DNA of 64,000 nucleotides. It comes from Labedella gwakjiensis (GTDB taxonomy: Bacteria > Actinomycetota > Actinomycetes > Actinomycetales > Microbacteriaceae). Every line of letters starts with the position of its first letter. The first letter of the stretch is position 1. The stretch lies in assembly GCF_003014675.1 (NCBI RefSeq), contig NZ_PYAU01000001.1:1984001-2048000 (forward strand), read 5' to 3'. The notes under the pieces are model-generated. The model was given only the letters and a program-made list of their open reading frames with translations. It did not search any database and was not told the origin of the DNA. Shown in pieces: positions 1 through 64,000 of the stretch. The translations under genes and the position numbers were made by a program.

Positions 1-214
1 CGCGCTGCTCGGAGATCACCGTCGACCAGCGCTTCGTGTAATCGCTCGCCCCGGTGCCGAGGGTGTACGAGTCGCCGTAAAACGCGACGACCGGACCGTC
101 CCCCTCCGGAACCGCCGTGCTCTCGGCGCTCGGTGCGGTCGAGCAGGCGGCGAGGGACCCGCCGAGCACGAGGGCGCCGACGGCTGCGATGGTGTGACGG
201 ATGCGGCGGCTCAT
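1..214 (-). CDS. SGNH/GDSL-type hydrolase lipoprotein, partial
   Basis: Only the first 71 residues lie in the window; the gene runs off the left edge. The start is an ATG at 214 on the minus strand. The N-terminus is a lipoprotein signal peptide with lipobox LAAC, so the protein is probably anchored to the outer face of the membrane. The mature part soon shows VAFYGDSYTLGTGAS, which matches block I of SGNH hydrolases (GDS with the nucleophilic serine). The substrate cannot be told. It follows the acyltransferase-3 gene on the same strand after about 68 bp. Acyltransferase-3 and SGNH proteins often act together in acetylating extracytoplasmic glycans, but that link is inferred here. Confidence 0.8.
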   Translation of the reverse strand, partial: MSRRIRHTIAAVGALVLGGSLAACSTAPSAESTAVPEGDGPVVAFYGDSYTLGTGASDYTKRWSTVISEQR

Positions 215-281
215 ACCTGATCGTTCCATGCCCGGCGTTCGGAACGGCCGCCCGGGCGGATGTCGCCGCTCCGCCGTCCGG

Positions 282-1301
282 TCAGGCGACGGTCCGCTGT
301 CGCCGCGCCGGCCAGGAGTACAGGGCCGATACGATGCGCGACCGGTGCGAGAGCCATGCCATGGCCCACGGCACGGCCAGACCGAGGACGAGCAGGACGA
401 TCACCATCAGAGTGCTCTGGTCGAGTCCGACGCGGCCGAGGATGTGGACGGAGAGGGTCACGACGATCCAGTGCGTCGTGTAGTACACGATCGAGTCGCG
501 ACCCATGGCGGCGAGGCCGCGGCCGACAACGGTGGTGGCGACCCATCCGCCGAGCGGCACGGCGACCAGGACGAGCCCGACGACACCGACAGCGGCCACG
601 AGGTCGTAGCGCAGACCGGGCAGCTGCGTCGATGCGACGGCCGTGCCGACGGCGGCGAGGGCGGCGATCACGAAGACGACCGGGCGCCTCGCGAGACCCT
701 CGAAGCGAACCCTGTACCGTGCGGCGACGTCGCCGAGGAAGAAGAAGGCCAGGAGGAAGGTGACACGGGTCCACCCGTCGCCGTCATTCAGGAGCATGCT
801 CGCGATGAGCAGGAGCGGGATCGCCGCGGTGCGCACGACGGCCGGAACGACGAGGGCCACCACGTAGAAGGCGAGCAGGTACGCCAGGTACCACGTGTAG
901 GTGGTGGGGGAGAGGACGAGCTCCACGAGCCGCTCGGGGCCGTAGTTGCCGTCTCCCGCGACGGAGCTGCCGAACCACAGGAAACCGACGATGACGGCCG
1001 TCCAGACGAGCCACGGCCACCCGATGTGCCGGAGCTTCCCGACGAGATACTGGCGAGGGGGCTTCTTGAGCGATCGGGCCAGGAGCAGACCCGAGCAGAA
1101 CATGAGGGTGGGGATGCGGAACGGCGCGAGCGCGTCGTTCAGCACCACGGCCCACGTCGGTGCGTCGACGTCGGCGACCTTGAGTGCGATGACGACGTGA
1201 TAGAACACGACGAGCAGGACGGCGAGGCCGCGCGTCACGTCGACCCATCGCAGCCGATCTCCGGTCCTCGCCGAGCCGCTCTCGGTGAGCGGGGCGGTCA
1301 T
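282..1301 (-). CDS. Acyltransferase-3 family membrane protein
   Basis: 339-residue polytopic membrane protein. The N-terminus has the family signature: LRWVDVTRGLAVLLVVFYH, with the RG pair and the His at the end of the first membrane helix. About ten hydrophobic segments follow. Acyltransferase-3 proteins move acyl groups, usually acetyl, from the cytoplasm onto sugars, peptidoglycan or teichoic acids. The substrate cannot be read from sequence. The SGNH lipoprotein lies just downstream on the same strand, so the two may form an operon. A 14-bp AT-rich palindrome lies about 100 bp upstream of the start and is a candidate operator. Confidence 0.85.
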   Translation of the reverse strand: MTAPLTESGSARTGDRLRWVDVTRGLAVLLVVFYHVVIALKVADVDAPTWAVVLNDALAPFRIPTLMFCSGLLLARSLKKPPRQYLVGKLRHIGWPWLVWTAVIVGFLWFGSSVAGDGNYGPERLVELVLSPTTYTWYLAYLLAFYVVALVVPAVVRTAAIPLLLIASMLLNDGDGWTRVTFLLAFFFLGDVAARYRVRFEGLARRPVVFVIAALAAVGTAVASTQLPGLRYDLVAAVGVVGLVLVAVPLGGWVATTVVGRGLAAMGRDSIVYYTTHWIVVTLSVHILGRVGLDQSTLMVIVLLVLGLAVPWAMAWLSHRSRIVSALYSWPARRQRTVA

Positions 1302-1404
1302 GCAGACACGGTTCCGGCGTTCGGGCGCGCGGAACGGACGACGGGGACGGCGGGGCGGGGGCGGCCGACGTCTTCTCCGTGGACGGGATCGGTCATGCGG
1401 CTGA

Positions 1405-1418
1405 CGATATCAATATCG
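1405..1418. promoter_or_regulatory. AT-rich palindrome upstream of the acyltransferase gene
   Basis: CGATAT-CA-ATATCG is a near-perfect dyad in a GC-rich intergenic region between two divergent genes. This makes it a candidate repressor site for the acyltransferase or pheA promoter. No regulator can be named. Confidence 0.35.
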
Positions 1419-1487
1419 ATGCCCGCGTGGGCGCGTTCTGGTCAGAGGGGTGGACGACGGCGTGAGGTGGTCGTCGGGGGTAGTGGT

Positions 1488-1493
1488 TAGGCT
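1488..1493 (+). promoter_or_regulatory. -10 element of a leaderless pheA promoter
   Basis: TAGGCT lies exactly 6 nt before the ATG at 1500, leaving no room for a ribosome binding site. The mRNA should therefore start at or next to the start codon. The same layout recurs at several genes in this window. Confidence 0.5.
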
Positions 1494-1499
1494 TCCCCT

Positions 1500-2504
1500 A
1501 TGTCGACAGCCCCAGCGCCCGAACCCCGTCGTTACAGCTATCTGGGGCCGCGCGGGACGTTCACGGAGGCCGCGCTCGCTCAGGTCGAGGAGGCGCGCGG
1601 CCAGGAGTGGCGGTCGGTCAACAACGTGGGCGAGGCGCTCGACGACGTGGTGAGCGGGCGCAGCACCGCGGCGATGATCGCGATCGAGAACTCGATCGAG
1701 GGGGGCGTCTCCGTCGCGCAGGACGCGCTGTCGACCATGCCGGGTCTGCGGATCATCGGCGAGTACCTCGTTCACGTGGGCTTCGTCCTCGTCGTACGCC
1801 CGGGGACGCGGCTCGAGGACGTCCGGGTCGTCACGGCTCACCCGGTGGCCTATGCGCAGTGCCGCGGTTGGCTCGACCGCGCCTTGCCCGGCCACGCCCA
1901 CATCCCTGCGTCGAGCAACGTGCAGGCCGCCGCGAGCCTGCTCGAGAACGAGCTCGCGGACGCGGCTGTCGCGCCCCCCACGATCGTCGACCACTACGCG
2001 CTCGAGACGGTCGCCACCGGCATCATCGACAACCCCAACGCCGTCACGCGCTTCGTGCTCGTCTCCACCACCCGGGAGCTCCCGCGCCCCACGGGCGCCG
2101 ACAAGACGAGCCTCGTCGCCGAGCTGCCGGTCGACCGTGCGGGAGCCCTCCTCGAACTCCTGGAGCAGTTCTCCACGCGCGGCGTCAACATGAGCCTCCT
2201 CGAGTCGCGTCCCATCGGCGACGAGCTCGGGCGGTACCGGTTCATCATCGATGCCGATGGGCACATCCTCGATGAACGCGTGGCCGACGCCATGCTCGGC
2301 GTCCGCCGTTTCAGCCCGAGCGTCGTCTTCCTCGGCTCCTACCCCCGGGCCGACGGCGTGCGTGTGAGCTTCGACCCGCGCTACGACGACGACGTGTTCA
2401 TCGATGCCCGCGACTGGTTGCGCGCGATCGTGAGCGGGGAACCCGACGTGCCTCCGCGCCTCGGCTCGACCCCGCAGGGCGCGTCGAACCCGGCCGCCTC
2501 GTAG
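1500..2504 (+). CDS. pheA: Prephenate dehydratase
   Basis: Converts prephenate to phenylpyruvate in phenylalanine synthesis; cytoplasmic. The 334 residues begin with YSYLGPRGTFTEAAL, the typical prephenate dehydratase N-terminus. The periplasmic-binding-protein-like catalytic domain spans about residues 10-190 and includes the substrate motif NAVTRFVLV (the TRF motif). A C-terminal ACT domain at about 205-285 carries LLESRPIG, the ESRP motif that binds phenylalanine for feedback inhibition. There is no fused chorismate mutase, as is usual in actinobacteria. The ATG at 1500 follows a -10 element by 6 nt (leaderless). A small membrane-protein gene starts 39 bp downstream. Confidence 0.96.
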   Translation: MSTAPAPEPRRYSYLGPRGTFTEAALAQVEEARGQEWRSVNNVGEALDDVVSGRSTAAMIAIENSIEGGVSVAQDALSTMPGLRIIGEYLVHVGFVLVVRPGTRLEDVRVVTAHPVAYAQCRGWLDRALPGHAHIPASSNVQAAASLLENELADAAVAPPTIVDHYALETVATGIIDNPNAVTRFVLVSTTRELPRPTGADKTSLVAELPVDRAGALLELLEQFSTRGVNMSLLESRPIGDELGRYRFIIDADGHILDERVADAMLGVRRFSPSVVFLGSYPRADGVRVSFDPRYDDDVFIDARDWLRAIVSGEPDVPPRLGSTPQGASNPAAS

Positions 2505-2543
2505 TCGGCGCCGAACGAGACACGTAGGAAGAGAGGAAGGCCC

Positions 2544-3275
2544 ATGGCAGAGTCGCAGGACCTCGACCCCCGGCACGACCCGATCTACCAGCGCGGCTAC
2601 GACCCCGCCGTGCACGGCGGTGGCCGCCCCCCGAGCGAACCGGACAGCCGACGCTCGCGCGCGCGGCGTGCCGTGGACGATGAGCTCTTCGCCCCGCCGG
2701 GCGCCACGCGTCGCGAGCGAGCGGAGCATGCACCGGAACGGCGTCCCGAGCCGGCCCCGGACACGGCACGGGCGCCCCAGCGGATCGAGCCGCCCGCGTG
2801 GTCGCCCTTCGCCGAGCTCGTCGACGAGTCGCCGGGCGACGAGGACGGGACCGACGGCCAGACCGTCGTCGTGACGGCCGGGAACGACGCGTCGACGACG
2901 CGTGTCGAGGATGAGCGCGCCGCGTCCATCCCGCCGTGGAAGAACCCGTACCTCCTGGGCCTCGTCATCGGCGGGGCCGTGCTCGCGCTCGTCGGCTTCC
3001 AGATGTTCCGCGCCGCCCTCGAGACGATCTACGTCGACTTCGCGCAGAGCGGCGTGATCTACGGGGAGACGTCGGGTACGGAGGACACACCCGACCCGAC
3101 GGCCGAACTCGTTTCCATGCAGATCGGGTGGTCGATCGGCCCGCTGCTGTTCATCCTCGGCATCGCGGCCATCCTCGCCGTCCTCGTGTTCGTCGCCGTG
3201 CGGTGGCGCCCCGCGGCGAAGGCGCCGGTGCGGCCGGACGGCGAGCCGGACGGACGCGGACCGGACGAGCGATGA
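2544..3275 (+). CDS. Membrane protein with disordered N-terminus, function unknown
   Basis: 243 residues. The first ~130 are rich in Pro, Arg, Glu and Asp and probably disordered and cytoplasmic. Two membrane helices follow (about 138-157 and 192-218), with a short loop between them that contains YGETSGTEDTPDPTAE. A good ribosome binding site (GAGAGGAAGG) precedes the ATG. The stop overlaps the next start as ATGA, so the two are translationally coupled. I do not recognise the family. The loop and second helix faintly resemble the two membrane proteins that follow, which suggests a related set. Confidence 0.75.
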   Translation: MAESQDLDPRHDPIYQRGYDPAVHGGGRPPSEPDSRRSRARRAVDDELFAPPGATRRERAEHAPERRPEPAPDTARAPQRIEPPAWSPFAELVDESPGDEDGTDGQTVVVTAGNDASTTRVEDERAASIPPWKNPYLLGLVIGGAVLALVGFQMFRAALETIYVDFAQSGVIYGETSGTEDTPDPTAELVSMQIGWSIGPLLFILGIAAILAVLVFVAVRWRPAAKAPVRPDGEPDGRGPDER

Positions 3276-3718
3276 TCCGGGTTCGGCGTCGCCTCCTCCT
3301 CGCGCTCGGGGCGCTCGCGGTGCTGCTCATGGTGGGCGGCTCGGCTCTCGTCGTGGTGGACGCGAACGCGCGCATGGCCGCGGCTGCGCAGGCGGTCACC
3401 GACGTCGCCGACTTCTACGAGGAGGAGCAGGGATACGATGTGGGCCCGCGGGCGCCCATGCTGCGGACCCTGCTCGCGGACTCCCTCGCGAACGACGGGC
3501 CGATGCCTGCGGCTTTCACCCAGGGCGGGGACGACTACGTGAACGTGAGCTACGGGGCGTTCGGCGGCATCTTCTCGATCATTCCGCTGCAGCGGCCGTG
3601 GGCTCCGCGCATGCTCGTCATCCCGATCGCGGCCGGTGGTGTGCTCCTCATGACCGTCCTCCTCATCGGTGCGGCCGGGTGGACTCCGCGACGGCGTTCG
3701 GTGCCGGGAACGGAATGA
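3272..3718 (+). CDS. Small membrane protein, first of a tandem paralogous pair
   Basis: 148 residues, starting at the ATG inside the ATGA overlap with the preceding gene; longer in-frame extensions upstream would lie inside that gene. It has an N-terminal membrane helix (about 8-29), an extracytoplasmic segment of about 75 residues with VNVSYGAF, and a C-terminal helix introduced by RPWAPRML and ended by GWTPRRR. The same layout and motifs recur in the next gene. Function unknown. Two-helix topology with a small outside domain would suit an envelope or accessory role. Confidence 0.72.
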   Translation: MIRVRRRLLLALGALAVLLMVGGSALVVVDANARMAAAAQAVTDVADFYEEEQGYDVGPRAPMLRTLLADSLANDGPMPAAFTQGGDDYVNVSYGAFGGIFSIIPLQRPWAPRMLVIPIAAGGVLLMTVLLIGAAGWTPRRRSVPGTE

Positions 3719-4197
3719 ACCGCCTCCGCCCGTTGGCGGTCGGGATCGTCGTGGCCGCCCTGGTTCTGGGCGGCATCGCGATCGTGCTGCTCGACGCCCG
3801 AGCGCGCGTCGCCGTGGCGTACGAGCAGGCCGACCGGGTCGCAGCCACCCAGAGCGTGGCAGCGGACTACACGCGGAACTTCTGGAGCCAGCCGCACATC
3901 GTCCGGGACGCGGTGACGGAATCGCTCATGTACGACGCGATGCCGGTGTTCGTCATCACCGGGAGCGAGGCGAGCGTGTCCGTGGGCTACGGAGCGTTCC
4001 GTACCGGGAACGTCTTCCCCACCCCGCTCGTGCCGTGGTCACCGCGTATGGTGACGGCGCCGCTCGCCATGGGCGGCGCGCTGGCGATCACCGTCACGCT
4101 CGTCGCCGCCTCGCGCTGGTCGCCGCGCCGCCCCCGCATCGCCGTTACGCGCGGTCGTGCAGGGTCACGTGGTAGCCGTCCGGGTCGGCGAACGTGA
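3715..4197 (+). CDS. Small membrane protein, second of a tandem paralogous pair
   Basis: 160 residues, ATGA-coupled to the gene before. It has an N-terminal helix, an outside segment with VSVGYGAF, then VPWSPRMV and a second helix ending in RWSPRRP. These match VNVSYGAF, RPWAPRML and GWTPRRR of the upstream gene, so the two arose by duplication. The last ~17 codons run into the 3' end of the convergent glyoxalase-type gene, an overlap of about 50 bp. Function unknown. Confidence 0.7.
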   Translation: MNRLRPLAVGIVVAALVLGGIAIVLLDARARVAVAYEQADRVAATQSVAADYTRNFWSQPHIVRDAVTESLMYDAMPVFVITGSEASVSVGYGAFRTGNVFPTPLVPWSPRMVTAPLAMGGALAITVTLVAASRWSPRRPRIAVTRGRAGSRGSRPGRRT

Positions 4198-4513
4198 AGG
4201 TGCGGCCGAACGGACCGTCGATGGGCTCCGACACGATGGTGTGACCGTCGGCCGCGAGTGCGTCGTGGATCGCCTGCACGTCGGTGGCGTGCAGCCAGAT
4301 CGCCGCGCCGATACCGGGCTGAGGCGTGGACGCGATGTCCGTGCCTGGCACGATGTCGCGCAACGCGAAGGCGATCGGCGTCGTCGTGAAGACCACGGCG
4401 TGGGGAGGGCCGGCGGGGGAGCGCACGAGTCCGAGGTACTTCTCGTAGAACGCCTGCGAGGCATCGAGATCGGAGGTCTGGAGGGAGATGAAGTCGGGTC
4501 CGGTGACCGGCAT
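4145..4513 (-). CDS. VOC-family (glyoxalase/bleomycin-resistance-like) protein
   Basis: 122 residues with the beta-alpha-beta-beta-beta repeats of the vicinal oxygen chelate fold: DFISLQTSDLDASQAFYEKYLG at the N-terminus and RTFTFADPDGYHVTLHD at the C-terminus. The family includes metal-dependent dioxygenases, isomerases and antibiotic-binding proteins; the substrate cannot be assigned. A ribosome binding site (GAAAGGA) precedes the ATG. It is divergent from a MarR gene, with two palindromic operators in the 62-bp space between, so it is probably the main target of that regulator. Confidence 0.88.
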   Translation of the reverse strand: MPVTGPDFISLQTSDLDASQAFYEKYLGLVRSPAGPPHAVVFTTTPIAFALRDIVPGTDIASTPQPGIGAAIWLHATDVQAIHDALAADGHTIVSEPIDGPFGRTFTFADPDGYHVTLHDRA

Positions 4514-4531
4514 GTCGAGAGTCCTTTCGTC

Positions 4532-4549
4532 GTGTCAGTTTTCTGACAC
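4532..4549. promoter_or_regulatory. MarR operator 1
   Basis: GTGTCAG-TTTT-CTGACAC: perfect 7-bp arms with a 4-nt spacer. It lies just upstream of the VOC gene and shares its TGTCAG/CTGACA core with operator 2, whose centre is 28 bp away. Confidence 0.8.
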
Positions 4550-4559
4550 GGATCAATCT

Positions 4560-4577
4560 ATGTCAGAATACTGACAT
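4560..4577. promoter_or_regulatory. MarR operator 2, overlapping the marR start codon
   Basis: ATGTCAG-AATA-CTGACAT: perfect 7-bp arms with a 4-nt spacer. The right arm includes the first two bases of the marR ATG, so a bound dimer would block its own promoter and start site. Confidence 0.8.
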
Positions 4578-5070
4578 GAGTCAAGACGGCGCGGGAATCG
4601 ATCTGGAGACGTCGCTCGGATACCTCCTGAAGGAGGCGTCGAGCGCCCTCCGCGTCGCGATGGAGGCGGCGCTGCGTCCGCTCGGCATGACCGTGACGCA
4701 CTACTCGTGCCTCGAACTGCTGTCCCAGCGGCCAGGGCTGTCGAACTCCGAGCTCGCGCGCGGGGCCTTCGTGACGCGCCAGTCGATGAACGTCTTGCTG
4801 CAGGCGCTCGAGCGGGACGGCTACGTGACGAGACCGGAGGAGGCGCGCGTCGGGAAGGTGCTGCCCACACGGCTCACCCCGCTCGGCCGTCAGCGGCTCG
4901 AGGTGGCGACGGCGGCCGTCCGAGCCGTCGAACTCCGGATGCTGCGCGGCATGACGCCGGATCAGCAGGCTCAGGCCTTCGACGCGCTCCGCAGCATGGT
5001 CCGCTCCCTGCGGGGCGACGAGCCCGAGGTCGGTGAGCCCGAGGTCAGCGAGCCCGAGGTCAGCGAGTAG
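4576..5070 (+). CDS. MarR-family transcriptional regulator
   Basis: 164 residues with a central winged helix: LGMTVTHYSCLELL, the recognition region SNSELARGAFVTRQSMNVLL, then the wing DGYVTRPEE and VLPTRLTPLGR. The C-terminus carries a short acidic repeat ([14 protein letters not shown]). The start ATG lies inside operator 2 and no ribosome binding site is visible, so the mRNA may be leaderless. The two operators and the divergent VOC gene point to autorepression plus control of that gene. The inducing ligand is unknown. The 3' end overlaps the convergent lipid-kinase gene by 11 bp. Confidence 0.9.
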   Translation: MSQDGAGIDLETSLGYLLKEASSALRVAMEAALRPLGMTVTHYSCLELLSQRPGLSNSELARGAFVTRQSMNVLLQALERDGYVTRPEEARVGKVLPTRLTPLGRQRLEVATAAVRAVELRMLRGMTPDQQAQAFDALRSMVRSLRGDEPEVGEPEVSEPEVSE

Positions 5071-6079
5071 CGATCCGATGGGGCGCCCGTGCGGTGACCG
5101 GCGCCGGGACACGGACGCCGAGAGCGCCCGGCCGTGTCGTGAAGCGGACGGAGCGGCCCATGCCAAAGTCATCGCCGTCGAGCTCGACCTCGTTCGGTTC
5201 GTCGAGCGACAGGAGCACGCCGGAGCTCCGCAGGTAGGTGATCGTCTTCGACTGGACGCCGCGCGCTCTCGCCTTGATGATCTGGCGTCCGATGCTCGAT
5301 CTCTTGAGCGCGCGGTTCTGCCACGTGACCTTGCGCCACACCTGCACCCATCCCCAGAGGCCCTTCGGCTGGAGGACGGCGATGTCGAGGAGACCGTCGT
5401 CGACACTCGCGTCCGGGAGGAGTTCGATCCCGCCGGGCAGGAGCCCGCAGTTGCCCACGATGACGGTGGAGACGTGGGCGCTGTGCTCGTGTCGCCCCTC
5501 GAGGCGATACCGGACGCGGAACGGCTGCGACGTGGGGATCGCGCGGAGGCCGGCGTCCACGTAGGCGAGCCAGCCGACGGCCTTCTTGAGAGCGGGGTTC
5601 GTGCTCGCCATGATGCGCGCGTCGATGCCGACGCCCGCCATCACGAGGAAGCCGTGGGTGTCGACGGAACCGTCCTTCCGCTCAATGCGGACCTCGCCGA
5701 TGTCGATGTTCCGCGTCGTCCCGGTGAATGCGTGGGTGACGCTGTGGGACACGTCCGACAGTGCCAGGTCGAGGTTCCGGGCTAGGAGGTTGCCGGTTCC
5801 CGATGGCAGGATCGCGAGCGGCACCCCGGTGCCCGCGAGCGCCTCGGCGACCGAGCGCACGGTGCCGTCGCCGCCGGCGGCGAAGACCATCGACGCGCCG
5901 TCGGCCACGAGCGCGGCCGTGACCCCGGCGCCCGGGTCCTCGATGCTCGTCTCCACCCAGCGCGTGTCGCCCCACCCCTCGGCGACGGCTGCGAGCTCCA
6001 CGATCGGACGGAGCGCATCGACGTCGATCTTCACGGGGTTGTAGACGACCGCGGCCCATCTCGACTCCGCAGCTCCCAT
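5060..6079 (-). CDS. Diacylglycerol/lipid kinase family protein
   Basis: 339 residues with the diacylglycerol-kinase catalytic domain: the nucleotide loop AAGGDGTVR near residue 70 and the second motif [13 protein letters not shown] near 92, followed by the C-terminal beta-sandwich domain with VELDGDDFG. Proteins of this type phosphorylate diacylglycerol, sphingosine-like or other lipids at the membrane, or occasionally other substrates, so the exact lipid is open. The gene is divergent from serS with 35 bp between the starts. Confidence 0.9.
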
Positions 6080-6101
6080 GGGGACAACCTACCCCGCCGC
6101 A

Positions 6102-6107
6102 TAGACT
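6102..6107 (+). promoter_or_regulatory. -10 element of a leaderless serS promoter
   Basis: TAGACT lies 7 nt before the GTG at 6115, with no ribosome binding site between, so a leaderless serS mRNA is likely. Confidence 0.5.
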
Positions 6108-6114
6108 GGACCCT

Positions 6115-7380
6115 GTGATCGATCCCGTACTCCTCCGTGAGAATCCCGACCTCGTCCGCCGCTCACAGGAGGCACGTGGTGCCTCCGTCGAGGCCGTCTC
6201 CTCGGCCCTCGAGGCCGACTCCGCGAAGCGCGCGGCGATCACCCGCTTCGAGACGCTCCGCGCCGAGCAGAACGCGCACGGTAAGCGCGTCGCCCAGGCT
6301 CCCAAGGAGGAGAAGGCCGAGCTCGTCGCTCAGGCCAAGGGTCTCTCTGAGCAGGTCAAGGCCGCGCAGCAGGAGCAGAACGAGGCCGATGCCCGTTTCG
6401 CCGAGGCGATGAAGCAGATCCAGAACATCGTCATCGACGGCGTCCCGCCGGGCGGGGAGGACGACTTCGTCACGCTCCGCGAGGTCGGGGACCGGCCCAC
6501 GTTCGACTTCGAGCCCCGCGACCACCTCGAGATCGGCGAGATCCTCGATGCGATCGACATGACGCGCGGCACCAAGGTGTCGGGTGCGCGCTTCTACTTC
6601 CTCAAGGGAATCGGTGCGCGCCTCGAGTTGGCCCTCATGAACCTCGCGCTCGACCGTGCGCTCGAGGCGGGCTTCATCCCTCTCATCACGCCCACCCTCG
6701 TGAAGCCCGAGATCATGGAGGGCACCGGATTCCTCGGCGCCCACGCCGACGAGATCTACTACCTGCCAGACGACGAGCTGTACCTCACGGGCACGAGCGA
6801 GGTCGCGCTCGCCGGCTACCACGCCGACGAGATCCTCGACCTGGAGAAGGGTGCGCTCCGCTACGCCGGCTGGTCGACGTGCTACCGGCGCGAGGCCGGT
6901 TCGTACGGCAAGGACACCCGCGGCATCATCCGCGTGCACCAGTTCAACAAGCTCGAGATGTTCGTCCACACGACCCCGGAGGACGCGGAGGCCGAGCACG
7001 AGCGCCTCCTCGGGTACCAGGAGCGCATGATGACGGACCTCGGCCTGTCGTACCGCGTGATCGACACGGCGGCCGGCGATCTCGGGTCGAGCGCAGCGCG
7101 CAAGTTCGACGTGGAGGCCTGGGTCCCCACACAGGACGCGTACCGCGAGCTCACGTCCACGTCCAACTGCACCACGTTCCAGGCGCGTCGCCTCGGCATC
7201 CGCTTCCGCGGCGAGGAGGGGAGGACGAGTCCCGTCGCCACGCTCAACGGCACGCTCGCCACCACCCGTTGGCTCGTCGCGATCCTCGAGACTCACCAGC
7301 AGGAGGACGGTTCCGTCGTCATCCCCGAGGTGCTCCGCCCGTACCTGGGCGGCCTCGAGGTCGCGGTGCCCGCCCGATGA
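6115..7380 (+). CDS. serS: Seryl-tRNA synthetase
   Basis: Charges tRNA-Ser; cytoplasmic. The 421 residues match the usual bacterial length. The N-terminal coiled-coil tRNA-binding arm (about 25-100) has the expected heptad-like Glu/Lys/Ala pattern. The class II core carries motif 2 ([20 protein letters not shown]) and motif 3 ([17 protein letters not shown]), plus the serine-binding [13 protein letters not shown]. The GTG start fits both the length and the leaderless promoter. The stop overlaps the next start as ATGA, so it is coupled to the HAD hydrolase gene. Two tRNA-Ser genes lie 7-10 kb away. Confidence 0.97.
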
Positions 7381-8189
7381 GCGGGGAGACGCGGCTCGTC
7401 GCCCTCGACGTGGACGGCACGGTTCTCGGCGAGGACGGTTCGCTCGCCGACGAGGTGCGCGACGCCGTCCGCGCGGCGGCGACCGGCGGCGACATCGTGA
7501 CTCTCGCGACCGGGCGCAGCTGGGACTCCACGCACCCCGTGCTCGAGATGCTCGGCCTCGAGCCCGAGTACGTCGTGTGCGCGAACGGCGCGCTCGTGAT
7601 GAAGCGCGACGCGGCCGAGGAGTCCGGCTACAGGCGCCACCTCATCGAGACCTTCGACGCCCGTCCCGTGCTCGAGACCATCCACGCGAGCCTCGACGAC
7701 GGCCGCTACATGGTGGAGCTGCCGGACGGCTTCCGGAAGTACACCGAGGGCATGGTCGACTGGACCCTCGACAACGCCGAGAAGGTGCCGTTCGAGCGGT
7801 TGTACGACGAGCCGGTCATGCGTGTCGTCGTCGTGTCGCCCGGCCAGGACGAGCAGGAGTTCCTCGAGAGCGTCGAGCGGATGGGGCTGCACCAGGTGGC
7901 GTACTCGATCGGGTGGACGGCGTGGCTCGACATCGCGCCGCAAGGCGTGAACAAGTCGACGGCGCTCGAGCACGTGCGCGAGGCTCTCGACATTCCGAGC
8001 GATCGAGTGCTCGTCGCGGGTGACGGTCGCAACGACATCGAGATGTTCGAGTGGGCCGTCGCCGGCGGGGGCACCGCGGTGGCGATGGGACAGGCGCCCG
8101 ACGAGGTGCTCGCGGCGGCGAACACCCGCACGGCGCCCATCACGGAGAACGGGCTCGCCTTCGCGCTGCGCGAGCACCTCGCCCGCTGA
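7377..8189 (+). CDS. HAD-superfamily (Cof-type) phosphatase
   Basis: 270 residues, starting at the ATG of the ATGA overlap with serS. HAD motif I is [12 protein letters not shown] near the N-terminus, with the nucleophile Asp; motif IV is [17 protein letters not shown] near residue 220. The intervening cap of about 100 residues is of the Cof (IIB) type. Enzymes of this subgroup dephosphorylate sugar phosphates, nucleotides or flavin precursors; the substrate is not evident. Coupling to serS suggests cotranscription rather than a shared pathway. Confidence 0.9.
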
Positions 8190-8207
8190 TCGGTATCGCC
8201 CCGTTCG

Positions 8208-9212
8208 ATGTCCCGCGAGACCCCCGAGATACCGGTCGGCGCCGGGCGAGAGCTCGGGGAGCGGGCGCGCGGGACGATCGACACGCCGATCGAGGAGGTC
8301 GTCGACGTCGGGGTGATCTCCTGGTTCCCTTCCTTCGGAGCGCAGGCGGACGCGATCCGGTCGAAGCTCCGGCGGGCAGCGCGGGAGGCCTGGGAGGAGA
8401 GGCAGGACGCTCTGCTCGCCGAGCGGCCCGACGCGCGTGACGCGGTGCGCCCGGCGAGCTGGAGGGCGAGCCTGCGCGTCCTCGGATTCCTCGGGGGCGC
8501 GACCGTCGTCGCGTCGGTCCTCGTGGCACTGGGGTTCTCGAAGGGAAGTACGCCGCCCCTCCCCGCCTCCACGGCTGCGGTGGTCTCCGGGATCTCCTCC
8601 GTGGTGGCCCTGCTGTGCCTCGGGGGATCGCTCCTCTTCCCGACGACCATGGGTCGACCGAGCCGCCTCGTGTCGGGGCCGCTCTGGATCTCCGCGATCG
8701 CCGCGCTCGGCTCGGCTGCCGCTCTGCCGCTGCGTCCCGCCACGTGGGGTTCGACGACTCCCGTCTGGTGGTCGGTCACCGCGGTGACCGGCGTGGCGCT
8801 CCTGGTCCTCGCGGTCGTGGTGAGCGTGTGGCGGCGGCGCCTCGCGGGCGCCGCGCCGATCGACGACGACGACGTCGACACGCTCCGCCTCTCGGTGGTG
8901 CGGCAGGAGCTCGAGCGCGCCGTGGTCGAGGTGGAGCAGGCATGGCGGCGGGTCGACCCCGCCGTGCGCGACGCACTGCTCCGAGAGCGCGACGTCGCGC
9001 TGGCGACCATCGCCGAGCGCACGCCGGGTGTGCTCGACCCCGATTGGGTGCGTTCGATGATCCCGGGCACGATGATGCTCCCTCACGTCGCCGATCAGGC
9101 GCACAGCAGCCTCCATCTCGGGGCCGCACAGAAGATCGACAGGGCGGCCGGCGGCCCGTACGGGTACTTCGTGGGGGAGGCCCGGGAGCGGGGTCGAGAA
9201 CCCCGCGCGTAG
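8208..9212 (+). CDS. Membrane protein of unknown function
   Basis: 334 residues that I do not recognise. An N-terminal cytoplasmic part (1-90) contains a charged helical stretch (SKLRRAAREAWEERQDALL). About four membrane helices follow between residues 92 and 207. The C-terminal part of ~125 residues is charged and helical (DVDTLRLSVVRQELERAVVEVE) and probably cytoplasmic. It starts 18 bp after the HAD gene on the same strand, so it may be the last gene of the serS transcript. No enzymatic motif is visible. Confidence 0.75.
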   Translation: MSRETPEIPVGAGRELGERARGTIDTPIEEVVDVGVISWFPSFGAQADAIRSKLRRAAREAWEERQDALLAERPDARDAVRPASWRASLRVLGFLGGATVVASVLVALGFSKGSTPPLPASTAAVVSGISSVVALLCLGGSLLFPTTMGRPSRLVSGPLWISAIAALGSAAALPLRPATWGSTTPVWWSVTAVTGVALLVLAVVVSVWRRRLAGAAPIDDDDVDTLRLSVVRQELERAVVEVEQAWRRVDPAVRDALLRERDVALATIAERTPGVLDPDWVRSMIPGTMMLPHVADQAHSSLHLGAAQKIDRAAGGPYGYFVGEARERGREPRA

Positions 9213-9254
9213 GCCCGGCCTCCGGTTGGACTTTCGGATGCCCAGGGGATGCCC

Positions 9255-9273
9255 TTAGGATAGGCATGCCTAA
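9255..9273 (+). promoter_or_regulatory. IdeR/DmdR-type iron box
   Basis: TTAGGATAGGCATGCCTAA matches the DtxR/IdeR/DmdR1 consensus TTAGGTTAGGCTAACCTAA at 15 of 19 positions and is nearly palindromic. It ends 27 bp before the start of the iron-siderophore binding-protein gene, where a bound repressor would block transcription when iron is plentiful. Confidence 0.85.
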
Positions 9274-9300
9274 TCCCACCGCTTCTTCCGAAGGACTTCC

Positions 9301-10350
9301 GTGCGCTCTTCTCGCAGAACCCTCTCCGTCATCGCCCTCGCGGCGGCCGGCGCCCTCAGCCTCGCAGCCTGCTCCAGCGGCACCGGCGGCTCCACGGACG
9401 GAGCGTCGGAATCCGGCTCCTCCGCCGGATTCCCCGTCACCGTCGACCACGTCTTCGGATCGACGGAGATCGAGGCGAAGCCCGAACGCGTCGCGACCGT
9501 CTCGTGGGCCAACCAGGACGTCGCTCTCGCCCTCGGCGTGGTCCCCGTCGGCATGACGGCGCAGACCTACGGCGACGACGACGGCGACGGGATCCTCCCC
9601 TGGACCTACGAGAAGCTCGAGGAGCTCGGAGGCACCGACGACCTTCCCGCTCTCTTCGACGAGACGCAGGGCCTCAACTTCGAGCAGGTCGCCGACACGA
9701 CGCCTGACGTGATCCTCGGCGGGTACGGCGGGTTCACGCAGGAGGACTACGACACGCTCACGCAGATCGCCCCCACCATCGCCTACCCGGACAAGCCGTG
9801 GGGCAGCACGTGGCGCGAGATGGCCGAACTCGACGGCGCGGCACTCGGCCTCGCGGATGAGGCCGACGCGCTCATCGCCGAGACCGAGCAGCAGCTCGCA
9901 GACGCCGTGGCGGACGAGCCGGCCCTGGAGGGCAAGACCGCCATGGTCGGATACTTCACCCCGGGCGACAGCACGATCGGCTACTACTCCACGAGCGATT
10001 CGCGCACGAGCTACCTCACCGACTTCGGCCTCGAGATCCCCGAGAGCCTCCAGACGCTCTCCGACGAGAACCCGGAGTTCTACGGCACGGTGAGCGCCGA
10101 GAACGCCGACACCTTCGACGACGTCGACATCATGGTGGTCTACGGCGACGACACGACCATCCCGATGCTCGAGGCCGACCCGCTGCTCTCGCAGATGCCC
10201 GCCGTCAAGAGCGGATCCGTCGTCGTGCTCGACAACAGCCTCCCCATCGCGGCGACGCTCACGCCGACGGTGCTGAGCATCCCGTGGTCGCTCGACGAGC
10301 TCACCGACATGCTCGCCACGGCGGCGAAGAACGCAGACGACGCGGCGTGA
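9301..10350 (+). CDS. Iron-siderophore ABC transporter, substrate-binding lipoprotein
   Basis: 349 residues. A lipoprotein signal peptide ends in lipobox LAAC, so the mature protein is tethered outside the membrane. The Fe3+-siderophore/BtuF-type fold follows: VDHVFGSTEIEAKPERVATVSW, then NFEQVADTTPDVILGGYGGFTQEDYDTLTQIAPTIAY split over two strands of the motif. It captures a ferric siderophore and delivers it to the permeases encoded next. The GTG start is preceded by GAAGGA. The iron box just upstream implies repression by an IdeR/DmdR regulator. The stop overlaps the next GTG start. Confidence 0.95.
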   Translation: MRSSRRTLSVIALAAAGALSLAACSSGTGGSTDGASESGSSAGFPVTVDHVFGSTEIEAKPERVATVSWANQDVALALGVVPVGMTAQTYGDDDGDGILPWTYEKLEELGGTDDLPALFDETQGLNFEQVADTTPDVILGGYGGFTQEDYDTLTQIAPTIAYPDKPWGSTWREMAELDGAALGLADEADALIAETEQQLADAVADEPALEGKTAMVGYFTPGDSTIGYYSTSDSRTSYLTDFGLEIPESLQTLSDENPEFYGTVSAENADTFDDVDIMVVYGDDTTIPMLEADPLLSQMPAVKSGSVVVLDNSLPIAATLTPTVLSIPWSLDELTDMLATAAKNADDAA

Positions 10351-11405
10351 TCGCAGCACCCTCGCACGTCGAGACGCCGGCCGGACCCTCGCGGTCCCGG
10401 TCGGCGTCCCGCCGTCGTCGACGGGTGCTCGGTCTTCTCGGATGCCTCGTCGGGCTCGTCGCCGTGACGATCCTGTCGGTCGCGATCGGCTCGCGGGAGG
10501 TGTCGCTCGAAGAGATCCTGCGCGCCTTCTTCGACCCGTCGGCCACCGGCCTCGCCGAGGAGGCGGTGCGTGCGCGTGTGCCCCGCACGGTCCTCGGCCT
10601 GCTCGTGGGCGCCGCTCTCGGCCTCTCCGGCGCCATCATGCAGGGCGTGACCAGGAACCCGCTCGCCGACCCCGGCATCCTCGGCGTCAACACCGGTGCG
10701 TCGCTCTTCGTCGTCACCGGCATCGCCTTCTTCGGGATGACGACGGTCACCGACTACATCTGGCTGGCCCTCGCCGGCGCGGCCGCGAGTGCTGTCTTCG
10801 TCTACACGGTCGGCTCCCTCGGTCGCGGCGGCGCGACCCCGTTGAAGCTCGCCCTCGCGGGTGCCGCGACGACGGCGGCGCTCAGCTCCCTCGTCTCGGC
10901 GATCGTGCTGCCGCGAGTGGACGCGCTTCAGGTGTTCCGGTTCTGGCAGATCGGCGGGATCGGCGGAGCGACCTGGGATGCGATGGGCACCGTCCTGCCG
11001 TTCCTCGCGGTGGGGGCCGCGCTGTCCCTCTTCTCCGCCCGGTCGCTCGACGCCCTCGCCCTCGGCGACGAGCTCGCGACGGGCCTCGGCGGGCGCATCA
11101 AGACCGCGCGGGCCGTCGCGGCACTCGGCGGCGTGCTGCTGTGCGGTGCGGCGACAGCCGTCGCCGGTCCCATCGGCTTCATCGGACTCGTCGTTCCCCA
11201 CTTCGCCCGCATGCTGGTCGGCAGCGACTACCGCTGGATCCTGCCGTACTCGGTGGGCTTCGGCGGACTCCTGCTGCTGCTCGCCGACGTCGTCGGACGC
11301 GTCGTGACGCGGCCGAGCGATATCGAGGTCGGCATCATCACCGCGCTCATCGGTGCCCCTGTCTTCATCGCCGTCGTGCGCCGACAGAAGCTCAAGGAGC
11401 TGTGA
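10347..11405 (+). CDS. Iron-siderophore ABC transporter permease (FecCD family), first
   Basis: 352 residues, starting at a GTG that overlaps the upstream stop as GTGA. FecCD/BtuC-type permease with about nine to ten membrane helices. Family marks are VRARVPRTVLGLLVGAALGLSGAIMQGVTRNPLADPGILGVNTGAS and, near the C-terminus, GPIGFIGLVVPHFARMLVGSDYR, the loop that contacts the ATPase (each written across its full span, about residues 75-120 and 265-290). It pairs with the next permease as a heterodimer. Confidence 0.95.
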   Translation: MIAAPSHVETPAGPSRSRSASRRRRRVLGLLGCLVGLVAVTILSVAIGSREVSLEEILRAFFDPSATGLAEEAVRARVPRTVLGLLVGAALGLSGAIMQGVTRNPLADPGILGVNTGASLFVVTGIAFFGMTTVTDYIWLALAGAAASAVFVYTVGSLGRGGATPLKLALAGAATTAALSSLVSAIVLPRVDALQVFRFWQIGGIGGATWDAMGTVLPFLAVGAALSLFSARSLDALALGDELATGLGGRIKTARAVAALGGVLLCGAATAVAGPIGFIGLVVPHFARMLVGSDYRWILPYSVGFGGLLLLLADVVGRVVTRPSDIEVGIITALIGAPVFIAVVRRQKLKEL

Positions 11406-11406
11406 C

Positions 11407-12483
11407 GTGACCCGCGAACACGTGATCGACGCGCCGCCGGCCGTCGGCGCTCCCTCCGGCACGTCCGAACGGTTGCGGGCCGCCCGGCGTCAGCGCGGCC
11501 GCCGCCGGGCAGTCGTGATGGGGGCCCTCGCGATCGCGCTCCTCATCGTCTTCCTCGTCACGCTGAGCGTCGGCAACACCTTCTACTCCCCGATCGAGGT
11601 CGTGCGCGTGATCCTGGGCGAGCAGGTGCCGGGTGCCTCGTTCACCGTCGGCACGCTGCGGCTTCCCCGGGCCATCACCGGTCTCCTCGCCGGAATCGCG
11701 TTCGGACTCGCGGGCGTCACCTTCCAGACGATGCTGCGGAACGCGCTCGCGAGCCCCGACGTGATCGGCATCACCTCCGGCGCGAGCGCTGCAGCAGTCT
11801 TCGCCATCACGGTACTGGGCCTCGGAGGAGCGGGCGTCTCGGTGCTCGCCGTCGTGTGCGGCCTCGCGACCGCCCTCGTCATCTACCTGCTCGCCTACCG
11901 CAACGGTCTCTCGGGTGCGCGCCTCATCCTCATCGGCATCGGAGTGGGGGCGATGCTCGACAGTGTCGTGAGCTACCTCCTTCTCAAGTCGAACGCGTTC
12001 GAGGTGCAGGCCGCTCTCCGGTGGCTCACGGGCAGCCTCAACAGCGCGTTTTGGGACGGCGTGCCGCCGCTCGCGATCAGCCTCCTCGTTCTGCTCCCCG
12101 CCATCCTGCTCCTCACGAGGCGTCTCACGGCGATGCAATTGGGTGACGACTCGGCGACGGCGCTCGGGGTGCGGGTCGACCGCACGCGGCTGCTCCTCGT
12201 GGTGGTCGCGGTGGCGCTCGCCGGGGTCGCGACGGCCACGACGGGCCCGATCGCGTTCGTCGCGTTCCTCTCGGGCCCTATCGCCTCGCGGCTCGTCGGC
12301 GGTGGGCGCTCGCTCCTCATCCCGGCCGGCCTCGTCGGCGGGCTGCTCGTGCTCACGGCCGACCTGCTCGGCCAGTTCGCGTTCGACACCTCGTTCCCCG
12401 TGGGCGTCGTGACGGGCGCGATCGGCGCGCCGTACCTCCTCTACCTGCTCATCCGTTCCAACCGCTCGGGAGGATCCCTGTGA
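11407..12483 (+). CDS. Iron-siderophore ABC transporter permease (FecCD family), second
   Basis: 358 residues from a GTG start one base after the upstream stop. It has the same fold as its neighbour: LRLPRAITGLLAGIAFGLAG near residue 80 and TGPIAFVAFLSGPIASRLVG near 280. In this copy the usual LVVPH of the coupling loop reads FLSGP, as in FepG-type second subunits. With the preceding gene it forms the membrane channel. The stop overlaps the ATPase start (GTGA). Confidence 0.94.
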   Translation: MTREHVIDAPPAVGAPSGTSERLRAARRQRGRRRAVVMGALAIALLIVFLVTLSVGNTFYSPIEVVRVILGEQVPGASFTVGTLRLPRAITGLLAGIAFGLAGVTFQTMLRNALASPDVIGITSGASAAAVFAITVLGLGGAGVSVLAVVCGLATALVIYLLAYRNGLSGARLILIGIGVGAMLDSVVSYLLLKSNAFEVQAALRWLTGSLNSAFWDGVPPLAISLLVLLPAILLLTRRLTAMQLGDDSATALGVRVDRTRLLLVVVAVALAGVATATTGPIAFVAFLSGPIASRLVGGGRSLLIPAGLVGGLLVLTADLLGQFAFDTSFPVGVVTGAIGAPYLLYLLIRSNRSGGSL

Positions 12484-13280
12484 CCGAGTCCCACACCCTC
12501 GACGTCGACGCCGCGACGGTCGCGTACGGCGAACGCGTCGTGCTCGACGCCATCGATCTCGTCATCCCGCCCGGGCGCATCAGCATCATCGTGGGGGCGA
12601 ACGCATGCGGGAAGTCGACGCTGCTCCGCGCGATGGCGCGGCTGCTCGCCCCGACCTCCGGCGCCGTGCTCCTCGACGGCGCGCCGATCTCGCAGATGCC
12701 GACCAAGAAGGTCGCGACCGTGCTGGGGCTGCTGCCGCAGACGCCGATCGCGCCGGAAGGCATCGTCGTGGCCGACCTCGTGGGACGTGGGCGATACCCG
12801 CACCAGGGACTCTTCGCCCGGTGGACGGCGGAGGACGACCTGGCTGTCGCCGCGGCGCTCGAAGCCACGGACTCCCTCGAGCTCGCCGAACGCCCCGTCG
12901 ACGAGCTCTCGGGCGGCCAGCGGCAGCGGGTGTGGATCTCGATGGCGCTCGCGCAGCAGACCGATGTCCTCCTGCTCGACGAACCCACGACATTCCTCGA
13001 CGTGTCGCACCAGGTCGACGTCCTCGACCTGCTCACCGACCTGAATCGCTCGCGCGGCACGACGATCGTGATCGTCCTGCACGACCTCAATCTCGCCGCT
13101 CGCTACGCCGACCACCTCTTCGCCGTGAAGGAAGGCCGCATCTTCGCGTCGGGCACCCCCCGCGAGGTCGTCACGCCCGAGACGGTCGAGGCCGTCTTCG
13201 GCATGTCGTCCCGCGTGATCGACGACCCGGTGACGGGCACGCCGCTCGTGGTCCCGATCGGTCGCCACCACTCCCTCTGA
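12480..13280 (+). CDS. Iron-siderophore ABC transporter ATP-binding protein
   Basis: 266 residues. Walker A is VGANACGKSTLL, the Q-loop LLPQTP, the ABC signature ELSGGQRQRVWI, Walker B DVLLLDEPTTFLD, and the switch His is in VLHDLNLAARYAD. It is the FecE/FepC-type ATPase that powers uptake through the two permeases. It is the last gene of the four-gene iron operon; a long hairpin begins 23 bp after its stop. Confidence 0.96.
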   Translation: MTESHTLDVDAATVAYGERVVLDAIDLVIPPGRISIIVGANACGKSTLLRAMARLLAPTSGAVLLDGAPISQMPTKKVATVLGLLPQTPIAPEGIVVADLVGRGRYPHQGLFARWTAEDDLAVAAALEATDSLELAERPVDELSGGQRQRVWISMALAQQTDVLLLDEPTTFLDVSHQVDVLDLLTDLNRSRGTTIVIVLHDLNLAARYADHLFAVKEGRIFASGTPREVVTPETVEAVFGMSSRVIDDPVTGTPLVVPIGRHHSL

Positions 13281-13302
13281 CCTCTTCAACCCCTCCACGA
13301 AT

Positions 13303-13350
13303 TGCGGACTCTCGTCGCCCCTCCGGCGGGCGAGGCGACGAAAGTCCGCA
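13303..13350. terminator. Long hairpin after the iron-uptake operon
   Basis: The arms 13303-13319 and 13334-13350 pair over 17 bp with one mismatch around a 14-nt loop. The arm reads TGCGGACTCTCGTCGCC. There is no T-tract, but actinobacterial terminators often lack one. It could equally be a copy of a dispersed palindromic repeat. Confidence 0.6.
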
Positions 13351-13391
13351 CATCGGGGAGAGGGCGGCGGGATTCGGCGGAGAATAGAGGG

Positions 13392-13682
13392 ATGACGACG
13401 ACCGAGTTCGCGAATGAACGCGACGCCTCCCGGTACACGATGCGCCGCGGCGGCGTGATCGTGAGCGCCCTCGACTATCGGGACGACGGACGCACCGTCT
13501 CGTTCACGCGCGCGTTCACGAACCTCCCGTTCCGCGGCAACGGGTACGCGGCCGACCTCACGGCGTATGCCGTCGACGACGTGGAGAAGGCGGGCGGGCG
13601 CACGATCATCCCGATGTGCTGGTACGTGGCCGACTGGTTCGCCGTGCATCCGGAGCGCTCCCACCTCCTCGCCCCCCGCTGA
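13392..13682 (+). CDS. Small GNAT-like N-acetyltransferase (Acetyltransf_CG type)
   Basis: 96 residues, about the length of the single-domain YjdJ-like acetyltransferases. The acetyl-CoA loop is LPFRGNGYAADLTAYAVDD, followed by the typical IPMCWYVADWFAVHPE, which matches the family's P-x-C-x-(F/Y)-V...HPE pattern. The target is unknown. A GAGAAT hexamer sits 6 nt before the ATG, so a leaderless transcript is plausible. Confidence 0.85.
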   Translation: MTTTEFANERDASRYTMRRGGVIVSALDYRDDGRTVSFTRAFTNLPFRGNGYAADLTAYAVDDVEKAGGRTIIPMCWYVADWFAVHPERSHLLAPR

Positions 13683-13816
13683 CGGCGACGTGGGCGGCAC
13701 GGGCGTTACCCCAGACCGGGGGATGTTTCAGGACGCTCACAGATCGCGCTGACAGAATCGCGGGAACCGCATCGGATACACTCGTGTCTCGATCGTGCCT
13801 GCACGATCGTTCTCCA

Positions 13817-13904
13817 GGAGGGCTGTCCGAGCGGCCGATGGAGCTGGTCTTGAAAACCAGTGGGCAGAAATGTCTCGTGGGTTCGAATCCCACGCCCTCC
13901 GCCA
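13817..13904 (+). tRNA. tRNA-Ser (anticodon TGA)
   Basis: An 88-nt class II tRNA with a 7-bp acceptor stem (GGAGGGC with GCCCTCC), anticodon TGA within CTTGAAA, a long variable arm, a GTTCGAATC T-loop and an encoded CCA end. A TACACT -10 element lies about 35 nt upstream. Confidence 0.97.
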
Positions 13905-14021
13905 CACGAGGTCCGTGAACCGGTTCCATCCCCCACAGCGTCGACGCCCGAGCACCACGCTCCGGCCGTCGAGATCACCGGAACCCGAGACCGCGCCCGA
14001 GAAGATTCGAGAGGCACCCCT

Positions 14022-15311
14022 GTGAGCGAAAGCCCCCGGACGTCCCGTCGCGTCACGACCGACCCCACCGTCGCCCGTCACGCGCGACGTCGCGGTCGCA
14101 ACCCGTTCACGGCGCTTCTCAAGGTGGTGTCCGCGACGCTCGCCGTGGTACTCGTGAGCGGAACGGCCGTCGCCGCGTACGCCCTGTGGGACGTGGCCGC
14201 GAGCGTCAAGCCGGCCGTCACCCTCGCCGGGCAGGACGGGTCGAGCCCGAACATCGACGCGATCGAGGGCGGAGTGAATCTGCTGCTCGTCGGCAGTGAC
14301 AGCCGTCAGGGGCAAGGCGACGCGTACGGCGACCCGGACGTCGAGACGGGCAACCTCAACGACGTCACGATGCTCCTCCACATCTCCGAGGACCACTCGA
14401 GCGCGACCGTCGTCTCGTTCCCCCGCGACATGTTCGTGCCGATCCCGGCCTGCCCTAAGGAGGACGGCTCCGGCACGTACAACGCCATGTCGTCCCAGAA
14501 GATCAACACGACGCTGTCCTACGGCGGTCTCGCGTGCACCGTCCTCACCGTCGAGGCGCTCACCGGATTGAAGATCCCCTTCGCCGCCGAGGTGCAGTTC
14601 AACGGCGTCATCGCTCTGTCGAACGCCGTCGGAGGGGTGGACGTCTGCGTGGCCGAGCCGATCGCCGACCCGTACACCGGCACCTACCTCGACGCGGGCA
14701 CCCACACCCTCCAGGGATCCGCCGCCCTGCAGTTCCTCCGCACCCGCCACGGCGTCGGCGACGGATCGGACCTCGGCCGCATCAGCAACCAGCAGGTGTT
14801 CCTGTCGTCGCTCGTCCGCACGCTCCAGAGCTCCGAGACGCTCTCCGACCCGACGAAGCTCTTCGGCATCGCGAAGGCGGCGGCGAGCAACATGCGGTTG
14901 TCGGTGAGTCTCCAGAACTTCAACACGATGGTGTCGATCGCCATGGCGATGAAGGACATCCCGCTCGAGCAGATCGCGTTCGTGCAGTACCCGAACGCGT
15001 ACGGATCGAGTGGAGGGCAGCAGGGAGTACTGCCGCTCTCCGCCGCCGCGGAGCAACTCTTCGACGCCATCAAGGCCGACAAGAAGATCAGTCTCACGGG
15101 GACCACCGGTGTCGGGTCGGTCGCCGATCCGAACGCGCCGGGCGCCACCGAGACGTCAGCCCCACCCGAGACGACGGACCCCTCCGACCCCGCCAGCACC
15201 CCGGCGACGACTCCCCCCGCGACGGCTGACGGAGGCGATGCGGTCGAGCTGCCGAGCACGATCGAGGGCCAGACCGCCGGCGACTACACGTGCTCGAAGG
15301 GCAACAGCTGA
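14022..15311 (+). CDS. LytR-CpsA-Psr (LCP) family glycopolymer ligase, first of two
   Basis: 429 residues from a GTG start. A basic cytoplasmic tail is followed by one membrane helix (about 32-55), then an extracellular LCP domain: LLLVGSDSRQGQ, VVSFPRDMFVPIP and LQFLRTRHGVGDGSDLGRISNQQ supply the Asp and Arg residues that bind the lipid pyrophosphate. LCP enzymes attach teichoic acids or other glycopolymers to peptidoglycan. A Thr/Pro/Ala-rich tail (about 370-410) and a single late Cys follow. The next gene is a close paralogue with the same layout. Confidence 0.93.
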   Translation: MSESPRTSRRVTTDPTVARHARRRGRNPFTALLKVVSATLAVVLVSGTAVAAYALWDVAASVKPAVTLAGQDGSSPNIDAIEGGVNLLLVGSDSRQGQGDAYGDPDVETGNLNDVTMLLHISEDHSSATVVSFPRDMFVPIPACPKEDGSGTYNAMSSQKINTTLSYGGLACTVLTVEALTGLKIPFAAEVQFNGVIALSNAVGGVDVCVAEPIADPYTGTYLDAGTHTLQGSAALQFLRTRHGVGDGSDLGRISNQQVFLSSLVRTLQSSETLSDPTKLFGIAKAAASNMRLSVSLQNFNTMVSIAMAMKDIPLEQIAFVQYPNAYGSSGGQQGVLPLSAAAEQLFDAIKADKKISLTGTTGVGSVADPNAPGATETSAPPETTDPSDPASTPATTPPATADGGDAVELPSTIEGQTAGDYTCSKGNS

Positions 15312-15331
15312 GGTTTCGCCCGGTCGCACGC

Positions 15332-15337
15332 TAAAAT
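15332..15337 (+). promoter_or_regulatory. -10 element of a leaderless promoter for the second LCP gene
   Basis: TAAAAT, the most consensus-like hexamer in this set, lies 6 nt before the ATG at 15344. The second LCP gene therefore has its own promoter between the two paralogues. Confidence 0.6.
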
Positions 15338-15343
15338 CGGCGA

Positions 15344-16615
15344 ATGGCCCGATCGCACCGTCCATCCCGGCAGCTCGCCGCCCGCCACGTCAGGGGGCGC
15401 CGGAACGGACCCGTCCTCGCCGTGCTCCGGGTGCTCGCGATCTGTCTCGCCGTCGTCCTCGTGAGTGGCGCGTCCGTCGCGACGTATGCCGTGTGGGACA
15501 TCACCGCGGGGATCTCCGACAATTCGGTGGACATCTCGGGGGGCGACGACCCCACGGAGGCCCCGCATCTCGGCATCGGGGAGTTCGACGGCGGCTTCGA
15601 CATGCTCGTCATCGGCGCGGACGACGACGCGAACCAGGACGCGTCCCTCTACGGCGACCGCGATGTCGCCCTCAACGACGTCAATCTTCTCGTCCACGTG
15701 GCCGACGACCACCAGAGCGCCGTGGTCGTGAGCTTCCCGCGTGACCTCGTCATCCCGATCCCCGAGTGCACCGATCCGGCCACGGGGGAGACGCGTGCCC
15801 GTGAGTACTCGGGCATGATCAACACGGCCTTCGCGAAGGGCGGGGAGAAGGGCGGCCTCGCGTGCGCCGTTGCCACCGTCGAGGAGCTCACCGGGATCGA
15901 CATCGACTACGGTGCCCAGTTCACCTTCGGCTCGGTCGTGCAGCTGACGAACGCGATCGGCGGCGTCGAGGTGTGTCTGCAGGAGCCGATCTTCGATCGT
16001 TATTCCGGACTCGACCTTCCCGACGGCATCAGCACCGTGCAGGGCCAGCAGGCCTTGCAGTTCCTCCGCACCCGCAAAGCCGTCGGTGACGGGAGCGACC
16101 TCTCGCGCATCGCCCTCCAGCAGATGTACATGTCCTCGCTCGTCAAGAAGCTCAAGAGCGACGGCACGCTCGGTGACCCCACGAAGCTCTTCGGTATCGC
16201 CAAGGTCGCGGCGGAGAGCGTCTCCCTCTCGAGCAACCTCGCCAACGTGAACACGATGATCTCGATGGCGCTCACGGTGCGCAACCTCGACCTCGACAAC
16301 ATCCAGCTCGTGCAGTACCCCGTGGGTGAGGACCCGTACGACTCGAACCGCGTCGTGCCGTCGACGGAGACGGCCGAGCAGCTCATGGCGGCGATCAAGG
16401 CCGATGCGTCGTTCTCCTCCGACCCCGACGCGCGCCGCGTGGGCGTGGAGGACACGAGCACGGACGCGCCCGCCGACCCGAGTACGCCGACCACCACGGC
16501 CCCGGCCGACCCGACGACGCCCGGTGGCACCGAGACGCCGCCGGTCGACGACGGTGTGATCTCCGGCCTGGTCGGCCAGTCGGCCGCGCAGGAGAGCTGC
16601 GTCGTCAAGAACTGA
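15344..16615 (+). CDS. LytR-CpsA-Psr (LCP) family glycopolymer ligase, second of two
   Basis: 423 residues with the same plan as the gene before: a basic N-terminus, one membrane helix (VLRVLAICLAVVLVSGASVA), the LCP domain with MLVIGADDD, VVSFPRDLVIPIPEC and LQFLRTRKAVGDGSDLSRIA, then a Thr/Pro-rich tail with a late Cys. In the first motif the usual SDSR is ADDD, so the acidic residues are kept but the following Arg is not. Attaches a cell-wall glycopolymer, by family inference. Confidence 0.92.
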   Translation: MARSHRPSRQLAARHVRGRRNGPVLAVLRVLAICLAVVLVSGASVATYAVWDITAGISDNSVDISGGDDPTEAPHLGIGEFDGGFDMLVIGADDDANQDASLYGDRDVALNDVNLLVHVADDHQSAVVVSFPRDLVIPIPECTDPATGETRAREYSGMINTAFAKGGEKGGLACAVATVEELTGIDIDYGAQFTFGSVVQLTNAIGGVEVCLQEPIFDRYSGLDLPDGISTVQGQQALQFLRTRKAVGDGSDLSRIALQQMYMSSLVKKLKSDGTLGDPTKLFGIAKVAAESVSLSSNLANVNTMISMALTVRNLDLDNIQLVQYPVGEDPYDSNRVVPSTETAEQLMAAIKADASFSSDPDARRVGVEDTSTDAPADPSTPTTTAPADPTTPGGTETPPVDDGVISGLVGQSAAQESCVVKN

Positions 16616-16715
16616 CGCCACCGCAGTCACCCGCGTTCATGAGGTGACGGCATGCTTCGACGGTCTCCGCGATCGGGGCCGTGGCGAGTGACGATCGGTT
16701 CGAGCCACGAGCTGG

Positions 16716-16744
16716 TTGGGCACGCGTGCGCTGTCGGTTATGCT
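16716..16744 (+). promoter_or_regulatory. Promoter of tRNA-Ser(GCT)
   Basis: TTGGGC (16716-16721), a 17-nt spacer, then TATGCT (16739-16744). Transcription would begin about 25 nt before the tRNA. Confidence 0.6.
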
Positions 16745-16776
16745 GGAAGCCGTGCGTCAGCAGGATCGACGCACAT

Positions 16777-16865
16777 GGAGACGTCGCATAGTCCGGCCTA
16801 GTGCACCACCCTGCTAAGGTGGAGTCCCCTTATGGGGACCGCGAGTTCAAATCTCGCCGTCTCCG
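16777..16865 (+). tRNA. tRNA-Ser (anticodon GCT)
   Basis: An 89-nt class II tRNA with acceptor stem GGAGACG/CGTCTCC, anticodon GCT in CTGCTAA, a long variable arm and T-loop GTTCAAATC. The CCA end is not encoded (CCG follows the discriminator). Confidence 0.96.
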
Positions 16866-16984
16866 CCGTGTGTTTCAGAGTCGACGGCTGTCTGCCGGAC
16901 CATGTGTGAGCGCCACCTGCCTGGCGGGATCATCGGAGTCAAGGGCTGCCTTCTGTGGTGTCCGGCGCGACTAGGGTCGATCGC

Positions 16985-17980
16985 ATGACTCTGCGACGAC
17001 GCATCTTGTTCATCGGCGGTTCCGGCGTGATCAGCACCGCGTGCGTGCGCGCGGCGGTGGTCGCCGGGCACGACGTATCGGTCCTCAATCGCGGGCAGAG
17101 CGCACGACCGCTTCCCGAGGGGGTGCGCGAGCTCCGCGCCGACGTCCGCGATGCGGATGCGGTCGCAGCCGTCGTCGGCGAGCGCCCGTTCGACGTCGTG
17201 GCCGACTTCCTCTCGTTCGTGCCCGAGCACGTCGAGACCGTCCTGGCGACGGTCGGCGAGCGTGCCGGTCAGTACATCTTCATCAGCTCCGCCTCGGCCT
17301 ACGAGAAGCCGCCGCGTCGCCTGCCGATCACGGAGTCCACTCCGTTGCGGAACCCGTTCTGGCAGTACTCGCGCGACAAGATCGCGTGCGAGGACCTGCT
17401 GGTCGCGGCGCACCGGGACCGCGGGCTGCCCGTGACCATCGTGCGCCCGTCGCACACCTACGACGAAACGCTGCTGCCGACGCTCGGCGGCTGGACCGAC
17501 ATCGCGCGGATGCGCGCCGGCAAGCCCGTCATCGTTCACGGCGACGGCACGAGCCTGTGGACCCTCACCCACAGCGACGATTTCGCGGTCGGCTTCACGG
17601 GGCTGCTCGGCAACCCCGCGGCGATCGGCGAAGCGTTCACGATCACCGGCTCGCACACGCCCACGTGGGACCAGATCTACCGCTGGCTCGCCGACGCGGC
17701 GGGAGTGGACGCGCCCAACCTCGTCCACGTCGCGAGCGACACGATCGCTGCGGCGGCACCGGACCTCGGCCCGGGCCTGCTCGGTGACAAGGCCCACTCG
17801 GTCGTGTTCGACGCGACGCGGGTGCGCGAGTTGTCACCGGAGTTCCGCACGACCATCACGTTCGACGAGGGGGCCCGTCGGATCCTGGCGCACTACGACG
17901 CCCACCCCGAGCTCCAGCAGGTCGACCCCGAGCTCGACGCGCTCTTCGACCGACTGGCCGCACACGCCGCCTCCGTGTAG
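16985..17980 (+). CDS. NAD-dependent epimerase/dehydratase family protein
   Basis: 331 residues of the extended short-chain dehydrogenase type. The N-terminal Rossmann motif is ILFIGGSGVISTACVRAAV, a variant of GxxGxxG. FISSASAYEK supplies the Ser/Thr and the WQYSRDK region the Tyr-x-x-x-Lys-like active site. C-terminal sugar-binding residues follow. The family acts on nucleotide sugars or related substrates; the exact one is unknown. A TAGGGT hexamer 7 nt before the ATG suggests a leaderless mRNA. A strong hairpin terminates it. Confidence 0.88.
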   Translation: MTLRRRILFIGGSGVISTACVRAAVVAGHDVSVLNRGQSARPLPEGVRELRADVRDADAVAAVVGERPFDVVADFLSFVPEHVETVLATVGERAGQYIFISSASAYEKPPRRLPITESTPLRNPFWQYSRDKIACEDLLVAAHRDRGLPVTIVRPSHTYDETLLPTLGGWTDIARMRAGKPVIVHGDGTSLWTLTHSDDFAVGFTGLLGNPAAIGEAFTITGSHTPTWDQIYRWLADAAGVDAPNLVHVASDTIAAAAPDLGPGLLGDKAHSVVFDATRVRELSPEFRTTITFDEGARRILAHYDAHPELQQVDPELDALFDRLAAHAASV

Positions 17981-17986
17981 GACGTC

Positions 17987-18011
17987 GGGGCGGTGCCATC
18001 GGCACCGCCCC
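17987..18011. terminator. Bidirectional terminator hairpin
   Basis: GGGGCGGTGCC / GGCACCGCCCC: an 11-bp perfect stem with a 3-nt loop between two convergent genes. It serves the epimerase gene and the membrane-protein gene on the other strand. Confidence 0.85.
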
Positions 18012-18025
18012 GTCACCCCGTCGGC

Positions 18026-18454
18026 TCACGTCCGTTGCGCGACCTTCTCCCGCCGCCGGGCCCGATCTGCTCGGATGGCGACCACGATGAGGAGGACGAG
18101 GATACCGGCAGCCCCGAGCAGCCACAGGTTCAGGGTCCCGGGATCGAGGTCCCGGCTGTCGTTCGCGCCCACGATCGCTCGATACGCCACCACCGAGGAC
18201 GTGAGGATCAGCACGACGATGGCGCACGTCTCGGTGGCCGAGGCGAACGATCGTCGCTTCGGGAGGGGGAGCAGGACGACCAGCAGACCGATCGCCAACC
18301 CGGCGACAGTCGCCGGACCGCCGATCGCTTCCGCCAGTTCCGCGTCGAGGTATCGGTTCCGGCGCCCGGGCGGCCCCAGCATCGCCGCTGAGGTGACCGC
18401 CGCCAGGAGGAAGACACCGAACATCGACCCCCAGAGTCCCGCATACGCCTTCAT
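18026..18454 (-). CDS. Small four-helix membrane protein, unknown
   Basis: 142 residues with four hydrophobic segments (about 7-27, 45-65, 75-95 and 108-127) and a basic C-terminus (RADRARRREK). No family motif is recognised. The ATG at 18454 is preceded by GGGAGG (on the minus strand, GGGAGGTCTC). It is convergent with the epimerase gene across the shared terminator. Confidence 0.7.
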   Translation of the reverse strand: MKAYAGLWGSMFGVFLLAAVTSAAMLGPPGRRNRYLDAELAEAIGGPATVAGLAIGLLVVLLPLPKRRSFASATETCAIVVLILTSSVVAYRAIVGANDSRDLDPGTLNLWLLGAAGILVLLIVVAIRADRARRREKVAQRT

Positions 18455-18689
18455 GAGACCTCCCGGATCGACCTTATCGACAGCTCACGCAGGGCCGCGT
18501 CGACGGAAGCCCCGCCCAGGCGAGAATCCCATGGACGACAGCGCCACCTTCCGGTTCACCGACATCGCGATCGACCACGACACAAGGCGATCCGGTCGAC
18601 GCGGAGCCGTGCCCGCGAGGCTCCCGAGACCCGTGAGGCGTCGAGAACGACGGGTGCGCAACGGGGCCGCCGGTCCGGGCCGTCGCCGC

Positions 18690-18695
18690 TAGCGT
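18690..18695 (+). promoter_or_regulatory. -10 element of a leaderless promoter
   Basis: TAGCGT lies 6 nt before the ATG at 18702, the same hexamer and spacing as at the monooxygenase gene near 21.8 kb. Confidence 0.45.
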
Positions 18696-18701
18696 GGCCG
18701 C

Positions 18702-18998
18702 ATGACCGCCACCGTCACGATCGTCGCCCACATCGTCGCCACAGCGCCCGAGGTCCTCACCATGATCGCGAAGACGATCCGCTCCGAGGTGCACGGTGCG
18801 GGTTCCGCCTCCGCCTCCGTCCCGCTGCGCGACGGTGCGCACGCCACCGTGACCGTCGCGGGTTTCGGTGACGAGCTGCCCGTGGCGATCGATGTCACCG
18901 CGCCCGACGAGGAGCGCGCCCGCTCCGCGGCGTCGGCGCTGCGAGCGCAGCTGAAGGCCGGCCCCGGCTGGCGCATCGAGTCGGGCCCGGGCGCCTGA
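18702..18998 (+). CDS. Hypothetical protein, 98 residues
   Basis: Small, soluble and probably cytoplasmic. An N-terminal hydrophobic beta strand (ATVTIVAHIVATAPE) and a helix are followed by two more strands and a C-terminal helix (DEERARSAASALRAQL), which suggests a compact alpha-beta fold. I do not recognise a family. The promoter looks leaderless. The glycosylase gene starts 60 bp downstream in the same direction. Confidence 0.6.
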   Translation: MTATVTIVAHIVATAPEVLTMIAKTIRSEVHGAGSASASVPLRDGAHATVTVAGFGDELPVAIDVTAPDEERARSAASALRAQLKAGPGWRIESGPGA

Positions 18999-19058
18999 CC
19001 CCTTCTCCCCGAGGCGGAACCGATTGTCCCGCCCCGCACGAGGTGGAAGGATGACCGC

Positions 19059-19898
19059 ATGCCCGAGTCCCCGGAGGTCGATTCCCTCGGCGGTTTCCTG
19101 CGCGAACACCTGACGGGCCGGCGGATCTCCGCGATCGACCTCGAGGAGGCGCGCGCCCTCAAGACGCGTGCCCGACCGCTCTCCGAACTGCACGGACACG
19201 CGGTCACCGGCGTGCGCCGCTTCGGGAAGCATCTCTCGATCGACACCGACGGTCCGACCCTGCTCGTGAGCTTCGGTCGTGCGGGCTGGGCCCGCTGGCG
19301 CGACGACGCGACGGACGCCGAGCCGACGGGGCCGGACACGCCTCCCGTCATCGCGCGCGTCGGGTTCGACGGCGGCGCGGAACTCGCCGTCACCGACGCG
19401 GGGGACTGGTTGTCCCTCGGACTCCACGTCGTCGACGATCCGGCGGAGGTGTCGTCGGTCGCCAAGCTCGGACCCGACCCGGCGTCGGACGCGTTCACGC
19501 GCGCCGACCTCGACGCCGTCGTGACGGGCCGCCGCAAGCAGCTCAAGGCGCTGCTCCAGGAGCAGGAGACGCTGTCCGGGATCGGGAACGCGTACTCGGA
19601 CGAGATCCTCTACGCCGCGCGGCTGTCGCCGGTCGCCCACGCGTCGACGCTCGACGAAGAGGAGCGCGCACAGTTGTTCGCCGCGATCCGCGACGTGCTC
19701 GGCGGGGCGTTCGAGGCGCGACGCGACGTGCCGCCCGCCGAGCTCAAGGCCGCGAAGGTCGCCGCGATGGCCGTGCACGGCCGCACCGGCGAGCCCTGCC
19801 CCGAGGGGCACGACGCCGTGCGCGACGTACCCGGATCGAAGGGTGCGGCGCAATACTGTGCCGCCTGCCAGACCGGCGGTGTGCCGCTCCCCGAGTGA
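19059..19898 (+). CDS. Fpg/Nei-family DNA glycosylase
   Basis: Removes oxidised bases and nicks the abasic site. The 279 residues start with M-P-E-S-P-E-V; Pro2 is the catalytic nucleophile and Glu3 the proton donor. The conserved Lys appears in RRFGKHLSID. The helix-two-turn-helix region holds LQEQETLSGIGNAYSDEILY. The C-terminal zinc finger reads GEPCPEGHDAVRDVPGSKG, then QYCAACQTG; its first ligand pair is C-x-x-x-x-H rather than C-x-x-C, so it is a variant finger. PES in place of PEL and this finger suggest a side branch of the family, not classical MutM. Confidence 0.92.
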   Translation: MPESPEVDSLGGFLREHLTGRRISAIDLEEARALKTRARPLSELHGHAVTGVRRFGKHLSIDTDGPTLLVSFGRAGWARWRDDATDAEPTGPDTPPVIARVGFDGGAELAVTDAGDWLSLGLHVVDDPAEVSSVAKLGPDPASDAFTRADLDAVVTGRRKQLKALLQEQETLSGIGNAYSDEILYAARLSPVAHASTLDEEERAQLFAAIRDVLGGAFEARRDVPPAELKAAKVAAMAVHGRTGEPCPEGHDAVRDVPGSKGAAQYCAACQTGGVPLPE

Positions 19899-19905
19899 CG
19901 CCGCC

Positions 19906-21222
19906 CTACGGCCGGTCAGGTCCGTCGATAGAGGAGAGGATCTGCCGCGCACGCGTCGGTGCGCGGTCGACGAAGCGTGCGACGGTCGTCGTCTGAAGAT
20001 GCGACGGAAGCGTGGCCGCGATCTCCGAGATCAGGGCAGGAAGGCTCTCGGCGACGGCACCCGCCCATGCCGTGAGCTCCGTGCGGTCGATCCCTGCCTC
20101 TCGGGCGACGGCGGACCACTCGAACCAGCTCTGCTCTCCCGCCTCGTAGTCCGCGGCGATTCGCATCGAGAGTTTCGTCGAGCGCATCGCTTGTCCGATC
20201 GCTCGCGACGTGTCGTCGGTATGTCCGACATAGGGGATCAGGCTGCTGACGTCGTAGAGCGGCGTCAGCTCGATGCCGTCCGGGGTGATGAAGACGGAGT
20301 AGTTCTTCGCGTGCGCGTCGGTGTTGAGCACCATCCAGGAGAAGACGAGGGCACGGACGAAGGTCTGGAGGGAGGAACCCCGTGCGGCGCCCGGCGCGTG
20401 GTCATCGATCAGACGGATGATGTCGCGGTAGTTGGGCCCGCCCCTGCTCTCGTACTTCTGCAGACGGGTGCGGCCCGTCGATTGCGCGAGATCCTCCTGA
20501 TGAGCCCGCTGCACGAGCCCGTCGCGGTCGCGAAAGCGGTCGAAGCGTTCGACGACGAGGCTGTGTTCGCCGTCGAACTCACGAATGGACACGAACGCCG
20601 CATCGAGGCCGGCCGCGCGGGCGGCCGTCATTGCGATGTATTCGATGAGTTCTCCGTCGGCCTGACGGCGGACCCGAGGTTTGAGGATGTGCGTGCTCGG
20701 TTCGCTCCCGGAGGGCTCGTACCAGCCGTCCGCACCATATCCGAGGCTGAACTTGCCCTGCGCGCCTCCGAGCGAGAAGTAGCCCATCTCCCCATCTGGA
20801 CCGTGCCAGGCGGTGTCGTCCTCCCGGATGGCCCGGATGCGACCGCCGATCTCCGTGTCGCTGAGCGGTGACCGTCCGCGAACATCCCGATGCGGGTTGT
20901 CCGGATCGAGGAATTGAAGAGCACCGGCGGTGTCGGAGCCGTAGGCCTTCAGCAGGTGGAACGGCTCGGTGCTGGCAAGGCCCGCGTCGAGTGCCCATCG
21001 TTCCCTGACGTCTGCATTGTCGGGGAGGAGATTGTCGAGGAATGACGACAGGACGTCTCCGGTGATCGGAGGGGACTGGAGGGGGAGTGAGATGCTGATG
21101 GGAAAGGCGGCGCCGTCCGTGAGCCAATCCGACGTGTAACGCAGCTCATGGCGTCCGGGGCCGAGGAGATCGAGAGTCGCAACGGAGACGCCCGACAGGA
21201 TGACCTCGAGACGCTCAGGCAT
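19906..21222 (-). CDS. hipA: HipA-type serine/threonine kinase toxin
   Basis: 438 residues, the usual HipA length. The N-terminal subdomain contains LSSFLDNLLPDNADVRERWA. The kinase core has THILKPR (ATP-binding lysine), FDGEHSLVVERFDR, the catalytic NTDAHAKNYSV with its Asp, and LTPLYDVSS, the metal-binding Asp motif. HipA toxins phosphorylate aminoacyl-tRNA synthetases (GltX in E. coli) and cause growth arrest and persistence; the target here is unknown. The ATG overlaps the hipB stop by 8 bp. All catalytic residues that I can place are present, so it looks active. Confidence 0.94.
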   Translation of the reverse strand: MPERLEVILSGVSVATLDLLGPGRHELRYTSDWLTDGAAFPISISLPLQSPPITGDVLSSFLDNLLPDNADVRERWALDAGLASTEPFHLLKAYGSDTAGALQFLDPDNPHRDVRGRSPLSDTEIGGRIRAIREDDTAWHGPDGEMGYFSLGGAQGKFSLGYGADGWYEPSGSEPSTHILKPRVRRQADGELIEYIAMTAARAAGLDAAFVSIREFDGEHSLVVERFDRFRDRDGLVQRAHQEDLAQSTGRTRLQKYESRGGPNYRDIIRLIDDHAPGAARGSSLQTFVRALVFSWMVLNTDAHAKNYSVFITPDGIELTPLYDVSSLIPYVGHTDDTSRAIGQAMRSTKLSMRIAADYEAGEQSWFEWSAVAREAGIDRTELTAWAGAVAESLPALISEIAATLPSHLQTTTVARFVDRAPTRARQILSSIDGPDRP

Positions 21223-21601
21223 CGTGTTCTGATTTCTCTGCCGCGGCTCTGCGCCGGTTCGTGAGATCGACGATCGTCTTCGCTATCGCGGCCACGCCGG
21301 CGGAGAGTCTCTCTCCGTCATCCGGTCGCGGAGCTCGGCGGGTGGTGGTGTCGATCGCGCCCGACGTTGCTCGAGGACCGTCGAGGTGACGCTGAGGCGA
21401 TCGGAGGTCCAGTGTGAGGTCGAGCGCCTCAGCCACATCCAGCAGCCGTCCGACGCTCACGTCGTTCTTCCCCTGTTCGAAGCGCGATACCCACTGACGA
21501 GTCGTCCCCGTCAGCTCGGCGAGCTGGCTCTGGGAGAGTCCGCGCTCGGTGCGACGCTGTCTGACGACATCGCCCACCTGCGACATGTCCGTGATGATCA
21601 C
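21215..21601 (-). CDS. hipB: HipB-type HTH antitoxin
   Basis: 128 residues from a GTG preceded by GGGGAG; an internal ATG lies five codons in. The XRE helix-turn-helix is VVRQRRTERGLSQSQLAELT followed by TTRQWVSRFEQGKNDVSVGRLL, then LDLTLDLR. The C-terminal ~55 residues are charged and helical, longer than in E. coli HipB, and probably contact HipA. The protein should bind the three palindromes upstream and repress the operon. Confidence 0.92.
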   Translation of the reverse strand: MIITDMSQVGDVVRQRRTERGLSQSQLAELTGTTRQWVSRFEQGKNDVSVGRLLDVAEALDLTLDLRSPQRHLDGPRATSGAIDTTTRRAPRPDDGERLSAGVAAIAKTIVDLTNRRRAAAEKSEHDA

Positions 21602-21628
21602 GCACTCTCCCCTCTCTCGATGCAGCGG

Positions 21629-21648
21629 GTGTCACGCTGGCGTTCCAC
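21629..21648. promoter_or_regulatory. hipB operator copy 1
   Basis: Reading with the hip operon, GTGGAACGCCAGCGTGACAC: a dyad of the form GTG-ACGC-GCGT-CAC with 2-bp gaps. It is the copy nearest the start codon. Confidence 0.75.
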
Positions 21649-21658
21649 CAGTCCAATG

Positions 21659-21678
21659 ATGGTACACCAGTGTTCCAC
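21659..21678. promoter_or_regulatory. hipB operator copy 2
   Basis: GTGGAACACTGGTGTACCAT on the operon strand, exactly 30 bp from copy 1. The dyad ACAC/GTGT core is kept. Confidence 0.75.
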
Positions 21679-21688
21679 TGTTGACGAG

Positions 21689-21708
21689 ATGTCATGCCGG
21701 CGTTCCAC
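21689..21708. promoter_or_regulatory. hipB operator copy 3
   Basis: GTGGAACGCCGGCATGACAT on the operon strand, exactly 30 bp from copy 2. The three copies fit GTGNNACRCNNGYRTNNCAY. Confidence 0.75.
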
Positions 21709-21818
21709 GTGGATCTGTCTCGGTTGTTCTGTGGCTCGGCGTCTTGGGTAGCGGCGATCGTCTCGTCGCTCCCCGTCATCTTGACGGTGGCAGTCGGACG
21801 GGCGGGTAGCGTCGAAGC

Positions 21819-23189
21819 ATGCCCTCCCCGATCCACCTCAACGGCTTCGAGATGAACACCCCCAGCCACATCAACCACGGCCTGTGGACGCATCCGGAGA
21901 ACTCCCGGCACCGCTACACCGACATCGACTACTGGACGGAGACGGCAGCGCTCCTCGAGCGTGGGCTGTTCGACGCGATGTTCATCGCTGATGTCGTCGG
22001 CACCTACGACGTGTACCGCGGCAGCCGCGACCCCGCCGTGGAGCGCGGCATCCAGATCCCCAACAACGACCCGTACCTCGTGGTGCCCGCGATGGCGGCC
22101 GTCACCCGGAACCTCGGCTTCGCCGTCACCGCCTCCACCACGTACGAGCCGCCGTTCGGCAACGCGCGCCGGCTGTCGACGCTCGACCACCTCACGAAGG
22201 GGCGCATCGCCTGGAACGTCGTCACCGGGTACCTGCCCGATGCGGCGCGCAATTTCGGGCTCCGCGAGCAGGTGACCCACGACGTGCGGTACGAGGTGGC
22301 CGAGGAGTTCCTCGACGTCTCGTACAAGCTGTGGGAGGGCTCGTGGGATGCCGACGCCGTGGTGCGCGACCGCGAGCGCCGCGTGTACACGGACCCCGCG
22401 AAGGTGCACGAGATCGGTCACGACGGCCGGTTCTTCTCCGTCGACGGCCCGCACCTGAGCGAGCCGAGCCGCCAGCGCACGCCCGTGATCTACCAGGCGG
22501 GCAGCTCCGACTCCGGGAAGAACCTCGCCGCCCGGCATGCGGAGGGCGTGTTCGTGTCGTCGCGTACGCTTGAGCGCGTCGGGGCCGACGTGCGGGACCT
22601 GCGGGACCGCGCGGAGGCCTTCGGGCGTGGGCGCGACGCGATCCGCGCCTTCACCTCCATCAACATCGTGCTCGGCGAGACGGAGACGGAGGCCCGGCGG
22701 AAGGCCGAGAACGTGTTCGGCTACCGCGACCTCGACGGCTACCTCGTGCACTTCGGCGGCGGCACCGGCATCGACGTGGCGGCGCTCGCCGAGGACGAGG
22801 GCGTCTCGTTCTCGGGCCGCGGACACATCGAGTCGCGCGAGAGGGAGTTCGCCGAGGCGCAGGGCGGCAAGGCGAAGGCGATCATCGACTCGCTCTCCGA
22901 CCCGTGGAGCGACGCGTTCCACGTGGTCGGAACTCCCGAGCAGGTGGCCGATCGTCTCGAGGAGATCGTCGAGATCACGGGCGTCGACGGCTTCAACGTT
23001 GTGCAGTACCTCTCGCCCGGGACGTTCACCGATGTGGTCGAGATGCTCGTGCCCGAGCTGCAGCGCCGTGGCCGGTACCGCACGGCGTACGAGGAGTCGA
23101 CGCTCCGCGAGCGCCTCTTCCCGGGCGCCGGCCCGCTCTTGCCGTCGACCCACCCGGCGGCCGCCTACCGCGGAGCCTTCTCCGGGTGA
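21819..23189 (+). CDS. NtaA/SnaA/DszA-family flavin-dependent monooxygenase
   Basis: 456 residues of the bacterial luciferase-like superfamily, with the NtaA/DszA layout. The N-terminus is NGFEMNTPSHINHGLWTHPE, followed by DYWTETAALLERGLFDAMFIADVVG, RRLSTLDHLTKGRIAWNVVTG and YEVAEEFLDVSYKLWEGSW (each a span of the conserved core). Such enzymes use FMNH2 from a separate reductase to oxidise nitrilotriacetate, sulfones or related compounds; the substrate is unknown. It is a paralogue of the monooxygenase at 54.8 kb. TAGCGT lies 6 nt before the ATG, so it is probably leaderless. Confidence 0.92.
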   Translation: MPSPIHLNGFEMNTPSHINHGLWTHPENSRHRYTDIDYWTETAALLERGLFDAMFIADVVGTYDVYRGSRDPAVERGIQIPNNDPYLVVPAMAAVTRNLGFAVTASTTYEPPFGNARRLSTLDHLTKGRIAWNVVTGYLPDAARNFGLREQVTHDVRYEVAEEFLDVSYKLWEGSWDADAVVRDRERRVYTDPAKVHEIGHDGRFFSVDGPHLSEPSRQRTPVIYQAGSSDSGKNLAARHAEGVFVSSRTLERVGADVRDLRDRAEAFGRGRDAIRAFTSINIVLGETETEARRKAENVFGYRDLDGYLVHFGGGTGIDVAALAEDEGVSFSGRGHIESREREFAEAQGGKAKAIIDSLSDPWSDAFHVVGTPEQVADRLEEIVEITGVDGFNVVQYLSPGTFTDVVEMLVPELQRRGRYRTAYEESTLRERLFPGAGPLLPSTHPAAAYRGAFSG

Positions 23190-23221
23190 CCCCGGTCCTC
23201 GGACTCAGGGACCGTCGGGGT
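23189..23221. terminator. Possible bidirectional terminator
   Basis: ACCCCGGTCC (23189-23198) can pair with GGACCGTCGGGGT (23209-23221) with a 3-nt bulge. The stop of the convergent phzF-like gene lies in the loop. Confidence 0.4.
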
Positions 23222-24083
23222 GAGGCGCGTGCGACACCGGCCCGCCCAGCCAGAGTCCGGCGATGTCGGTTCCGTCGAGGTCGAGCCGAACGGTGATGCG
23301 CGACGGCCGGCCCATCGCGACGCCCTGCCGTACCGTGACATCTCGTTCGTCGAGCGGGAGCGCGCCCGTCGAGGCGAGCCCGCCGACGAGCGCGGTCGCC
23401 GCGATGCCCGTCGCCGGGTCCTCCGCGTAGCCGGAGGAGCGAGGGAACTGGCGGGCGCTGAACTCCCGGTCACCGGTGACCGCGTAGGGATAGAGCCCGG
23501 TAGAACCGACGGCGTCGCACGTCGATTCCATGAGGTCGAGATCGGGGTGCAGCCCGTCGAGAACGCTCGCGTCGCGCAGTGGGATGAGCGTCTTCACGCG
23601 ACTGGTCGACGAGTTGAGTATCGGTCCGTCCGCCAGTTCGTCCTCCCCGATGCGGAGCGCCCGGAGAACAGGCCCGACGTTCTCCACCCGAGTCAGGACG
23701 GCGGGAGGTTGGCTGATCTGCACCGAACCGTCGGCGGCGATGCGGCCGAGGACACGGCCGCTCCGCGTCGCAATACGCGGCGAGCTCGGCGTCTCGAACA
23801 CCCCGCGCTGCGCGAGCAGCCACAGCGTGCCGAGGGTGACATGACCACACATCTCCATCTCGTGGCGAGGTACCCAGAACCGGACGGCGATGTCGTCGTC
23901 GGGTGTGTCCGGGTGGAACGCGAATCCGCTCTCGAGCCCGGTCTCGTCGGCGACGCCGCGCATCTCCGCCTCCGTCATCCCGTCGGCGTCCAGCACGATC
24001 GGCGCGGGGTTGCCCCCGCCCGGACCGTCCGCGAACACGACGACGTGGTGCAGCTCAGGGTGGCGATCTGCTGCGGTACTCAT
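23205..24083 (-). CDS. PhzF-family isomerase-like protein
   Basis: 292 residues. Family marks are GNPAPIVLDADGMTEAEM, DETGLESGFAF with the probable catalytic Glu, EMCGHVTLGTLWLL, and SGYAEDPATGIAATALVGGL. PhzF itself isomerises dihydrohydroxyanthranilate in phenazine synthesis, but most family members lie outside phenazine clusters and their substrates are unknown. No phenazine genes are here. I chose the ATG at 24083 because GGGAAGGGGAACG directly precedes it; an extension to 24110 lacks such a site. Confidence 0.88.
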   Translation of the reverse strand: MSTAADRHPELHHVVVFADGPGGGNPAPIVLDADGMTEAEMRGVADETGLESGFAFHPDTPDDDIAVRFWVPRHEMEMCGHVTLGTLWLLAQRGVFETPSSPRIATRSGRVLGRIAADGSVQISQPPAVLTRVENVGPVLRALRIGEDELADGPILNSSTSRVKTLIPLRDASVLDGLHPDLDLMESTCDAVGSTGLYPYAVTGDREFSARQFPRSSGYAEDPATGIAATALVGGLASTGALPLDERDVTVRQGVAMGRPSRITVRLDLDGTDIAGLWLGGPVSHAPHPDGP

Positions 24084-24141
24084 CGTTCCCCTTCCCTGAT
24101 CCGGGTTCACGCTACCCGCGGTCGCAATGTCACTGATAGAT

Positions 24142-24159
24142 TATGTCTTATAAGACATA
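24142..24159. promoter_or_regulatory. Perfect 18-bp palindrome, operator of the XRE gene
   Basis: TATGTCTTATAAGACATA, a perfect AT-rich dyad that ends on the first base of the AGGAGG ribosome binding site of the XRE gene. Binding here would block both the promoter and the translation start region. Confidence 0.8.
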
Positions 24160-24171
24160 GGAGGCTCGGCG

Positions 24172-24747
24172 ATGGCAACGGCAGCAACACTCGTGCGTGC
24201 GGCCCGCACGAGCCGCGGGCTCACCCAGCACCAACTCGCGGAACGCTCCGGGATCGATCAGGCGAGCGTCTCGCGCTCCGAGAGTGGACGGAGGGCGGAG
24301 TTCGCGACGATCGACCGTCTCCTGGCCGCCGCGGGCCACCGGCTGTACGCGGCCCCCACGCGACGTGACGACGCGGCGACGGCGGCAGCCGACATTCGCG
24401 GTCACCTCCGGGCGGGCCGAAAGGATCGCGCGTTGAGGGCTCTGATCCAGTTGAACGACGATCTCCTGGCCGAACGGGGTCTCGTCCGGGGGATCCTCGG
24501 CCTGGCTGAGCCCGGGCCCACGTCTGATTCGGCCTGGGATGCGGCGATCGCGGGCCTCGTGGAGTGGCGCCTCACCGAGGACGGTCTGCCGAATCCTGAA
24601 TGGGTCGACGCTGACGAACGCTTTCTCCCCTGGCCACGCACACTCGATGTCGATCCGGCCGATCCCGCCCCGTCTCACGCCGACGTGCCCGAACCGTTCC
24701 TTCGGCGAGGCGTCCTCATCTGGCGTGACACTTTCGCGAGCGTCTGA
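24172..24747 (+). CDS. XRE-family HTH regulator with unknown C-terminal domain
   Basis: 191 residues. The helix-turn-helix (about 8-60) reads LVRAARTSRGLTQHQLAERS then DQASVSRSESGRRAEFATIDRLLAAAG. The C-terminal ~120 residues are helical, rich in Ala, Asp and Leu, with two conserved-looking Trp-containing stretches (VEWRLTEDGLPNPEWV, LPWPRTL). Proteins built this way often act as antitoxins beside nucleotidyltransferase toxins, but no such partner is next to it, so it looks like an orphan or a stand-alone repressor. A strong AGGAGG site and the palindrome at 24142 indicate autoregulation. Confidence 0.85.
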   Translation: MATAATLVRAARTSRGLTQHQLAERSGIDQASVSRSESGRRAEFATIDRLLAAAGHRLYAAPTRRDDAATAAADIRGHLRAGRKDRALRALIQLNDDLLAERGLVRGILGLAEPGPTSDSAWDAAIAGLVEWRLTEDGLPNPEWVDADERFLPWPRTLDVDPADPAPSHADVPEPFLRRGVLIWRDTFASV

Positions 24748-24879
24748 CGGTGGCGACGGTACTCGAACGCGAGGATCCTTGCGGAGGGCGAGCTGCCCGC
24801 CCCAGCGCCCCTTCCTCCGGTCCGGTTGTAGCCGGGCGCACTCGTGCTCGCTAGCGTCGAGGTGGGGAGGTGGTGCAGC

Positions 24880-25407
24880 ATGCGGCCAGTGGTTCTGTCT
24901 GGCGGCCCCGCGGTCGGCAAGTCGACGTGCGCCCGTCGCTTGGCCGAGGAGCGGGATCGGGCCGCCTTCATCGACGCCGACGACATCAGGCAGCTCGTCG
25001 TCGCGGGTGACGAGACGATGTGGAGCGGCCCGGCCGGCCGCGAGCAGCACGTCCTCGCCGCACGGAACGTCGCGGCTCTGGCACGGAATCTCACCGGGGC
25101 CGGCTTCGCGGTGACGATCGCGGACGTCGTGACCGCTGACGCCCTCGCCGCCTATCGCGCGGAGCTCCCCGAGTGTCTCGTCGTGCACCTCGCGCTTCCG
25201 CTGAGCGAGGCCCACGAGCGTGCTGCGATGCGAACGGTGTACCTCACCGACGACGAGTTCGACCTGCTGCACGACCTCATGGCGTCGCCGCCGGACGTCG
25301 ACGTCGTCATCGACGTCGCCGGGATGAGTGTCGACGAGCAGACGGCCGCGATCCGCGACGTGTGGGAAGCCGCATCGCAGGACGATCGCGTGATGGGGGC
25401 TGGATGA
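24880..25407 (+). CDS. P-loop kinase-like ATPase
   Basis: 175 residues. Walker A is LSGGPAVGKSTCARRL at the N-terminus, followed by FIDADDIRQLVVAG, a Walker-B-like/substrate segment as in small-molecule kinases, and LSEAHERAAMR in the lid region. The fold resembles gluconate- or chloramphenicol-type kinases; the substrate is unknown. The ATG at 24880 follows GGGGAGG; a GTG at 24862 in frame is possible but less well placed. The stop overlaps the HIT gene start (ATGA), so the two are coupled. Confidence 0.85.
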   Translation: MRPVVLSGGPAVGKSTCARRLAEERDRAAFIDADDIRQLVVAGDETMWSGPAGREQHVLAARNVAALARNLTGAGFAVTIADVVTADALAAYRAELPECLVVHLALPLSEAHERAAMRTVYLTDDEFDLLHDLMASPPDVDVVIDVAGMSVDEQTAAIRDVWEAASQDDRVMGAG

Positions 25408-25949
25408 GCGCCGACGGCCGGCGGCCGCTTGCCGTGCACGAACCCGCGGGATACCCCTGTCCGTTCTGTGCCCTCCTTCGAGGCGAACCGATGACGGCCC
25501 CGCGACTCGAGGACGTCGTCGCCGAACGAGAACGCGCCGTTGCTTTCATCTCCCCGCGTTGGTGGGCGCGCAACACCGGTCATGTTCTCGTCGTGCCTCG
25601 TACTCACATCGAGAACCTCTACGACGTCTCATCATCGGATCTGCACGGAGTGATGGATCTCGTCCAGGAGGTCGCACGGGCCATGCGTGCGACCTACGGG
25701 TGTTCGGGCGTCTCGACACGGCAACACAACGAACCGGACGGCGGCCAGGACGTGTGGCATCTGCACGTCCACGTCTTCCCTCGCTACCCGGACGACCGGC
25801 TCTACGAAACGGAGCCGCTCGATGGTTTCGTGTCTGTGGAAGAGCGCGCGCCGTTCGTGCAACGGCTCCGATCTGCCTTGGACGGTGCCGGTGAGGCTCA
25901 TGGCTCGGCCCGCGGCCCTCTCCGCCCGCCCGTTACAGCGGCGGAGTGA
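25404..25949 (+). CDS. HIT-family hydrolase/transferase
   Basis: 181 residues. The N-terminal CPFCALLRGE is a zinc-binding-like or simply conserved start seen in many HIT proteins. The core runs through ARNTGHVLVVPRTHIENLYD to the catalytic triad WHLHVHVFPR. HIT enzymes hydrolyse or transfer nucleotidyl groups (AppA, ADP-sugars and others); the substrate is not evident. It is coupled to the kinase-like gene, which suggests a shared nucleotide-linked step. The 3' end overlaps the convergent amidase gene by 17 bp. Confidence 0.9.
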   Translation: MSADGRRPLAVHEPAGYPCPFCALLRGEPMTAPRLEDVVAERERAVAFISPRWWARNTGHVLVVPRTHIENLYDVSSSDLHGVMDLVQEVARAMRATYGCSGVSTRQHNEPDGGQDVWHLHVHVFPRYPDDRLYETEPLDGFVSVEERAPFVQRLRSALDGAGEAHGSARGPLRPPVTAAE

Positions 25950-27612
25950 GCGGCGGGGACGTGCGGCGGGCTCCCGTCGCCTCGAACGCGCGAGCGAGTG
26001 CGAGGAGCGCGGTGTCGTCGTAGGCGCGGCCCGCGAAGGTGAGGCCGACGGGCATGCCGATGTCGGCCATCGTGCCCAGCGGAACCGTCACCGTCGGGAT
26101 CCCGAGGTGTCGGATCGCGAGGTTGCCGTTCGCCACCCACACGCCGTTGCGCCACCCGAGGTCGGCCGAGGCGGGGTTCACATCCATGTCGGCCGGGCCC
26201 ACGTCGGCCATGGCCGGGAAGACGACGGCGTCGAGACCGAGTTCGTCCATCCACTCCTCGAGGTCGACCCGCCGCGTCTCCTCCAGACCCCGCAGGCCCT
26301 CCTCGAGATGGGGGATCTGGGTGGGGTCGTCCACGGGGTGCTCGCGCACCTGGCGCGGGTAGTCGGCGATGTCGTCGTCGAAGCCCTCCACGCGGTCGGG
26401 CAGTGCGCCCTCGGGGTGCGGGAAGATCCGCGAGCCGTCGACGCCGGCGAGCGACGGGAGGTTCGGGTCGCCGTTGGCGCGCAGGAAGTCGTCCCACGAC
26501 CACGCGGAGAGGTCGACGATCTCGCGGTGCAGGAACTCGGGGGAGACGAGCCCGCGCGTGAAAATGGTGGGGGCACCGGGCCGGTCGCCCTCATAGTTGG
26601 AGATGACGGGGAAATCGACGTCGACGACGGTTGCGCCGGCGGCCTCGAGGTCGGCCCTGGCGGCCTCCCAGAGGGCGATGACGGACGCGCGCGTCTCGAT
26701 GCGCTGCCCCGTCGAGCCGCCGATGCCGGGGGAGTCCGCGGTGCCGGCCTCCGGGTCCGCGTTGACGTACATGCGGGGGATGCCGAACCGCTTGCCGGCG
26801 AGCGACCCCTCGAGGCTCGCGTACGAGGCGGGGCGCACCTCGGACACCGTGGGCAGCGCGACCCACGGCTGCACCCGCCAGAAGTCGCCCCGCGACTCCG
26901 TGTCCTCGGCGACGATGACGTCGAGCACCGCGAGGAGATCGTCCATCGTGCGGGTGTGGGGCACGACCACGTCCATCGTGGGCACGAGCGGCCAGTTGCC
27001 GCGCACGGAGATGATGCCGCGCGACGGCGTGTAGGCGCAGAGCGCGTTGCAGGAGGCGGGCGCGCGACCGCTCGACCACGTCTCCTCGCCGAGCCCGAAC
27101 GCGGCGAAGCTCGCGGCAGTCGCCGTTCCCGATCCGTTCGACGAACCGGAGCAGAAGGCCGCCGTGAGGAAGTCAGCGTTGTACGGGCTCTCCGCCCGGC
27201 CGTAGACGCCGCGCTGCATCCCCCCGTTCGCCATCGGGGGCATGTTCGTGAGCCCGAGGCAGATGGCTCCCGCGCCGCGGAGGCGCTCGATCGTGAACGC
27301 GTCGTGCTGCGCCACGAGCTCGGCGAACGCCGGGCTGCCCGCCGCTGCCGTGAGTCCACGCACCAGGTAACTGTCCTTGGCGGTGTACGGGATGCCGTCG
27401 AGGGGACCGAGGGGTGCTCCGTCGGCCCGCCGGGCGTCGGACGCGGTGGCCTCCGCGACGGCGTCGGGATTGCGGACGACGACCGCGTTCAGCTCGCCGT
27501 CGAACGTGTCGATGCGGCGCAGGTACGCCTCGACGATCTCGACGGCGGTCGTGCGACCGTCGTCGAGTGCAGAACGGAGATCGGCGATCGACGCCTCGTG
27601 CACCTCGATCAT
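25933..27612 (-). CDS. Amidase-signature family enzyme
   Basis: 559 residues. The catalytic Ser-cisSer-Lys set is visible: Lys in GIPYTAKDSYLVRG, the signature CSGSSNGSGTATAASFAAFG, and the nucleophile Ser within EETWSSGRAPAS. In most relatives that last stretch reads DTGGSIRIPA, so the loop is divergent, though the Ser position is kept. Hydrolyses an amide or carbamate of unknown nature. It is divergent from a PadR operon with three tandem repeats between them, so PadR may also control it. Confidence 0.9.
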   Translation of the reverse strand: MIEVHEASIADLRSALDDGRTTAVEIVEAYLRRIDTFDGELNAVVVRNPDAVAEATASDARRADGAPLGPLDGIPYTAKDSYLVRGLTAAAGSPAFAELVAQHDAFTIERLRGAGAICLGLTNMPPMANGGMQRGVYGRAESPYNADFLTAAFCSGSSNGSGTATAASFAAFGLGEETWSSGRAPASCNALCAYTPSRGIISVRGNWPLVPTMDVVVPHTRTMDDLLAVLDVIVAEDTESRGDFWRVQPWVALPTVSEVRPASYASLEGSLAGKRFGIPRMYVNADPEAGTADSPGIGGSTGQRIETRASVIALWEAARADLEAAGATVVDVDFPVISNYEGDRPGAPTIFTRGLVSPEFLHREIVDLSAWSWDDFLRANGDPNLPSLAGVDGSRIFPHPEGALPDRVEGFDDDIADYPRQVREHPVDDPTQIPHLEEGLRGLEETRRVDLEEWMDELGLDAVVFPAMADVGPADMDVNPASADLGWRNGVWVANGNLAIRHLGIPTVTVPLGTMADIGMPVGLTFAGRAYDDTALLALARAFEATGARRTSPPLTPPL

Positions 27613-27710
27613 CGGGCGCTCCGACCACGCGTCGAGGAGTGGCGGGCTGATGAGGTGTGGGCGGGTCCGGTCTGCACATCGCGAGAATATCGCGACGACC
27701 GAATCGAGTG

Positions 27711-27779
27711 CGGTACTCGGTGTTGCTATCTACCGGTACTCAGTGTTACTTTGTACCGGTAGTCAGTGACACCGAGTAG
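27711..27779. repeat. Three tandem 23-bp repeats in the padR/amidase promoter region
   Basis: Units start at 27711, 27734 and 27757. Each begins CGGTA(C/G)TC(G/A)GTG. Units 1 and 2 agree at 19 of 23 positions, units 2 and 3 at 16. An inverted pair, CTACCGGTAC (27730) and GTACCGGTAG (27753), spans the unit borders, and ACTCGGTGT (27715) is mirrored by ACACCGAGT (27769). This is a probable multi-site operator for the adjacent PadR regulator. Confidence 0.75.
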
Positions 27780-27793
27780 ATAGAGGCGGATCG

Positions 27794-28126
27794 ATGGCCA
27801 ACCAGATGACGGAGATGCTCAAGGGCACCCTCGAGGGCATCGTGCTCGCGATCGTGGCCGCGCGCCCCGCCTACGGGTACGAGATCACGGTGCGGCTGCG
27901 CGAGCAGCTCGGCTTCGCCGACATCGCGGAGGGCACCGTCTACGCGCTGCTCGTGCGCATCGAGCAGCGCGGCTTCGTGGACGTGGAGAAGGTCCCCTCC
28001 GAGAAGGGGCCGCCCCGCAAGGTCTACTCGCTCAACAGTGCCGGGCGCGACCAGCTCGGAGAGTTCTGGAGGACATGGAGCTTCCTCGCCGAACGTATCG
28101 AACAGCTCCACCAGGGAGAGAACTGA
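27794..28126 (+). CDS. PadR-family transcriptional regulator
   Basis: 110 residues, the length of the short PadR class. LKGTLEGIVLAIVAARPAYGYE, GTVYALLVRIEQRGFVDVEK and RKVYSLNSAGRDQL make up the winged helix. It opens an operon with a DUF1048 protein and an ABC exporter, a common arrangement for drug or peptide export controlled by PadR. The tandem repeats upstream are the likely operator. The next gene starts 2 bp after the stop. Confidence 0.92.
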   Translation: MANQMTEMLKGTLEGIVLAIVAARPAYGYEITVRLREQLGFADIAEGTVYALLVRIEQRGFVDVEKVPSEKGPPRKVYSLNSAGRDQLGEFWRTWSFLAERIEQLHQGEN

Positions 28127-28128
28127 TC

Positions 28129-28494
28129 ATGGCCAAGTGGATCGAGCTCGTCACCGGATCGCTCGAGCAGAAGAAGCAGTACCGGCAGCACAAGGCGCGG
28201 ATGGAGGCGCTCGCCGAGCCGTACCGCGGCGCCGCGAAGGCGCTCGACCGCTACCTCATGTACTACGCGGGCGTCACCGACGGGGACACCCTCGTCACGA
28301 TGATGGGCGACGCCGTCGACCTCTGGGAACGCGCGGCCGTGGACGGAACCCCCGTGCGCGCCATCGTCGGCGACGACCCCGTGGCCTTCGCCGAGGACTT
28401 CGCGCGCGCGTACAGCGGCACTCAATGGATCGACAAGGAGCGCGCCCGCCTCGTCGCGGCGATCGAGGATGCGGAGCGGGGCGAGACGCGATGA
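28129..28494 (+). CDS. DUF1048-family protein
   Basis: 121 residues. KWIELVTGSLEQKKQYRQHKARM at the N-terminus and LDRYLMYYAGVTDGDTLVTM are typical of DUF1048 proteins, which are small helical proteins nearly always found beside PadR regulators. The biochemical role is not established. The start ATG follows GGGAGAGAAC. The stop overlaps the ATPase start (ATGA). Confidence 0.88.
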   Translation: MAKWIELVTGSLEQKKQYRQHKARMEALAEPYRGAAKALDRYLMYYAGVTDGDTLVTMMGDAVDLWERAAVDGTPVRAIVGDDPVAFAEDFARAYSGTQWIDKERARLVAAIEDAERGETR

Positions 28495-29294
28495 TCGCCG
28501 AGCCCGCGATCCGCGTGGCGGGTCTGCGGAAGTCGTACGGCGACCAGGAGGTGCTGCGCGGCGTCGACATCGAGGTCGCGCGGGGCAGCATCGTCGCCCT
28601 CCTCGGGTCGAACGGCGCGGGGAAGACGACCGTCGTGCGGATCCTCTCCACTCTGCTCGCCCACGACGGCGGCTCCGCCTCCGTGAACGGTTTCGACACG
28701 GCGACGCAGCCGCGCGACGTGCGTGAATCCATCAGCCTCACCGGGCAGTTCGCAGCCGTCGACGAGATCCTGAGCGGCCGGGAGAACCTCGTGCTCGTCG
28801 CCCGCCTGCGCCACCTGAAGAACCCGGGAGCGATCGCGGACGAGCTGCTGGTGCGGTTCTCGCTCACCGACGCCGGGCGTCGACGAGCCGGTACCTACTC
28901 CGGCGGCATGCGACGGCGGCTCGACATCGCGATGAGCCTCATCGGGAACCCGAGCGTCGTGTTCCTCGACGAGCCGACCACCGGACTCGATCCGCAGGCG
29001 CGCATCGAGGTGTGGAACACGGTGCGCTCGCTCGCCGCCGCTGGCACGACGGTGCTGCTCACCACGCAGTATCTGGAGGAGGCCGAGCATCTCGCGGACC
29101 GCATCGCGATCCTGCACGAGGGTCGGATCATCCAGAACGGGACGCTCGCCGAACTGAAACGCCTCCTTCCGCCCGCGCGGACGGAGTACGTGGAGAAGCA
29201 GCCGACCCTCGAGGAGGTCTTCCTTGCGATCACGGGCGCCACGGCCTCGGACGACCGTCGCGCTCACGACACGACAGACGGGACGGAACGATGA
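28491..29294 (+). CDS. ABC exporter ATP-binding protein (drug-resistance type)
   Basis: 267 residues. Walker A is LLGSNGAGKTTVVRIL, the signature YSGGMRRRLDIAMSL, and Walker B VVFLDEPTTGLD; LTGQFAAVDEILSGRENL is the DrrA-type Q-loop region. The C-terminal extension ends in TLEEVFLAITG, as in DrrA proteins. It works with the permease that follows, which overlaps it by 4 bp. Substrate unknown; drug or self-made metabolite efflux is the usual role. Confidence 0.94.
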   Translation: MIAEPAIRVAGLRKSYGDQEVLRGVDIEVARGSIVALLGSNGAGKTTVVRILSTLLAHDGGSASVNGFDTATQPRDVRESISLTGQFAAVDEILSGRENLVLVARLRHLKNPGAIADELLVRFSLTDAGRRRAGTYSGGMRRRLDIAMSLIGNPSVVFLDEPTTGLDPQARIEVWNTVRSLAAAGTTVLLTTQYLEEAEHLADRIAILHEGRIIQNGTLAELKRLLPPARTEYVEKQPTLEEVFLAITGATASDDRRAHDTTDGTER

Positions 29295-30055
29295 CCACCA
29301 GCAACGTCCTCGGCGACTCCGCGATTCTCACGGGGCGCTCGCTGCGCCACATCCTGCGCAGCCCGGACACGATCGTCACCACCGCGGTCACGCCCGTCGC
29401 GCTCATGCTGCTGTTCGTCTTCGTGCTCGGCGGCGCGATCGACGCCGGGAGCGGCTCGTACATCGACTACATGCTGCCCGGCATCCTGCTCATCACGATC
29501 GCCTCGGGCATCGCGTACACGTCGTACCGGTTGTTCCTTGACCTGCAGAGCGGCATCTTCGAACGATTCCAGTCGATGCCGATCGCTCGCTCGAGCGCGC
29601 TGTGGGCGCACGTGGTCACGTCGCTCGTCGCGAACACGATCTCGATGGTCGTCGTCGTGGGGGTCGCACTGCTGCTCGGGTTCCGCACCGGGGCGAGCGT
29701 GTTCGGCTGGCTCGCCGTCGCGGGCATCCTTCTGCTGTTCACTCTCGCGCTCACGTGGGTCGCGGTGATCGCGGGGCTGTCGGCATCGTCGGTCGACGGG
29801 GCGAGCGCGTTCTCCTACCCGCTCATCTTCCTGCCGTTCATCAGCTCGGCATTCGTTCCCACCGACACGATGCCCGGGCCGGTGCGCTGGTTCGCCGAGT
29901 ACCAGCCGGTCACGTCCATCGTCAACGCGATCCGCGACATCTTCGCGGGGCGACCGGTGGGCACGGACCTCTGGGTCGCCCTCGCATGGTGCGTCGCGAT
30001 CCTGGTGGTCGCGTTGGTCGCGGCGATGGCGCTCTACCGCCGGAAGGCGCGCTAG
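29291..30055 (+). CDS. ABC exporter permease (ABC-2/DrrB type)
   Basis: 254 residues with six membrane helices. The N-terminus SLRHILRSPDTIVTTAVTPV and the sequence DYMLPGILLITIASG, plus FERFQSMPIARSS in the coupling loop, are typical of ABC-2 permeases. It is the last gene of the padR operon. Its TAG stop overlaps the stop of the convergent VIT gene in the shared bases CTAG. Confidence 0.93.
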   Translation: MTTSNVLGDSAILTGRSLRHILRSPDTIVTTAVTPVALMLLFVFVLGGAIDAGSGSYIDYMLPGILLITIASGIAYTSYRLFLDLQSGIFERFQSMPIARSSALWAHVVTSLVANTISMVVVVGVALLLGFRTGASVFGWLAVAGILLLFTLALTWVAVIAGLSASSVDGASAFSYPLIFLPFISSAFVPTDTMPGPVRWFAEYQPVTSIVNAIRDIFAGRPVGTDLWVALAWCVAILVVALVAAMALYRRKAR

Positions 30056-31197
30056 CCCACCGAGGTGCCGAAGAGCAGCCCGAGCACGTAGGTGACGGCG
30101 GCCGCGCCGAAGCCGATCGCGAGCTGGCGCAGCGCGCGGGCGAGCGGCGAGGCGCCCGAGAGGATGCCGACCGACGCGCCCGTGAGCAGCAGCGCGAGAC
30201 CCACGAGACCCGCGGCGACAGCGATTGCGCCGAGTCCGGAGAGGCCGAACAGGTACGGGATCACGGGGATGATCGCGCCGGCGGCGAAGAGGAAGAAGCT
30301 CGTGATGGCCGCGCTCCACGCCGTGCCGATGGACTCGTGCGCGTCCGCGTCGGCGAGTTCGGCGTCGTGGCCGATCGCCATTGCGCCCGTTGGCGGGCCA
30401 TCGGCGCTGTGGGCGATCGAGGCGAGCACCTCGCGGGCGTGAGCGGTCGCCTCCTCCTCGCTCATGCCGCGGGCGCGGTAGACGAGGGCGAGCTCGTTCG
30501 CCTCCACATCGAGGTGGGGGAGAGCGGTGCGGGCGCTGGGGTCGGGGGTCGACGCCTCGAGCAGCTCGCGCTGCGACCGCACCGACACGTACTCGCCGGC
30601 GCCCATCGAGAGGGCCCCGGCAAGCAGCCCGGCGATGCCCGATGCGAGCACGACGGAGTTGGCGACGCCCGTCGCACTCATCCCCACCACGAGGGCGAGG
30701 TTCGAGACGAGGCCGTCGTTCATCCCGAACACGGCGGCGCGGAAGCTGCCGGAGAGACGGGAGCGACCGCGCTCGGCGAGGCCGCGCACGACCTCGCCGT
30801 GGATGCGCTCGTCGGCGGCCATCGCGGGCGACGCGTCCACGTCGGCCTCGTAGGGCGAGCGCGCCTCCGCCCGCTGCATGAGGGCGAGCACGAAGACGGA
30901 GCCGTACCGACGGGCGAAGAACGTGAGCAGTCGAGTGCGCAGATCCGTGGGGAGGGGGCGCCCGACGCGCTCGCCGAGGAGGTCGATCCAGTGCTGCTGG
31001 TGGCGTTCCTCCGCCTCGACGAGGCCGTTGAGGATCTGCTGCTCCTCGCCGGAGCGACGTGAGGCGAGGTCGCGGTAGACGGCGGCCTCTGCGCGTTCGT
31101 CCGCGAGATAGCGGCGCCAGCGGCGGACCTGGGCCTTGCTGGGGGAGACGGCGGCACCGTGGGCGTCGACCTGCGTGGGGGTGGGGATTCCGGTCAC
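30052..31197 (-). CDS. Ferritin-like/VIT fusion metal exporter (MbfA-like)
   Basis: 381 residues from the GTG at 31197, preceded by GGAAGAA. Residues ~10-150 form a rubrerythrin-like domain with YLADERAEAAVYRDLASRRS, EAEERHQQHWIDLLG and DERIHGEVVRGL, which supply the Glu and His ligands of a metal site. Residues ~155-381 are a VIT/CCC1 transporter with FRAAVFGMNDGLVSNLALVVG and five membrane helices. Bacterial relatives (MbfA) export iron; yeast and plant VITs also move manganese. The manganese riboswitch just upstream argues for manganese efflux here. Confidence 0.92.
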   Translation of the reverse strand: MTGIPTPTQVDAHGAAVSPSKAQVRRWRRYLADERAEAAVYRDLASRRSGEEQQILNGLVEAEERHQQHWIDLLGERVGRPLPTDLRTRLLTFFARRYGSVFVLALMQRAEARSPYEADVDASPAMAADERIHGEVVRGLAERGRSRLSGSFRAAVFGMNDGLVSNLALVVGMSATGVANSVVLASGIAGLLAGALSMGAGEYVSVRSQRELLEASTPDPSARTALPHLDVEANELALVYRARGMSEEEATAHAREVLASIAHSADGPPTGAMAIGHDAELADADAHESIGTAWSAAITSFFLFAAGAIIPVIPYLFGLSGLGAIAVAAGLVGLALLLTGASVGILSGASPLARALRQLAIGFGAAAVTYVLGLLFGTSVG

Positions 31198-31257
31198 GGG
31201 AGTTCTTCCGGTCGGGCGACCGGCAATCACGAGGGAGGACCGGCCACGGGTGGATGT

Positions 31258-31412
31258 GTGGCCGAAGGTCTCGCTCGCCCGGTGACCGGGTGGGCTGCCG
31301 GGTGCCGGTCGTCGTGACCGGCTCCAGTATGTCGACAGACCCGCTGCGACCCGCCGTTCCGATCCGGCTGAGCCGGTGTGTCGTGGCGGACGCTCGGAGC
31401 TACTCCCCTTCG
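31258..31412 (-). ncRNA. yybP-ykoY (manganese) riboswitch
   Basis: On the minus strand the leader contains AAGGGGAGTAGCTC (31412-31397) and, about 130 nt on, GCGAGACCTTCGGCC (31274-31260). These are the 5' and 3' conserved elements of the yybP-ykoY class, which read roughly GGGGAGUAG and GCAAGACCUUUGCC. Between them lie GC-rich stems including GGCTCAGCCGG and GAGCCGGTC...GACCGGC. A TATAGT -10 box (31426-31421) places the RNA start about 10 nt before the element. It ends about 60 nt before the VIT gene, whose expression should rise with Mn2+. Confidence 0.85.
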
Positions 31413-31420
31413 CTCCGTCC

Positions 31421-31426
31421 ACTATA
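31421..31426 (-). promoter_or_regulatory. -10 element of the riboswitch transcript
   Basis: TATAGT on the minus strand, the best -10 match in this intergenic region, 9-12 nt before the conserved 5' riboswitch block. Confidence 0.55.
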
Positions 31427-31440
31427 CCGACCGCGGTGCC

Positions 31441-31926
31441 TCACGGACGGTTCGCTGCGGCGGTGACCGTGTGGAGTGTGCTGCGGAGAGCGGTCAGCTG
31501 GGCCGGGTCCATGCCGAGGGATGCGGCGACGCGCTGAGGGATCGACTCGGCCTGCGCGCGGAGGGCGCGGCCCTCCGTGGTGAGCTCGATCACGAGCACG
31601 CGCTCATCCGTCGTCGAGCGACGGCGGGCCACGAGACCCGCGGCCTCGAGGCGCTTGAGGAGGGGGGAGAGCGTCGCCGGTTCGAGCGCGAGGGTCGCTG
31701 CGAGGTCGCCGACCGAGCGGCCGTCCTCGCTCCACAGCGCGAGCATGACGAGGTACTGCGGGTGCGTGAGCCCGAGCGGTTCGAGCACGGGACGATACAG
31801 CGAGAGGACGCTGCGCGACGCGACCACGAGGGCGAAGCACACCTGGTTCTCGAGGGCCAGGAGGTCGATCTCCTCGGGGGCGTCGCTCTCGGTGGCCGCG
31901 GGTACGGAAGTGGGAGTCGTCGTCAT
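31441..31926 (-). CDS. ohrR: OhrR-type MarR-family peroxide regulator
   Basis: 161 residues. LENQVCFALVVASRSVLSLY carries the single N-terminal Cys at the position of the reactive cysteine of OhrR, and LEPLGLTHPQYLVMLALW has the matching His/Tyr environment. The winged helix is SVGDLAATLALEPATLSPLL then RRRSTTDERVLVIELTTEG. OhrR repressors sense organic hydroperoxides and release DNA when the Cys is oxidised. No ohr peroxidase gene is adjacent. The divergent neighbour is a small zinc-ribbon protein, with a palindromic operator between. Confidence 0.85.
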   Translation of the reverse strand: MTTTPTSVPAATESDAPEEIDLLALENQVCFALVVASRSVLSLYRPVLEPLGLTHPQYLVMLALWSEDGRSVGDLAATLALEPATLSPLLKRLEAAGLVARRRSTTDERVLVIELTTEGRALRAQAESIPQRVAASLGMDPAQLTALRSTLHTVTAAANRP

Positions 31927-31943
31927 GTCCCCATCGTATCAAA

Positions 31944-31959
31944 TTAGTGAGTACACTAA
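31944..31959. promoter_or_regulatory. Operator between ohrR-like gene and zinc-ribbon gene
   Basis: TTAGTG-AGTA-CACTAA: perfect 6-bp arms with a 4-nt spacer. It lies 18 bp from the regulator start and 6 bp from the ATG of the divergent gene, so one dimer could repress both. Confidence 0.75.
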
Positions 31960-31964
31960 CGGTT

Positions 31965-32216
31965 ATGGCACGAAACACTGGAGGCGCAGAGCGACAGCCC
32001 CGACCGCGTATTCGCGAGGTGGGCTTCACCAATTGGTTGAACGCGACGCTCTTCCCCTGGATCGGGCCTCCACCCGTCGGTCCGTATGACGAGGAGCCGT
32101 TGCCACCGAGCTCGGCCTCGGCGTGCCCGGTCTGTGGTGCGCCGATGTCGGAGCATGTCGTGGACCGTTCCGGCCCGCGCACGATGCTCCACTGTCCGCG
32201 CGCCGCTGCATCGTAG
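31965..32216 (+). CDS. Small zinc-ribbon-like protein, unknown
   Basis: 83 residues. EVGFTNWLNATLFPWIGPPP is followed by a Pro-rich stretch with ACPVCGAPMSEHVVDRSGPR and a late Cys (LHCP). CPVCG plus a His and the late Cys could bind one zinc. No family recognised. It is divergent from the OhrR-like gene, and the operator ends 6 bp before its ATG, so it is likely part of the peroxide response. No ribosome binding site is visible; it may be leaderless. Confidence 0.65.
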   Translation: MARNTGGAERQPRPRIREVGFTNWLNATLFPWIGPPPVGPYDEEPLPPSSASACPVCGAPMSEHVVDRSGPRTMLHCPRAAAS

Positions 32217-32325
32217 GATCGACGACGGCCACCGAGGAGTGGCGGGCTGCGAACCGTTCGGGTCGGTGCCGCGCCCGCCGCTCCTCGGTGGTCCCGGTCT
32301 CCCCGCCAGGCGCCCCCACCACATG

Positions 32326-32379
32326 CAGCTTTTGAGCGTGTTTCCGCCGTTGTATCGGTGGAAACACGCTCAAAAGCTG
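32326..32379. repeat. 54-bp near-perfect palindrome between convergent genes
   Basis: The arms 32326-32349 and 32356-32379 pair over 24 bp with one G-T mismatch around the 6-nt loop TTGTAT. The arm starts CAGCTTTTGAGCGTGTTTCC, far richer in A and T than the surroundings. No T-tract follows. It may terminate both the zinc-ribbon gene and katA, or be a dispersed palindromic repeat. Confidence 0.8.
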
Positions 32380-32411
32380 TATTCGGGCGGTCGGGAGAGG
32401 AGGCGGTGGGG

Positions 32412-33908
32412 CTAGCGGGCGACGGGCGCCGGGGTGTCCACGAGGGTGGAGCGCGGGGTCTCGATCGGGTCGAGCGCCTCGGCCACGCGGCGACCGAGCG
32501 TCACGTCGACGTTGCTCCAGTACGTGATCACGCGGTCGCGCAGCTCGGGGATCGTCACCTTCGACACGTGTCCGGCGATGTTCGACACGAGACGATCGCG
32601 GGCTGCGTCGTCCATGACCTCGTTGACGAGCGTGCGGGGCTGCACGAAGTCGTCGTCCTCGGGGTGCAGGGTCACGGCCGAGCGGACGAGCTCGCCGTCG
32701 TTCTGCCAACCGCGGTCGTCGCCGTGCGCTGCCGGGTCGGCGTGCGGGCCGCCGTACGAGTTCGGCGCGTAGACCGGCTCCTCGGGCGAACGGTAGCCGT
32801 GACGCATGGCGCCGTCCTTGGAGTAGCTGTTCGTCTCCGTGTGGGGGCGGTTCACGGGCAGCTCGGCGTGGTTCGTGCCCACGCGGTAGCGGTGCGCGTC
32901 GGCGTAGCTGAAGATGCGCGCCTGCAGCATCTTGTCCGGGCTCGCGGCGATGCCGGGCACGAAGTTCGACGGAGCGAACGTGGCCTGCTCGATCTCGGCG
33001 AAGTAGTTGCCGGGGTTCCGGTTGAGCGTCATGCGGCCGACCGGGATGAGCGGGTAGTCGCCCTTGGGCCACACCTTCGTGAGGTCGAACGGGTTGAAGC
33101 GGTACTCGGCCGCGTCCGCGTACGGCATGATCTGCACCGAGAGGTCCCAGCTGGGGTGGTTTCCGTCGGCGATCGCGTCGTGCAGGTCGCGGATGTGGAA
33201 GTCGGCGTCCTCACCGGCGATCTGGTCGGCCTGCGCCTGCGTGAGCGTCTCGTGGCCCTGCGCGGTGCGGAAGTGGTACTTCACCCAGAAGCGCTCGCCC
33301 GCGGCGTTGATCCACTGGTAGGTGTGCGATCCGAAGCCGTCCATGTGACGCCACGAGGTGGGGAGGCCGCGGTCGCCCATGAGCCACGTGACCTGGTGGG
33401 CCGACTCGGGCTGCAGGGTCCAGAAGTCCCACTGCATGTTGTGGTCGCGCAGGTGGCTGCCCGGGAGGCGCTTCTGCGAGCGGATGAAGTCGGGGAACTT
33501 GATGCCGTCCTTGATGAAGAAGACGGGGGTGTTGTTGCCGACGAGGTCGTAGTTGCCTTCGCTCGTGTAGAACTTGAGCGCGAATCCGCGCGGGTCGCGC
33601 CACGTGTCGGGGCTGCCCTGCTCGCCGGCCACGGAGGAGAAGCGTGCGAGCATCTCCGTCTCGACGCCCGGCTGGAAGAGCGCGGCGCGCGTGTACGCGC
33701 TCACGTCATTCGTGGTCGTGAAGGTCCCGAAGGCTCCACCGCCCTTGGCGTGCACGACGCGCTCCGGCACCCGCTCGCGGTTGAACTGGGCGAGCTTCTC
33801 GACGAGGTAGTGGTCGGTGAGGGCGATGGCGCCGTCAGCGCCGACGCTCTGGGAGTGCTGGTCGCTGCCGACGGGCGCTCCGGAATTGGTGGTGGTGTGG
33901 TTCGTCAC
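32412..33908 (-). CDS. katA: Monofunctional haem catalase
   Basis: Breaks down H2O2; cytoplasmic. 498 residues, the small-subunit clade length. The distal His is in [16 protein letters not shown], the Asn in [15 protein letters not shown], and the proximal haem-binding Tyr in [16 protein letters not shown] chose the GTG at 33908, which follows GAGGAG by 8 nt; it overlaps the furA stop by 4 bp. Regulated by the Fur-type gene upstream. Confidence 0.97.
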
Positions 33909-34375
33909 AGATGGACTCCTCGTGTCGTAGGTGTTTTCTGGCCGGAGAAGGATGGGGTGGGGACGGCGGCGCAGTCGCTGCACAGCCCCCAGAAGGTGAC
34001 CTCGGCGGTGTCGATGCGGAATCCGCTCGTCGCCGACGGTGTGAGGCAGGGCGCGTGGCCGACGACGCAGTCGACGTCCTCGATCGCGCCGCAACCGGTG
34101 CAGACCACGTGGTGGTGGTTGTCGCCGATGCGGCGCTCGTAGCGCGCCGCGGACTTCGCGGGCTCGATGCGGCGGACGAGTCCGGCCGTGGCGAGCGCCG
34201 AGAGGATGTTGTGAACCGACTGGATCGAGACGTCGGGGTCGGCCTCGCGGAGGAGGGAGTGGATCGTCTCGGCGTCGGAATGCGGGGCGTTCTCGAGCAG
34301 CGCGAGGACCTCGAGGCGTCCACGCGTGACGCGCAGGCCGGCCGAGCGGATGTCGGCGGAGAGGTCGGTGGTCAT
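33905..34375 (-). CDS. furA: Fur-family peroxide/metal regulator (FurA-like)
   Basis: 156 residues. Winged helix: [26 protein letters not shown] and [22 protein letters not shown]. The metal sites are [12 protein letters not shown] and, near the C-terminus, WGLCSDC, which together form the structural C-x-x-C / C-x-x-C zinc site and the His-rich sensor site. In actinobacteria furA-katA pairs sense H2O2; the repressor falls off DNA when oxidised. The stop overlaps katA. The palindrome at 34387 is its likely operator. Confidence 0.94.
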
Positions 34376-34386
34376 GTCTCCAGGCT

Positions 34387-34406
34387 AGTCGTTATCGTGA
34401 ACGACT
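34387..34406. promoter_or_regulatory. FurA operator
   Basis: AGTCGTT-ATCGTG-AACGACT: perfect 7-bp arms with a 6-nt spacer, 12 bp upstream of furA. An autoregulatory site that would control furA-katA. Confidence 0.75.
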
Positions 34407-34510
34407 CAAAACAAGGCTGCCCTTACCCGGGGGATCGTCAGCCGACTCCTCGGCGGCGCACAGACGGCAACCCCCGGTGGTTTCGCAGTGCTCCGCGGGA
34501 GAATCGGAGC

Positions 34511-35959
34511 ATGACCACGACGACCCCCGAGACCGCTTCGAACACCTCCTCAGATGCCACGCAGCACTACGACGTCGCCGTGATCGGCGCGGGTCCCGCG
34601 GGCACCGCAGCCGCACTCCGGGCCGCGGAACTCGGTGCCTCCGTGGTCGTGCTCGAGGCGGGACGGCTGGGCGGCACGTGCGTCAACACCGGCTGCGTGC
34701 CGACCCGTGTCCTCGCGAAGACCGCCCGTCTCGTGCGGGAGACGCGTTCAGCCGGCGACTACGGCGTGCACGTGAACGCGCCGACGGTCGATTGGGCGGC
34801 CGTCGTCGAGCGCGTGCATGAGCGGGTCGACGCGGTCCGCTCGATCAAGCGGGAGGCCGGTCGTTTCGCGGAGGCGGGCGTCGACCTCATCCAGGAGGGG
34901 CGGGCGCGCTTCGTCGACGACTCCACCCTGGTTCTCGACAGCGGCCGCCGCATCTCCGCCACGTCGATCCTCGTGTGCGTCGGCGGGCACTCGCGGCGAC
35001 TGCCGGTGCCGGGCAACGAGCTCGCGACCGTGCCGGAGGACGTCCTGTCCCTCCCGGAACTCCCACGCCGCGTCGCCGTGATCGGGGCCGGCAACACCGG
35101 CGCGCAGCTCGTCACGGTGTTCAACGCGTTCGGCTCCGATGTGACCCTGCTCGACGTCGCCCCGCGCATCCTCATCGCGTCGGACGCGTCGATCGCCGAG
35201 GTCGTCACGACCGCGTTCGAGGGCCAGGGCGTCGATGTGCACACGGGTATCTCCACGGTGGAGAGCCTCGAGAGGGCCGCGGACGGTGCCATCACGATCA
35301 CCTGGAAGGAGGGCGACGAGTCGCTCTCCCGCGAGGTGAACGCGGTGATCATGGCCACCGGGTGGCCGGCCGACGTCGAGGACCTGGGTCTCGAGAACGC
35401 CGGCATCGAGGTGGTTCGCTCGTCCATCCCCGCCGACCGCTACTTCCGCACGAGCGTTCCGCACATCTTCTCCATCGGAGACGCGAACGGGCGCGACATG
35501 CTCGTCCAGGCCGCCCAGTTCGAGGGCGAGGCCGCCGCGGAGAACGCGGTGCTCGGCGCGAACCGGCGCACCCCGCACCACCTGCTGCCGGCGGGCGGAT
35601 TCACCGACCCGGACTACGCGGGCGTCGGCCTCACGCAGGAGCAGGCGCGTGAGCAGGACCCCGGCTGCGTCGTGGCCCGGGTTCCGTTCTCCGCCGTGGA
35701 CCGCGCGGTGATCGACGACCGCGAGAGCGGCTTCCTGCTGCTCATCGCCGACCGGCGCCGCGAGCTGATCCTCGGCGCCCACGCGGTGGGCGAGAACGCG
35801 ATCGAGGTCGTCCAGTCGGTCACCACGGCGATGGCGTCCGGGGTGGATGTGGCCACGCTCGCGAACGTGCGCTTCGCCTACCCCACCTACAGCGCGGTCA
35901 TCGGGATGGCCGCGCGCGTGCTGCTCGCGGAGGCAGCCGTGGCGGTCGACCGCGACTGA
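34511..35959 (+). CDS. Mercuric-reductase-like FAD/NAD(P) oxidoreductase
   Basis: 482 residues of the class I pyridine-nucleotide disulfide oxidoreductase type. FAD motif DVAVIGAGPAGTAAALRAAE, redox-active pair GGTCVNTGCVPTRV (C-x4-C), second Rossmann motif RVAVIGAGNTGAQLV, then IFSIGDANGRDMLVQAA and a C-terminal dimerisation domain. At the usual H-P-T-x-x-E active-site base it reads FAYPTYSAVI, with Tyr replacing His, as in MerA-like members. There is no MerA C-terminal Cys pair, so mercury reduction is unlikely. GAGAAT 6 nt before the ATG suggests a leaderless mRNA. It is divergent from furA and may belong to the same oxidative-stress set. Confidence 0.9.
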   Translation: MTTTTPETASNTSSDATQHYDVAVIGAGPAGTAAALRAAELGASVVVLEAGRLGGTCVNTGCVPTRVLAKTARLVRETRSAGDYGVHVNAPTVDWAAVVERVHERVDAVRSIKREAGRFAEAGVDLIQEGRARFVDDSTLVLDSGRRISATSILVCVGGHSRRLPVPGNELATVPEDVLSLPELPRRVAVIGAGNTGAQLVTVFNAFGSDVTLLDVAPRILIASDASIAEVVTTAFEGQGVDVHTGISTVESLERAADGAITITWKEGDESLSREVNAVIMATGWPADVEDLGLENAGIEVVRSSIPADRYFRTSVPHIFSIGDANGRDMLVQAAQFEGEAAAENAVLGANRRTPHHLLPAGGFTDPDYAGVGLTQEQAREQDPGCVVARVPFSAVDRAVIDDRESGFLLLIADRRRELILGAHAVGENAIEVVQSVTTAMASGVDVATLANVRFAYPTYSAVIGMAARVLLAEAAVAVDRD

Positions 35960-35963
35960 GGGC

Positions 35964-37211
35964 TCACTCCCACCCGGCGATGCGTTGGACGAACCACACC
36001 AGTCCGAAGATCGCGACCCCCGCACTCAGCGCGACGCTGACCCACAGCGCCAGGCGGGGCACCCGTCGGCGGAGGAGCGCGAGGAGCGGGAAGACGACGA
36101 GGATGATCGCCACCTGGACGGCCTCGATGCCCACGTTGAAGACCAGGAGGGACCACAGGAGCGACCACGACCAGGCCTCGTCGATGCCGAGCGCCGAGGC
36201 GAAGCCCATGCCGTGGATGAGGCCGAAGAGGAACACGACACCCAGGCGGATCCACCCGCTGCGATCCATCCCGAGAGGCCCGCGGCGCTCCGCCGGGTCG
36301 TCAGCGTCGGCGTCCCCCCTCCCTCTCCACATCCGGACGAGGGGCCACGCGGCCACGATGGCGATCGACAGGGCGATGATCGGCTCGATGATCGCTGCCG
36401 GAAGGGTGAACACGTGCAGCGCCGCGAGGATGAACGTGATGGAATGCGCCACCGTGAACGCGGTCGCAGCCAGGACGATCTCGCGCAAGCGGCGGGAGCC
36501 GGCGATGAGCGCGAGCAGGAACAGGACGTGGTCTATGCCGAAGAGCAGGTGCTCTGCGCCGAGGACGAAGAACTCCCACAGCCGCGTGCCCGCGCTCTGC
36601 CCCACCGAGAACTCCGGGTTCTCGGCGTCGATCACGGCGCTCCCCGAGCCGCCGGCGAGGTCGTAGGTCAGGATCGTCTCGGTGCCCATGACGTACTGCT
36701 CGGCATCGGGGAACAGCCCGCTCGTGACGGTGATCTCACCGTCGGCCGACGCACACGCGGCGTCGAGCGTCAGCACCGCGTACGGCACTCCCTGCTGCTC
36801 GGTGATCCCGTACCCGCCGACCGGCGAGAGCTCGCAGGACGCGTCGGCCGTCGAGACGGTGAACCGGTCGGACACGTAGGCGAGCGTCGTGTCGGCGTAC
36901 GTGTCGAGGACCGTCGCCTGCTCCTCTGCATCGCCGTACTCCCATGCGGCGGTGCCGTCCTGGAAGAGCGGGTCGACGCGTTGGGCGTCGGCGGCTGAGA
37001 CCACGAGAAGGTCGTACTCGAGCTGCAGCTCGACGTCGAGGTGGCCCTGTTCCGAGCCCTCCGCGAGGTCGGCGTAGACGACGGACGAGATGCCGTGCGC
37101 CGACGCCGGCGCCGCGCCCAGACCGACGATTCCCGAGATCCCGGCACCCAGAACGGCGGCCCCGGCGAGCAGGACCGAGGCCCGACTGCGACCGGGGTGG
37201 GGGGATGTCAT
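35964..37211 (-). CDS. HupE/UreJ-family membrane protein
   Basis: 415 residues. A signal peptide (cleavage near APASAHG) leaves an N-terminus beginning His-Gly, a possible metal ligand. An extracytoplasmic domain of ~180 residues with one Cys pair follows, then six to seven membrane helices: EFFVLGAEHLLFGIDHVLFLLALIAG, AFTVAHSITFILAAL and FGLIHGMGFASALG carry the family's conserved His and Asp residues. HupE/UreJ proteins are thought to move nickel or cobalt, but members of this long subgroup are uncharacterised. RBS GAAGAGGAGC precedes the ATG. Only 4 bp separate its stop from the convergent oxidoreductase gene. Confidence 0.88.
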   Translation of the reverse strand: MTSPHPGRSRASVLLAGAAVLGAGISGIVGLGAAPASAHGISSVVYADLAEGSEQGHLDVELQLEYDLLVVSAADAQRVDPLFQDGTAAWEYGDAEEQATVLDTYADTTLAYVSDRFTVSTADASCELSPVGGYGITEQQGVPYAVLTLDAACASADGEITVTSGLFPDAEQYVMGTETILTYDLAGGSGSAVIDAENPEFSVGQSAGTRLWEFFVLGAEHLLFGIDHVLFLLALIAGSRRLREIVLAATAFTVAHSITFILAALHVFTLPAAIIEPIIALSIAIVAAWPLVRMWRGRGDADADDPAERRGPLGMDRSGWIRLGVVFLFGLIHGMGFASALGIDEAWSWSLLWSLLVFNVGIEAVQVAIILVVFPLLALLRRRVPRLALWVSVALSAGVAIFGLVWFVQRIAGWE

Positions 37212-37396
37212 GGTGCTCCTCTTCGTTCGCGGCCCGCGGATCGTCCGGAGCCCTTGGGCACTCTGTCGTCGGCCGGTGAACGGGAGACCAACGCCGGGGG
37301 AACGAGGACGGACATCCGCTCCGCCCAGGCCGGGCGTTCACCGGGCGGTCACGTGCCGGTCACCTCGTCGATGCCGGCCCCCTGTTCACTGACGCG

Positions 37397-38053
37397 GTGT
37401 CGACCTGTCTCCGTCCCCTCCGCCGAGCGGCGTCGCTCTTCCTGGCCGCGGCATCCGCGCTCGCGCTCGCCGCGTGCGTCTCCGCCCCGGACGGGTCGTC
37501 CGCGCCCGACGGCTCGCCCGTCCCGCCCTCCACGGTCCCGTCCGACGCAGTGGGAGTCCTGCCCGCACCCGGGAGGACGATCGACGCCGCACCGCCCGAG
37601 ACGGGAGACCTGAGCGGCTACAGCATCGCCGTCCTCATCCCCGACGACACGGAGGCGTCTCAGACGCTGCTCGATGCGACGCGGGCATTCGCGGACGCGA
37701 GCGGGGCGGAGCTCGAGGAATTCCCCGCCGACCCGGCGGGCGACGATCCGGTCGGCGATGCTCTGGCGTCCGCGGTGGCCGCGGACGCGGACCTCGTGGT
37801 CGGCCTCGGGGAGGGTGTCGTCGGTGTCTTCGACGTCGAGACGGGCAAGATCCTCGACCAGCAGGTCCTCGTGGTCGGCGGGCAGCTCGCCGAACCCACC
37901 GAGAACGTGACGGCCGTGATCTGGCCCGGTGCCACGTCGCGGGAGCCGGCCGACGACGGGAGTGTGACATCGCAGCGCGGGATCGACGCGCTCGGTACCG
38001 GGATCGAGAGCATCCGAGCAGGACTGACCGGGGTCGTCCTGAGCCTGGGTTGA
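37397..38053 (+). CDS. Lipoprotein of unknown function
   Basis: 218 residues from a GTG start. Signal peptide with lipobox LAAC, a Ser/Pro/Asp-rich linker to about residue 70, then SGYSIAVLIPDDTEASQTLLD and an alternating alpha-beta pattern with DADLVVGLGEGVVGVFDVETG. The repeat pattern resembles one lobe of a BMP/sugar-binding-type protein, but at ~140 residues only a single lobe is present. No transport genes are adjacent. No clear ribosome binding site. Confidence 0.7.
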   Translation: MSTCLRPLRRAASLFLAAASALALAACVSAPDGSSAPDGSPVPPSTVPSDAVGVLPAPGRTIDAAPPETGDLSGYSIAVLIPDDTEASQTLLDATRAFADASGAELEEFPADPAGDDPVGDALASAVAADADLVVGLGEGVVGVFDVETGKILDQQVLVVGGQLAEPTENVTAVIWPGATSREPADDGSVTSQRGIDALGTGIESIRAGLTGVVLSLG

Positions 38054-38303
38054 CGCTCCGGACGACCACGTTCCGGCCCAAACGGAAGACGTCCCACCGG
38101 TCTCGCACCGAACTCCCTGACGCTTCACAGGTGGGACACGCGCCGTTCATCGACCCGTCTCGTGCTCGTCACGATGAGCCCCAAGGGTTGCGGAGGGGCG
38201 CTGGGAATGCGCCCTCTCCTGCCCTCTTTCTCCACACCCACGATTGGCCTGTGACATCTTGCTGACACCTCAATCGACGCCGGTCCCCTCGGCTTCGTCC
38301 CGA

Positions 38304-41300
38304 ATGATCAGGAACGGGAGACGCGGCGTCGCCGGTCTCGTCTTGCTCTCGCTCACCGCGGGGGGACTCGCGCTGGCGAGCCTTCCCGCCGCCGCATCCA
38401 CGCCCACCGTGCTCGCGGCCGCCAGCGGCATCGCCGCCGAGCCGGTCCGGGTCCAAGCCGAGGACTACACCGGCGACAACGGCAACGGCCTCAAGAAGGA
38501 GACGTCGAGCGACTCGACGGGCGCCTCACTCGGCAACGTCGGCGGCACCTGGGACGGCGGCGAGCTCACCTACGACAAGGTCGACTTCGGTTCCGCTCCG
38601 CTGTCGTCGCTGACGGTGCGTTACGTCAATAACTCGGGCCGCGTCGGCGCGAACCCGTCGCTCGACTTCTACATCGACGAGAAGACCGACGCGAACAAGA
38701 TCGCGACGACGGCGCTCCCGGTCACCGGGACCAACTGGCAGTCCTACAACACGACGACCGTCGACCTCGCCGCCGAGGTCTCCGGCGAGCACACGCTCAT
38801 CGTGGTCATGCACGTGACCGCCGATTCCGGTCACCCGTACGTCGGCAACTTCGACTACTTCGAGTTCACGGCCGCTCCGTTGCCCGAGTCGTACCTCACC
38901 TCCGCCGATCCCTGGTCGTACTCGGACAACGGGACGGACCCGTCGGGCGACGGCTCCCTGTCGTGGACCACGGCCGCGTTCGACGACTCCGCCTGGAAGA
39001 ACGCCGCCGGATCCTTCGGATCGAAGCGCGGAGCCGCGGATCTCGGTAACGGTTTCGTCGCCAAGACGCTCGTCCAGTACGCGAAGACCGGTTCGTCCGA
39101 CACGATCGAGACCTACCACTTCCGTAACGAGTTCGAGGTCCCGGCTGGTGACCTCGCGCAGATCGAGGCTCTCGAGGGCACCGTCACGTACGACGACGCC
39201 GTGCGCATCTACGTGAACGGCGAGAAGGTCGCAGGGTTCGTCGACGACCGCGTGAACGGCGCCGCGAACCAGAACCTCACGTACGCCGGAAGCAGCGGCG
39301 GCGACCCGGTGACGAGCACCTTCCAGATCCCCGCAGACGCCCTCCAGGCGGGCGAGAACACGATCGCGATCGCGCTCTACCAGGACCGTGCGTCGAGCAG
39401 CGACATCTACCTGGACCTCAAGAGCCTCGTTCCGACGGTGGCGACCCCGGAGCCGACCGAGGCCACCATCTCGGACCTCGTGCTCGGCGTGGGAGCGACC
39501 GAGGCCGAGCGCACGCTGGCCTGGTACTCCGACGTGGACGTGCCCCAGGCGGCCCAGCTCGCGAAGAGCTCGACCGTCGTGGACGGAGCCTTCCCGGACT
39601 CGGCACGCACCATCGAGACGACGAAGACCGGCGGCACGACGAGCGGCGAGTACTTCCGCGACACCACGCTCGACGGGCTCGAGGAGAACACCGAGTACTC
39701 CTACCGCGTCGGAAGCGACGACAAGGGCTGGTCGGACGTGTACACGTTCCGCACGCAGGACTTCTCCGGGGACTTCTCGTTCTTCTTCTTCGGCGACCCG
39801 CAGCTCGGCGCCTCTGGCAACGCCGTGGCCGACGCGGCCGGGTGGCAGGACACGCTCGACGTGGCCACCCAGAGCTACCCGGACGCCGAGCTCCTCTACT
39901 CCTCGGGCGACCAGGTCGAGAGCGCGTCGAACGAGCAGCAGTACGAGCTCTTCCTCCAGTCCGATCACCTGCGGGAGCTGCCCTTCGTGGCGAACAACGG
40001 AAACCACGACGTGGGATCGAAGGCCTACGAGCAGCACTTCAACCTCCCGAACGAGGACCTCACGGCCGGTGCCGGTTCGGCCACGTCGTCGGGTGGCGAC
40101 TACTGGTTCATCTACAAGGACGTGCTGTTCCTCAACATCAACTCGAACAGCCGCGACTACACGTCGCACTACGCGTGGATGGACAAGGTCATCGCGGAGC
40201 AGGGTGACAAGGCGAAGTGGAAGGCCGTGTCCTTCCACCACTCGCTCTACTCGGTGGGACCGCACCAGGACGACGGTGACGTGATCGACCGTCGCAGCAC
40301 CATGCCGGAGAAGATCTCCGAGCTCGGCATCGACCTGGTCCTCATGGGCCACGACCACAACTACGCGCGCACCTACCTCATCAAGAACGGCCACAAGGCC
40401 GACGAGAACGAGGTTCCCGCGGCGGTCAAGGTCGAGGCGAAGGACGGCGAGGTCATGTACGTGACCGCGAACTCCTCGAGCGGCTCGAAGTACTACGACA
40501 CCGAGAACCCGGGTGCGTGGTGGGCCTCCGTCATCAACCAGGAGAAGGTGCGCAACTACACCGTCCTCGACGTCTCGGACGACGAGATCTCGGTGCGCAC
40601 GCTCCGCAGCCAGCAGAACGGTTCGGAGAAGCCCGTGAACAGCGTCGTGGACGAGGTCACGCTCACGAAGGACGCCGCTCCCGAGTTGACGGTGCCGGAG
40701 GACGGCGAGGTCGAGAAGGGCGCCGAGTTCGACCCGCGCGACGGGGTCTCCGCGACGGACAACGTCGACGGCGACCTCACCGAGGCGATCGAGGTCGCGG
40801 GCTCGGTCGACACCGCCACAGCCGGCGCGTACACCCTGACCTACACGGTGAAGGATGCTCGCGGCAACACGACGACCGCCGAGCGGATCGTCACGGTGGT
40901 CGCTCCGACGGATCCCACGGACCCGACGGACCCGCCGGTCGATCCGACGGACCCGCCGGTGGACCCGACGGACCCGCCGACCGAGCCGGGCACCCCCGAG
41001 CAGCCCACCACCACACCGGCCCCGCCGGTCGCGGACGGGTCGGACCTGCCGGAGGACCTCCGCAACGCGGTCGACGTGACGGTCTCGGGTCGAACCGTGA
41101 GCATCACCGGTCTCACCGCCGGCGAGTGGTACTACGTCTACGTGTACTCCGCGCCGACCGGAATGGGCTGGGTGCAGGCCGACGCCAACGGCGCAGCGAC
41201 GGCCACCCTCCCGGCTGACCTCGACGCAGGCGCGCACCGCGTCGCCGTGCTCGACGACGCGGGCGCACTGATCGGCTGGTCGCAGTTCGTGGTCGCGGCG

Positions 41301-41441
41301 GACACCGGTCCCGGCGACGGCCTCGCCGTGACGGGTTCCGACGCGGCAACCGCCTGGGGCTCCGTGGCACTCGCCGCGCTCCTCCTCGCCGGTGGCGGCG
41401 CCCTGCTGATCGCCCGTCGCACCCGCATCACCCAGCGCTGA
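38304..41441 (+). CDS. Cell-wall-anchored purple-acid-phosphatase-like phosphoesterase
   Basis: 1045 residues. Signal peptide 1-33; a CBM6/35-like carbohydrate-binding module at ~45-187; a beta-sandwich domain at ~190-375; a purple-acid-phosphatase N-terminal (Fn3-like) domain at ~385-490; a calcineurin-like phosphoesterase at ~490-760 with metal motifs FFFFGDPQLG, SSGDQVES, NNGNHDVG, FHHSLYS and MGHDHNYART; a DUF5011-type Ig-like domain at ~790-868; a DPTDPP linker; a pre-anchor domain at ~910-1000; then GLAVTG, a membrane helix and RRTRITQR. It should hydrolyse phosphoesters of a glycan at the cell surface. The binding module matches one in the downstream GH92 protein. Confidence 0.9.
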   Translation: MIRNGRRGVAGLVLLSLTAGGLALASLPAAASTPTVLAAASGIAAEPVRVQAEDYTGDNGNGLKKETSSDSTGASLGNVGGTWDGGELTYDKVDFGSAPLSSLTVRYVNNSGRVGANPSLDFYIDEKTDANKIATTALPVTGTNWQSYNTTTVDLAAEVSGEHTLIVVMHVTADSGHPYVGNFDYFEFTAAPLPESYLTSADPWSYSDNGTDPSGDGSLSWTTAAFDDSAWKNAAGSFGSKRGAADLGNGFVAKTLVQYAKTGSSDTIETYHFRNEFEVPAGDLAQIEALEGTVTYDDAVRIYVNGEKVAGFVDDRVNGAANQNLTYAGSSGGDPVTSTFQIPADALQAGENTIAIALYQDRASSSDIYLDLKSLVPTVATPEPTEATISDLVLGVGATEAERTLAWYSDVDVPQAAQLAKSSTVVDGAFPDSARTIETTKTGGTTSGEYFRDTTLDGLEENTEYSYRVGSDDKGWSDVYTFRTQDFSGDFSFFFFGDPQLGASGNAVADAAGWQDTLDVATQSYPDAELLYSSGDQVESASNEQQYELFLQSDHLRELPFVANNGNHDVGSKAYEQHFNLPNEDLTAGAGSATSSGGDYWFIYKDVLFLNINSNSRDYTSHYAWMDKVIAEQGDKAKWKAVSFHHSLYSVGPHQDDGDVIDRRSTMPEKISELGIDLVLMGHDHNYARTYLIKNGHKADENEVPAAVKVEAKDGEVMYVTANSSSGSKYYDTENPGAWWASVINQEKVRNYTVLDVSDDEISVRTLRSQQNGSEKPVNSVVDEVTLTKDAAPELTVPEDGEVEKGAEFDPRDGVSATDNVDGDLTEAIEVAGSVDTATAGAYTLTYTVKDARGNTTTAERIVTVVAPTDPTDPTDPPVDPTDPPVDPTDPPTEPGTPEQPTTTPAPPVADGSDLPEDLRNAVDVTVSGRTVSITGLTAGEWYYVYVYSAPTGMGWVQADANGAATATLPADLDAGAHRVAVLDDAGALIGWSQFVVAADTGPGDGLAVTGSDAATAWGSVALAALLLAGGGALLIARRTRITQR
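40913..40990 (+). repeat. In-frame DPTDPP repeat (coding)
   Basis: Tandem copies encode DPTDPP/VDPTDPP units in the phosphoesterase stalk. A similar block encodes the stalk of the GH92 protein at 46366, so the two could recombine. Confidence 0.8.
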
Positions 41442-41582
41442 CGCGCACCCCGTCGGGGGCCGGCTCGCGCCGGTCCCCGACGGTCCCCGGGCGGATGTCC
41501 GCCCACCCACGCTGCGCCCGACCTCCGCCGCGCCCACTCACGGGCCGCGTCCATCCACGCCACCCGGGAGAACCCGCCACCC

Positions 41583-44500
41583 ATGTCCACGTCACCTCGT
41601 TCCCGACGCCTCCTGGCCGGAGGGCTGCTCGCCGCGGTCCTCGCATCCGGCCTCGTGCCGGCCTCCGCGATCGCCGCCCCCTCGCCCGCCGAGGGCATCG
41701 ACTACGCCGACCTGGTCGACGCGTTCATCTCCACGGAGGACGACTTCGGGCAGGACATGCCGGGAGCCTCCGCCCCCAGCTCGATCGTCAAGATCAACCC
41801 CATGACGACGCCGGGTCGCTCCCACAGCGGCTACGACTACGCCGAGGACCAGATCGCCGGTTTCACCCACACGAATCTCGACGGCGTGGGAGGGTCGGGC
41901 GGTGGCGGTGATCTGCTCGTCGTGCCGACCTACACGAGCTACGCGAACGTCCCCACGACCGAGTCGTACGCCAAGGACTACAGCCACGACGCCGAGGACG
42001 CCGAGCCCGGCTACTACGGCGTGGAGCTCGAGACCGACAAGGGCCCGATCCTCGCCGAGGCGACCACGGACGTCCGCACCGGCCAGGAGCGCTACACGTT
42101 CCCCCAGGCCGGAAAGGCCTCGCTCGTCGTCGACCTGCGCAACAACTTCACGCGCCGTAACGACGCGTCGATCGACGTCACGACGCTCGCCGACGGGCGC
42201 GTGGCGCTGAGCGGGAAGATCGCCGGCCACTTCAACGGCTACGACTACGCGATGTACTACTACGTCGAGACGACGGACGCGACGTCGTCCGTCCGCACCT
42301 GGGGCGCCTCCGGCTCGCTCGGTTCCGCGACGCACCAGGACGGCACCAACCTCGGCGCCGTGCTCGAATTCGACGTCGATGCGGGCGAGCAGGTGGGCCT
42401 CGAGGTCGCGATCTCCCCGATCAGCGCGGCGCAGGCGAAGACCGACCTCGCGGTCGAGATGGGCGACCGCGCGTTCGAGGACGTGCGCGCAGACACGAAG
42501 GCGGACTGGAACGAGATCCTCGGCCGCCTCGCCGTGAGCGCCTCTCAGACGAGCGACCCGGACGGCGATCTGCAGGAGCTCTTCTACACGCATCTCTACC
42601 GCATGTTCGGTCAGCCCGTGAACGCGACGAGCACGAGCGGGACCTATCGCGGTCTCGACGGCGAGATCCATGAGGCCGACGGATACACGCACTACGACGG
42701 GTGGGGCACCTGGGACGACTTCCGCAAGTTCGAGGTGCTCGCGATCGGGTATCCCGAGGTCTTCCGCGACATGGCGCAGTCGCTCGTCGACCTCTACGCG
42801 TCCTTCGCGACGAGTGGGAAGAGCTCGCTGTCCGGTGTGGTCCACTCCGTCCCCACGGTACGGTTCGAGCGCGCAGCCGTGGTGATCGCCGACGCCGTCG
42901 CCAAGGGCGCCGAGCTGCGCGGCCTCGAAAACGCGTGGCCCGCTCTCGTGTCGCAATCCGCCGGAGGCTATGCCGACCCGGACAACGTCAAGCGCGGCTA
43001 CATCCCGAACGAGGTCGACGACACCCTCGGGGCCGCCTACGACGACACGGCGCTCGCGACGATCGCCGACGCCCTCGGTCGGACCGAGGAGGCCGACGGC
43101 TTCCGGCTGCGCGCGGCGAACTGGACGAACCTCTACAAGAAGGACGCGGTGACCGTCGCAGGCGGCGACACCGCCGGACTCGTGTTCCCGAGGGATGCGA
43201 ACGGTTCGTGGGTGAACGCGAACCCGGAGGCGTTCGAGGCCGGCAACGTCTACCAGGGCACGCTCTGGCAGTACAACTGGACGGTCGCGAGCGACATGGG
43301 CGGCATGATCGACCTCATGGGCGGCCAGGACGAGACCCTCTCGGCACTGAGCTTCATGTTCGGTGAGCAGGCACCCGACGACGGCTCACGCATGCTGTAT
43401 TCGAGCGCCAACGAGACCGATCTGCAGGTGCCCTACCTCTTCAACTACGTGGGCGCGCCCTCGAAGACGCAGCACTGGGTGCGCTCCCTCTATACGAAGG
43501 AGACGTGGAACCGGTACATCGCCACCGGGTCCACGGGGGAGTACCCGACGAGCGGCGGCGAGTTCCGACCCCCGATCAAGACCAAGGTCTACAAGAACTC
43601 GCCGCAGGGCTTCCTGCCCACGCAGGACAACGACACCGGGGCCATGTCGGCCACGTTCGTCGCGGCGGCGCTCGGGCTCTACCCGGTGCAGGCGGGCTCC
43701 GACTCGTACCAGATCGGCACGCCGTTCTTCGAGAATGTGCAGATCAGCTACGAGTCGGGCCGCACGTTCGACATCAGCGCGAACGGCGTCTCGCCCGACG
43801 ACTACTACATCCAGTCGGCCACTCTCAACGGCCAGGACTTCGAGCGGACGTGGGTCACGTACGACCAGCTCACCGCCGGAGGCGAGCTCGCGTTCGAGAT
43901 GGGCGATGAGGCCTCCGACTGGGCGGCCGATGGGGTGTCGGCGTCGTCGCTGAGCGACGTCCTCCCGAGCTCGGTCTACGACCCGACGAGCGCGATCTCT
44001 GTCGCTTCTCGCGAGTTCAGCGAGAGTGAGGCCGGGGACGGCTCGGTCGGCGACGAGATCGCGCTGACGCTGCGGAACGGCGCGTTCGCCGGCACGAACG
44101 GCGACGATCTCGCGGCAACCGGAGCGATCTCGGCCGACAACGTGCCGGCGGGTCTGAACCTCGTGGCGACGCGGACCGGCGACCGCGGAGTGACGCTCGC
44201 GCTCACGGGCCAGGCGGAGACGCACGGCGCACTCGACAGCATCGACGACCTCGAGCTGAGCGTCGCCGACGCGGCCTTCTCCAAGAAGCCGTCCACCGGG
44301 ACGCGCTCGTTCGCGTTCAAGGTCACGTTCGATGGTGCCGCGCTGCACGCAGAGAAGACGGCGCTCACGGCGTCGGCCGACGGCACCGTCGACACGTCGG
44401 TCGCGCTCACGATCAGCGGTGCGGCGTTCGCCGGCGTGAATGGACGGGACCTCGTGGCTGATGGCGTGCTCACCGTCCCGGGCCTCCCCGCCGGCGTCAC

Positions 44501-46637
44501 CGCGACCGCGGTGAAGCGGGACGCGACGACGATCGACCTCCGGCTGCGGGGATCGCTCGGCGACCTCCAGCGCGCACGATTCGCGCTCGCGTTCACCGAC
44601 GCGGCGTTCGTCGGCGCTCTCGCGACTGAGGTCAGCGGAGACGGCATCTCGGGCCTCGGCTCGTTCACACTCGCCGTCGACCAGCAGTGGCGCGCCAAGC
44701 TCACCGCCCTCGTCGAGGAGGCCGACCTCGTCGTGAAGGGCGCATACACGACGAGCTCGTTCGACACCTTCACGGCTGCACGGGATGCTGCGAAGACCGC
44801 CCTCGCGAACGACCAGGCGACGGACGAGCAGTTGCACTCCGCGCACACGACCCTGACCCGCGCGGCTGCGGGCCTGACGATCGCCGACACGTCGGACGAA
44901 GTGCGCCTCGACGGCACGCTCTACGGGGAGGTCCGCTTCGACGACGACTTCTCGACGGATCGACTGTCGGAGTACACCGTGTTCGGTGACGGAAGCGAGG
45001 CCTCGGCCGACGTCTCCGTCGACACCGCCGATGGCGCGCTCGAGGCAACGGCCGACGGCCGGCGGTGGAGTCACATCGCACTCCCCGCGAGCGGCGGGGA
45101 GGACTTCGCCCTGATCGTCGAGCCGAAGAGCTTCGCCGGAACGAAGGCGGCGGAGGACAGCCTGTTCATCGGCCTCACCGACGGACCGTCGAACCGCGCG
45201 CACAGCTGGTTCAACAACACGCGAACCGAGAGCGGCATGGATGTGGTCGTCGACGGGCAGGGCAAGGACATCGGCGCGGGTACCTCGACGGGCGTGGTCT
45301 GGAATCCGGGAGACCGCTTCGCGACGGTCGTGTCGGACGGTGTGATCACGTCGTGGATCGAGGAGGACGGCACGTGGCGGAAGCTCCGCTCGGGTGATCT
45401 CGGTTCGCAGCTGACGGCCGAGCAGCTCGCGGGCTGGGACCCCACACTGAGCCTGCGCCTCGACCCGGGCACGATCTCCATCGATCGGGTGACGCTCCTG
45501 GCGGCGTCCGAGGCTGTCGCGGTCGATCCGGTCCGCGTCGAGGCCGAGGCCTTCACCGGGTCGAGTGGCGGCTCCCTCGTCGCGGAGGGCACGAGCCCGA
45601 CCGGCAATGTGGGAGGCACCTACGACGGCGGACGGCTCACCTACGCCGACGTCGACTTCGGACGGGGCGAGCTGACGTCGCTCACGGTGCGCACGTCCAC
45701 ACGCGACGAGCGGGTCGGAGCGAATCCGCGACTCGAGTTCTACCTCGACGAGCCGAGCGAGGCGAACAAGGTCGGCGAGGTCGCGCTGCCGAAGACCGGC
45801 GGGTGGGGCACCTACGTGACCACGACCGTCGATCTCGCGGAGGCCGTGTCCGGTCGTCACACCCTCGTGGTCGTGATGCACTCCGATCCCGTCCCCGGCC
45901 AGTCCTACCAGTACGTGTCCAACCTGGACTGGTTCGAGTTCGCGCCGGAGGAGGGAGAGGTGCCGCCCGCCGACCTCACGACGCTGCGGGCCGCCATCGA
46001 CGGCGCCCAGGCGATCGTTGAGCATGAGGAGCGCTACGTCGCCATCGATGTGGCGGTGCTCCGCTCCGCTCTCGACGAGGCCGAGCGCGTCGCCGCCGAC
46101 CCCGACGTGACGCAGCCCGAGGCCGATGCGGCAGCGCGCATCCTGACGGCTGCGACCGAGCAGATGGTGTGGAAGGTCGTCCGGCAGCTCCCGGGTCTGA
46201 TCGAGCAGGCCGAGGCGATCGACACCGCTCCGTACTCGCCGGAGAGCGTGGCGGCGCTGGCGACAGCGCTCGACGCGGCGCGCGCCGTGGACGAGGGTGC
46301 GTCGTTCGAGACCTACACCGCGGCGGCTGAGGGGCTGCGGGCTGCCATCGCCGGGCTGGTGGAACCCACGGACCCCACGGACCCGCCGGTCGACCCGACG
46401 GACCCGCCGGTCGACCCGACGGATCCCACGGATCCGACCGATCCCACGGATCCGACGGGACCGACGACTCCGGCCGATCCGACGGACGGTTCGACCGGTG
46501 AGGCGGACGGGGGCGGCTTGGCCGTCACCGGAACCGATGGCGGCATCGTCTGGGCCGGCGGCACGCTCGCCGCCCTCCTGCTGGCCCTCGGCGCGACCCT
46601 TGTGATCGCGCGTCGCCGCGGTTTCGCCTCGCGCTGA
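41583..46637 (+). CDS. Cell-wall-anchored GH92 glycosidase with a Gln in place of the general acid
   Basis: 1684 residues. Signal peptide 1-31; GH92 catalytic region ~40-780; two tandem beta domains with GAFAGTNG / GAAFAGVNG (~800-905 and ~920-1035); a FIVAR module ~1037-1100; a laminin-G-like domain ~1118-1306; a CBM6/35 module ~1313-1455; a second FIVAR region ~1460-1590; a DPTDPP stalk; then GLAVTG, a membrane helix and RRRGFASR. GH92 enzymes are calcium-dependent exo-alpha-mannosidases. The base motif QDNDTGAM (Asp682, Asp684) is intact. The general-acid motif T-E-G-N-A-W-Q-Y reads Y-Q-G-T-L-W-Q-Y, with Gln558 for Glu. In Cellulosimicrobium cellulans CcGH92_5 the same change goes with mannose-1-phospho-6-mannose hydrolysis. 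Confidence 0.92.
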   Translation: MSTSPRSRRLLAGGLLAAVLASGLVPASAIAAPSPAEGIDYADLVDAFISTEDDFGQDMPGASAPSSIVKINPMTTPGRSHSGYDYAEDQIAGFTHTNLDGVGGSGGGGDLLVVPTYTSYANVPTTESYAKDYSHDAEDAEPGYYGVELETDKGPILAEATTDVRTGQERYTFPQAGKASLVVDLRNNFTRRNDASIDVTTLADGRVALSGKIAGHFNGYDYAMYYYVETTDATSSVRTWGASGSLGSATHQDGTNLGAVLEFDVDAGEQVGLEVAISPISAAQAKTDLAVEMGDRAFEDVRADTKADWNEILGRLAVSASQTSDPDGDLQELFYTHLYRMFGQPVNATSTSGTYRGLDGEIHEADGYTHYDGWGTWDDFRKFEVLAIGYPEVFRDMAQSLVDLYASFATSGKSSLSGVVHSVPTVRFERAAVVIADAVAKGAELRGLENAWPALVSQSAGGYADPDNVKRGYIPNEVDDTLGAAYDDTALATIADALGRTEEADGFRLRAANWTNLYKKDAVTVAGGDTAGLVFPRDANGSWVNANPEAFEAGNVYQGTLWQYNWTVASDMGGMIDLMGGQDETLSALSFMFGEQAPDDGSRMLYSSANETDLQVPYLFNYVGAPSKTQHWVRSLYTKETWNRYIATGSTGEYPTSGGEFRPPIKTKVYKNSPQGFLPTQDNDTGAMSATFVAAALGLYPVQAGSDSYQIGTPFFENVQISYESGRTFDISANGVSPDDYYIQSATLNGQDFERTWVTYDQLTAGGELAFEMGDEASDWAADGVSASSLSDVLPSSVYDPTSAISVASREFSESEAGDGSVGDEIALTLRNGAFAGTNGDDLAATGAISADNVPAGLNLVATRTGDRGVTLALTGQAETHGALDSIDDLELSVADAAFSKKPSTGTRSFAFKVTFDGAALHAEKTALTASADGTVDTSVALTISGAAFAGVNGRDLVADGVLTVPGLPAGVTATAVKRDATTIDLRLRGSLGDLQRARFALAFTDAAFVGALATEVSGDGISGLGSFTLAVDQQWRAKLTALVEEADLVVKGAYTTSSFDTFTAARDAAKTALANDQATDEQLHSAHTTLTRAAAGLTIADTSDEVRLDGTLYGEVRFDDDFSTDRLSEYTVFGDGSEASADVSVDTADGALEATADGRRWSHIALPASGGEDFALIVEPKSFAGTKAAEDSLFIGLTDGPSNRAHSWFNNTRTESGMDVVVDGQGKDIGAGTSTGVVWNPGDRFATVVSDGVITSWIEEDGTWRKLRSGDLGSQLTAEQLAGWDPTLSLRLDPGTISIDRVTLLAASEAVAVDPVRVEAEAFTGSSGGSLVAEGTSPTGNVGGTYDGGRLTYADVDFGRGELTSLTVRTSTRDERVGANPRLEFYLDEPSEANKVGEVALPKTGGWGTYVTTTVDLAEAVSGRHTLVVVMHSDPVPGQSYQYVSNLDWFEFAPEEGEVPPADLTTLRAAIDGAQAIVEHEERYVAIDVAVLRSALDEAERVAADPDVTQPEADAAARILTAATEQMVWKVVRQLPGLIEQAEAIDTAPYSPESVAALATALDAARAVDEGASFETYTAAAEGLRAAIAGLVEPTDPTDPPVDPTDPPVDPTDPTDPTDPTDPTGPTTPADPTDGSTGEADGGGLAVTGTDGGIVWAGGTLAALLLALGATLVIARRRGFASR
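46366..46470 (+). repeat. In-frame DPTDPP/DPTDPT repeat (coding)
   Basis: Encodes the proline-threonine stalk of the GH92 protein between the second FIVAR region and the sorting signal. Confidence 0.8.
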
Positions 46638-46714
46638 TCCCGAGCCGACCCGCCGCCCCGAGCCGACGTGCCCGGGGCGGCGTTGCTCGATCGTGGACGT
46701 GGGCGTATCGTAGA

Positions 46715-46729
46715 TACCCCACCCGGGTA
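46715..46729. promoter_or_regulatory. Possible copper-repressor (CsoR-like) site
   Basis: TACCCCACCCGGGTA, with TACCC/GGGTA arms, lies 34 bp upstream of the copper-chaperone-like gene. GC-rich TACCC-GGGTA dyads are typical of CsoR operators, but no csoR gene is in the window. Confidence 0.4.
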
Positions 46730-46763
46730 CTCGATGGAGTGCCCACGATCCGCGAGGTGCACC

Positions 46764-47006
46764 ATGAGCTCGACCGAATCCGCCCCCACCCTCCACGAGG
46801 AGTACCTCGTCGCCGGCATGACGTGCGGCCACTGCGTCTCCGCCGTCACCGAGGAGCTGTCGGCGATCGACGGCGTCGAGGGTGTGGACGTCGACCTGAA
46901 CGCGGGCGGCGTCTCCCGCGTGGACGTCACCGTCTCGCGCCCGCTCGCATCGGCCGACGTCGAGGCCGCGATCGCGGAGGCCGGTTACTCGCTCGCCGGC
47001 GCCTGA
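46764..47006 (+). CDS. Heavy-metal-associated (HMA) domain protein, CopZ-like
   Basis: 80 residues, a single HMA domain with VAGMTCGHCVSAVTEELSAIDGVEGVDVDLN. The M-x-C-x-x-C pair binds Cu(I). Such proteins hand copper to a CopA ATPase, but none is in the window, so the chaperone is isolated here. The ATG is preceded by GCGAGGTG. Convergence with nothing; the YjbR gene starts 47 bp downstream in the same direction. Confidence 0.9.
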   Translation: MSSTESAPTLHEEYLVAGMTCGHCVSAVTEELSAIDGVEGVDVDLNAGGVSRVDVTVSRPLASADVEAAIAEAGYSLAGA

Positions 47007-47040
47007 TCCCTCGACCGCGTCCGACGTCGGCGGCGGGCTG

Positions 47041-47046
47041 TAGCCT
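47041..47046 (+). promoter_or_regulatory. -10 element of a leaderless promoter for the YjbR gene
   Basis: TAGCCT lies exactly 6 nt before the ATG at 47053. Confidence 0.45.
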
Positions 47047-47052
47047 CTCCGC

Positions 47053-47481
47053 ATGGAACGGCAACACCCGCTGCTCTTCGAGGAGGGCGACCCGGTGGTC
47101 GCGCGCGTCCGCGCGCTGTGCGCTCCGTACCCCGAGTCCGCCGAGGTCATGGCGTGGGGGCGTCCCACGTTCCGCGCGGGGAAGAAGATCTTCGTCACCC
47201 TCGGGTCGTCGATGCAGCGTCCGCACGCGATCGTCGTGAAGCCGGACGCGGAGGAGCGGCGAGCCCTGCTCGAACTGCCCCGCATCTTCGTGCCGCCGTA
47301 CTTCGGCCCGGGCGGATGGATCGGTGCTGACGTGGACGAGTCGCCCGAGACGGACTGGACGTTCATCGCCGAACTGATCGACGCGTCGTACCGCCAGGTG
47401 GCCCTCAAGCGCCAGATCGCCGCTCTCGACGCGCATCCCGTGGTCCCGATCGTCGAGGCGACGACGCCCGCCCAGGAGTAA
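47053..47481 (+). CDS. MmcQ/YjbR-family protein
   Basis: 142 residues. VRALCAPYPESAEVMAWGRPTFRAGKKIFVTLG and PPYFGPGGWIGADVDE, PETDWTFIAELIDASYRQVA are the usual MmcQ/YjbR blocks. The fold is CyaY-like with a double-wing motif and DNA binding has been proposed, but no function is established. A long hairpin follows and terminates it against the convergent M14 gene. Confidence 0.88.
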   Translation: MERQHPLLFEEGDPVVARVRALCAPYPESAEVMAWGRPTFRAGKKIFVTLGSSMQRPHAIVVKPDAEERRALLELPRIFVPPYFGPGGWIGADVDESPETDWTFIAELIDASYRQVALKRQIAALDAHPVVPIVEATTPAQE

Positions 47482-47503
47482 CGGCGACCACACTGGAACA
47501 CGA

Positions 47504-47545
47504 CGACGCCCGGTCGCGGGACGGCTGTCCCACGACCGGGCGTCG
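47504..47545. terminator. Bidirectional terminator hairpin
   Basis: The arms 47504-47522 and 47527-47545 pair over 19 bp with one mismatch around a GGCT loop, between the YjbR gene and the convergent M14 gene. Confidence 0.85.
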
Positions 47546-47563
47546 GTCGATCCGAGCGGGTTC

Positions 47564-50500
47564 CTACTCCTCGGTCACACCCTCGCTCGCTCGGCGCATG
47601 CGCTTCGCGACCACGAGGCACGCTCCGAAGAGCAGCAGCGCGCTCGCGAGGCCGATCACGGGGAGTGCATCGTTCGCACCCGTCACCGCGACACCCTCGC
47701 CGGGACCGGCGGCCCCGTCGCCGGGGTCGCCCGCGCCCGGCTCACCGGTTCCCGGCTCACCCGTTCCGGGCTCCTCTCCCGGCACTTCGGCGGCGAGGAC
47801 CGTGAGGTCGTCCCAGCCGATGAGCGCGCCGGTCGCGTCCTCCACGGCCACGCGGTGGACGGCCGCCGTCGTGTCGGCGGGGATCGTCACCTCGAAGGTG
47901 CCGGCGGCCGACACGACGTGCGTGCCGAGGCCGACGGGCTCGGAGAAGAGTGTCGCCGTGAGCTCCTGCTCCGCGAGGGATGCGTCGACCGTCACCGTGA
48001 TGGTGTCGCCCGCCGTGGCCTCGGCGGGAACGCTCACGCCGCCGCGGGTGTCCTCCGTGAGGTCCTCTTCCGTGATCGGCGGCACGACGGCCGTGCCGGG
48101 TCCGGCCGACCAGTAGAGCGCGCTCGCGATGTCGCCGAACTGCCCGACCGGGTGGTTGCGGAAGGTGGGCGACGTGCCGAAGAGGAAGAAGCGGCTGCCC
48201 GCCTCCGTCTCCGACGAGATCGCCGACGCCTGTCCCGCCGCGTCCGCGGGGGAGCGGCCGTCCGAGGTGGCCCAGTGGCCCGAGACGAACACGTCGCTCG
48301 CGTAGCTCTGCTCCACGGTGACATCGTCGCCGAGCCCTACGAACCACGTGGCCGGGTAGATGAACGCGGTGTCGGCGGTGTCCGGCCCGAAGACGCTGCC
48401 CTCGGGGGTGTCGACGCGCACGATGCCGTTCGATCCGCTCGTGCCCGTGGTCGCGGTGACCTGGGCGAGCCCGTTCGTGTTCGCGAACGTCGCGCCGCCG
48501 CTGCCGCGGGCGACGACGTCGCCTCCGGCCGCGAGGTACGCGGTGAGCTTCTCGGCTCCCGCAGCGTTCTGGCCGGTGAAGCTGAGGTTGCCACCGAGGA
48601 ACAGCACGTCGAGGGTCGAGAGGTCCACGGCGCCCGAGGTGACGAGCGCGGCGCTCACAAGCACGGGCTCGTCGAAGCCGAGCTTGAGGAGCACGTCACG
48701 GTCGTCGGTCGTCGTGTATCCCACGGAGAGCGAGCGGAGCGACGTCGTCGACTCCTCCCGGAGCGCGAGTCCGTCGGTCGCCGTGAAGTCGACCCCGAAC
48801 AGGGAGGCGGCCTCCTCGGCGGCGGCGCGGCTCGCCGCGTCCTTGCCGAGCACGACCGTTCCGTCCTCGAGCTGCGAGAGCGGGATGCCTGCGTCGAGCA
48901 GGGCCGTGACGGCCTGCCATTCGGCGGTGCCAGCGGGCTCCAGAGCGAGGTACGGGCCGCCGTCGGCGACCGAACCGCCGAGGTCGACCTCGGTCACCGG
49001 CTCGACCGCGACGGTCACGGCCGCGTCGGTGGTGTCGCCGACAGACACGACATCAGCGCCCCAGAGGAGTGAGAGGCTCCACGCGGAGATGTCGTACATC
49101 TCGGAGATGCGGTCGGAGATGTCCGTCCCGTCGGCGAGCAGCACGTTGGCGAGACCGCGCAGCGGCTGGTGCATGTCCACGAGGAACGTGCCGGCCGGGT
49201 AGGTCGTGCCGTCCGCCGTGAACGGAGCGGTGGCGCGGGTGACCTCGACGTCGTTCACGAGGAGCTGCTCCACGAGCTGCTCGGCGTCGGAGCGCGAGCG
49301 CTGAGAGCCGTCCACGGGGATGACGTAGGCGCGCGGGAACGTGGCGTTGTAGATGTCCGTCTCGTCCCAGATGTCGGTCCACTCGGTGGGAACGCCGGGG
49401 GCGAGGTCCTCGGGGGCGACGTCCGCGGGGATCGGGGTCTGCTCGGCGCCGGTCACGCCGCGGTCGAAGATCTCGATCTGGTTCGCGAGCAGCGGGTCGC
49501 GGTTGTCGACGACGTACTCGATGATCGAGTCGATGACGACCTCGGCCACCTCGGTGTCGATCGCGGAGTTCTTCTTGCTCGTCTCGGGGTCGTTTGAGCG
49601 TCCGAGGGGCAGCTCGACGGTGTTCGTGATCGCGCCCTGGTACGCCACGTACTGCGGGGCGAAGATCGGGGGCCAGTCGTCCCAGCCCTCGCGGATGTCG
49701 CGGTAGGGGATCAGGATCTTGCCCGTGTTGGTCGTGGTCGGGTTGCCAGCGCCGTCGTCGTACGTGTTGCCCGGGATGTCCGCCTCGGCGACGGCCTCCT
49801 CCACCGCGAGGGCGGCGGAGTAGGCGTGCGGCAGGAAGAGGTCGTACTCGTAGTTCTCGCCGTGGGGCGGCCCGCACGGCTCGACCTGCAGGATGCCGGT
49901 GTAGCCGTGGAGGTCCACGAAGTAGGTGGGCTGGATGCGCCCGGTGATGTCGCGCAGCGCCGTTGTCGTGTTCGTCGCGTTCGTGATGAAGTCGCGGTTC
50001 GGGTCGTAGCCGTTCGCGGTGGCGCGGGTGCCGTTGAAGCGGCCGTCCGGGTTCGCGGAGACGGTGAAGTAGAGGCGCGTGGTCTCGAGGAGCTCCTTCA
50101 CCTCCGGCTCGCCCGACGTGTCGACGAGCTGCTCGATGTAGTTGAGCGTCGCGTCCGTGCCCTCCCACTCGTTGCCGTGGATGTTCGAGTTGAACCAGAT
50201 GGGCAGCTTGTAGCCGTCGGCGATGGCGGCGCTCTCGGCCGCGACGCCCGGGGTGTGCTTGATCGCGTCGCGCCATGCTGTCTGCTGCGCGGTCTCCTCA
50301 GCGGTCTCGGGCGCCGTGACGGTGACGAGGTAGAGGTCACGGCCCTGCTCGGACTGGCCGATCACCTGGGCGGAGACGTACTCGCTCTCGGCCATGAGGT
50401 CGTTGACCTTCGGGGCGATGTCGGCATAGGGCACGGCTCCGCGGAAGAGGGAGGCGTCGGTGGGGTCGGCCGGCACTTCGGTGAGCGTCGGCTGCACGGG

Positions 50501-50659
50501 GTAGCTCGTGGGCAGCGCGACGCCGCCGTCGGTGCGGACGATGGGAACGGTCGGGGCATCGAGGATGCCGGGATCGGCCAAGGCCGATGGGGCGGACAGG
50601 AAGACGGCTGATGCGGCAACGATGACGCTGCTCGCTCCGGCCACGACACGTGTGAACAC
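47564..50659 (-). CDS. Cell-wall-anchored M14 zinc carboxypeptidase-like protein
   Basis: 1031 residues from the GTG at 50659, which follows GAAAGAGACCTCC; an upstream in-frame start at 50704 is less likely. Signal peptide to about residue 29. The M14 domain (~60-400) has the zinc ligands in SNIHGNEWEG and VDLHGYTG and a likely catalytic Glu in TNTVELPLG. A ~450-residue region of unknown fold follows, with LGGNLSFTGQNAAGAEKL, which resembles a glutamine-amidotransferase-like fold as in other long M14 proteins. Then a beta domain with HRVAVEDATGALIGWDDLTV, a Gly/Glu/Pro stalk, GVAVTG, a membrane helix and a basic tail. Probably trims peptides at the cell surface. Confidence 0.9.
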   Translation of the reverse strand: MFTRVVAGASSVIVAASAVFLSAPSALADPGILDAPTVPIVRTDGGVALPTSYPVQPTLTEVPADPTDASLFRGAVPYADIAPKVNDLMAESEYVSAQVIGQSEQGRDLYLVTVTAPETAEETAQQTAWRDAIKHTPGVAAESAAIADGYKLPIWFNSNIHGNEWEGTDATLNYIEQLVDTSGEPEVKELLETTRLYFTVSANPDGRFNGTRATANGYDPNRDFITNATNTTTALRDITGRIQPTYFVDLHGYTGILQVEPCGPPHGENYEYDLFLPHAYSAALAVEEAVAEADIPGNTYDDGAGNPTTTNTGKILIPYRDIREGWDDWPPIFAPQYVAYQGAITNTVELPLGRSNDPETSKKNSAIDTEVAEVVIDSIIEYVVDNRDPLLANQIEIFDRGVTGAEQTPIPADVAPEDLAPGVPTEWTDIWDETDIYNATFPRAYVIPVDGSQRSRSDAEQLVEQLLVNDVEVTRATAPFTADGTTYPAGTFLVDMHQPLRGLANVLLADGTDISDRISEMYDISAWSLSLLWGADVVSVGDTTDAAVTVAVEPVTEVDLGGSVADGGPYLALEPAGTAEWQAVTALLDAGIPLSQLEDGTVVLGKDAASRAAAEEAASLFGVDFTATDGLALREESTTSLRSLSVGYTTTDDRDVLLKLGFDEPVLVSAALVTSGAVDLSTLDVLFLGGNLSFTGQNAAGAEKLTAYLAAGGDVVARGSGGATFANTNGLAQVTATTGTSGSNGIVRVDTPEGSVFGPDTADTAFIYPATWFVGLGDDVTVEQSYASDVFVSGHWATSDGRSPADAAGQASAISSETEAGSRFFLFGTSPTFRNHPVGQFGDIASALYWSAGPGTAVVPPITEEDLTEDTRGGVSVPAEATAGDTITVTVDASLAEQELTATLFSEPVGLGTHVVSAAGTFEVTIPADTTAAVHRVAVEDATGALIGWDDLTVLAAEVPGEEPGTGEPGTGEPGAGDPGDGAAGPGEGVAVTGANDALPVIGLASALLLFGACLVVAKRMRRASEGVTEE

Positions 50660-51124
50660 GGAGGTCTCTTTCGTTCGAGGGCACGATGGAACGACGAAAC
50701 GCACGCGCCGAGGCCGGGAGGTGTGCCGGATGGAGAGCGGTGCGGTGGCCTGAGCGGCCGGAGGGGCTGTCGTTTCAACCTAGGGACGCTATGTTTCGCC
50801 AGTGTGTCTGCTGAGGTACCTGAGCCGTCGCGGGGTGTACCCAGTTCGTGGGCCACGGAGACGGATCTGGTCGTATCGCCGCGATCCCGCGCACGATCGA
50901 TGCGTGCGGCGCACCGCTGTTGATTCGAGTGTGCGTCGTCCGGTTAGAGCTGCCGAGGACGGGCGGTGTCGATTCTCAGGACGTGCGCGACGAGGGCGTG
51001 GTCACCAGGGCGGGCTCGTCGTCCGTCTGTGCACGGCCCGATGCATCAGAACTCGAGTTGCACCTTCCGCAGCGTCATGTGATGCAGTGGATTCACGTCC
51101 GGCTTCTTGAGGAGGGCTCCTACG
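50660..51124. other. 465-bp intergenic region between divergent M14 and MerR genes
   Basis: No open reading frame with coding character on either strand. AACTCGAGTT (51050-51059) is a perfect 10-bp palindrome about 65 bp before the MerR gene and could be part of its operator. I see no RNA motif. GAGGAGG (about 51109-51115) is the MerR ribosome binding site. Confidence 0.5.
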
Positions 51125-52030
51125 ATGTTCCCGTTCACCCCACGTCAGGTCAGGATCGGCGACGCGGCCGCGTTCGTCGGCACGACACCGCGGGCGATCC
51201 GTCACTACCACGCGATCGGTCTGCTCCCCGAGCCCGAGCGCGGCAGTGACGGTCGTCGTCGCTACGGCTATGAGGACATGATCCGATTGCTGTGGATCCG
51301 CACGATGGCCGACGCCGGGATCGCCCTGAGCGACATCCGTGATGCGGCCGCGGACGCCGCTCCGTCCGATGCCGACAGTACGCGGGACATCGAGGGCGTC
51401 CTGGAACGGTTGGACCACACCCTCGCCGCCCAGGAGGAGGAACTGCGGCGGCAGCGCTCCGCCGTCCAGCGCATGCGCACGCGGGGCAGCCGGATGGGGC
51501 TCCTCTCCGATCTCGTCTCCGGTCGCCTCGAGGGCCTGCCGGAGGGCTCGTTGCGGCAGGAGGACCTGGACACCCTGCTGGTGACGGAGCGGATTCTCGG
51601 TCCACTCGGCGCGGCCGTCCAGGCCGGCCGTTTCGTCGCCCTCGCCCGACACCCGGAGCTCCGGAAGGAATCCGACCGCGTCGACGCGGCGGAGAAGGCC
51701 CTCGACGATTCGGTCGCCGTCGACGACCCGCGTGTGGCGCAGGTGGCCGCCGAACGCCAGAGGTTCGAGGAGTCGCTCCACGCGGTCATCGAGGCGTCCG
51801 GTCAGACCCAGGAGGACGAGGCGATGTTCGACGCATGGGACGCCGCGCATCCCGAACCCGACGAGGGCGGCGGCGAGGCCGGCCGCGCCTCCGGTCGCGC
51901 CTCCGGCCGTGGGCCCGACTCGATGAGCGCCGTCGGAGCCATCGGGAAGATGCCGTACGACTTCTCACCCGCCCGCCTCCGGAGTATGGAACTCGCCCTG
52001 GAGCTGGCGATGAAGGACTCAGCGGTCTGA
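51125..52030 (+). CDS. MerR-family transcriptional regulator
   Basis: 301 residues. The N-terminal MerR helix-turn-helix is VRIGDAAAFVGTTPRAIRHYHAIGLLPEPERGSDGRRRYGYEDMIRLLWI, about residues 9-60, followed by a coiled coil (~90-130: LERLDHTLAAQEEELRRQRS). The C-terminal ~160 residues are helical with KESDRVDAAEKALDD and may bind a ligand. There are no Cys residues of the metal-sensing kind. It starts just before the monooxygenase cluster, but transcribed away from it, so control of that cluster is only a possibility. Confidence 0.88.
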   Translation: MFPFTPRQVRIGDAAAFVGTTPRAIRHYHAIGLLPEPERGSDGRRRYGYEDMIRLLWIRTMADAGIALSDIRDAAADAAPSDADSTRDIEGVLERLDHTLAAQEEELRRQRSAVQRMRTRGSRMGLLSDLVSGRLEGLPEGSLRQEDLDTLLVTERILGPLGAAVQAGRFVALARHPELRKESDRVDAAEKALDDSVAVDDPRVAQVAAERQRFEESLHAVIEASGQTQEDEAMFDAWDAAHPEPDEGGGEAGRASGRASGRGPDSMSAVGAIGKMPYDFSPARLRSMELALELAMKDSAV

Positions 52031-52181
52031 CGGGCTCGCACCGTCGGGTGTTCGTCAGTCGGCCGGCTCGACGTAAGCGGTCAGGACCACCGACTGCATG
52101 GTCTGCCCGCTCCCTGACAGGGTCCAGTCCGTGTGAGGGCTTTGGGGTGTGCGGCGCGTCGTCGAGGGCTGCAGATACGTC

Positions 52182-52229
52182 CCGAGGGCGCCACATCTAG
52201 GTGGCGCCCTCGCTCGGGAGTAGCCCTTT
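52182..52229 (-). terminator. 48-nt hairpin element ending the flavin-enzyme operon
   Basis: Read with the operon, AAAGGGCTACTCCCGAGCG runs into GAGGGCGCCAC...TGGCGCCCTC, a 10-bp stem. It starts 2-3 nt after the stop codon. Forty-one of its 48 positions recur in the element that ends the divergent transporter operon at 59705. Confidence 0.8.
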
Positions 52230-52231
52230 CG

Positions 52232-53554
52232 TCAGGAGGGGGTGGGGGCGGTGCCGATGTTCCAGATGAAGGGCGGGGGCGTGCCGTTGATGGACCAGTC
52301 GCCCACGATGCGTGCCTTGTAGATCACGGGGTTGTGGGAGGCGACGGTACGGGCGTTGCGCCAGTGACGGTCGAGCGCCTTCGCGCGGCTCGTCGCCGAT
52401 GCGCCGAGCGTGTTGAAGACGAGGGTCGCGGCCCGCGGCACCGACTCCGACAGCACCACCTGGGCCTGCGCCGAACGGATCTCCGCGAGCACGTTCGCCG
52501 CGAGGTCCTCGTCACTGTCGCGCAGGTGTGCCGTGTCGGCCGCGCCCTGCACGGCCTCGGCCACGCCGCGGACGAGCGTGCGGGCGGTGTAGGCGACGGA
52601 CGAGATCTCGCCCACCACCGCCTGGATCTGCGCGTCGTCCCGCACGAGCGATGCGACGCCGTGACTGTACACGCGGGTCCGCTCGCGGATCGCCTGCGCG
52701 GTGTCGCGCTCGGTGGCCGCGGCGACGCCCGCGAGCACCGCGAGGAGCACGAGCTGGTAGAGCGCGGTCTGGTAGCGGAAGCGGTCGTCGAAGAGCGCCA
52801 CGTGCGCGTCCTCGACCTCGGCGTCGGTGAACACGATCGTGCCCGTTCCGGTGAGCTGCTGGCCGAAGCCGTCCCAGTCGTCCGAGATCGCGACACCCGG
52901 CTGGCCCGTGCGGACGATCGCCGTGACGGCCTCACCGTCGCGGTCCGCTGTCACGTCGGTCCACTCCGCGAAGATGCTGCCCGTCGTGTAGAACTTGCGG
53001 CCGTTCAGCACCCAGCGGTCGCCGCGGCGTTCGAGTTTCGTCTGCGACGTGCCGAGCGCACCGGCACCCGTCTCGCTCCATGCGTTGCCGACGATCTCGC
53101 CCGCGGCGAATCGGCGCAGCCACGAGTCACGCTCGCCGCCGGGCGCCGCCTGGAGGCGGTCCTCGACGAACGCGATGTGGCCACGGAAGATCTGCGGCAG
53201 GTTCGAGTCGGCGGCCGCGAGTTCCACGAGCACCTCGGCGAGCTCCGGGATGGTGAGGCCGTCGCCACCGAAGTCGGTGGGCACGCGGAGGCGGGCGAAG
53301 CCCGCGTCGACGAGCCAGCGAACGGGCTCCACCGGGAGCGCGTGGTCCTGCTCGCGCGCGATCGTGCCCTCCGCGATGCGGTCGAACACGGGACGCAGCC
53401 GCGCGAGCACGGCGTCGAGCCGGGTCGGTGCAGCGGGTCCGATTCCCGAGGCGGGCCCGTCGACAGGCTCGGGGCCCGTGTGGTGGGCGACCGAAGCCGC
53501 TTCCGTTTCCGAGGACGGTGCGCGGAGCGTGTGGTCGGTGTGTGTCTGCGTCAT
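52232..53554 (-). CDS. SfnB/DszC-like acyl-CoA-dehydrogenase-fold monooxygenase
   Basis: 440 residues. Acyl-CoA dehydrogenase fold: VPTDFGGDGLTIPELAEVL, AWSETGAGALGTSQTKLERR, WVLNGRKFYTTGSIFAEW. The C-terminus ALDRHWRNARTVASHNPVIYK, then INGTPPPFIWNIGTA, is typical of the SfnB/DszC sulfur-acquisition subgroup, which are FMNH2-dependent oxygenases and not dehydrogenases. Probably oxidises an organosulfur compound. It is the third gene of a three-gene operon; the ATG follows AGGAG. Confidence 0.88.
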   Translation of the reverse strand: MTQTHTDHTLRAPSSETEAASVAHHTGPEPVDGPASGIGPAAPTRLDAVLARLRPVFDRIAEGTIAREQDHALPVEPVRWLVDAGFARLRVPTDFGGDGLTIPELAEVLVELAAADSNLPQIFRGHIAFVEDRLQAAPGGERDSWLRRFAAGEIVGNAWSETGAGALGTSQTKLERRGDRWVLNGRKFYTTGSIFAEWTDVTADRDGEAVTAIVRTGQPGVAISDDWDGFGQQLTGTGTIVFTDAEVEDAHVALFDDRFRYQTALYQLVLLAVLAGVAAATERDTAQAIRERTRVYSHGVASLVRDDAQIQAVVGEISSVAYTARTLVRGVAEAVQGAADTAHLRDSDEDLAANVLAEIRSAQAQVVLSESVPRAATLVFNTLGASATSRAKALDRHWRNARTVASHNPVIYKARIVGDWSINGTPPPFIWNIGTAPTPS

Positions 53555-53563
53555 CGCGGGCTC

Positions 53564-54799
53564 CTACGTGTAGAGGGAGATCGGCTGGAGCTCGCCATTG
53601 AGCACGTACGCGCCCACCTCGAGCTTCTTGTAGTCGACCGGGTCGTGGAGGGAGTGGGTGCGCACGTTGCGCCAGAACAGGTCGAGACCCGTCGACGCCT
53701 TCGCGGAGCTCGACCCCGTGATCTCGAAGATCCGGTTCGACACCTCGATGCCGACGTCGGTCGACACGACCTTGAGCTTCGCGATCTCGATCGCGATCTC
53801 CCCACGGATCTCCGCCGTCACGCCGTCGCCGAGCGCGATGACCTCGTCGAACGCGCGACCGGCACGGTCGGCGAGAGCCTCGACGGCGGCGATCTTCGAC
53901 GAGAACTCGCCGACGACGCGCTGTACGAACGGGTCGTTCCGGTACGAGTCCGCCTGGCTGAGGAACCACGCGGCGGGGCGGGCACGTGTGATGTCGAGCC
54001 CCTGTGCGAGCGCGCCCTCCGCGACGCCGAGGTAGAGGTTGCCGAACGCGAGCTGGATGCCCGGGGTGATGAGGGTGGAGAAGGGCTCCTCCGTACCGAC
54101 GCCGAGGATGTCGTCAGGCGAGACGACCACGTCGGTGAAGCGCACAGAGCCGCTCGCCGAGAGACGCTGGCCGAGCGCGTCCCAGTCTCCGAGGTACGAG
54201 ACGCCGTCGCGGTCGTGGTCGAGCGCGAAGAAGAGGAAGCGGCCGTCGAGCTCGCCGCCCTGCACGATCGCGTTCACGAGCACGACGTCGCCGGCGGAGG
54301 CTCCGGTGGAGAATCGCTTCAGGCCGTTCAGGCGGTAGCCGTCGCCGTCCGGGGTGAGGAGCAGGTTCGGGTCGGTGGGGTTCACCGAGTCGCCCCACAC
54401 CCAGCGGCCCTCGACCGTGCGGCGGTACCAGTCGGCGCGCTTCGCGGGATCGGTGTTGAAGCCGATGTTGCCTGAGTTGATGTAGTGGTACGCGAGGACC
54501 TGCGCGATCGACGCGTCGGTGCGCGACAGGATGCGGACCGCGAGGAACGCCGACTCCCAGTGGCCTCCGCCACCGCCGTATTCGGCGGGGTCGAGGAGGT
54601 TCACGAGCCCGCTCTCGCGGAGCAGGTCGAGCTCCGCGGTGGGGTCGAGGTTGGCGCGGTCGCGGGCGAGGGCGTCCTCTCCGAGGGTCGCGGCCACACG
54701 CTCGGCGACGCCGCGCCAGTGCGCGAGCTCCTCGCGAGACGCCGTGCCGCTCCACGGGGAACGGGCCGTCGCGATGCGGTCGATGGTCGTGTCGGTCAC
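53564..54799 (-). CDS. DszC-like acyl-CoA-dehydrogenase-fold monooxygenase
   Basis: 411 residues. LLDPAEYGGGGGHWESAFLAVR, WGDSVNPTDPNLLLTPDGDGYRLNGLKRFSTG and the C-terminal GLDLFWRNVRTHSLHDPVDYK place it in the DszC-like group, but clearly divergent from the gene that follows. Two such enzymes with one NtaA-like enzyme suggest successive oxidations. The GTG start lies 1 bp after the upstream stop and follows AAGGAG. Confidence 0.87.
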   Translation of the reverse strand: MTDTTIDRIATARSPWSGTASREELAHWRGVAERVAATLGEDALARDRANLDPTAELDLLRESGLVNLLDPAEYGGGGGHWESAFLAVRILSRTDASIAQVLAYHYINSGNIGFNTDPAKRADWYRRTVEGRWVWGDSVNPTDPNLLLTPDGDGYRLNGLKRFSTGASAGDVVLVNAIVQGGELDGRFLFFALDHDRDGVSYLGDWDALGQRLSASGSVRFTDVVVSPDDILGVGTEEPFSTLITPGIQLAFGNLYLGVAEGALAQGLDITRARPAAWFLSQADSYRNDPFVQRVVGEFSSKIAAVEALADRAGRAFDEVIALGDGVTAEIRGEIAIEIAKLKVVSTDVGIEVSNRIFEITGSSSAKASTGLDLFWRNVRTHSLHDPVDYKKLEVGAYVLNGELQPISLYT

Positions 54800-54800
54800 G

Positions 54801-56243
54801 TCAGGCTCCTTGGGTCTCGAGCGAAGCGGAGAAGAGGGACGGTGCGGTGTCGTCGGCCGCGCTCGGCTTGTCGACGTAGGCGCCGCGGTACGCGTGGGCG
54901 GGGTGCCACTCGGGCACGACGGGAGAGTCCGTTCCGTTGAGGCGACTGCGCAGCGTGCCCTCGGGGTACTCGTCCCACACGCGGCCGCGGCGGCGGAGCT
55001 CCGGGATGAGCAGCTCCACGACGTCCTCGAAGGTGCCGGGTGTGACGACGTACGCGAGGTTGAAGCCGTCGATGCCGCCCACCTCGATCCACCGCTCGAG
55101 CTCGTCGGCGACCGTCGTCGGGCTTCCGACGATCACGGGTCCGATGCCGCCGATCCCCACGTAGTGCGCGATGTCGCGAGGGGTCCACTCGCGCTCCGAG
55201 TCGTACTGGGTGAAGATCGCGAGAGCCGAGCGGGCGGCGTCCGTGTCGACGTACTTGAGCGGCTCGTCGGGGTCGTACTGCGAGAGGTCGAGTCCCGACC
55301 AGCCGCCATACAGGGCGAGTGCGCCGTCGAGGCTCACGTAGGGCCGGTACGCGTCGTACTTCGCCTGCGCCTCCTCATCGGTGTCCGCGACGACGACGGT
55401 CGCGAGCGTCAGGATCTTCACGCTGTCGCGCGGACGACCGATCTGCTCGGCCCGGTCGCGGATGTCGTCCGTGATGCGGCGTGTGAGCTCCGGCTTGAGG
55501 CCGTTGATGAAGATGGCCTCTCCGTGCTTGGCCGCGAACTCGCGGCCACGCGACGAGGCGCCGGCCTGGAAGATCACGGGCGTGCGCTGCGGGCTCGGCT
55601 CGGAGAGGTGCACACCGGGCACGCGGAAGTACTCGCCGTCGTGCGCGATGGGGTGCACCTTCGTGGGGTCGGTGTAGACGCCGCGCTCACGGTCGATCAC
55701 CACGGCGTCGTCCTCCCACGACCCCTCCCACAGCTTGTAGGTGACGTCGAGGAACTCGTCGCCGATGCCGTAGCGGTCGTCGTGGCCGATCTGCTTGTCG
55801 AGGCCGAGGTTCTTCGCGGCGGAGTCGAGGTAGGAGGTCACGACGTTCCAGCCCACGCGGCCCTTCGTGAAGTGGTCGAGCGTGGAGAAGCGCCGGGCGA
55901 GCGCGTACGGCAGCTCGTACGTCGAGGCGACGGTGACACCGAAGCCGAGGTGCTCCGTCGCGTGCGCCATGGCCGAGACCTGCACGATCGGGTCGCCGAC
56001 GGGGATCTGCGCCGAGTCCTCGAGGGCCGTGGCGGCGGAGTGCCGGTACACGTCGTACACGCCCACGACGTCGGCGATGAAGAGGGCGTCGAACGTGCCG
56101 CGCTCGAGCAGCTTCGCGAGGTCCACCCAGTAGTCGAGGGAGTTGTAGCGGTGCGCCTGGTTGTCCGGGTGCTTCCACAGCCCGGGTGCCTGGTGCGTCA
56201 CGCAGCTCATGTCGAACGCGTTGAGGATGATGCGCGAAGCCAT
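54801..56243 (-). CDS. NtaA/SnaA/DszA-family flavin-dependent monooxygenase
   Basis: 480 residues. LNAFDMSCVTHQAPGLWKHP, DYWVDLAKLLERGTFDALFIADVVG, RRFSTLDHFTKGRVGWNVVTS and GIGDEFLDVTYKLWEGSW are the NtaA/DszA core (spans). It is a close paralogue of the enzyme at 21.8 kb. First gene of the operon. Needs FMNH2 from a reductase not seen here. The ATG at 56243 follows CTGGAGACAG; a longer frame to 56396 lacks a start signal. With the divergent importer it probably opens C-S or C-N bonds of the imported compound. Confidence 0.92.
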   Translation of the reverse strand: MASRIILNAFDMSCVTHQAPGLWKHPDNQAHRYNSLDYWVDLAKLLERGTFDALFIADVVGVYDVYRHSAATALEDSAQIPVGDPIVQVSAMAHATEHLGFGVTVASTYELPYALARRFSTLDHFTKGRVGWNVVTSYLDSAAKNLGLDKQIGHDDRYGIGDEFLDVTYKLWEGSWEDDAVVIDRERGVYTDPTKVHPIAHDGEYFRVPGVHLSEPSPQRTPVIFQAGASSRGREFAAKHGEAIFINGLKPELTRRITDDIRDRAEQIGRPRDSVKILTLATVVVADTDEEAQAKYDAYRPYVSLDGALALYGGWSGLDLSQYDPDEPLKYVDTDAARSALAIFTQYDSEREWTPRDIAHYVGIGGIGPVIVGSPTTVADELERWIEVGGIDGFNLAYVVTPGTFEDVVELLIPELRRRGRVWDEYPEGTLRSRLNGTDSPVVPEWHPAHAYRGAYVDKPSAADDTAPSLFSASLETQGA

Positions 56244-56387
56244 CTCGCTGTCTCCAGTTCCTGCTCGGACTCGGGTGCCGCACTCCGGGAGGCGGCGGGA
56301 CACAGGCTCCGCGTCGGAGCCGTCCGGGCCGAAGCTACCGGGCAGCGGAGGGCCGCCGCGAGGTCGGCCGACACACGACGAAACCTT

Positions 56388-56418
56388 CGGCGACACAGTT
56401 CGTCACATCGTGTCGCCG
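56388..56418. promoter_or_regulatory. Inverted repeat in the divergent promoter region
   Basis: CGGCGACAC (56388-56396) and GTGTCGCCG (56410-56418), perfect 9-bp arms with a 13-nt spacer, sit between the monooxygenase and transporter operons. A further GACAC half-site lies at about 56369. Likely a shared operator for both operons. Confidence 0.6.
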
Positions 56419-56524
56419 TCTTACGGCGCCGCTTCCGCCGGGCTCGCGGCGTCCCTACATTTCTCAGACAGCGCCCCGTTCCGGTGGCGAGCTCCGACCC
56501 CACCCGATCTCCGAGGAGACCCCC

Positions 56525-57868
56525 ATGACCACGATCCGTTCCCCCTTCGGACGCCGCGCCCGCCGCGTGGCGCTCGTCGCCGGAGCCGCGACCGTCGCCC
56601 TCGCCTTCTCCGCCTGCGCCGGCGGTTCAGCCGATGCCGGGGGCGAGGACGGCGACTTCACCGGCCAGGAGCTGTCCGTGCTCATGATCTCCTCGCACGA
56701 AGGCGCGGCCGAGTGGCTCACGACCGAGTTCGAGAAGGAGACGGGCGCGATCATCAAGCCCGTCATCGTGCCGTACGACGAGATCGGCTCGAAGCTCGCC
56801 CTCGACCAGCAGTCCGGTGCCAACACGATCGACGTGGCCGCCCCCTGGTACACCTCGCTCGGCGACCTCGCGGCCGACGGCGCCATCCAGGACCTCACCG
56901 AGTGGGTCGACGGCAACGATGCGATCGACGTCGACGACTTCATCCCGTCCATCTGGGAGCCGTACAGCCAGGTCGACGGCAAGACCTACGGCCTCCCGTT
57001 CGACGGCGACACCCACGTGCTCTTCTACAACAAGGAGATCCTCGCCCGGAACGGCTTCGACACCCCGCCGAAGACGTGGGACGAGTACCTCGAGCAGACG
57101 AAGACGATCACCGAGAACGAGGGAGCAGACGGCGTCTACGGCGCCGCGGTGTTCGGCCAGAAGTCGCCCCTCATCCTCGGCGCGAGCTTCGCGAACCGCC
57201 TCGCCGGCTTCGGCGGCGAGTTCGTCGACGAGGACGGCAAGCCCACGATCAACTCGCCGGAGGCCGTCGCCGCCGCGCAGGCCCTCGTGGACGTGAACGA
57301 CTACGCCTTGCCGACCCCCGCCGAGACCGACTTCGGTGCCGGCAACAGCGCCTGGTTCGCCGGCAAGGTGGGCTTCATCGAGAACTGGACCGACCTGGGC
57401 GTGCGCTCGCAGGACCCGGAGAGCGGCTCGGAGGTCGTCGACAAGTGGGGCGTCACGCTCCTGCCGACCGGTGGCGACAACACCCAGTCGCGCGCGTCGC
57501 TCGTCGCCGGCTTCAGCTGGGTGATCTCCGCGAACACGCAGAAGACCGCTCTCGCGCAGAAGTTCATCGAGTTCGCGTCGTCGTCCGAGGTGAACGCGAA
57601 GCTCCTCACGGCCCTCCCGCCCACCGGCATCGACCCGAACCGCGTCTCGTCGCTCGAGGACCCCACGTACGGCGAGGAGTACCCGGAGATCCAGGAGGCC
57701 AACCGCGCGACGCTCGACGGCGCCCTCGCGTGGCCCACCGGCGAGAACGCCACGGAGGCCGCGCAGGTGCTCACGGACGAACTCGCGAAGCTGCTCGCCG
57801 GTGAGGGCGGTTCCGCGCAGGACACCCTCGACCGCGTCCAGGCGGAGTGGGAAGACCTCCTCGGGTGA
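56525..57868 (+). CDS. Sugar-type (CUT1) ABC transporter substrate-binding lipoprotein
   Basis: 447 residues. Lipoprotein signal with FSACAGG; then an extracellular solute-binding protein family 1 fold: WLTTEFEKETGAIIKPVIVP, YDEIGSKLALDQQSGANTIDV, YGLPFDGDTHVLFYNKEIL, GKVGFIENWTDL and ASLVAGFSWVISANTQK. The family usually binds oligosaccharides or polyols. RBS CGAGGAGAC precedes the ATG. The stop overlaps the next GTG start. The divergent flavin enzymes suggest a ligand that carries sulfur or nitrogen, which is inferred. Confidence 0.92.
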   Translation: MTTIRSPFGRRARRVALVAGAATVALAFSACAGGSADAGGEDGDFTGQELSVLMISSHEGAAEWLTTEFEKETGAIIKPVIVPYDEIGSKLALDQQSGANTIDVAAPWYTSLGDLAADGAIQDLTEWVDGNDAIDVDDFIPSIWEPYSQVDGKTYGLPFDGDTHVLFYNKEILARNGFDTPPKTWDEYLEQTKTITENEGADGVYGAAVFGQKSPLILGASFANRLAGFGGEFVDEDGKPTINSPEAVAAAQALVDVNDYALPTPAETDFGAGNSAWFAGKVGFIENWTDLGVRSQDPESGSEVVDKWGVTLLPTGGDNTQSRASLVAGFSWVISANTQKTALAQKFIEFASSSEVNAKLLTALPPTGIDPNRVSSLEDPTYGEEYPEIQEANRATLDGALAWPTGENATEAAQVLTDELAKLLAGEGGSAQDTLDRVQAEWEDLLG

Positions 57869-58818
57869 CCGCCACCCTCACACGCCAGTCGGACCCGCGG
57901 ATCGGTGAGAACCGAGACGCGGGTCCGTCCCGTGCGCCCCGGCGGCGCCCCCGCACGACGTGGACGCGCCGTGTCTTCGTCGCCCCCGCCGTGCTCGCCC
58001 TCGTCGTCCTCGGTGGCTACCCGCTCGTCTTCATCGCGCTCGCCGCGTTCACCGAATCGAGCCTCGGCCGCCCGTTCCAGGAGTTCGTCGGCACCGCCAC
58101 GTTCGAGAGCGTGCTGGGGGATGCCGACGCGACGGCCGCGCTCGTCCGCGGCGTCGTCTACGCGGTGCTCGTCGCGGTCGTGAGCGTGGTGCTCGGCGTC
58201 GCGACGGCCGTCGCCCTGTGGCGCTCGGTTCGTTCCGGCGCGATCGTCCGCACGCTGCTGCTCCTCCCGATGATCACGCCACCCGTGGTGGTGGGCATCC
58301 TGTGGAAGCTCGTCTTCAACCCGTCGGGCGGGCTCGTGGACACAGTGCTCGGCGCCGTGTTCCCCGGCGGCGGGACGGTGTCCGTGCTCTCGCACCCGGT
58401 GTTCGCGTTCCTCGGTGTCGCGCTCGCCGACGTGTGGGAGTGGACGCCGCTCATCGTGCTGCTCGTGTTCGCGGCCCTCATCGGGCAGGACACCGAGATC
58501 GGCGAGGCGGCCGCGCTCGACGGCGCGCATGGCTTCCGCTTGTTCCGCAGCATCACGCTGCCCGCGATCGCGGGAGTGGTCGGGGCCGCGTTCCTCATCC
58601 GTCTCGTGCTCGCGTTCAAAGTCTTCGACCTCGTCTACATCCTCACGTCGGGCGGCCCCGGCCAGTCCACGACGATGCCCGCCTACCTCATCTGGCAGGC
58701 GGCGCTGCAGCAGTTCGACGTGGGACGTGCCGCCGTCATCACGCTTCTGCTCGCGGTGGTCGTGACCGTCGTGACACTCCCCGTCGTCGCCGTCACCCGG
58801 AGGCTCCACCATGACTGA
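57865..58818 (+). CDS. CUT1-type ABC transporter permease, first (MalF-like)
   Basis: 317 residues from a GTG that overlaps the upstream stop. Six membrane helices after a basic, Arg-rich N-terminus. The EAA loop is GEAAALDGAHGFRLFRSITLPAI, which docks the ATPase. It forms a heterodimer with the next gene product, which overlaps it by 8 bp. There is no ATPase gene in the operon, so it probably uses a shared MsiK-like ATPase encoded elsewhere. Confidence 0.93.
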   Translation: MTATLTRQSDPRIGENRDAGPSRAPRRRPRTTWTRRVFVAPAVLALVVLGGYPLVFIALAAFTESSLGRPFQEFVGTATFESVLGDADATAALVRGVVYAVLVAVVSVVLGVATAVALWRSVRSGAIVRTLLLLPMITPPVVVGILWKLVFNPSGGLVDTVLGAVFPGGGTVSVLSHPVFAFLGVALADVWEWTPLIVLLVFAALIGQDTEIGEAAALDGAHGFRLFRSITLPAIAGVVGAAFLIRLVLAFKVFDLVYILTSGGPGQSTTMPAYLIWQAALQQFDVGRAAVITLLLAVVVTVVTLPVVAVTRRLHHD

Positions 58819-59701
58819 TCTCCAGACCCGTGAGGTGTCATCTTCGGACGCTCAACCCGTCCGGCCGGCGATCATACCCGCCATCAGGCGACGGAAGAAG
58901 CGGTCGTGGGGCGCCGCGGTATGGGTTGGACTGTCGCTCGCGGCGGCGCTCGTGCCGCTCGCGTATCTCCTGTCGGTGTCGCTCATGACGCAGGGACAGG
59001 TCTCCGCTGGACTGCTCGTGCCGACGTCGCCGGCCTGGGGCAACTGGGCCGCCGCGTTCACGGAGTCGGGGTTGCCGCGTGCGATCGTGAACTCCGTGGT
59101 CGCGTCGCTCGGCGGAGCCGCCCTCACCCTCGTGTTCGCGCTCCCCGCCGCCTGGGCGATGGCGCGTCACCGCACGGGCGGGCGCACGCTCGCCGGGCTC
59201 GTGCTGAGCCCGTGGCTGCTGCCGCCGATCGTCGCGATCGTACCCGTCTTCACCCTTCTGCGCGTGCTCGGACTGAACAACACGCTCGCGGGCCTCACCC
59301 TCGTCTACGCGCTCACGAACACGGCCGTCGCGATCTGGCTGCTCGAGGGCTTCGTCCGCCGCCTTCCGGTGGAGCTCGATGAGGCGGCGCAGATCGACGG
59401 GGCGGGGGAATGGCGCGTGCTCGTGAGCGTCGTGACCCCGCTCCTCACGCCCGCGCTCGTGGCTGTCGGGGTGATCGTGGCGGTGCTCAACTACAACGAG
59501 TTCCTGTTCGCGACGTTCCTCACGCAGGGTCCGGACGCTCAGACGGTGCCCGTGATCCTGTCCCTCATGCTCGGCGAGCGGGTGCAGGACTTCGGCAAGA
59601 TCGCCGCCGCGTCCCTCATCGGCGTGATCCCCGTCTTCGCCGCCGCGGTCTTCCTCCAGCGCTGGCTCGTCGCGGGCCTCACCGCCGGTTCCCTCAAGTG
59701 A
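58811..59701 (+). CDS. CUT1-type ABC transporter permease, second (MalG-like)
   Basis: 296 residues. Six helices; EAA loop DEAAQIDGAGEWRVLVSVVTPLL. Last gene of the three-gene operon; the 48-nt hairpin element begins 3 nt after its stop. Confidence 0.93.
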   Translation: MTDLQTREVSSSDAQPVRPAIIPAIRRRKKRSWGAAVWVGLSLAAALVPLAYLLSVSLMTQGQVSAGLLVPTSPAWGNWAAAFTESGLPRAIVNSVVASLGGAALTLVFALPAAWAMARHRTGGRTLAGLVLSPWLLPPIVAIVPVFTLLRVLGLNNTLAGLTLVYALTNTAVAIWLLEGFVRRLPVELDEAAQIDGAGEWRVLVSVVTPLLTPALVAVGVIVAVLNYNEFLFATFLTQGPDAQTVPVILSLMLGERVQDFGKIAAASLIGVIPVFAAAVFLQRWLVAGLTAGSLK

Positions 59702-59704
59702 CCC

Positions 59705-59752
59705 AAAGGGCTACTCCCGAGCGAGGGCGCCACTCCCACATGGCGCCCTCGG
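59705..59752 (+). terminator. 48-nt hairpin element ending the transporter operon
   Basis: Same sequence and orientation relative to transcription as the element at 52182: 29 identical nt, AAAGGGCTACTCCCGAGCG continuing to GAGGGCGCCAC, a 7-nt variable loop, then TGGCGCCCTCGG. A third TGGCGCCCTCG copy follows at 59761, which could also serve the convergent membrane-protein gene. Confidence 0.8.
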
Positions 59753-59783
59753 CACGTAACTGGCGCCCTCGAAGAGCGCGAGG

Positions 59784-61151
59784 CTACTCAGCGACGAACG
59801 GCGGGTCGAGCCGCCAACCCGCGTGGAGGACGAGCTCGCGAGCACCCGCCCTCCGGCGGCGGTAGCTCCACACCAGCCCCACGATCCCGGCCGCGAGCAC
59901 CGCCCCGCCGATCACGGTGAGGAGGGTCGCCAGGAGGGGGCCGCCCAGGTCGAGCAGGTCGTCGCTGTCGTCGAAGAAGAGAATGAGCCCGATGAGGAAC
60001 GCCAGCCCGCCGATCACCGAACCGGTGAAGCCGAGCGCTCGCGCAGACCGGGTGCCGGGTGCCGGCTCCGCCCACGCGGCGAGGAGCGGCGTCGCGAGAC
60101 CCCGCGTGCGCTGCTGCGGGTCACGCGTTCCGAGCCAGGCGAAGGCGATGGTCTGTCGCCGGCGCACCTGAGCGTCCGCCACCGCGCACCAGACGAGGTA
60201 GAGGACGACGCCGAGGAGACCGGGTCCGACGATCCAGAGAGCCGCGAGATCGTTCGCGTCCTCGTCGAGCCGCGAGCCGCTCGTGGTCTCCGCGACGACC
60301 GCCACCATGAGGGCGATGCCGGAGACGAGGGCGGCGACCACGATCAGCAGGACGAGGATGCGGCGCAGGGTGATGAACGGAACAGGGTGCGCCCGCAGGT
60401 ACCGCGCGGCGTCGGCGTCGTCTTCCTCCCACTGCCGTTCCAGGTCCGCCGCCTCGTGCTGCGACATCCGCGGGCGTTCGGGCAACTCCACCCCCGCAGC
60501 GTCCAACGGAATCGGAGGGGCGAGCGGGTCGGCAGAGGTCGCCTCCGGTTCCGCGGCCGCAGCCACCGGCGCATCGGGATTCTGCGCCGCGAGCATCGAG
60601 CGGAGCTCGTCCAGCAGGAGCCGCTTGCCGGCGTCGGACTTCCCGCCCGATTCCGTGAGCGCGTCAGCGAGCGCCGCCTGCTGGTCGGTGAGGCCGCCCG
60701 GACGGAGCGGTTCGACGATAGGCGCCGCCTCGATGAACCGGATGAGCTCGGCCACGCTCGCCGCATCGAGTCCTTTCAAGGGCTGACCGGCGATGAGCAC
60801 CCGGACGCTCGGCCCTTCCGTCGAGAAGAAGCGGTACGTGACGTAGGCGGCGCCGACGCCGGCGGATATCCCGCGGACCGCGCGTGTGACGGACGCCAGC
60901 GGCACCGTCCGACCTCCGAACGATGCCGTGCCCGCCCGTGGGTCCCACGCCAGTGGGCGATACAGGATGGCCGTGAGCCCGAAGACCACGGCGAGGAGCA
61001 GTGCGACCGACAGGACGGCCCCTGCCAGGTACGGCACCTGCCCGTCGGTGAGGCGCGTGAGCGGCGAGCCCAGAAGGAACCCGCCGATCACGCACACGAC
61101 GACGATGAAGCGGATGCTCCCGAGTGCGGGATTCCGTCCGATGCGAGTCAT
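59784..61151 (-). CDS. Membrane protein, full-length member of a paralogous pair
   Basis: 455 residues from the ATG at 61151 (after GAAGGAC). The N-terminal half starts MTRIGRNPALGSIRF, has two membrane helices and a PH-like region with YRFFSTEGPSVRVLIAGQPLKGLD, then a Pro/Ala linker. The C-terminal half has about four more helices (LVLLIVVAALVSGIALMVAV and others) and a short cytoplasmic end. The neighbour at 61344 matches only the N-terminal half. Function unknown. Confidence 0.75.
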   Translation of the reverse strand: MTRIGRNPALGSIRFIVVVCVIGGFLLGSPLTRLTDGQVPYLAGAVLSVALLLAVVFGLTAILYRPLAWDPRAGTASFGGRTVPLASVTRAVRGISAGVGAAYVTYRFFSTEGPSVRVLIAGQPLKGLDAASVAELIRFIEAAPIVEPLRPGGLTDQQAALADALTESGGKSDAGKRLLLDELRSMLAAQNPDAPVAAAAEPEATSADPLAPPIPLDAAGVELPERPRMSQHEAADLERQWEEDDADAARYLRAHPVPFITLRRILVLLIVVAALVSGIALMVAVVAETTSGSRLDEDANDLAALWIVGPGLLGVVLYLVWCAVADAQVRRRQTIAFAWLGTRDPQQRTRGLATPLLAAWAEPAPGTRSARALGFTGSVIGGLAFLIGLILFFDDSDDLLDLGGPLLATLLTVIGGAVLAAGIVGLVWSYRRRRAGARELVLHAGWRLDPPFVAE

Positions 61152-61343
61152 GAGGAGTCGTCCTTCGGTGTGCGGAACGTGGTCGCCCCAGACTAGGGGC
61201 GGGCGCCGCGTCCGTTCGGGAGGACGGCGTGCCATCCGGGGCGCCGGGCGCGCACGCCGGCTGGGAGATCCGTCGGCCCGCCCGTCGAAGCGTTCCCGAT
61301 GTCTCTCGGTTGGCCCTCGCGTGGTCCTCCCGCTACAGCCTGT

Positions 61344-61922
61344 CTAGCCGCGAGGATCGATCAGGCGGTCGAGTTCGCGAAGCAGCAGGAGTTTCCCGAC
61401 GGCTGTGCGCCCTTCCGACTCGGAGAGTCCGTCGACGAGGACGTTGTGCTCGTCGGTGAGCTCGTCGACGAGCGCCGGTTCGGCGATCGGTGCGGCCTCC
61501 ACGAGGCGGCGGAGCGAGTCGAGACCTTCGTGATCGAGCCCCTTCAGTGGACGGCCCGCCACGAGGATGCGCACACTCGGTCCCTCGGTGGAGACGAAAC
61601 GGTAGCTCAGGGAGACGGAGGTGCCGACGCCCACCGACAGGCTGCGCTCCACCCGGGTGATCGAGGCGAGCGGCACCGTGTGCCGCCAGAACGAGACGGT
61701 GCCGGCCTGCTCGTCCCAGTCGAGTGAACGGTGGAGCAGCGCTGCGATCCCGAAGACGAGCCCGAAGAACGCCGCCGCCGACACGAGCACCGCGATCTCA
61801 TACCCGACAGCACCGTCCGTCATGCGGGAGACGGCGGAACCGACCGCGAGGCCGAAGATGGCGCTCAGCACACTCGTGAGGCGGGCGGCGCCGATCACGG
61901 GATTGCGGCCGATACGCGTCAT
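61344..61922 (-). CDS. Membrane protein, half-length paralogue
   Basis: 192 residues from the ATG at 61922, which matches the start of its neighbour (MTRIGRNPVIGAARL). Two membrane helices, then YRFVSTEGPSVRILVAGRPLKGLDHEGLDSLRRLVEAAPI and a helical end with GKLLLLRELDRLI, all colinear with the first ~200 residues of the gene at 59784. The second membrane half is missing, so it is a duplicated N-terminal part or an ancestral short form. Function unknown. Confidence 0.72.
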   Translation of the reverse strand: MTRIGRNPVIGAARLTSVLSAIFGLAVGSAVSRMTDGAVGYEIAVLVSAAAFFGLVFGIAALLHRSLDWDEQAGTVSFWRHTVPLASITRVERSLSVGVGTSVSLSYRFVSTEGPSVRILVAGRPLKGLDHEGLDSLRRLVEAAPIAEPALVDELTDEHNVLVDGLSESEGRTAVGKLLLLRELDRLIDPRG

Positions 61923-61999
61923 GGCGGACGTCCTCGATCTGTCACCGGAGGGGGTCGTCACAGCTTATGTCGCGTGGGCGTCGAGCTCGCTGAGCCCGA

Positions 62000-62028
62000 T
62001 TGGCGTAGGCCGCCGTGCGCCTGATAGT
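62000..62028 (+). promoter_or_regulatory. Promoter of tRNA-Arg
   Basis: TTGGCG (62000-62005), a 17-nt spacer, then GATAGT (62023-62028). Confidence 0.5.
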
Positions 62029-62075
62029 CTCTACTCTGGCCTGCGAGCGGGAAACCGCATCGAAAGCCGAAAACT

Positions 62076-62148
62076 GCGCCCGTAGCTCAACGGATAGAGC
62101 ATCTGACTACGGATCAGAAGGTTGGGGGTTCGAATCCCTCCGGGCGCA
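62076..62148 (+). tRNA. tRNA-Arg (anticodon ACG)
   Basis: 73 nt with acceptor stem GCGCCCG/CGGGCGC, D-loop GCTCAACGGATAGAGC, anticodon ACG in CTACGGA and T-loop GTTCGAATC. The A34 is normally deaminated to inosine and reads CGN codons. The CCA end is not encoded. Confidence 0.97.
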
Positions 62149-62269
62149 CTCTGCCAGCTGAGTAACCGGCTGGCGCAGGTTCTGGTTGAGACAGAATGAA
62201 ACGGCTCGCGAAAGCGGGCCGTTTTCGTTTGTGCGGGGTGGGATCAGGACGACCGCCGCACCAGCCTCG

Positions 62270-62908
62270 TCAGCCCTCGGGGAACCGCTCGGCGCCGCGA
62301 GCCGCGGATTCGATGAGGTTGTCGGGCGCGAGCGCGCGGCCGTCCCTCACGGCGGCCGCCCACTCGTCGGTCGTCGCGACGGCCGCGAAGTTCGAGTGAA
62401 GCAGGGCCATGAGCATCTCGTGGACCGTGCGCGCGCTCGCCGAGCCGGCCGCGTTGACGATGTCGATCGCGCCCGTGGCGTCGGAGAGGACCTCGGCAGC
62501 GAGCCCGACCGGCTCGGCCTCCGCGGCCGACGCGAGGATGCAGTTGTTGGTCATGTAGCCGACGAGCGTGACGGTGTCGACGCCCTGCTCACGGAGCCAC
62601 GCGTGTACGTCCGTGTCCGCGAAGACGGAGCCGTACTGCTTCGTGACGGCCTTTCACTCCGCCGTGCGCCGCTGCTCCACTTCGGGGTGCAGGGCGAACG
62701 CCGGCGTCTCCGGGTCGAAGATCGGAGCGCCGGCGCCCGCGTCGTGCTGCACGACGACGATCGGGAGCCCGGCGGCCGTCGCGGCGTCGATCGCCGCGGC
62801 GATGCGCGGGACCGACTCCGCGTGCGGGGGGAAGCGGATCTCGAGCGGACCCTCGACGTACTGCATCTGCACGTCGACGAGGACGAGGGCGCGGTTGGGA
62901 GAGGTCAT
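62270..62908 (-). pseudogene. Isochorismatase-family hydrolase broken by one in-frame TGA
   Basis: A 213-codon frame with a single internal stop at 62656-62654. The first 84 codons read ALVLVDVQMQYVEGPL (catalytic Asp) to HPEVEQRRTAE, then TGA. The same frame goes on KAVTKQYGSVFADTDVHAWL (catalytic Lys) and VGYMTNNCILA (catalytic Cys) to the true end. Relatives have Trp at the stop position, so TGG to TGA is the likely change. All three catalytic residues survive. Either a recent pseudogene, a readthrough gene or a sequencing error. The family hydrolyses isochorismate or small amides. Confidence 0.82.
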
Positions 62909-63069
62909 CGTGGTCGATCCGATCGTCCGGGGATGGGTGCCCTCTCACCGTACGACGGCCAGCCTCGGACGGACGCCCGTTGACCACAGCCTCCGCGCCG
63001 CATCCACGCGTCCGTAGAATGGGAGCGACCACCGATCGACCATCGACGAAGCGACCGAGGCAACCCATC

Positions 63070-64000
63070 GTGCAGTTCATCTCCACCCGCGGCGGCTCGC
63101 TCGGGCAGTACACCGACGTCCTCATCGAAGGCCTCGCGCCCAACGGCGGCCTCGCGGTTCCCGCCGAGCTGCCGCGCATCGACGCCGGCATGCTCGAGGA
63201 GTGGCGCGAGCTCGACTACATCGGGCTCGCCACCGAGGTGATCGGCCTGTTCGCGACCGACATCCCGCGCGACGACCTGCGCCAGCTGTGCGAGTCCGCA
63301 TACGGCGCCGGCCGCTTCGCGAGCCCCGAGGTCGTGCCGCTCAGCGACATCGGCGAGGGGCTCACGCTCGTCGGCCTGTCCGAGGGCCCGACTCTCGCCT
63401 TCAAGGACCTCGCTATGCAGTTCCTCGGCGGCGCACTCGAATACATCCTGACGAACAGGGACCGAGTCCTCAACGTGCTGGGAGCGACGTCCGGCGACAC
63501 CGGATCGGCCGCCGAGCACGCCGTCCGTGGACGGGATCGCCTCGCGATCTTCATGCTGTCGCCCAAGGGCCGCATGAGTGAGTACCAGCGCGCGCAGATG
63601 TACTCCCTGCACGACGAGAACGTGCACAACATCGTCGTGGACGGCGTCTTCGACGAGTGCCAGGACCTCGTGAAGCGCCTTTCCGAGGACATCGAGTTCA
63701 AGCGCGAGCACCACCTGGGCGCCATGAACTCCATCAACTTCGGTCGGATCTCGGCGCAGGTCGTGTACTACGTGTGGGCGTGGCTCCGCGCCACCGACGA
63801 GGTCGCGGAGTCCGAGCGCGCAGCCTTCGAGGTGTCGTTCGCGGTGCCGTCCGGCAACTTCGGCAACATCCTCTCCGGCCAGTACGCGCGCCTCATGGGT
63901 GTGCCGATCCGCCGGCTCGTACTCGCGGTCAACGAGAACAACGTGCTCGACGACTTCTTCCGCACGGGCATCTACAGCCCGCGCTCGGCTGAGAAGACGT
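63070..64000 (+). CDS. thrC: Threonine synthase, partial
   Basis: The first 310 residues; the gene runs off the right edge. It makes threonine from O-phosphohomoserine with PLP. FISTRGGSLGQYTDVLIEGLAPNGGLAVP is the typical N-terminus; the PLP Lys is in PTLAFKDLAMQFLG; LGATSGDTGSAAEHAV and VPSGNFGNILSGQYA bind the phosphates. It is the E. coli/yeast-type class rather than the shorter one. Start GTG at 63070; a TAGAAT -10 element lies at 63015-63020. Confidence 0.95.
   Translation, partial: MQFISTRGGSLGQYTDVLIEGLAPNGGLAVPAELPRIDAGMLEEWRELDYIGLATEVIGLFATDIPRDDLRQLCESAYGAGRFASPEVVPLSDIGEGLTLVGLSEGPTLAFKDLAMQFLGGALEYILTNRDRVLNVLGATSGDTGSAAEHAVRGRDRLAIFMLSPKGRMSEYQRAQMYSLHDENVHNIVVDGVFDECQDLVKRLSEDIEFKREHHLGAMNSINFGRISAQVVYYVWAWLRATDEVAESERAAFEVSFAVPSGNFGNILSGQYARLMGVPIRRLVLAVNENNVLDDFFRTGIYSPRSAEKT

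Follow-up and report, generated by a model that had tools for sequence, protein, structure and literature searches.

The window analysed here is a stretch of 64,000 nucleotides from Labedella gwakjiensis. It holds the sole GH92 gene of that genome (41583-46637) and, directly upstream on the same strand across a 141-bp gap, the gene of a metallophosphatase, which is itself preceded by that of a small lipoprotein. The features of the locus are as follows.

37397..38053, + strand: small lipoprotein (218 aa), which precedes the phosphatase in 14 of the loci collected
38304..41441, + strand: partner metallophosphatase gene (CBM6, PAP N-terminal domain, calcineurin-like phosphoesterase, Ig-like domain, LAVTG anchor)
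38454..38870, + strand: CBM6 of the phosphatase (Pfam)
39483..40364, + strand: PAP N-terminal domain and metallophosphoesterase core (Pfam PF16656 and PF00149, over cut-off)
41448..41484, + strand: strong RNA hairpin in the phosphatase-GH92 gap (z -3.2, without a T tract)
41583..46637, + strand: Gln-acid GH92 glycosidase gene (1684 aa, ATG start, signal peptide; predicted secreted and sortase-anchored)
41712..42416, + strand: GH92 N-terminal domain (aa 44-278; Pfam PF17678)
42432..43922, + strand: GH92 catalytic domain (aa 284 to about 780; Pfam PF07971 and model)
43254..43256, + strand: codon CAG of Gln558, the GH92 general-acid position (alignments with CcMan5 and BT3965)
43626..43634, + strand: Asp682-Asn-Asp684 catalytic base motif (Asp682 GAC at 43626, Asp684 GAC at 43632)
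44697..44876, + strand: FIVAR-like domain (aa 1039-1098; under the Pfam cut-off)
44898..45512, + strand: accessory domain of about 200 aa (aa 1106-1310), without a Pfam family
45540..45941, + strand: CBM6 of the GH92 protein (aa 1320-1453; Pfam), 55% identical to that of the neighbouring phosphatase
46518..46532, + strand: LAVTG sortase-type motif of the GH92 protein (sequence), with a hydrophobic stretch and Arg residues after it

Both GH92 Pfam matches of the protein lay above the curated cut-offs (GH92N, E 1e-47; GH92, E 1.5e-103), with bit scores of 163 for PF17678, 348 for PF07971 and 329 for TIGR01180, the last also over its cut-off. An AlphaFold model of the GH92 domain (pLDDT 90) adopts the GH92 fold, and GH92 structures took all of ranks 1-16 (Z 37-58) when solved structures were ranked against it. 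The closest named relatives of the domain belong to Labedella species (89-90% identity).

Glutamine at the general-acid position and kinship to CcMan5

The first-pass annotation of this DNA had pointed to Gln558 in place of the general-acid Glu in the motif YQGTLWQY, beside an intact base pair Asp682/Asp684, and both observations were borne out. The acid-site motif reads N-V-Y-Q-G-T-L-W-Q-Y. In a pairwise alignment with CcMan5 (CcGH92_5) of Cellulosimicrobium cellulans (54.4% identity over 758 residues, E 6e-255), Gln558 pairs with a Gln (index 536 in chain 2xsg, 552 in 4aq0), and Asp682 and Asp684 each pair with an Asp. Aligned with BT3965, Gln558 falls opposite the Glu of I-T-E-G, which we took to be the published acid Glu531 (PMC5930347). 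The alignment with CcMan5 that the annotation had proposed as a check thus places Gln558 on Gln536. Reliance on some other Glu at the acid place, which would have counted against the annotation, was rejected because the alignments put none there. The base of other GH92s has been assigned to Asp642/644 in BT3990 and to Asp685 in AnGH92A (PMC10167667, PMC12858847). Among the traits of GH92 membership, the window protein thus has the catalytic base Asp (Asp682, Asp684) and carries Gln558 where BT3990 has its general acid Glu533; since CcMan5 also lacks the Glu, we regard this residue as typical of the family and not as required for membership. Gln was invariant at the acid place in 30 of 30 aligned clade members from Actinomycetota and Bacillota, and is therefore neither a sequencing error nor a product of chance.

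Structure and phylogeny place the window protein with CcMan5. The model superposed on CcMan5 (PDB 2xsg/4aq0) with Z 57.7 and an rmsd of 1.5 A over 747 residues, the next-best GH92 structure reaching Z 44.8, and in the GH92 tree the two proteins fall into one clade (100*) whose members all have Gln. They also share YQGTLWQY, the base Asp pair and an insertion (YTKETWNRY...PPIKTKVY), and the Cellulosimicrobium loci, like the window GH92, have C-terminal CBM6-like domains; identity to CcMan5 is 54%, however, and the Cellulosimicrobium loci are without a phosphatase within 8-10 kb. The GH92 exo-alpha-mannosidases of solved structure are only 20-29% identical to the window protein (Z 45 or less). 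BT3990, BT2199, BT3965, NnGH92, SpGH92 and AnGH92A have the same fold and catalytic base but work on plain alpha-mannosides, with a Glu as general acid.

CcMan5 has been reported to be active on Man-alpha-1,6-PO4-Man phosphodiester linkages, that is, on Man-alpha-1-phospho-6-Man (PMC5930347), and has been used on yeast glycans to turn mannose-1-phosphate-6-O-mannose into mannose-6-phosphate (PMC9246025). The annotation had linked the Gln of CcGH92_5 to this very cleavage. In ordinary GH92s the acid matters, as Gln or Ala in its place weakens or abolishes the reaction with ordinary alpha-mannosides: AnGH92A E598Q is inactive on ordinary alpha-mannosides (PMC12858847), and acid variants of BT3990 are strongly impaired, with some residual activity (PMC10167667). 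Because of the CcMan5 orthology and this need for the acid Glu in ordinary GH92s, the window GH92 is best read as a mannosyl-phosphodiester mannosidase, and the prediction of a mannosyl-phosphodiester alpha-1,P-mannosidase is supported. Judged from sequence, this surface enzyme of a soil-type actinobacterium very probably removes the sugar that caps phosphorylated mannan of the yeast cell wall. The uncapping glycosidase that the annotation had suggested is thereby upheld as a prediction, favoured by the CcMan5 orthology, the adjoining phosphatase and an alpha-mannan degradation locus in the same genome. The enzyme type itself is already known from CcMan5; what is new is the phosphatase partner, on which the annotation had been silent.

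The partner phosphatase and its linkage to Gln-acid GH92s

The ORF tool began the phosphatase at a TTG (38244), while the ATG at 38304 better fits the signal peptide. The protein is predicted to be secreted, and its sortase-type motif was named by NCBIfam under that model's cut-off. Its metal-site motifs (GD-x-Q, GD, GNHD, HH and GHDH) are present, and the metal-site Asp, Asn and His residues are invariant in 18 relatives. The Tyr of GDxxY is absent: the window reads GDQVE, and relatives have E, N or D there. The protein thus has the N-terminal domain and the metallophosphoesterase fold of purple acid phosphatases (PAPs) and lacks their Tyr ligand; for this reason it should not be purple, and we call it PAP-like. 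When its catalytic part was searched with Foldseek the top matches were all PAPs (E 1.8e-19 to PPD1), and a profile search agreed. It shares an Fn3-like N-terminal domain and a dinuclear-metal phosphoesterase fold with PPD1 (3zk4), kidney bean PAP and wheat PAP phytase, from which it differs in its low identity (14-17%) and in lacking the Tyr metal ligand. As the CBM6 domains of the two neighbouring enzymes are 55% identical, both probably dock on the same polymer. The small lipoprotein has no Pfam family and only a weak likeness to the BMP-type lipoprotein TmpC (E 0.07); a role as a transporter part was rejected on the lack of a family and on unconvincing best matches among solved structures. 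In Microbacteriaceae it often accompanies the phosphatase family even without a GH92 (L140-L155).

We counted linkage in 161 distinct GH92 genes with flanks, scoring a phosphatase of this family if it lay no more than 8 kb away or shared the ORF. A phosphatase was linked or fused in 31 of 68 Gln-acid GH92s vs none of 93 Glu-acid GH92s (Fisher 1.5e-14, a value that ignores the relatedness of the genes), with Glu-acid controls that include genes from the same Paenibacillus, Bacillus, Thomasclavelia, Streptomyces and Cellulosimicrobium genomes. GH92 and phosphatase lie on the same strand in the 27 linked loci. Linked cases come from Labedella, Microbacterium, Agromyces, Promicromonospora and Nocardioides in Actinomycetota, and from Thomasclavelia, Clostridiales, Paenibacillus and Bacillus in Bacillota. 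The remaining 37 of the 68 Gln-acid GH92s, including the Cellulosimicrobium lineage of CcMan5, have no linked phosphatase, and a partner conserved in all Gln-acid loci was rejected on the Cellulosimicrobium, Streptomyces and Mycetocola loci, which have none nearby; some homologue, in several cases a weak one, is carried by 22 of 23 tested genomes without a linked phosphatase. Among 300 Microbacteriaceae genomes surveyed, the phosphatase family occurs in all 17 with a GH92 of the Gln lineages QA or QB (defined below), in 15 of 61 with other GH92s only and in 19 of 222 without GH92. In many of these bacteria it accompanies the small lipoprotein where no Gln-acid GH92 is present; the family is therefore not dedicated to phosphomannan. 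In the literature searched we came upon no description of a bacterial GH92 that is joined to a purple acid phosphatase by linkage or fusion.

Independent glutamine lineages and fusion proteins

Gln stands at the acid place in three GH92 lineages: QA (signature YQG[TNS][LM]W), which holds CcMan5 and the window protein, QB (QSTG..QYG) and QC (AQGTSAQYT). A GH92 tree built without the acid region requires three separate Glu/Gln changes on well-supported (starred) branches. Linkage to a phosphatase is confined to two of these lineages, QA and QB, within which fall all six changes that the tree needs for it. The Gln clades account for 26% of the tree length, so that six independent linkage gains would all fall inside them by chance with a probability of about 3e-4 (four gains, about 4e-3), parsimony being unable to tell gains from losses. 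A phylogeny-corrected sign test of Gln against phosphatase was dropped, as only three independent pairs give it no power. The QC lineage (L100:8873-11380 and L103:8188-10674; GFAQGTSAQYT) is nested among Glu enzymes and has no linked phosphatase.

Within QB, GH92, PAP N-terminal and metallophosphoesterase domains are joined in single ORFs.

L136:4070-9973, QB GH92-phosphatase fusion
L137:6808-12663, QB GH92-phosphatase fusion
L138:154-5799, QB GH92-phosphatase fusion
L226:7369-12582, QB GH92-phosphatase fusion
L269:8231-12874, GH92-phosphatase fusion from the motif search, a single 1548-aa ORF

In the phosphatase tree the L137 and L226 fusions lie far from the L136/L138 pair, and both groups are apart from the QA-adjacent phosphatases; the fused phosphatases thus belong to more than one phosphatase lineage, and their recruitment happened at least twice. 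For a check on fresh data, we scanned the DNA of 395 genomes of the class for the QB Gln motif and nothing else. The scan gave two matches, both in other families, of which L269 is fused and L268 contiguous with a phosphatase. In L268 (6452-11959, - strand) the GH92 and the phosphatase occupy successive overlapping frames, the mark of a frameshifted fusion, a sequencing error or gene decay. As independently derived relatives that lost the acid are phosphatase-fused, the Gln residue looks like a real marker of uncapping chemistry, and the fusion proteins are possibly bifunctional uncapping phosphatases. We lean, with some reserve, towards the more general view that Gln in place of the acid has arisen repeatedly as a signature of mannosyl-phosphodiester cleavage, and that PAP-like phosphatases were coupled to it several times, by operon or by fusion.

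The accessory domain (aa 1106-1310), present in only 8 of 300 genomes of the family, is common to two fusion proteins and the window GH92 and is a candidate mannan-binding module. Its carriers are Gln-acid GH92s of both lineages and MGH1-like hydrolases (L258, L263), and its restriction to Gln-acid GH92s was rejected because of the latter. A sulfatase-superfamily gene (L139:12427-14754) lies about 5 kb from a QB GH92 without a fused phosphatase, and may represent a different way to remove the anion.

A two-step model for phosphomannan and its alternatives

The genome encodes further enzymes of alpha-mannan breakdown, with GH38 genes elsewhere in addition to the following cluster, one GH76 of which carries a CBM6/35.

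1.416-1.424 Mb of the genome (L248, 1.412-1.432 Mb): alpha-mannan cluster with two GH76 genes, GH125, a solute-binding protein and two permeases

These GH76, GH125 and GH38 genes form an alpha-mannan degradation set into which the removal of phosphate caps fits. We consider it likely that the window encodes a two-step, cell-wall-anchored module that strips mannosyl-phosphate from fungal mannan. The model is based on the CcMan5 orthology, the Gln acid position, the intact base, the metal site of the partner, the conserved pairing and the fusions; from these we infer the catalysis, the order of the steps and yeast or fungal mannan as the substrate. In the first step, the GH92 would bind the capping mannose at a Ca-dependent -1 subsite, and Asp684, with Asp682, would activate a water molecule for inverting attack at C1. 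The phosphate would depart without proton donation, and we propose that for this reason the acid Glu became dispensable and was replaced by Gln558. Mannose would be freed and mannose-6-phosphate would stay on the glycan. In the second step, the phosphatase, docked on the same polymer by its homologous CBM6 and held at the cell wall by the same type of sortase signal, would remove the exposed phosphate, leaving a neutral mannan open to the GH76, GH38 and GH125 enzymes encoded elsewhere in the genome. The same order is described for yeast mannan in Bacteroides thetaiotaomicron, where a GH38 removes the phosphate-linked mannose and phosphatases follow (reviewed in PMC10154615). That pathway, however, employs a GH38 and separate enzymes after import, whereas the window system would use a Gln-acid GH92, surface-anchored in a Gram-positive bacterium and paired or fused with a PAP-like phosphatase.

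A different role for the partner is unlikely: the GH92 would uncap, and the phosphatase would be a general phosphorus-scavenging phosphomonoesterase or phosphodiesterase in a phosphate-acquisition locus, so that the two need not act serially. This is consistent with the phosphatase and lipoprotein pair of many Microbacteriaceae that lack a Gln-acid GH92, and with the presence of plant PPD1 and phytases, enzymes of phosphate scavenging, among the nearest solved folds. However, the homologous CBM6 on both enzymes, the restriction of linkage to Gln-acid, not Glu-acid, GH92s and the repeated fusion into one polypeptide all point to a substrate common to the two. It is quite unlikely that the substrate is another alpha-mannosyl-1-phosphate glycoconjugate, such as protozoan phosphoglycans, bacterial sugar-1-phosphate wall polymers or host glycans. 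The sequence names no polymer, and gut Bacillota (L038, L043) have the phosphatase-GH92 pair as well, but the GH76/GH125/ABC locus and the GH38s of this genome are typical of fungal alpha-mannan use, and CcMan5 works on yeast glycans (PMC9246025). An ordinary or broad alpha-mannosidase, its acid made good by a different residue or by substrate-assisted proton transfer, would accord with the residual activity of GH92 acid mutants (PMC10167667) but not with the dead AnGH92A E598Q (PMC12858847). The CcMan5 orthology, the invariance of Gln across the clade and the absence of an alternative Glu at the acid place further make this reading very improbable. A missing catalytic residue may be the sign of a pseudoenzyme, but no result of the analysis points that way, and a catalytically dead mannan-binding protein is scarcely credible for a domain that keeps its base Asp residues, is strongly conserved across two phyla and has an active orthologue in CcMan5.

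As far as the literature searched shows, CcMan5 is the one GH92 characterised for uncapping, an activity that serves in making mannose-6-phosphate-tagged lysosomal enzymes. The present set adds many relatives of CcMan5, natural GH92-phosphatase fusions and a second GH92 lineage in which the same residue changed independently, for which we found no phosphomannan link in the literature searched. It makes the coupling of acid Glu loss to a phosphate leaving group a rule that can be tested, and offers a prediction of how fungal mannan is cleared of its phosphate decorations by Gram-positive bacteria. If the Gln acid is indeed such a recurrent signature, coupled several times to PAP-like phosphatases, the acid residue and the phosphatase partner together would be a sequence predictor of phosphomannan use, and the fusions could become one-protein tools for handling mannose-6-phosphate glycans.

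Adjoining the module is an M14 zinc carboxypeptidase gene with a VAVTG surface anchor (47564-50704, - strand), which was rejected as a part of it because it lies beside this GH92 only in Labedella. A second strong hairpin without a T tract (about 46650-46690, z -2.9) follows just after the GH92 gene; this hairpin and that at 41448-41484 are possible terminators or transcript stabilisers.
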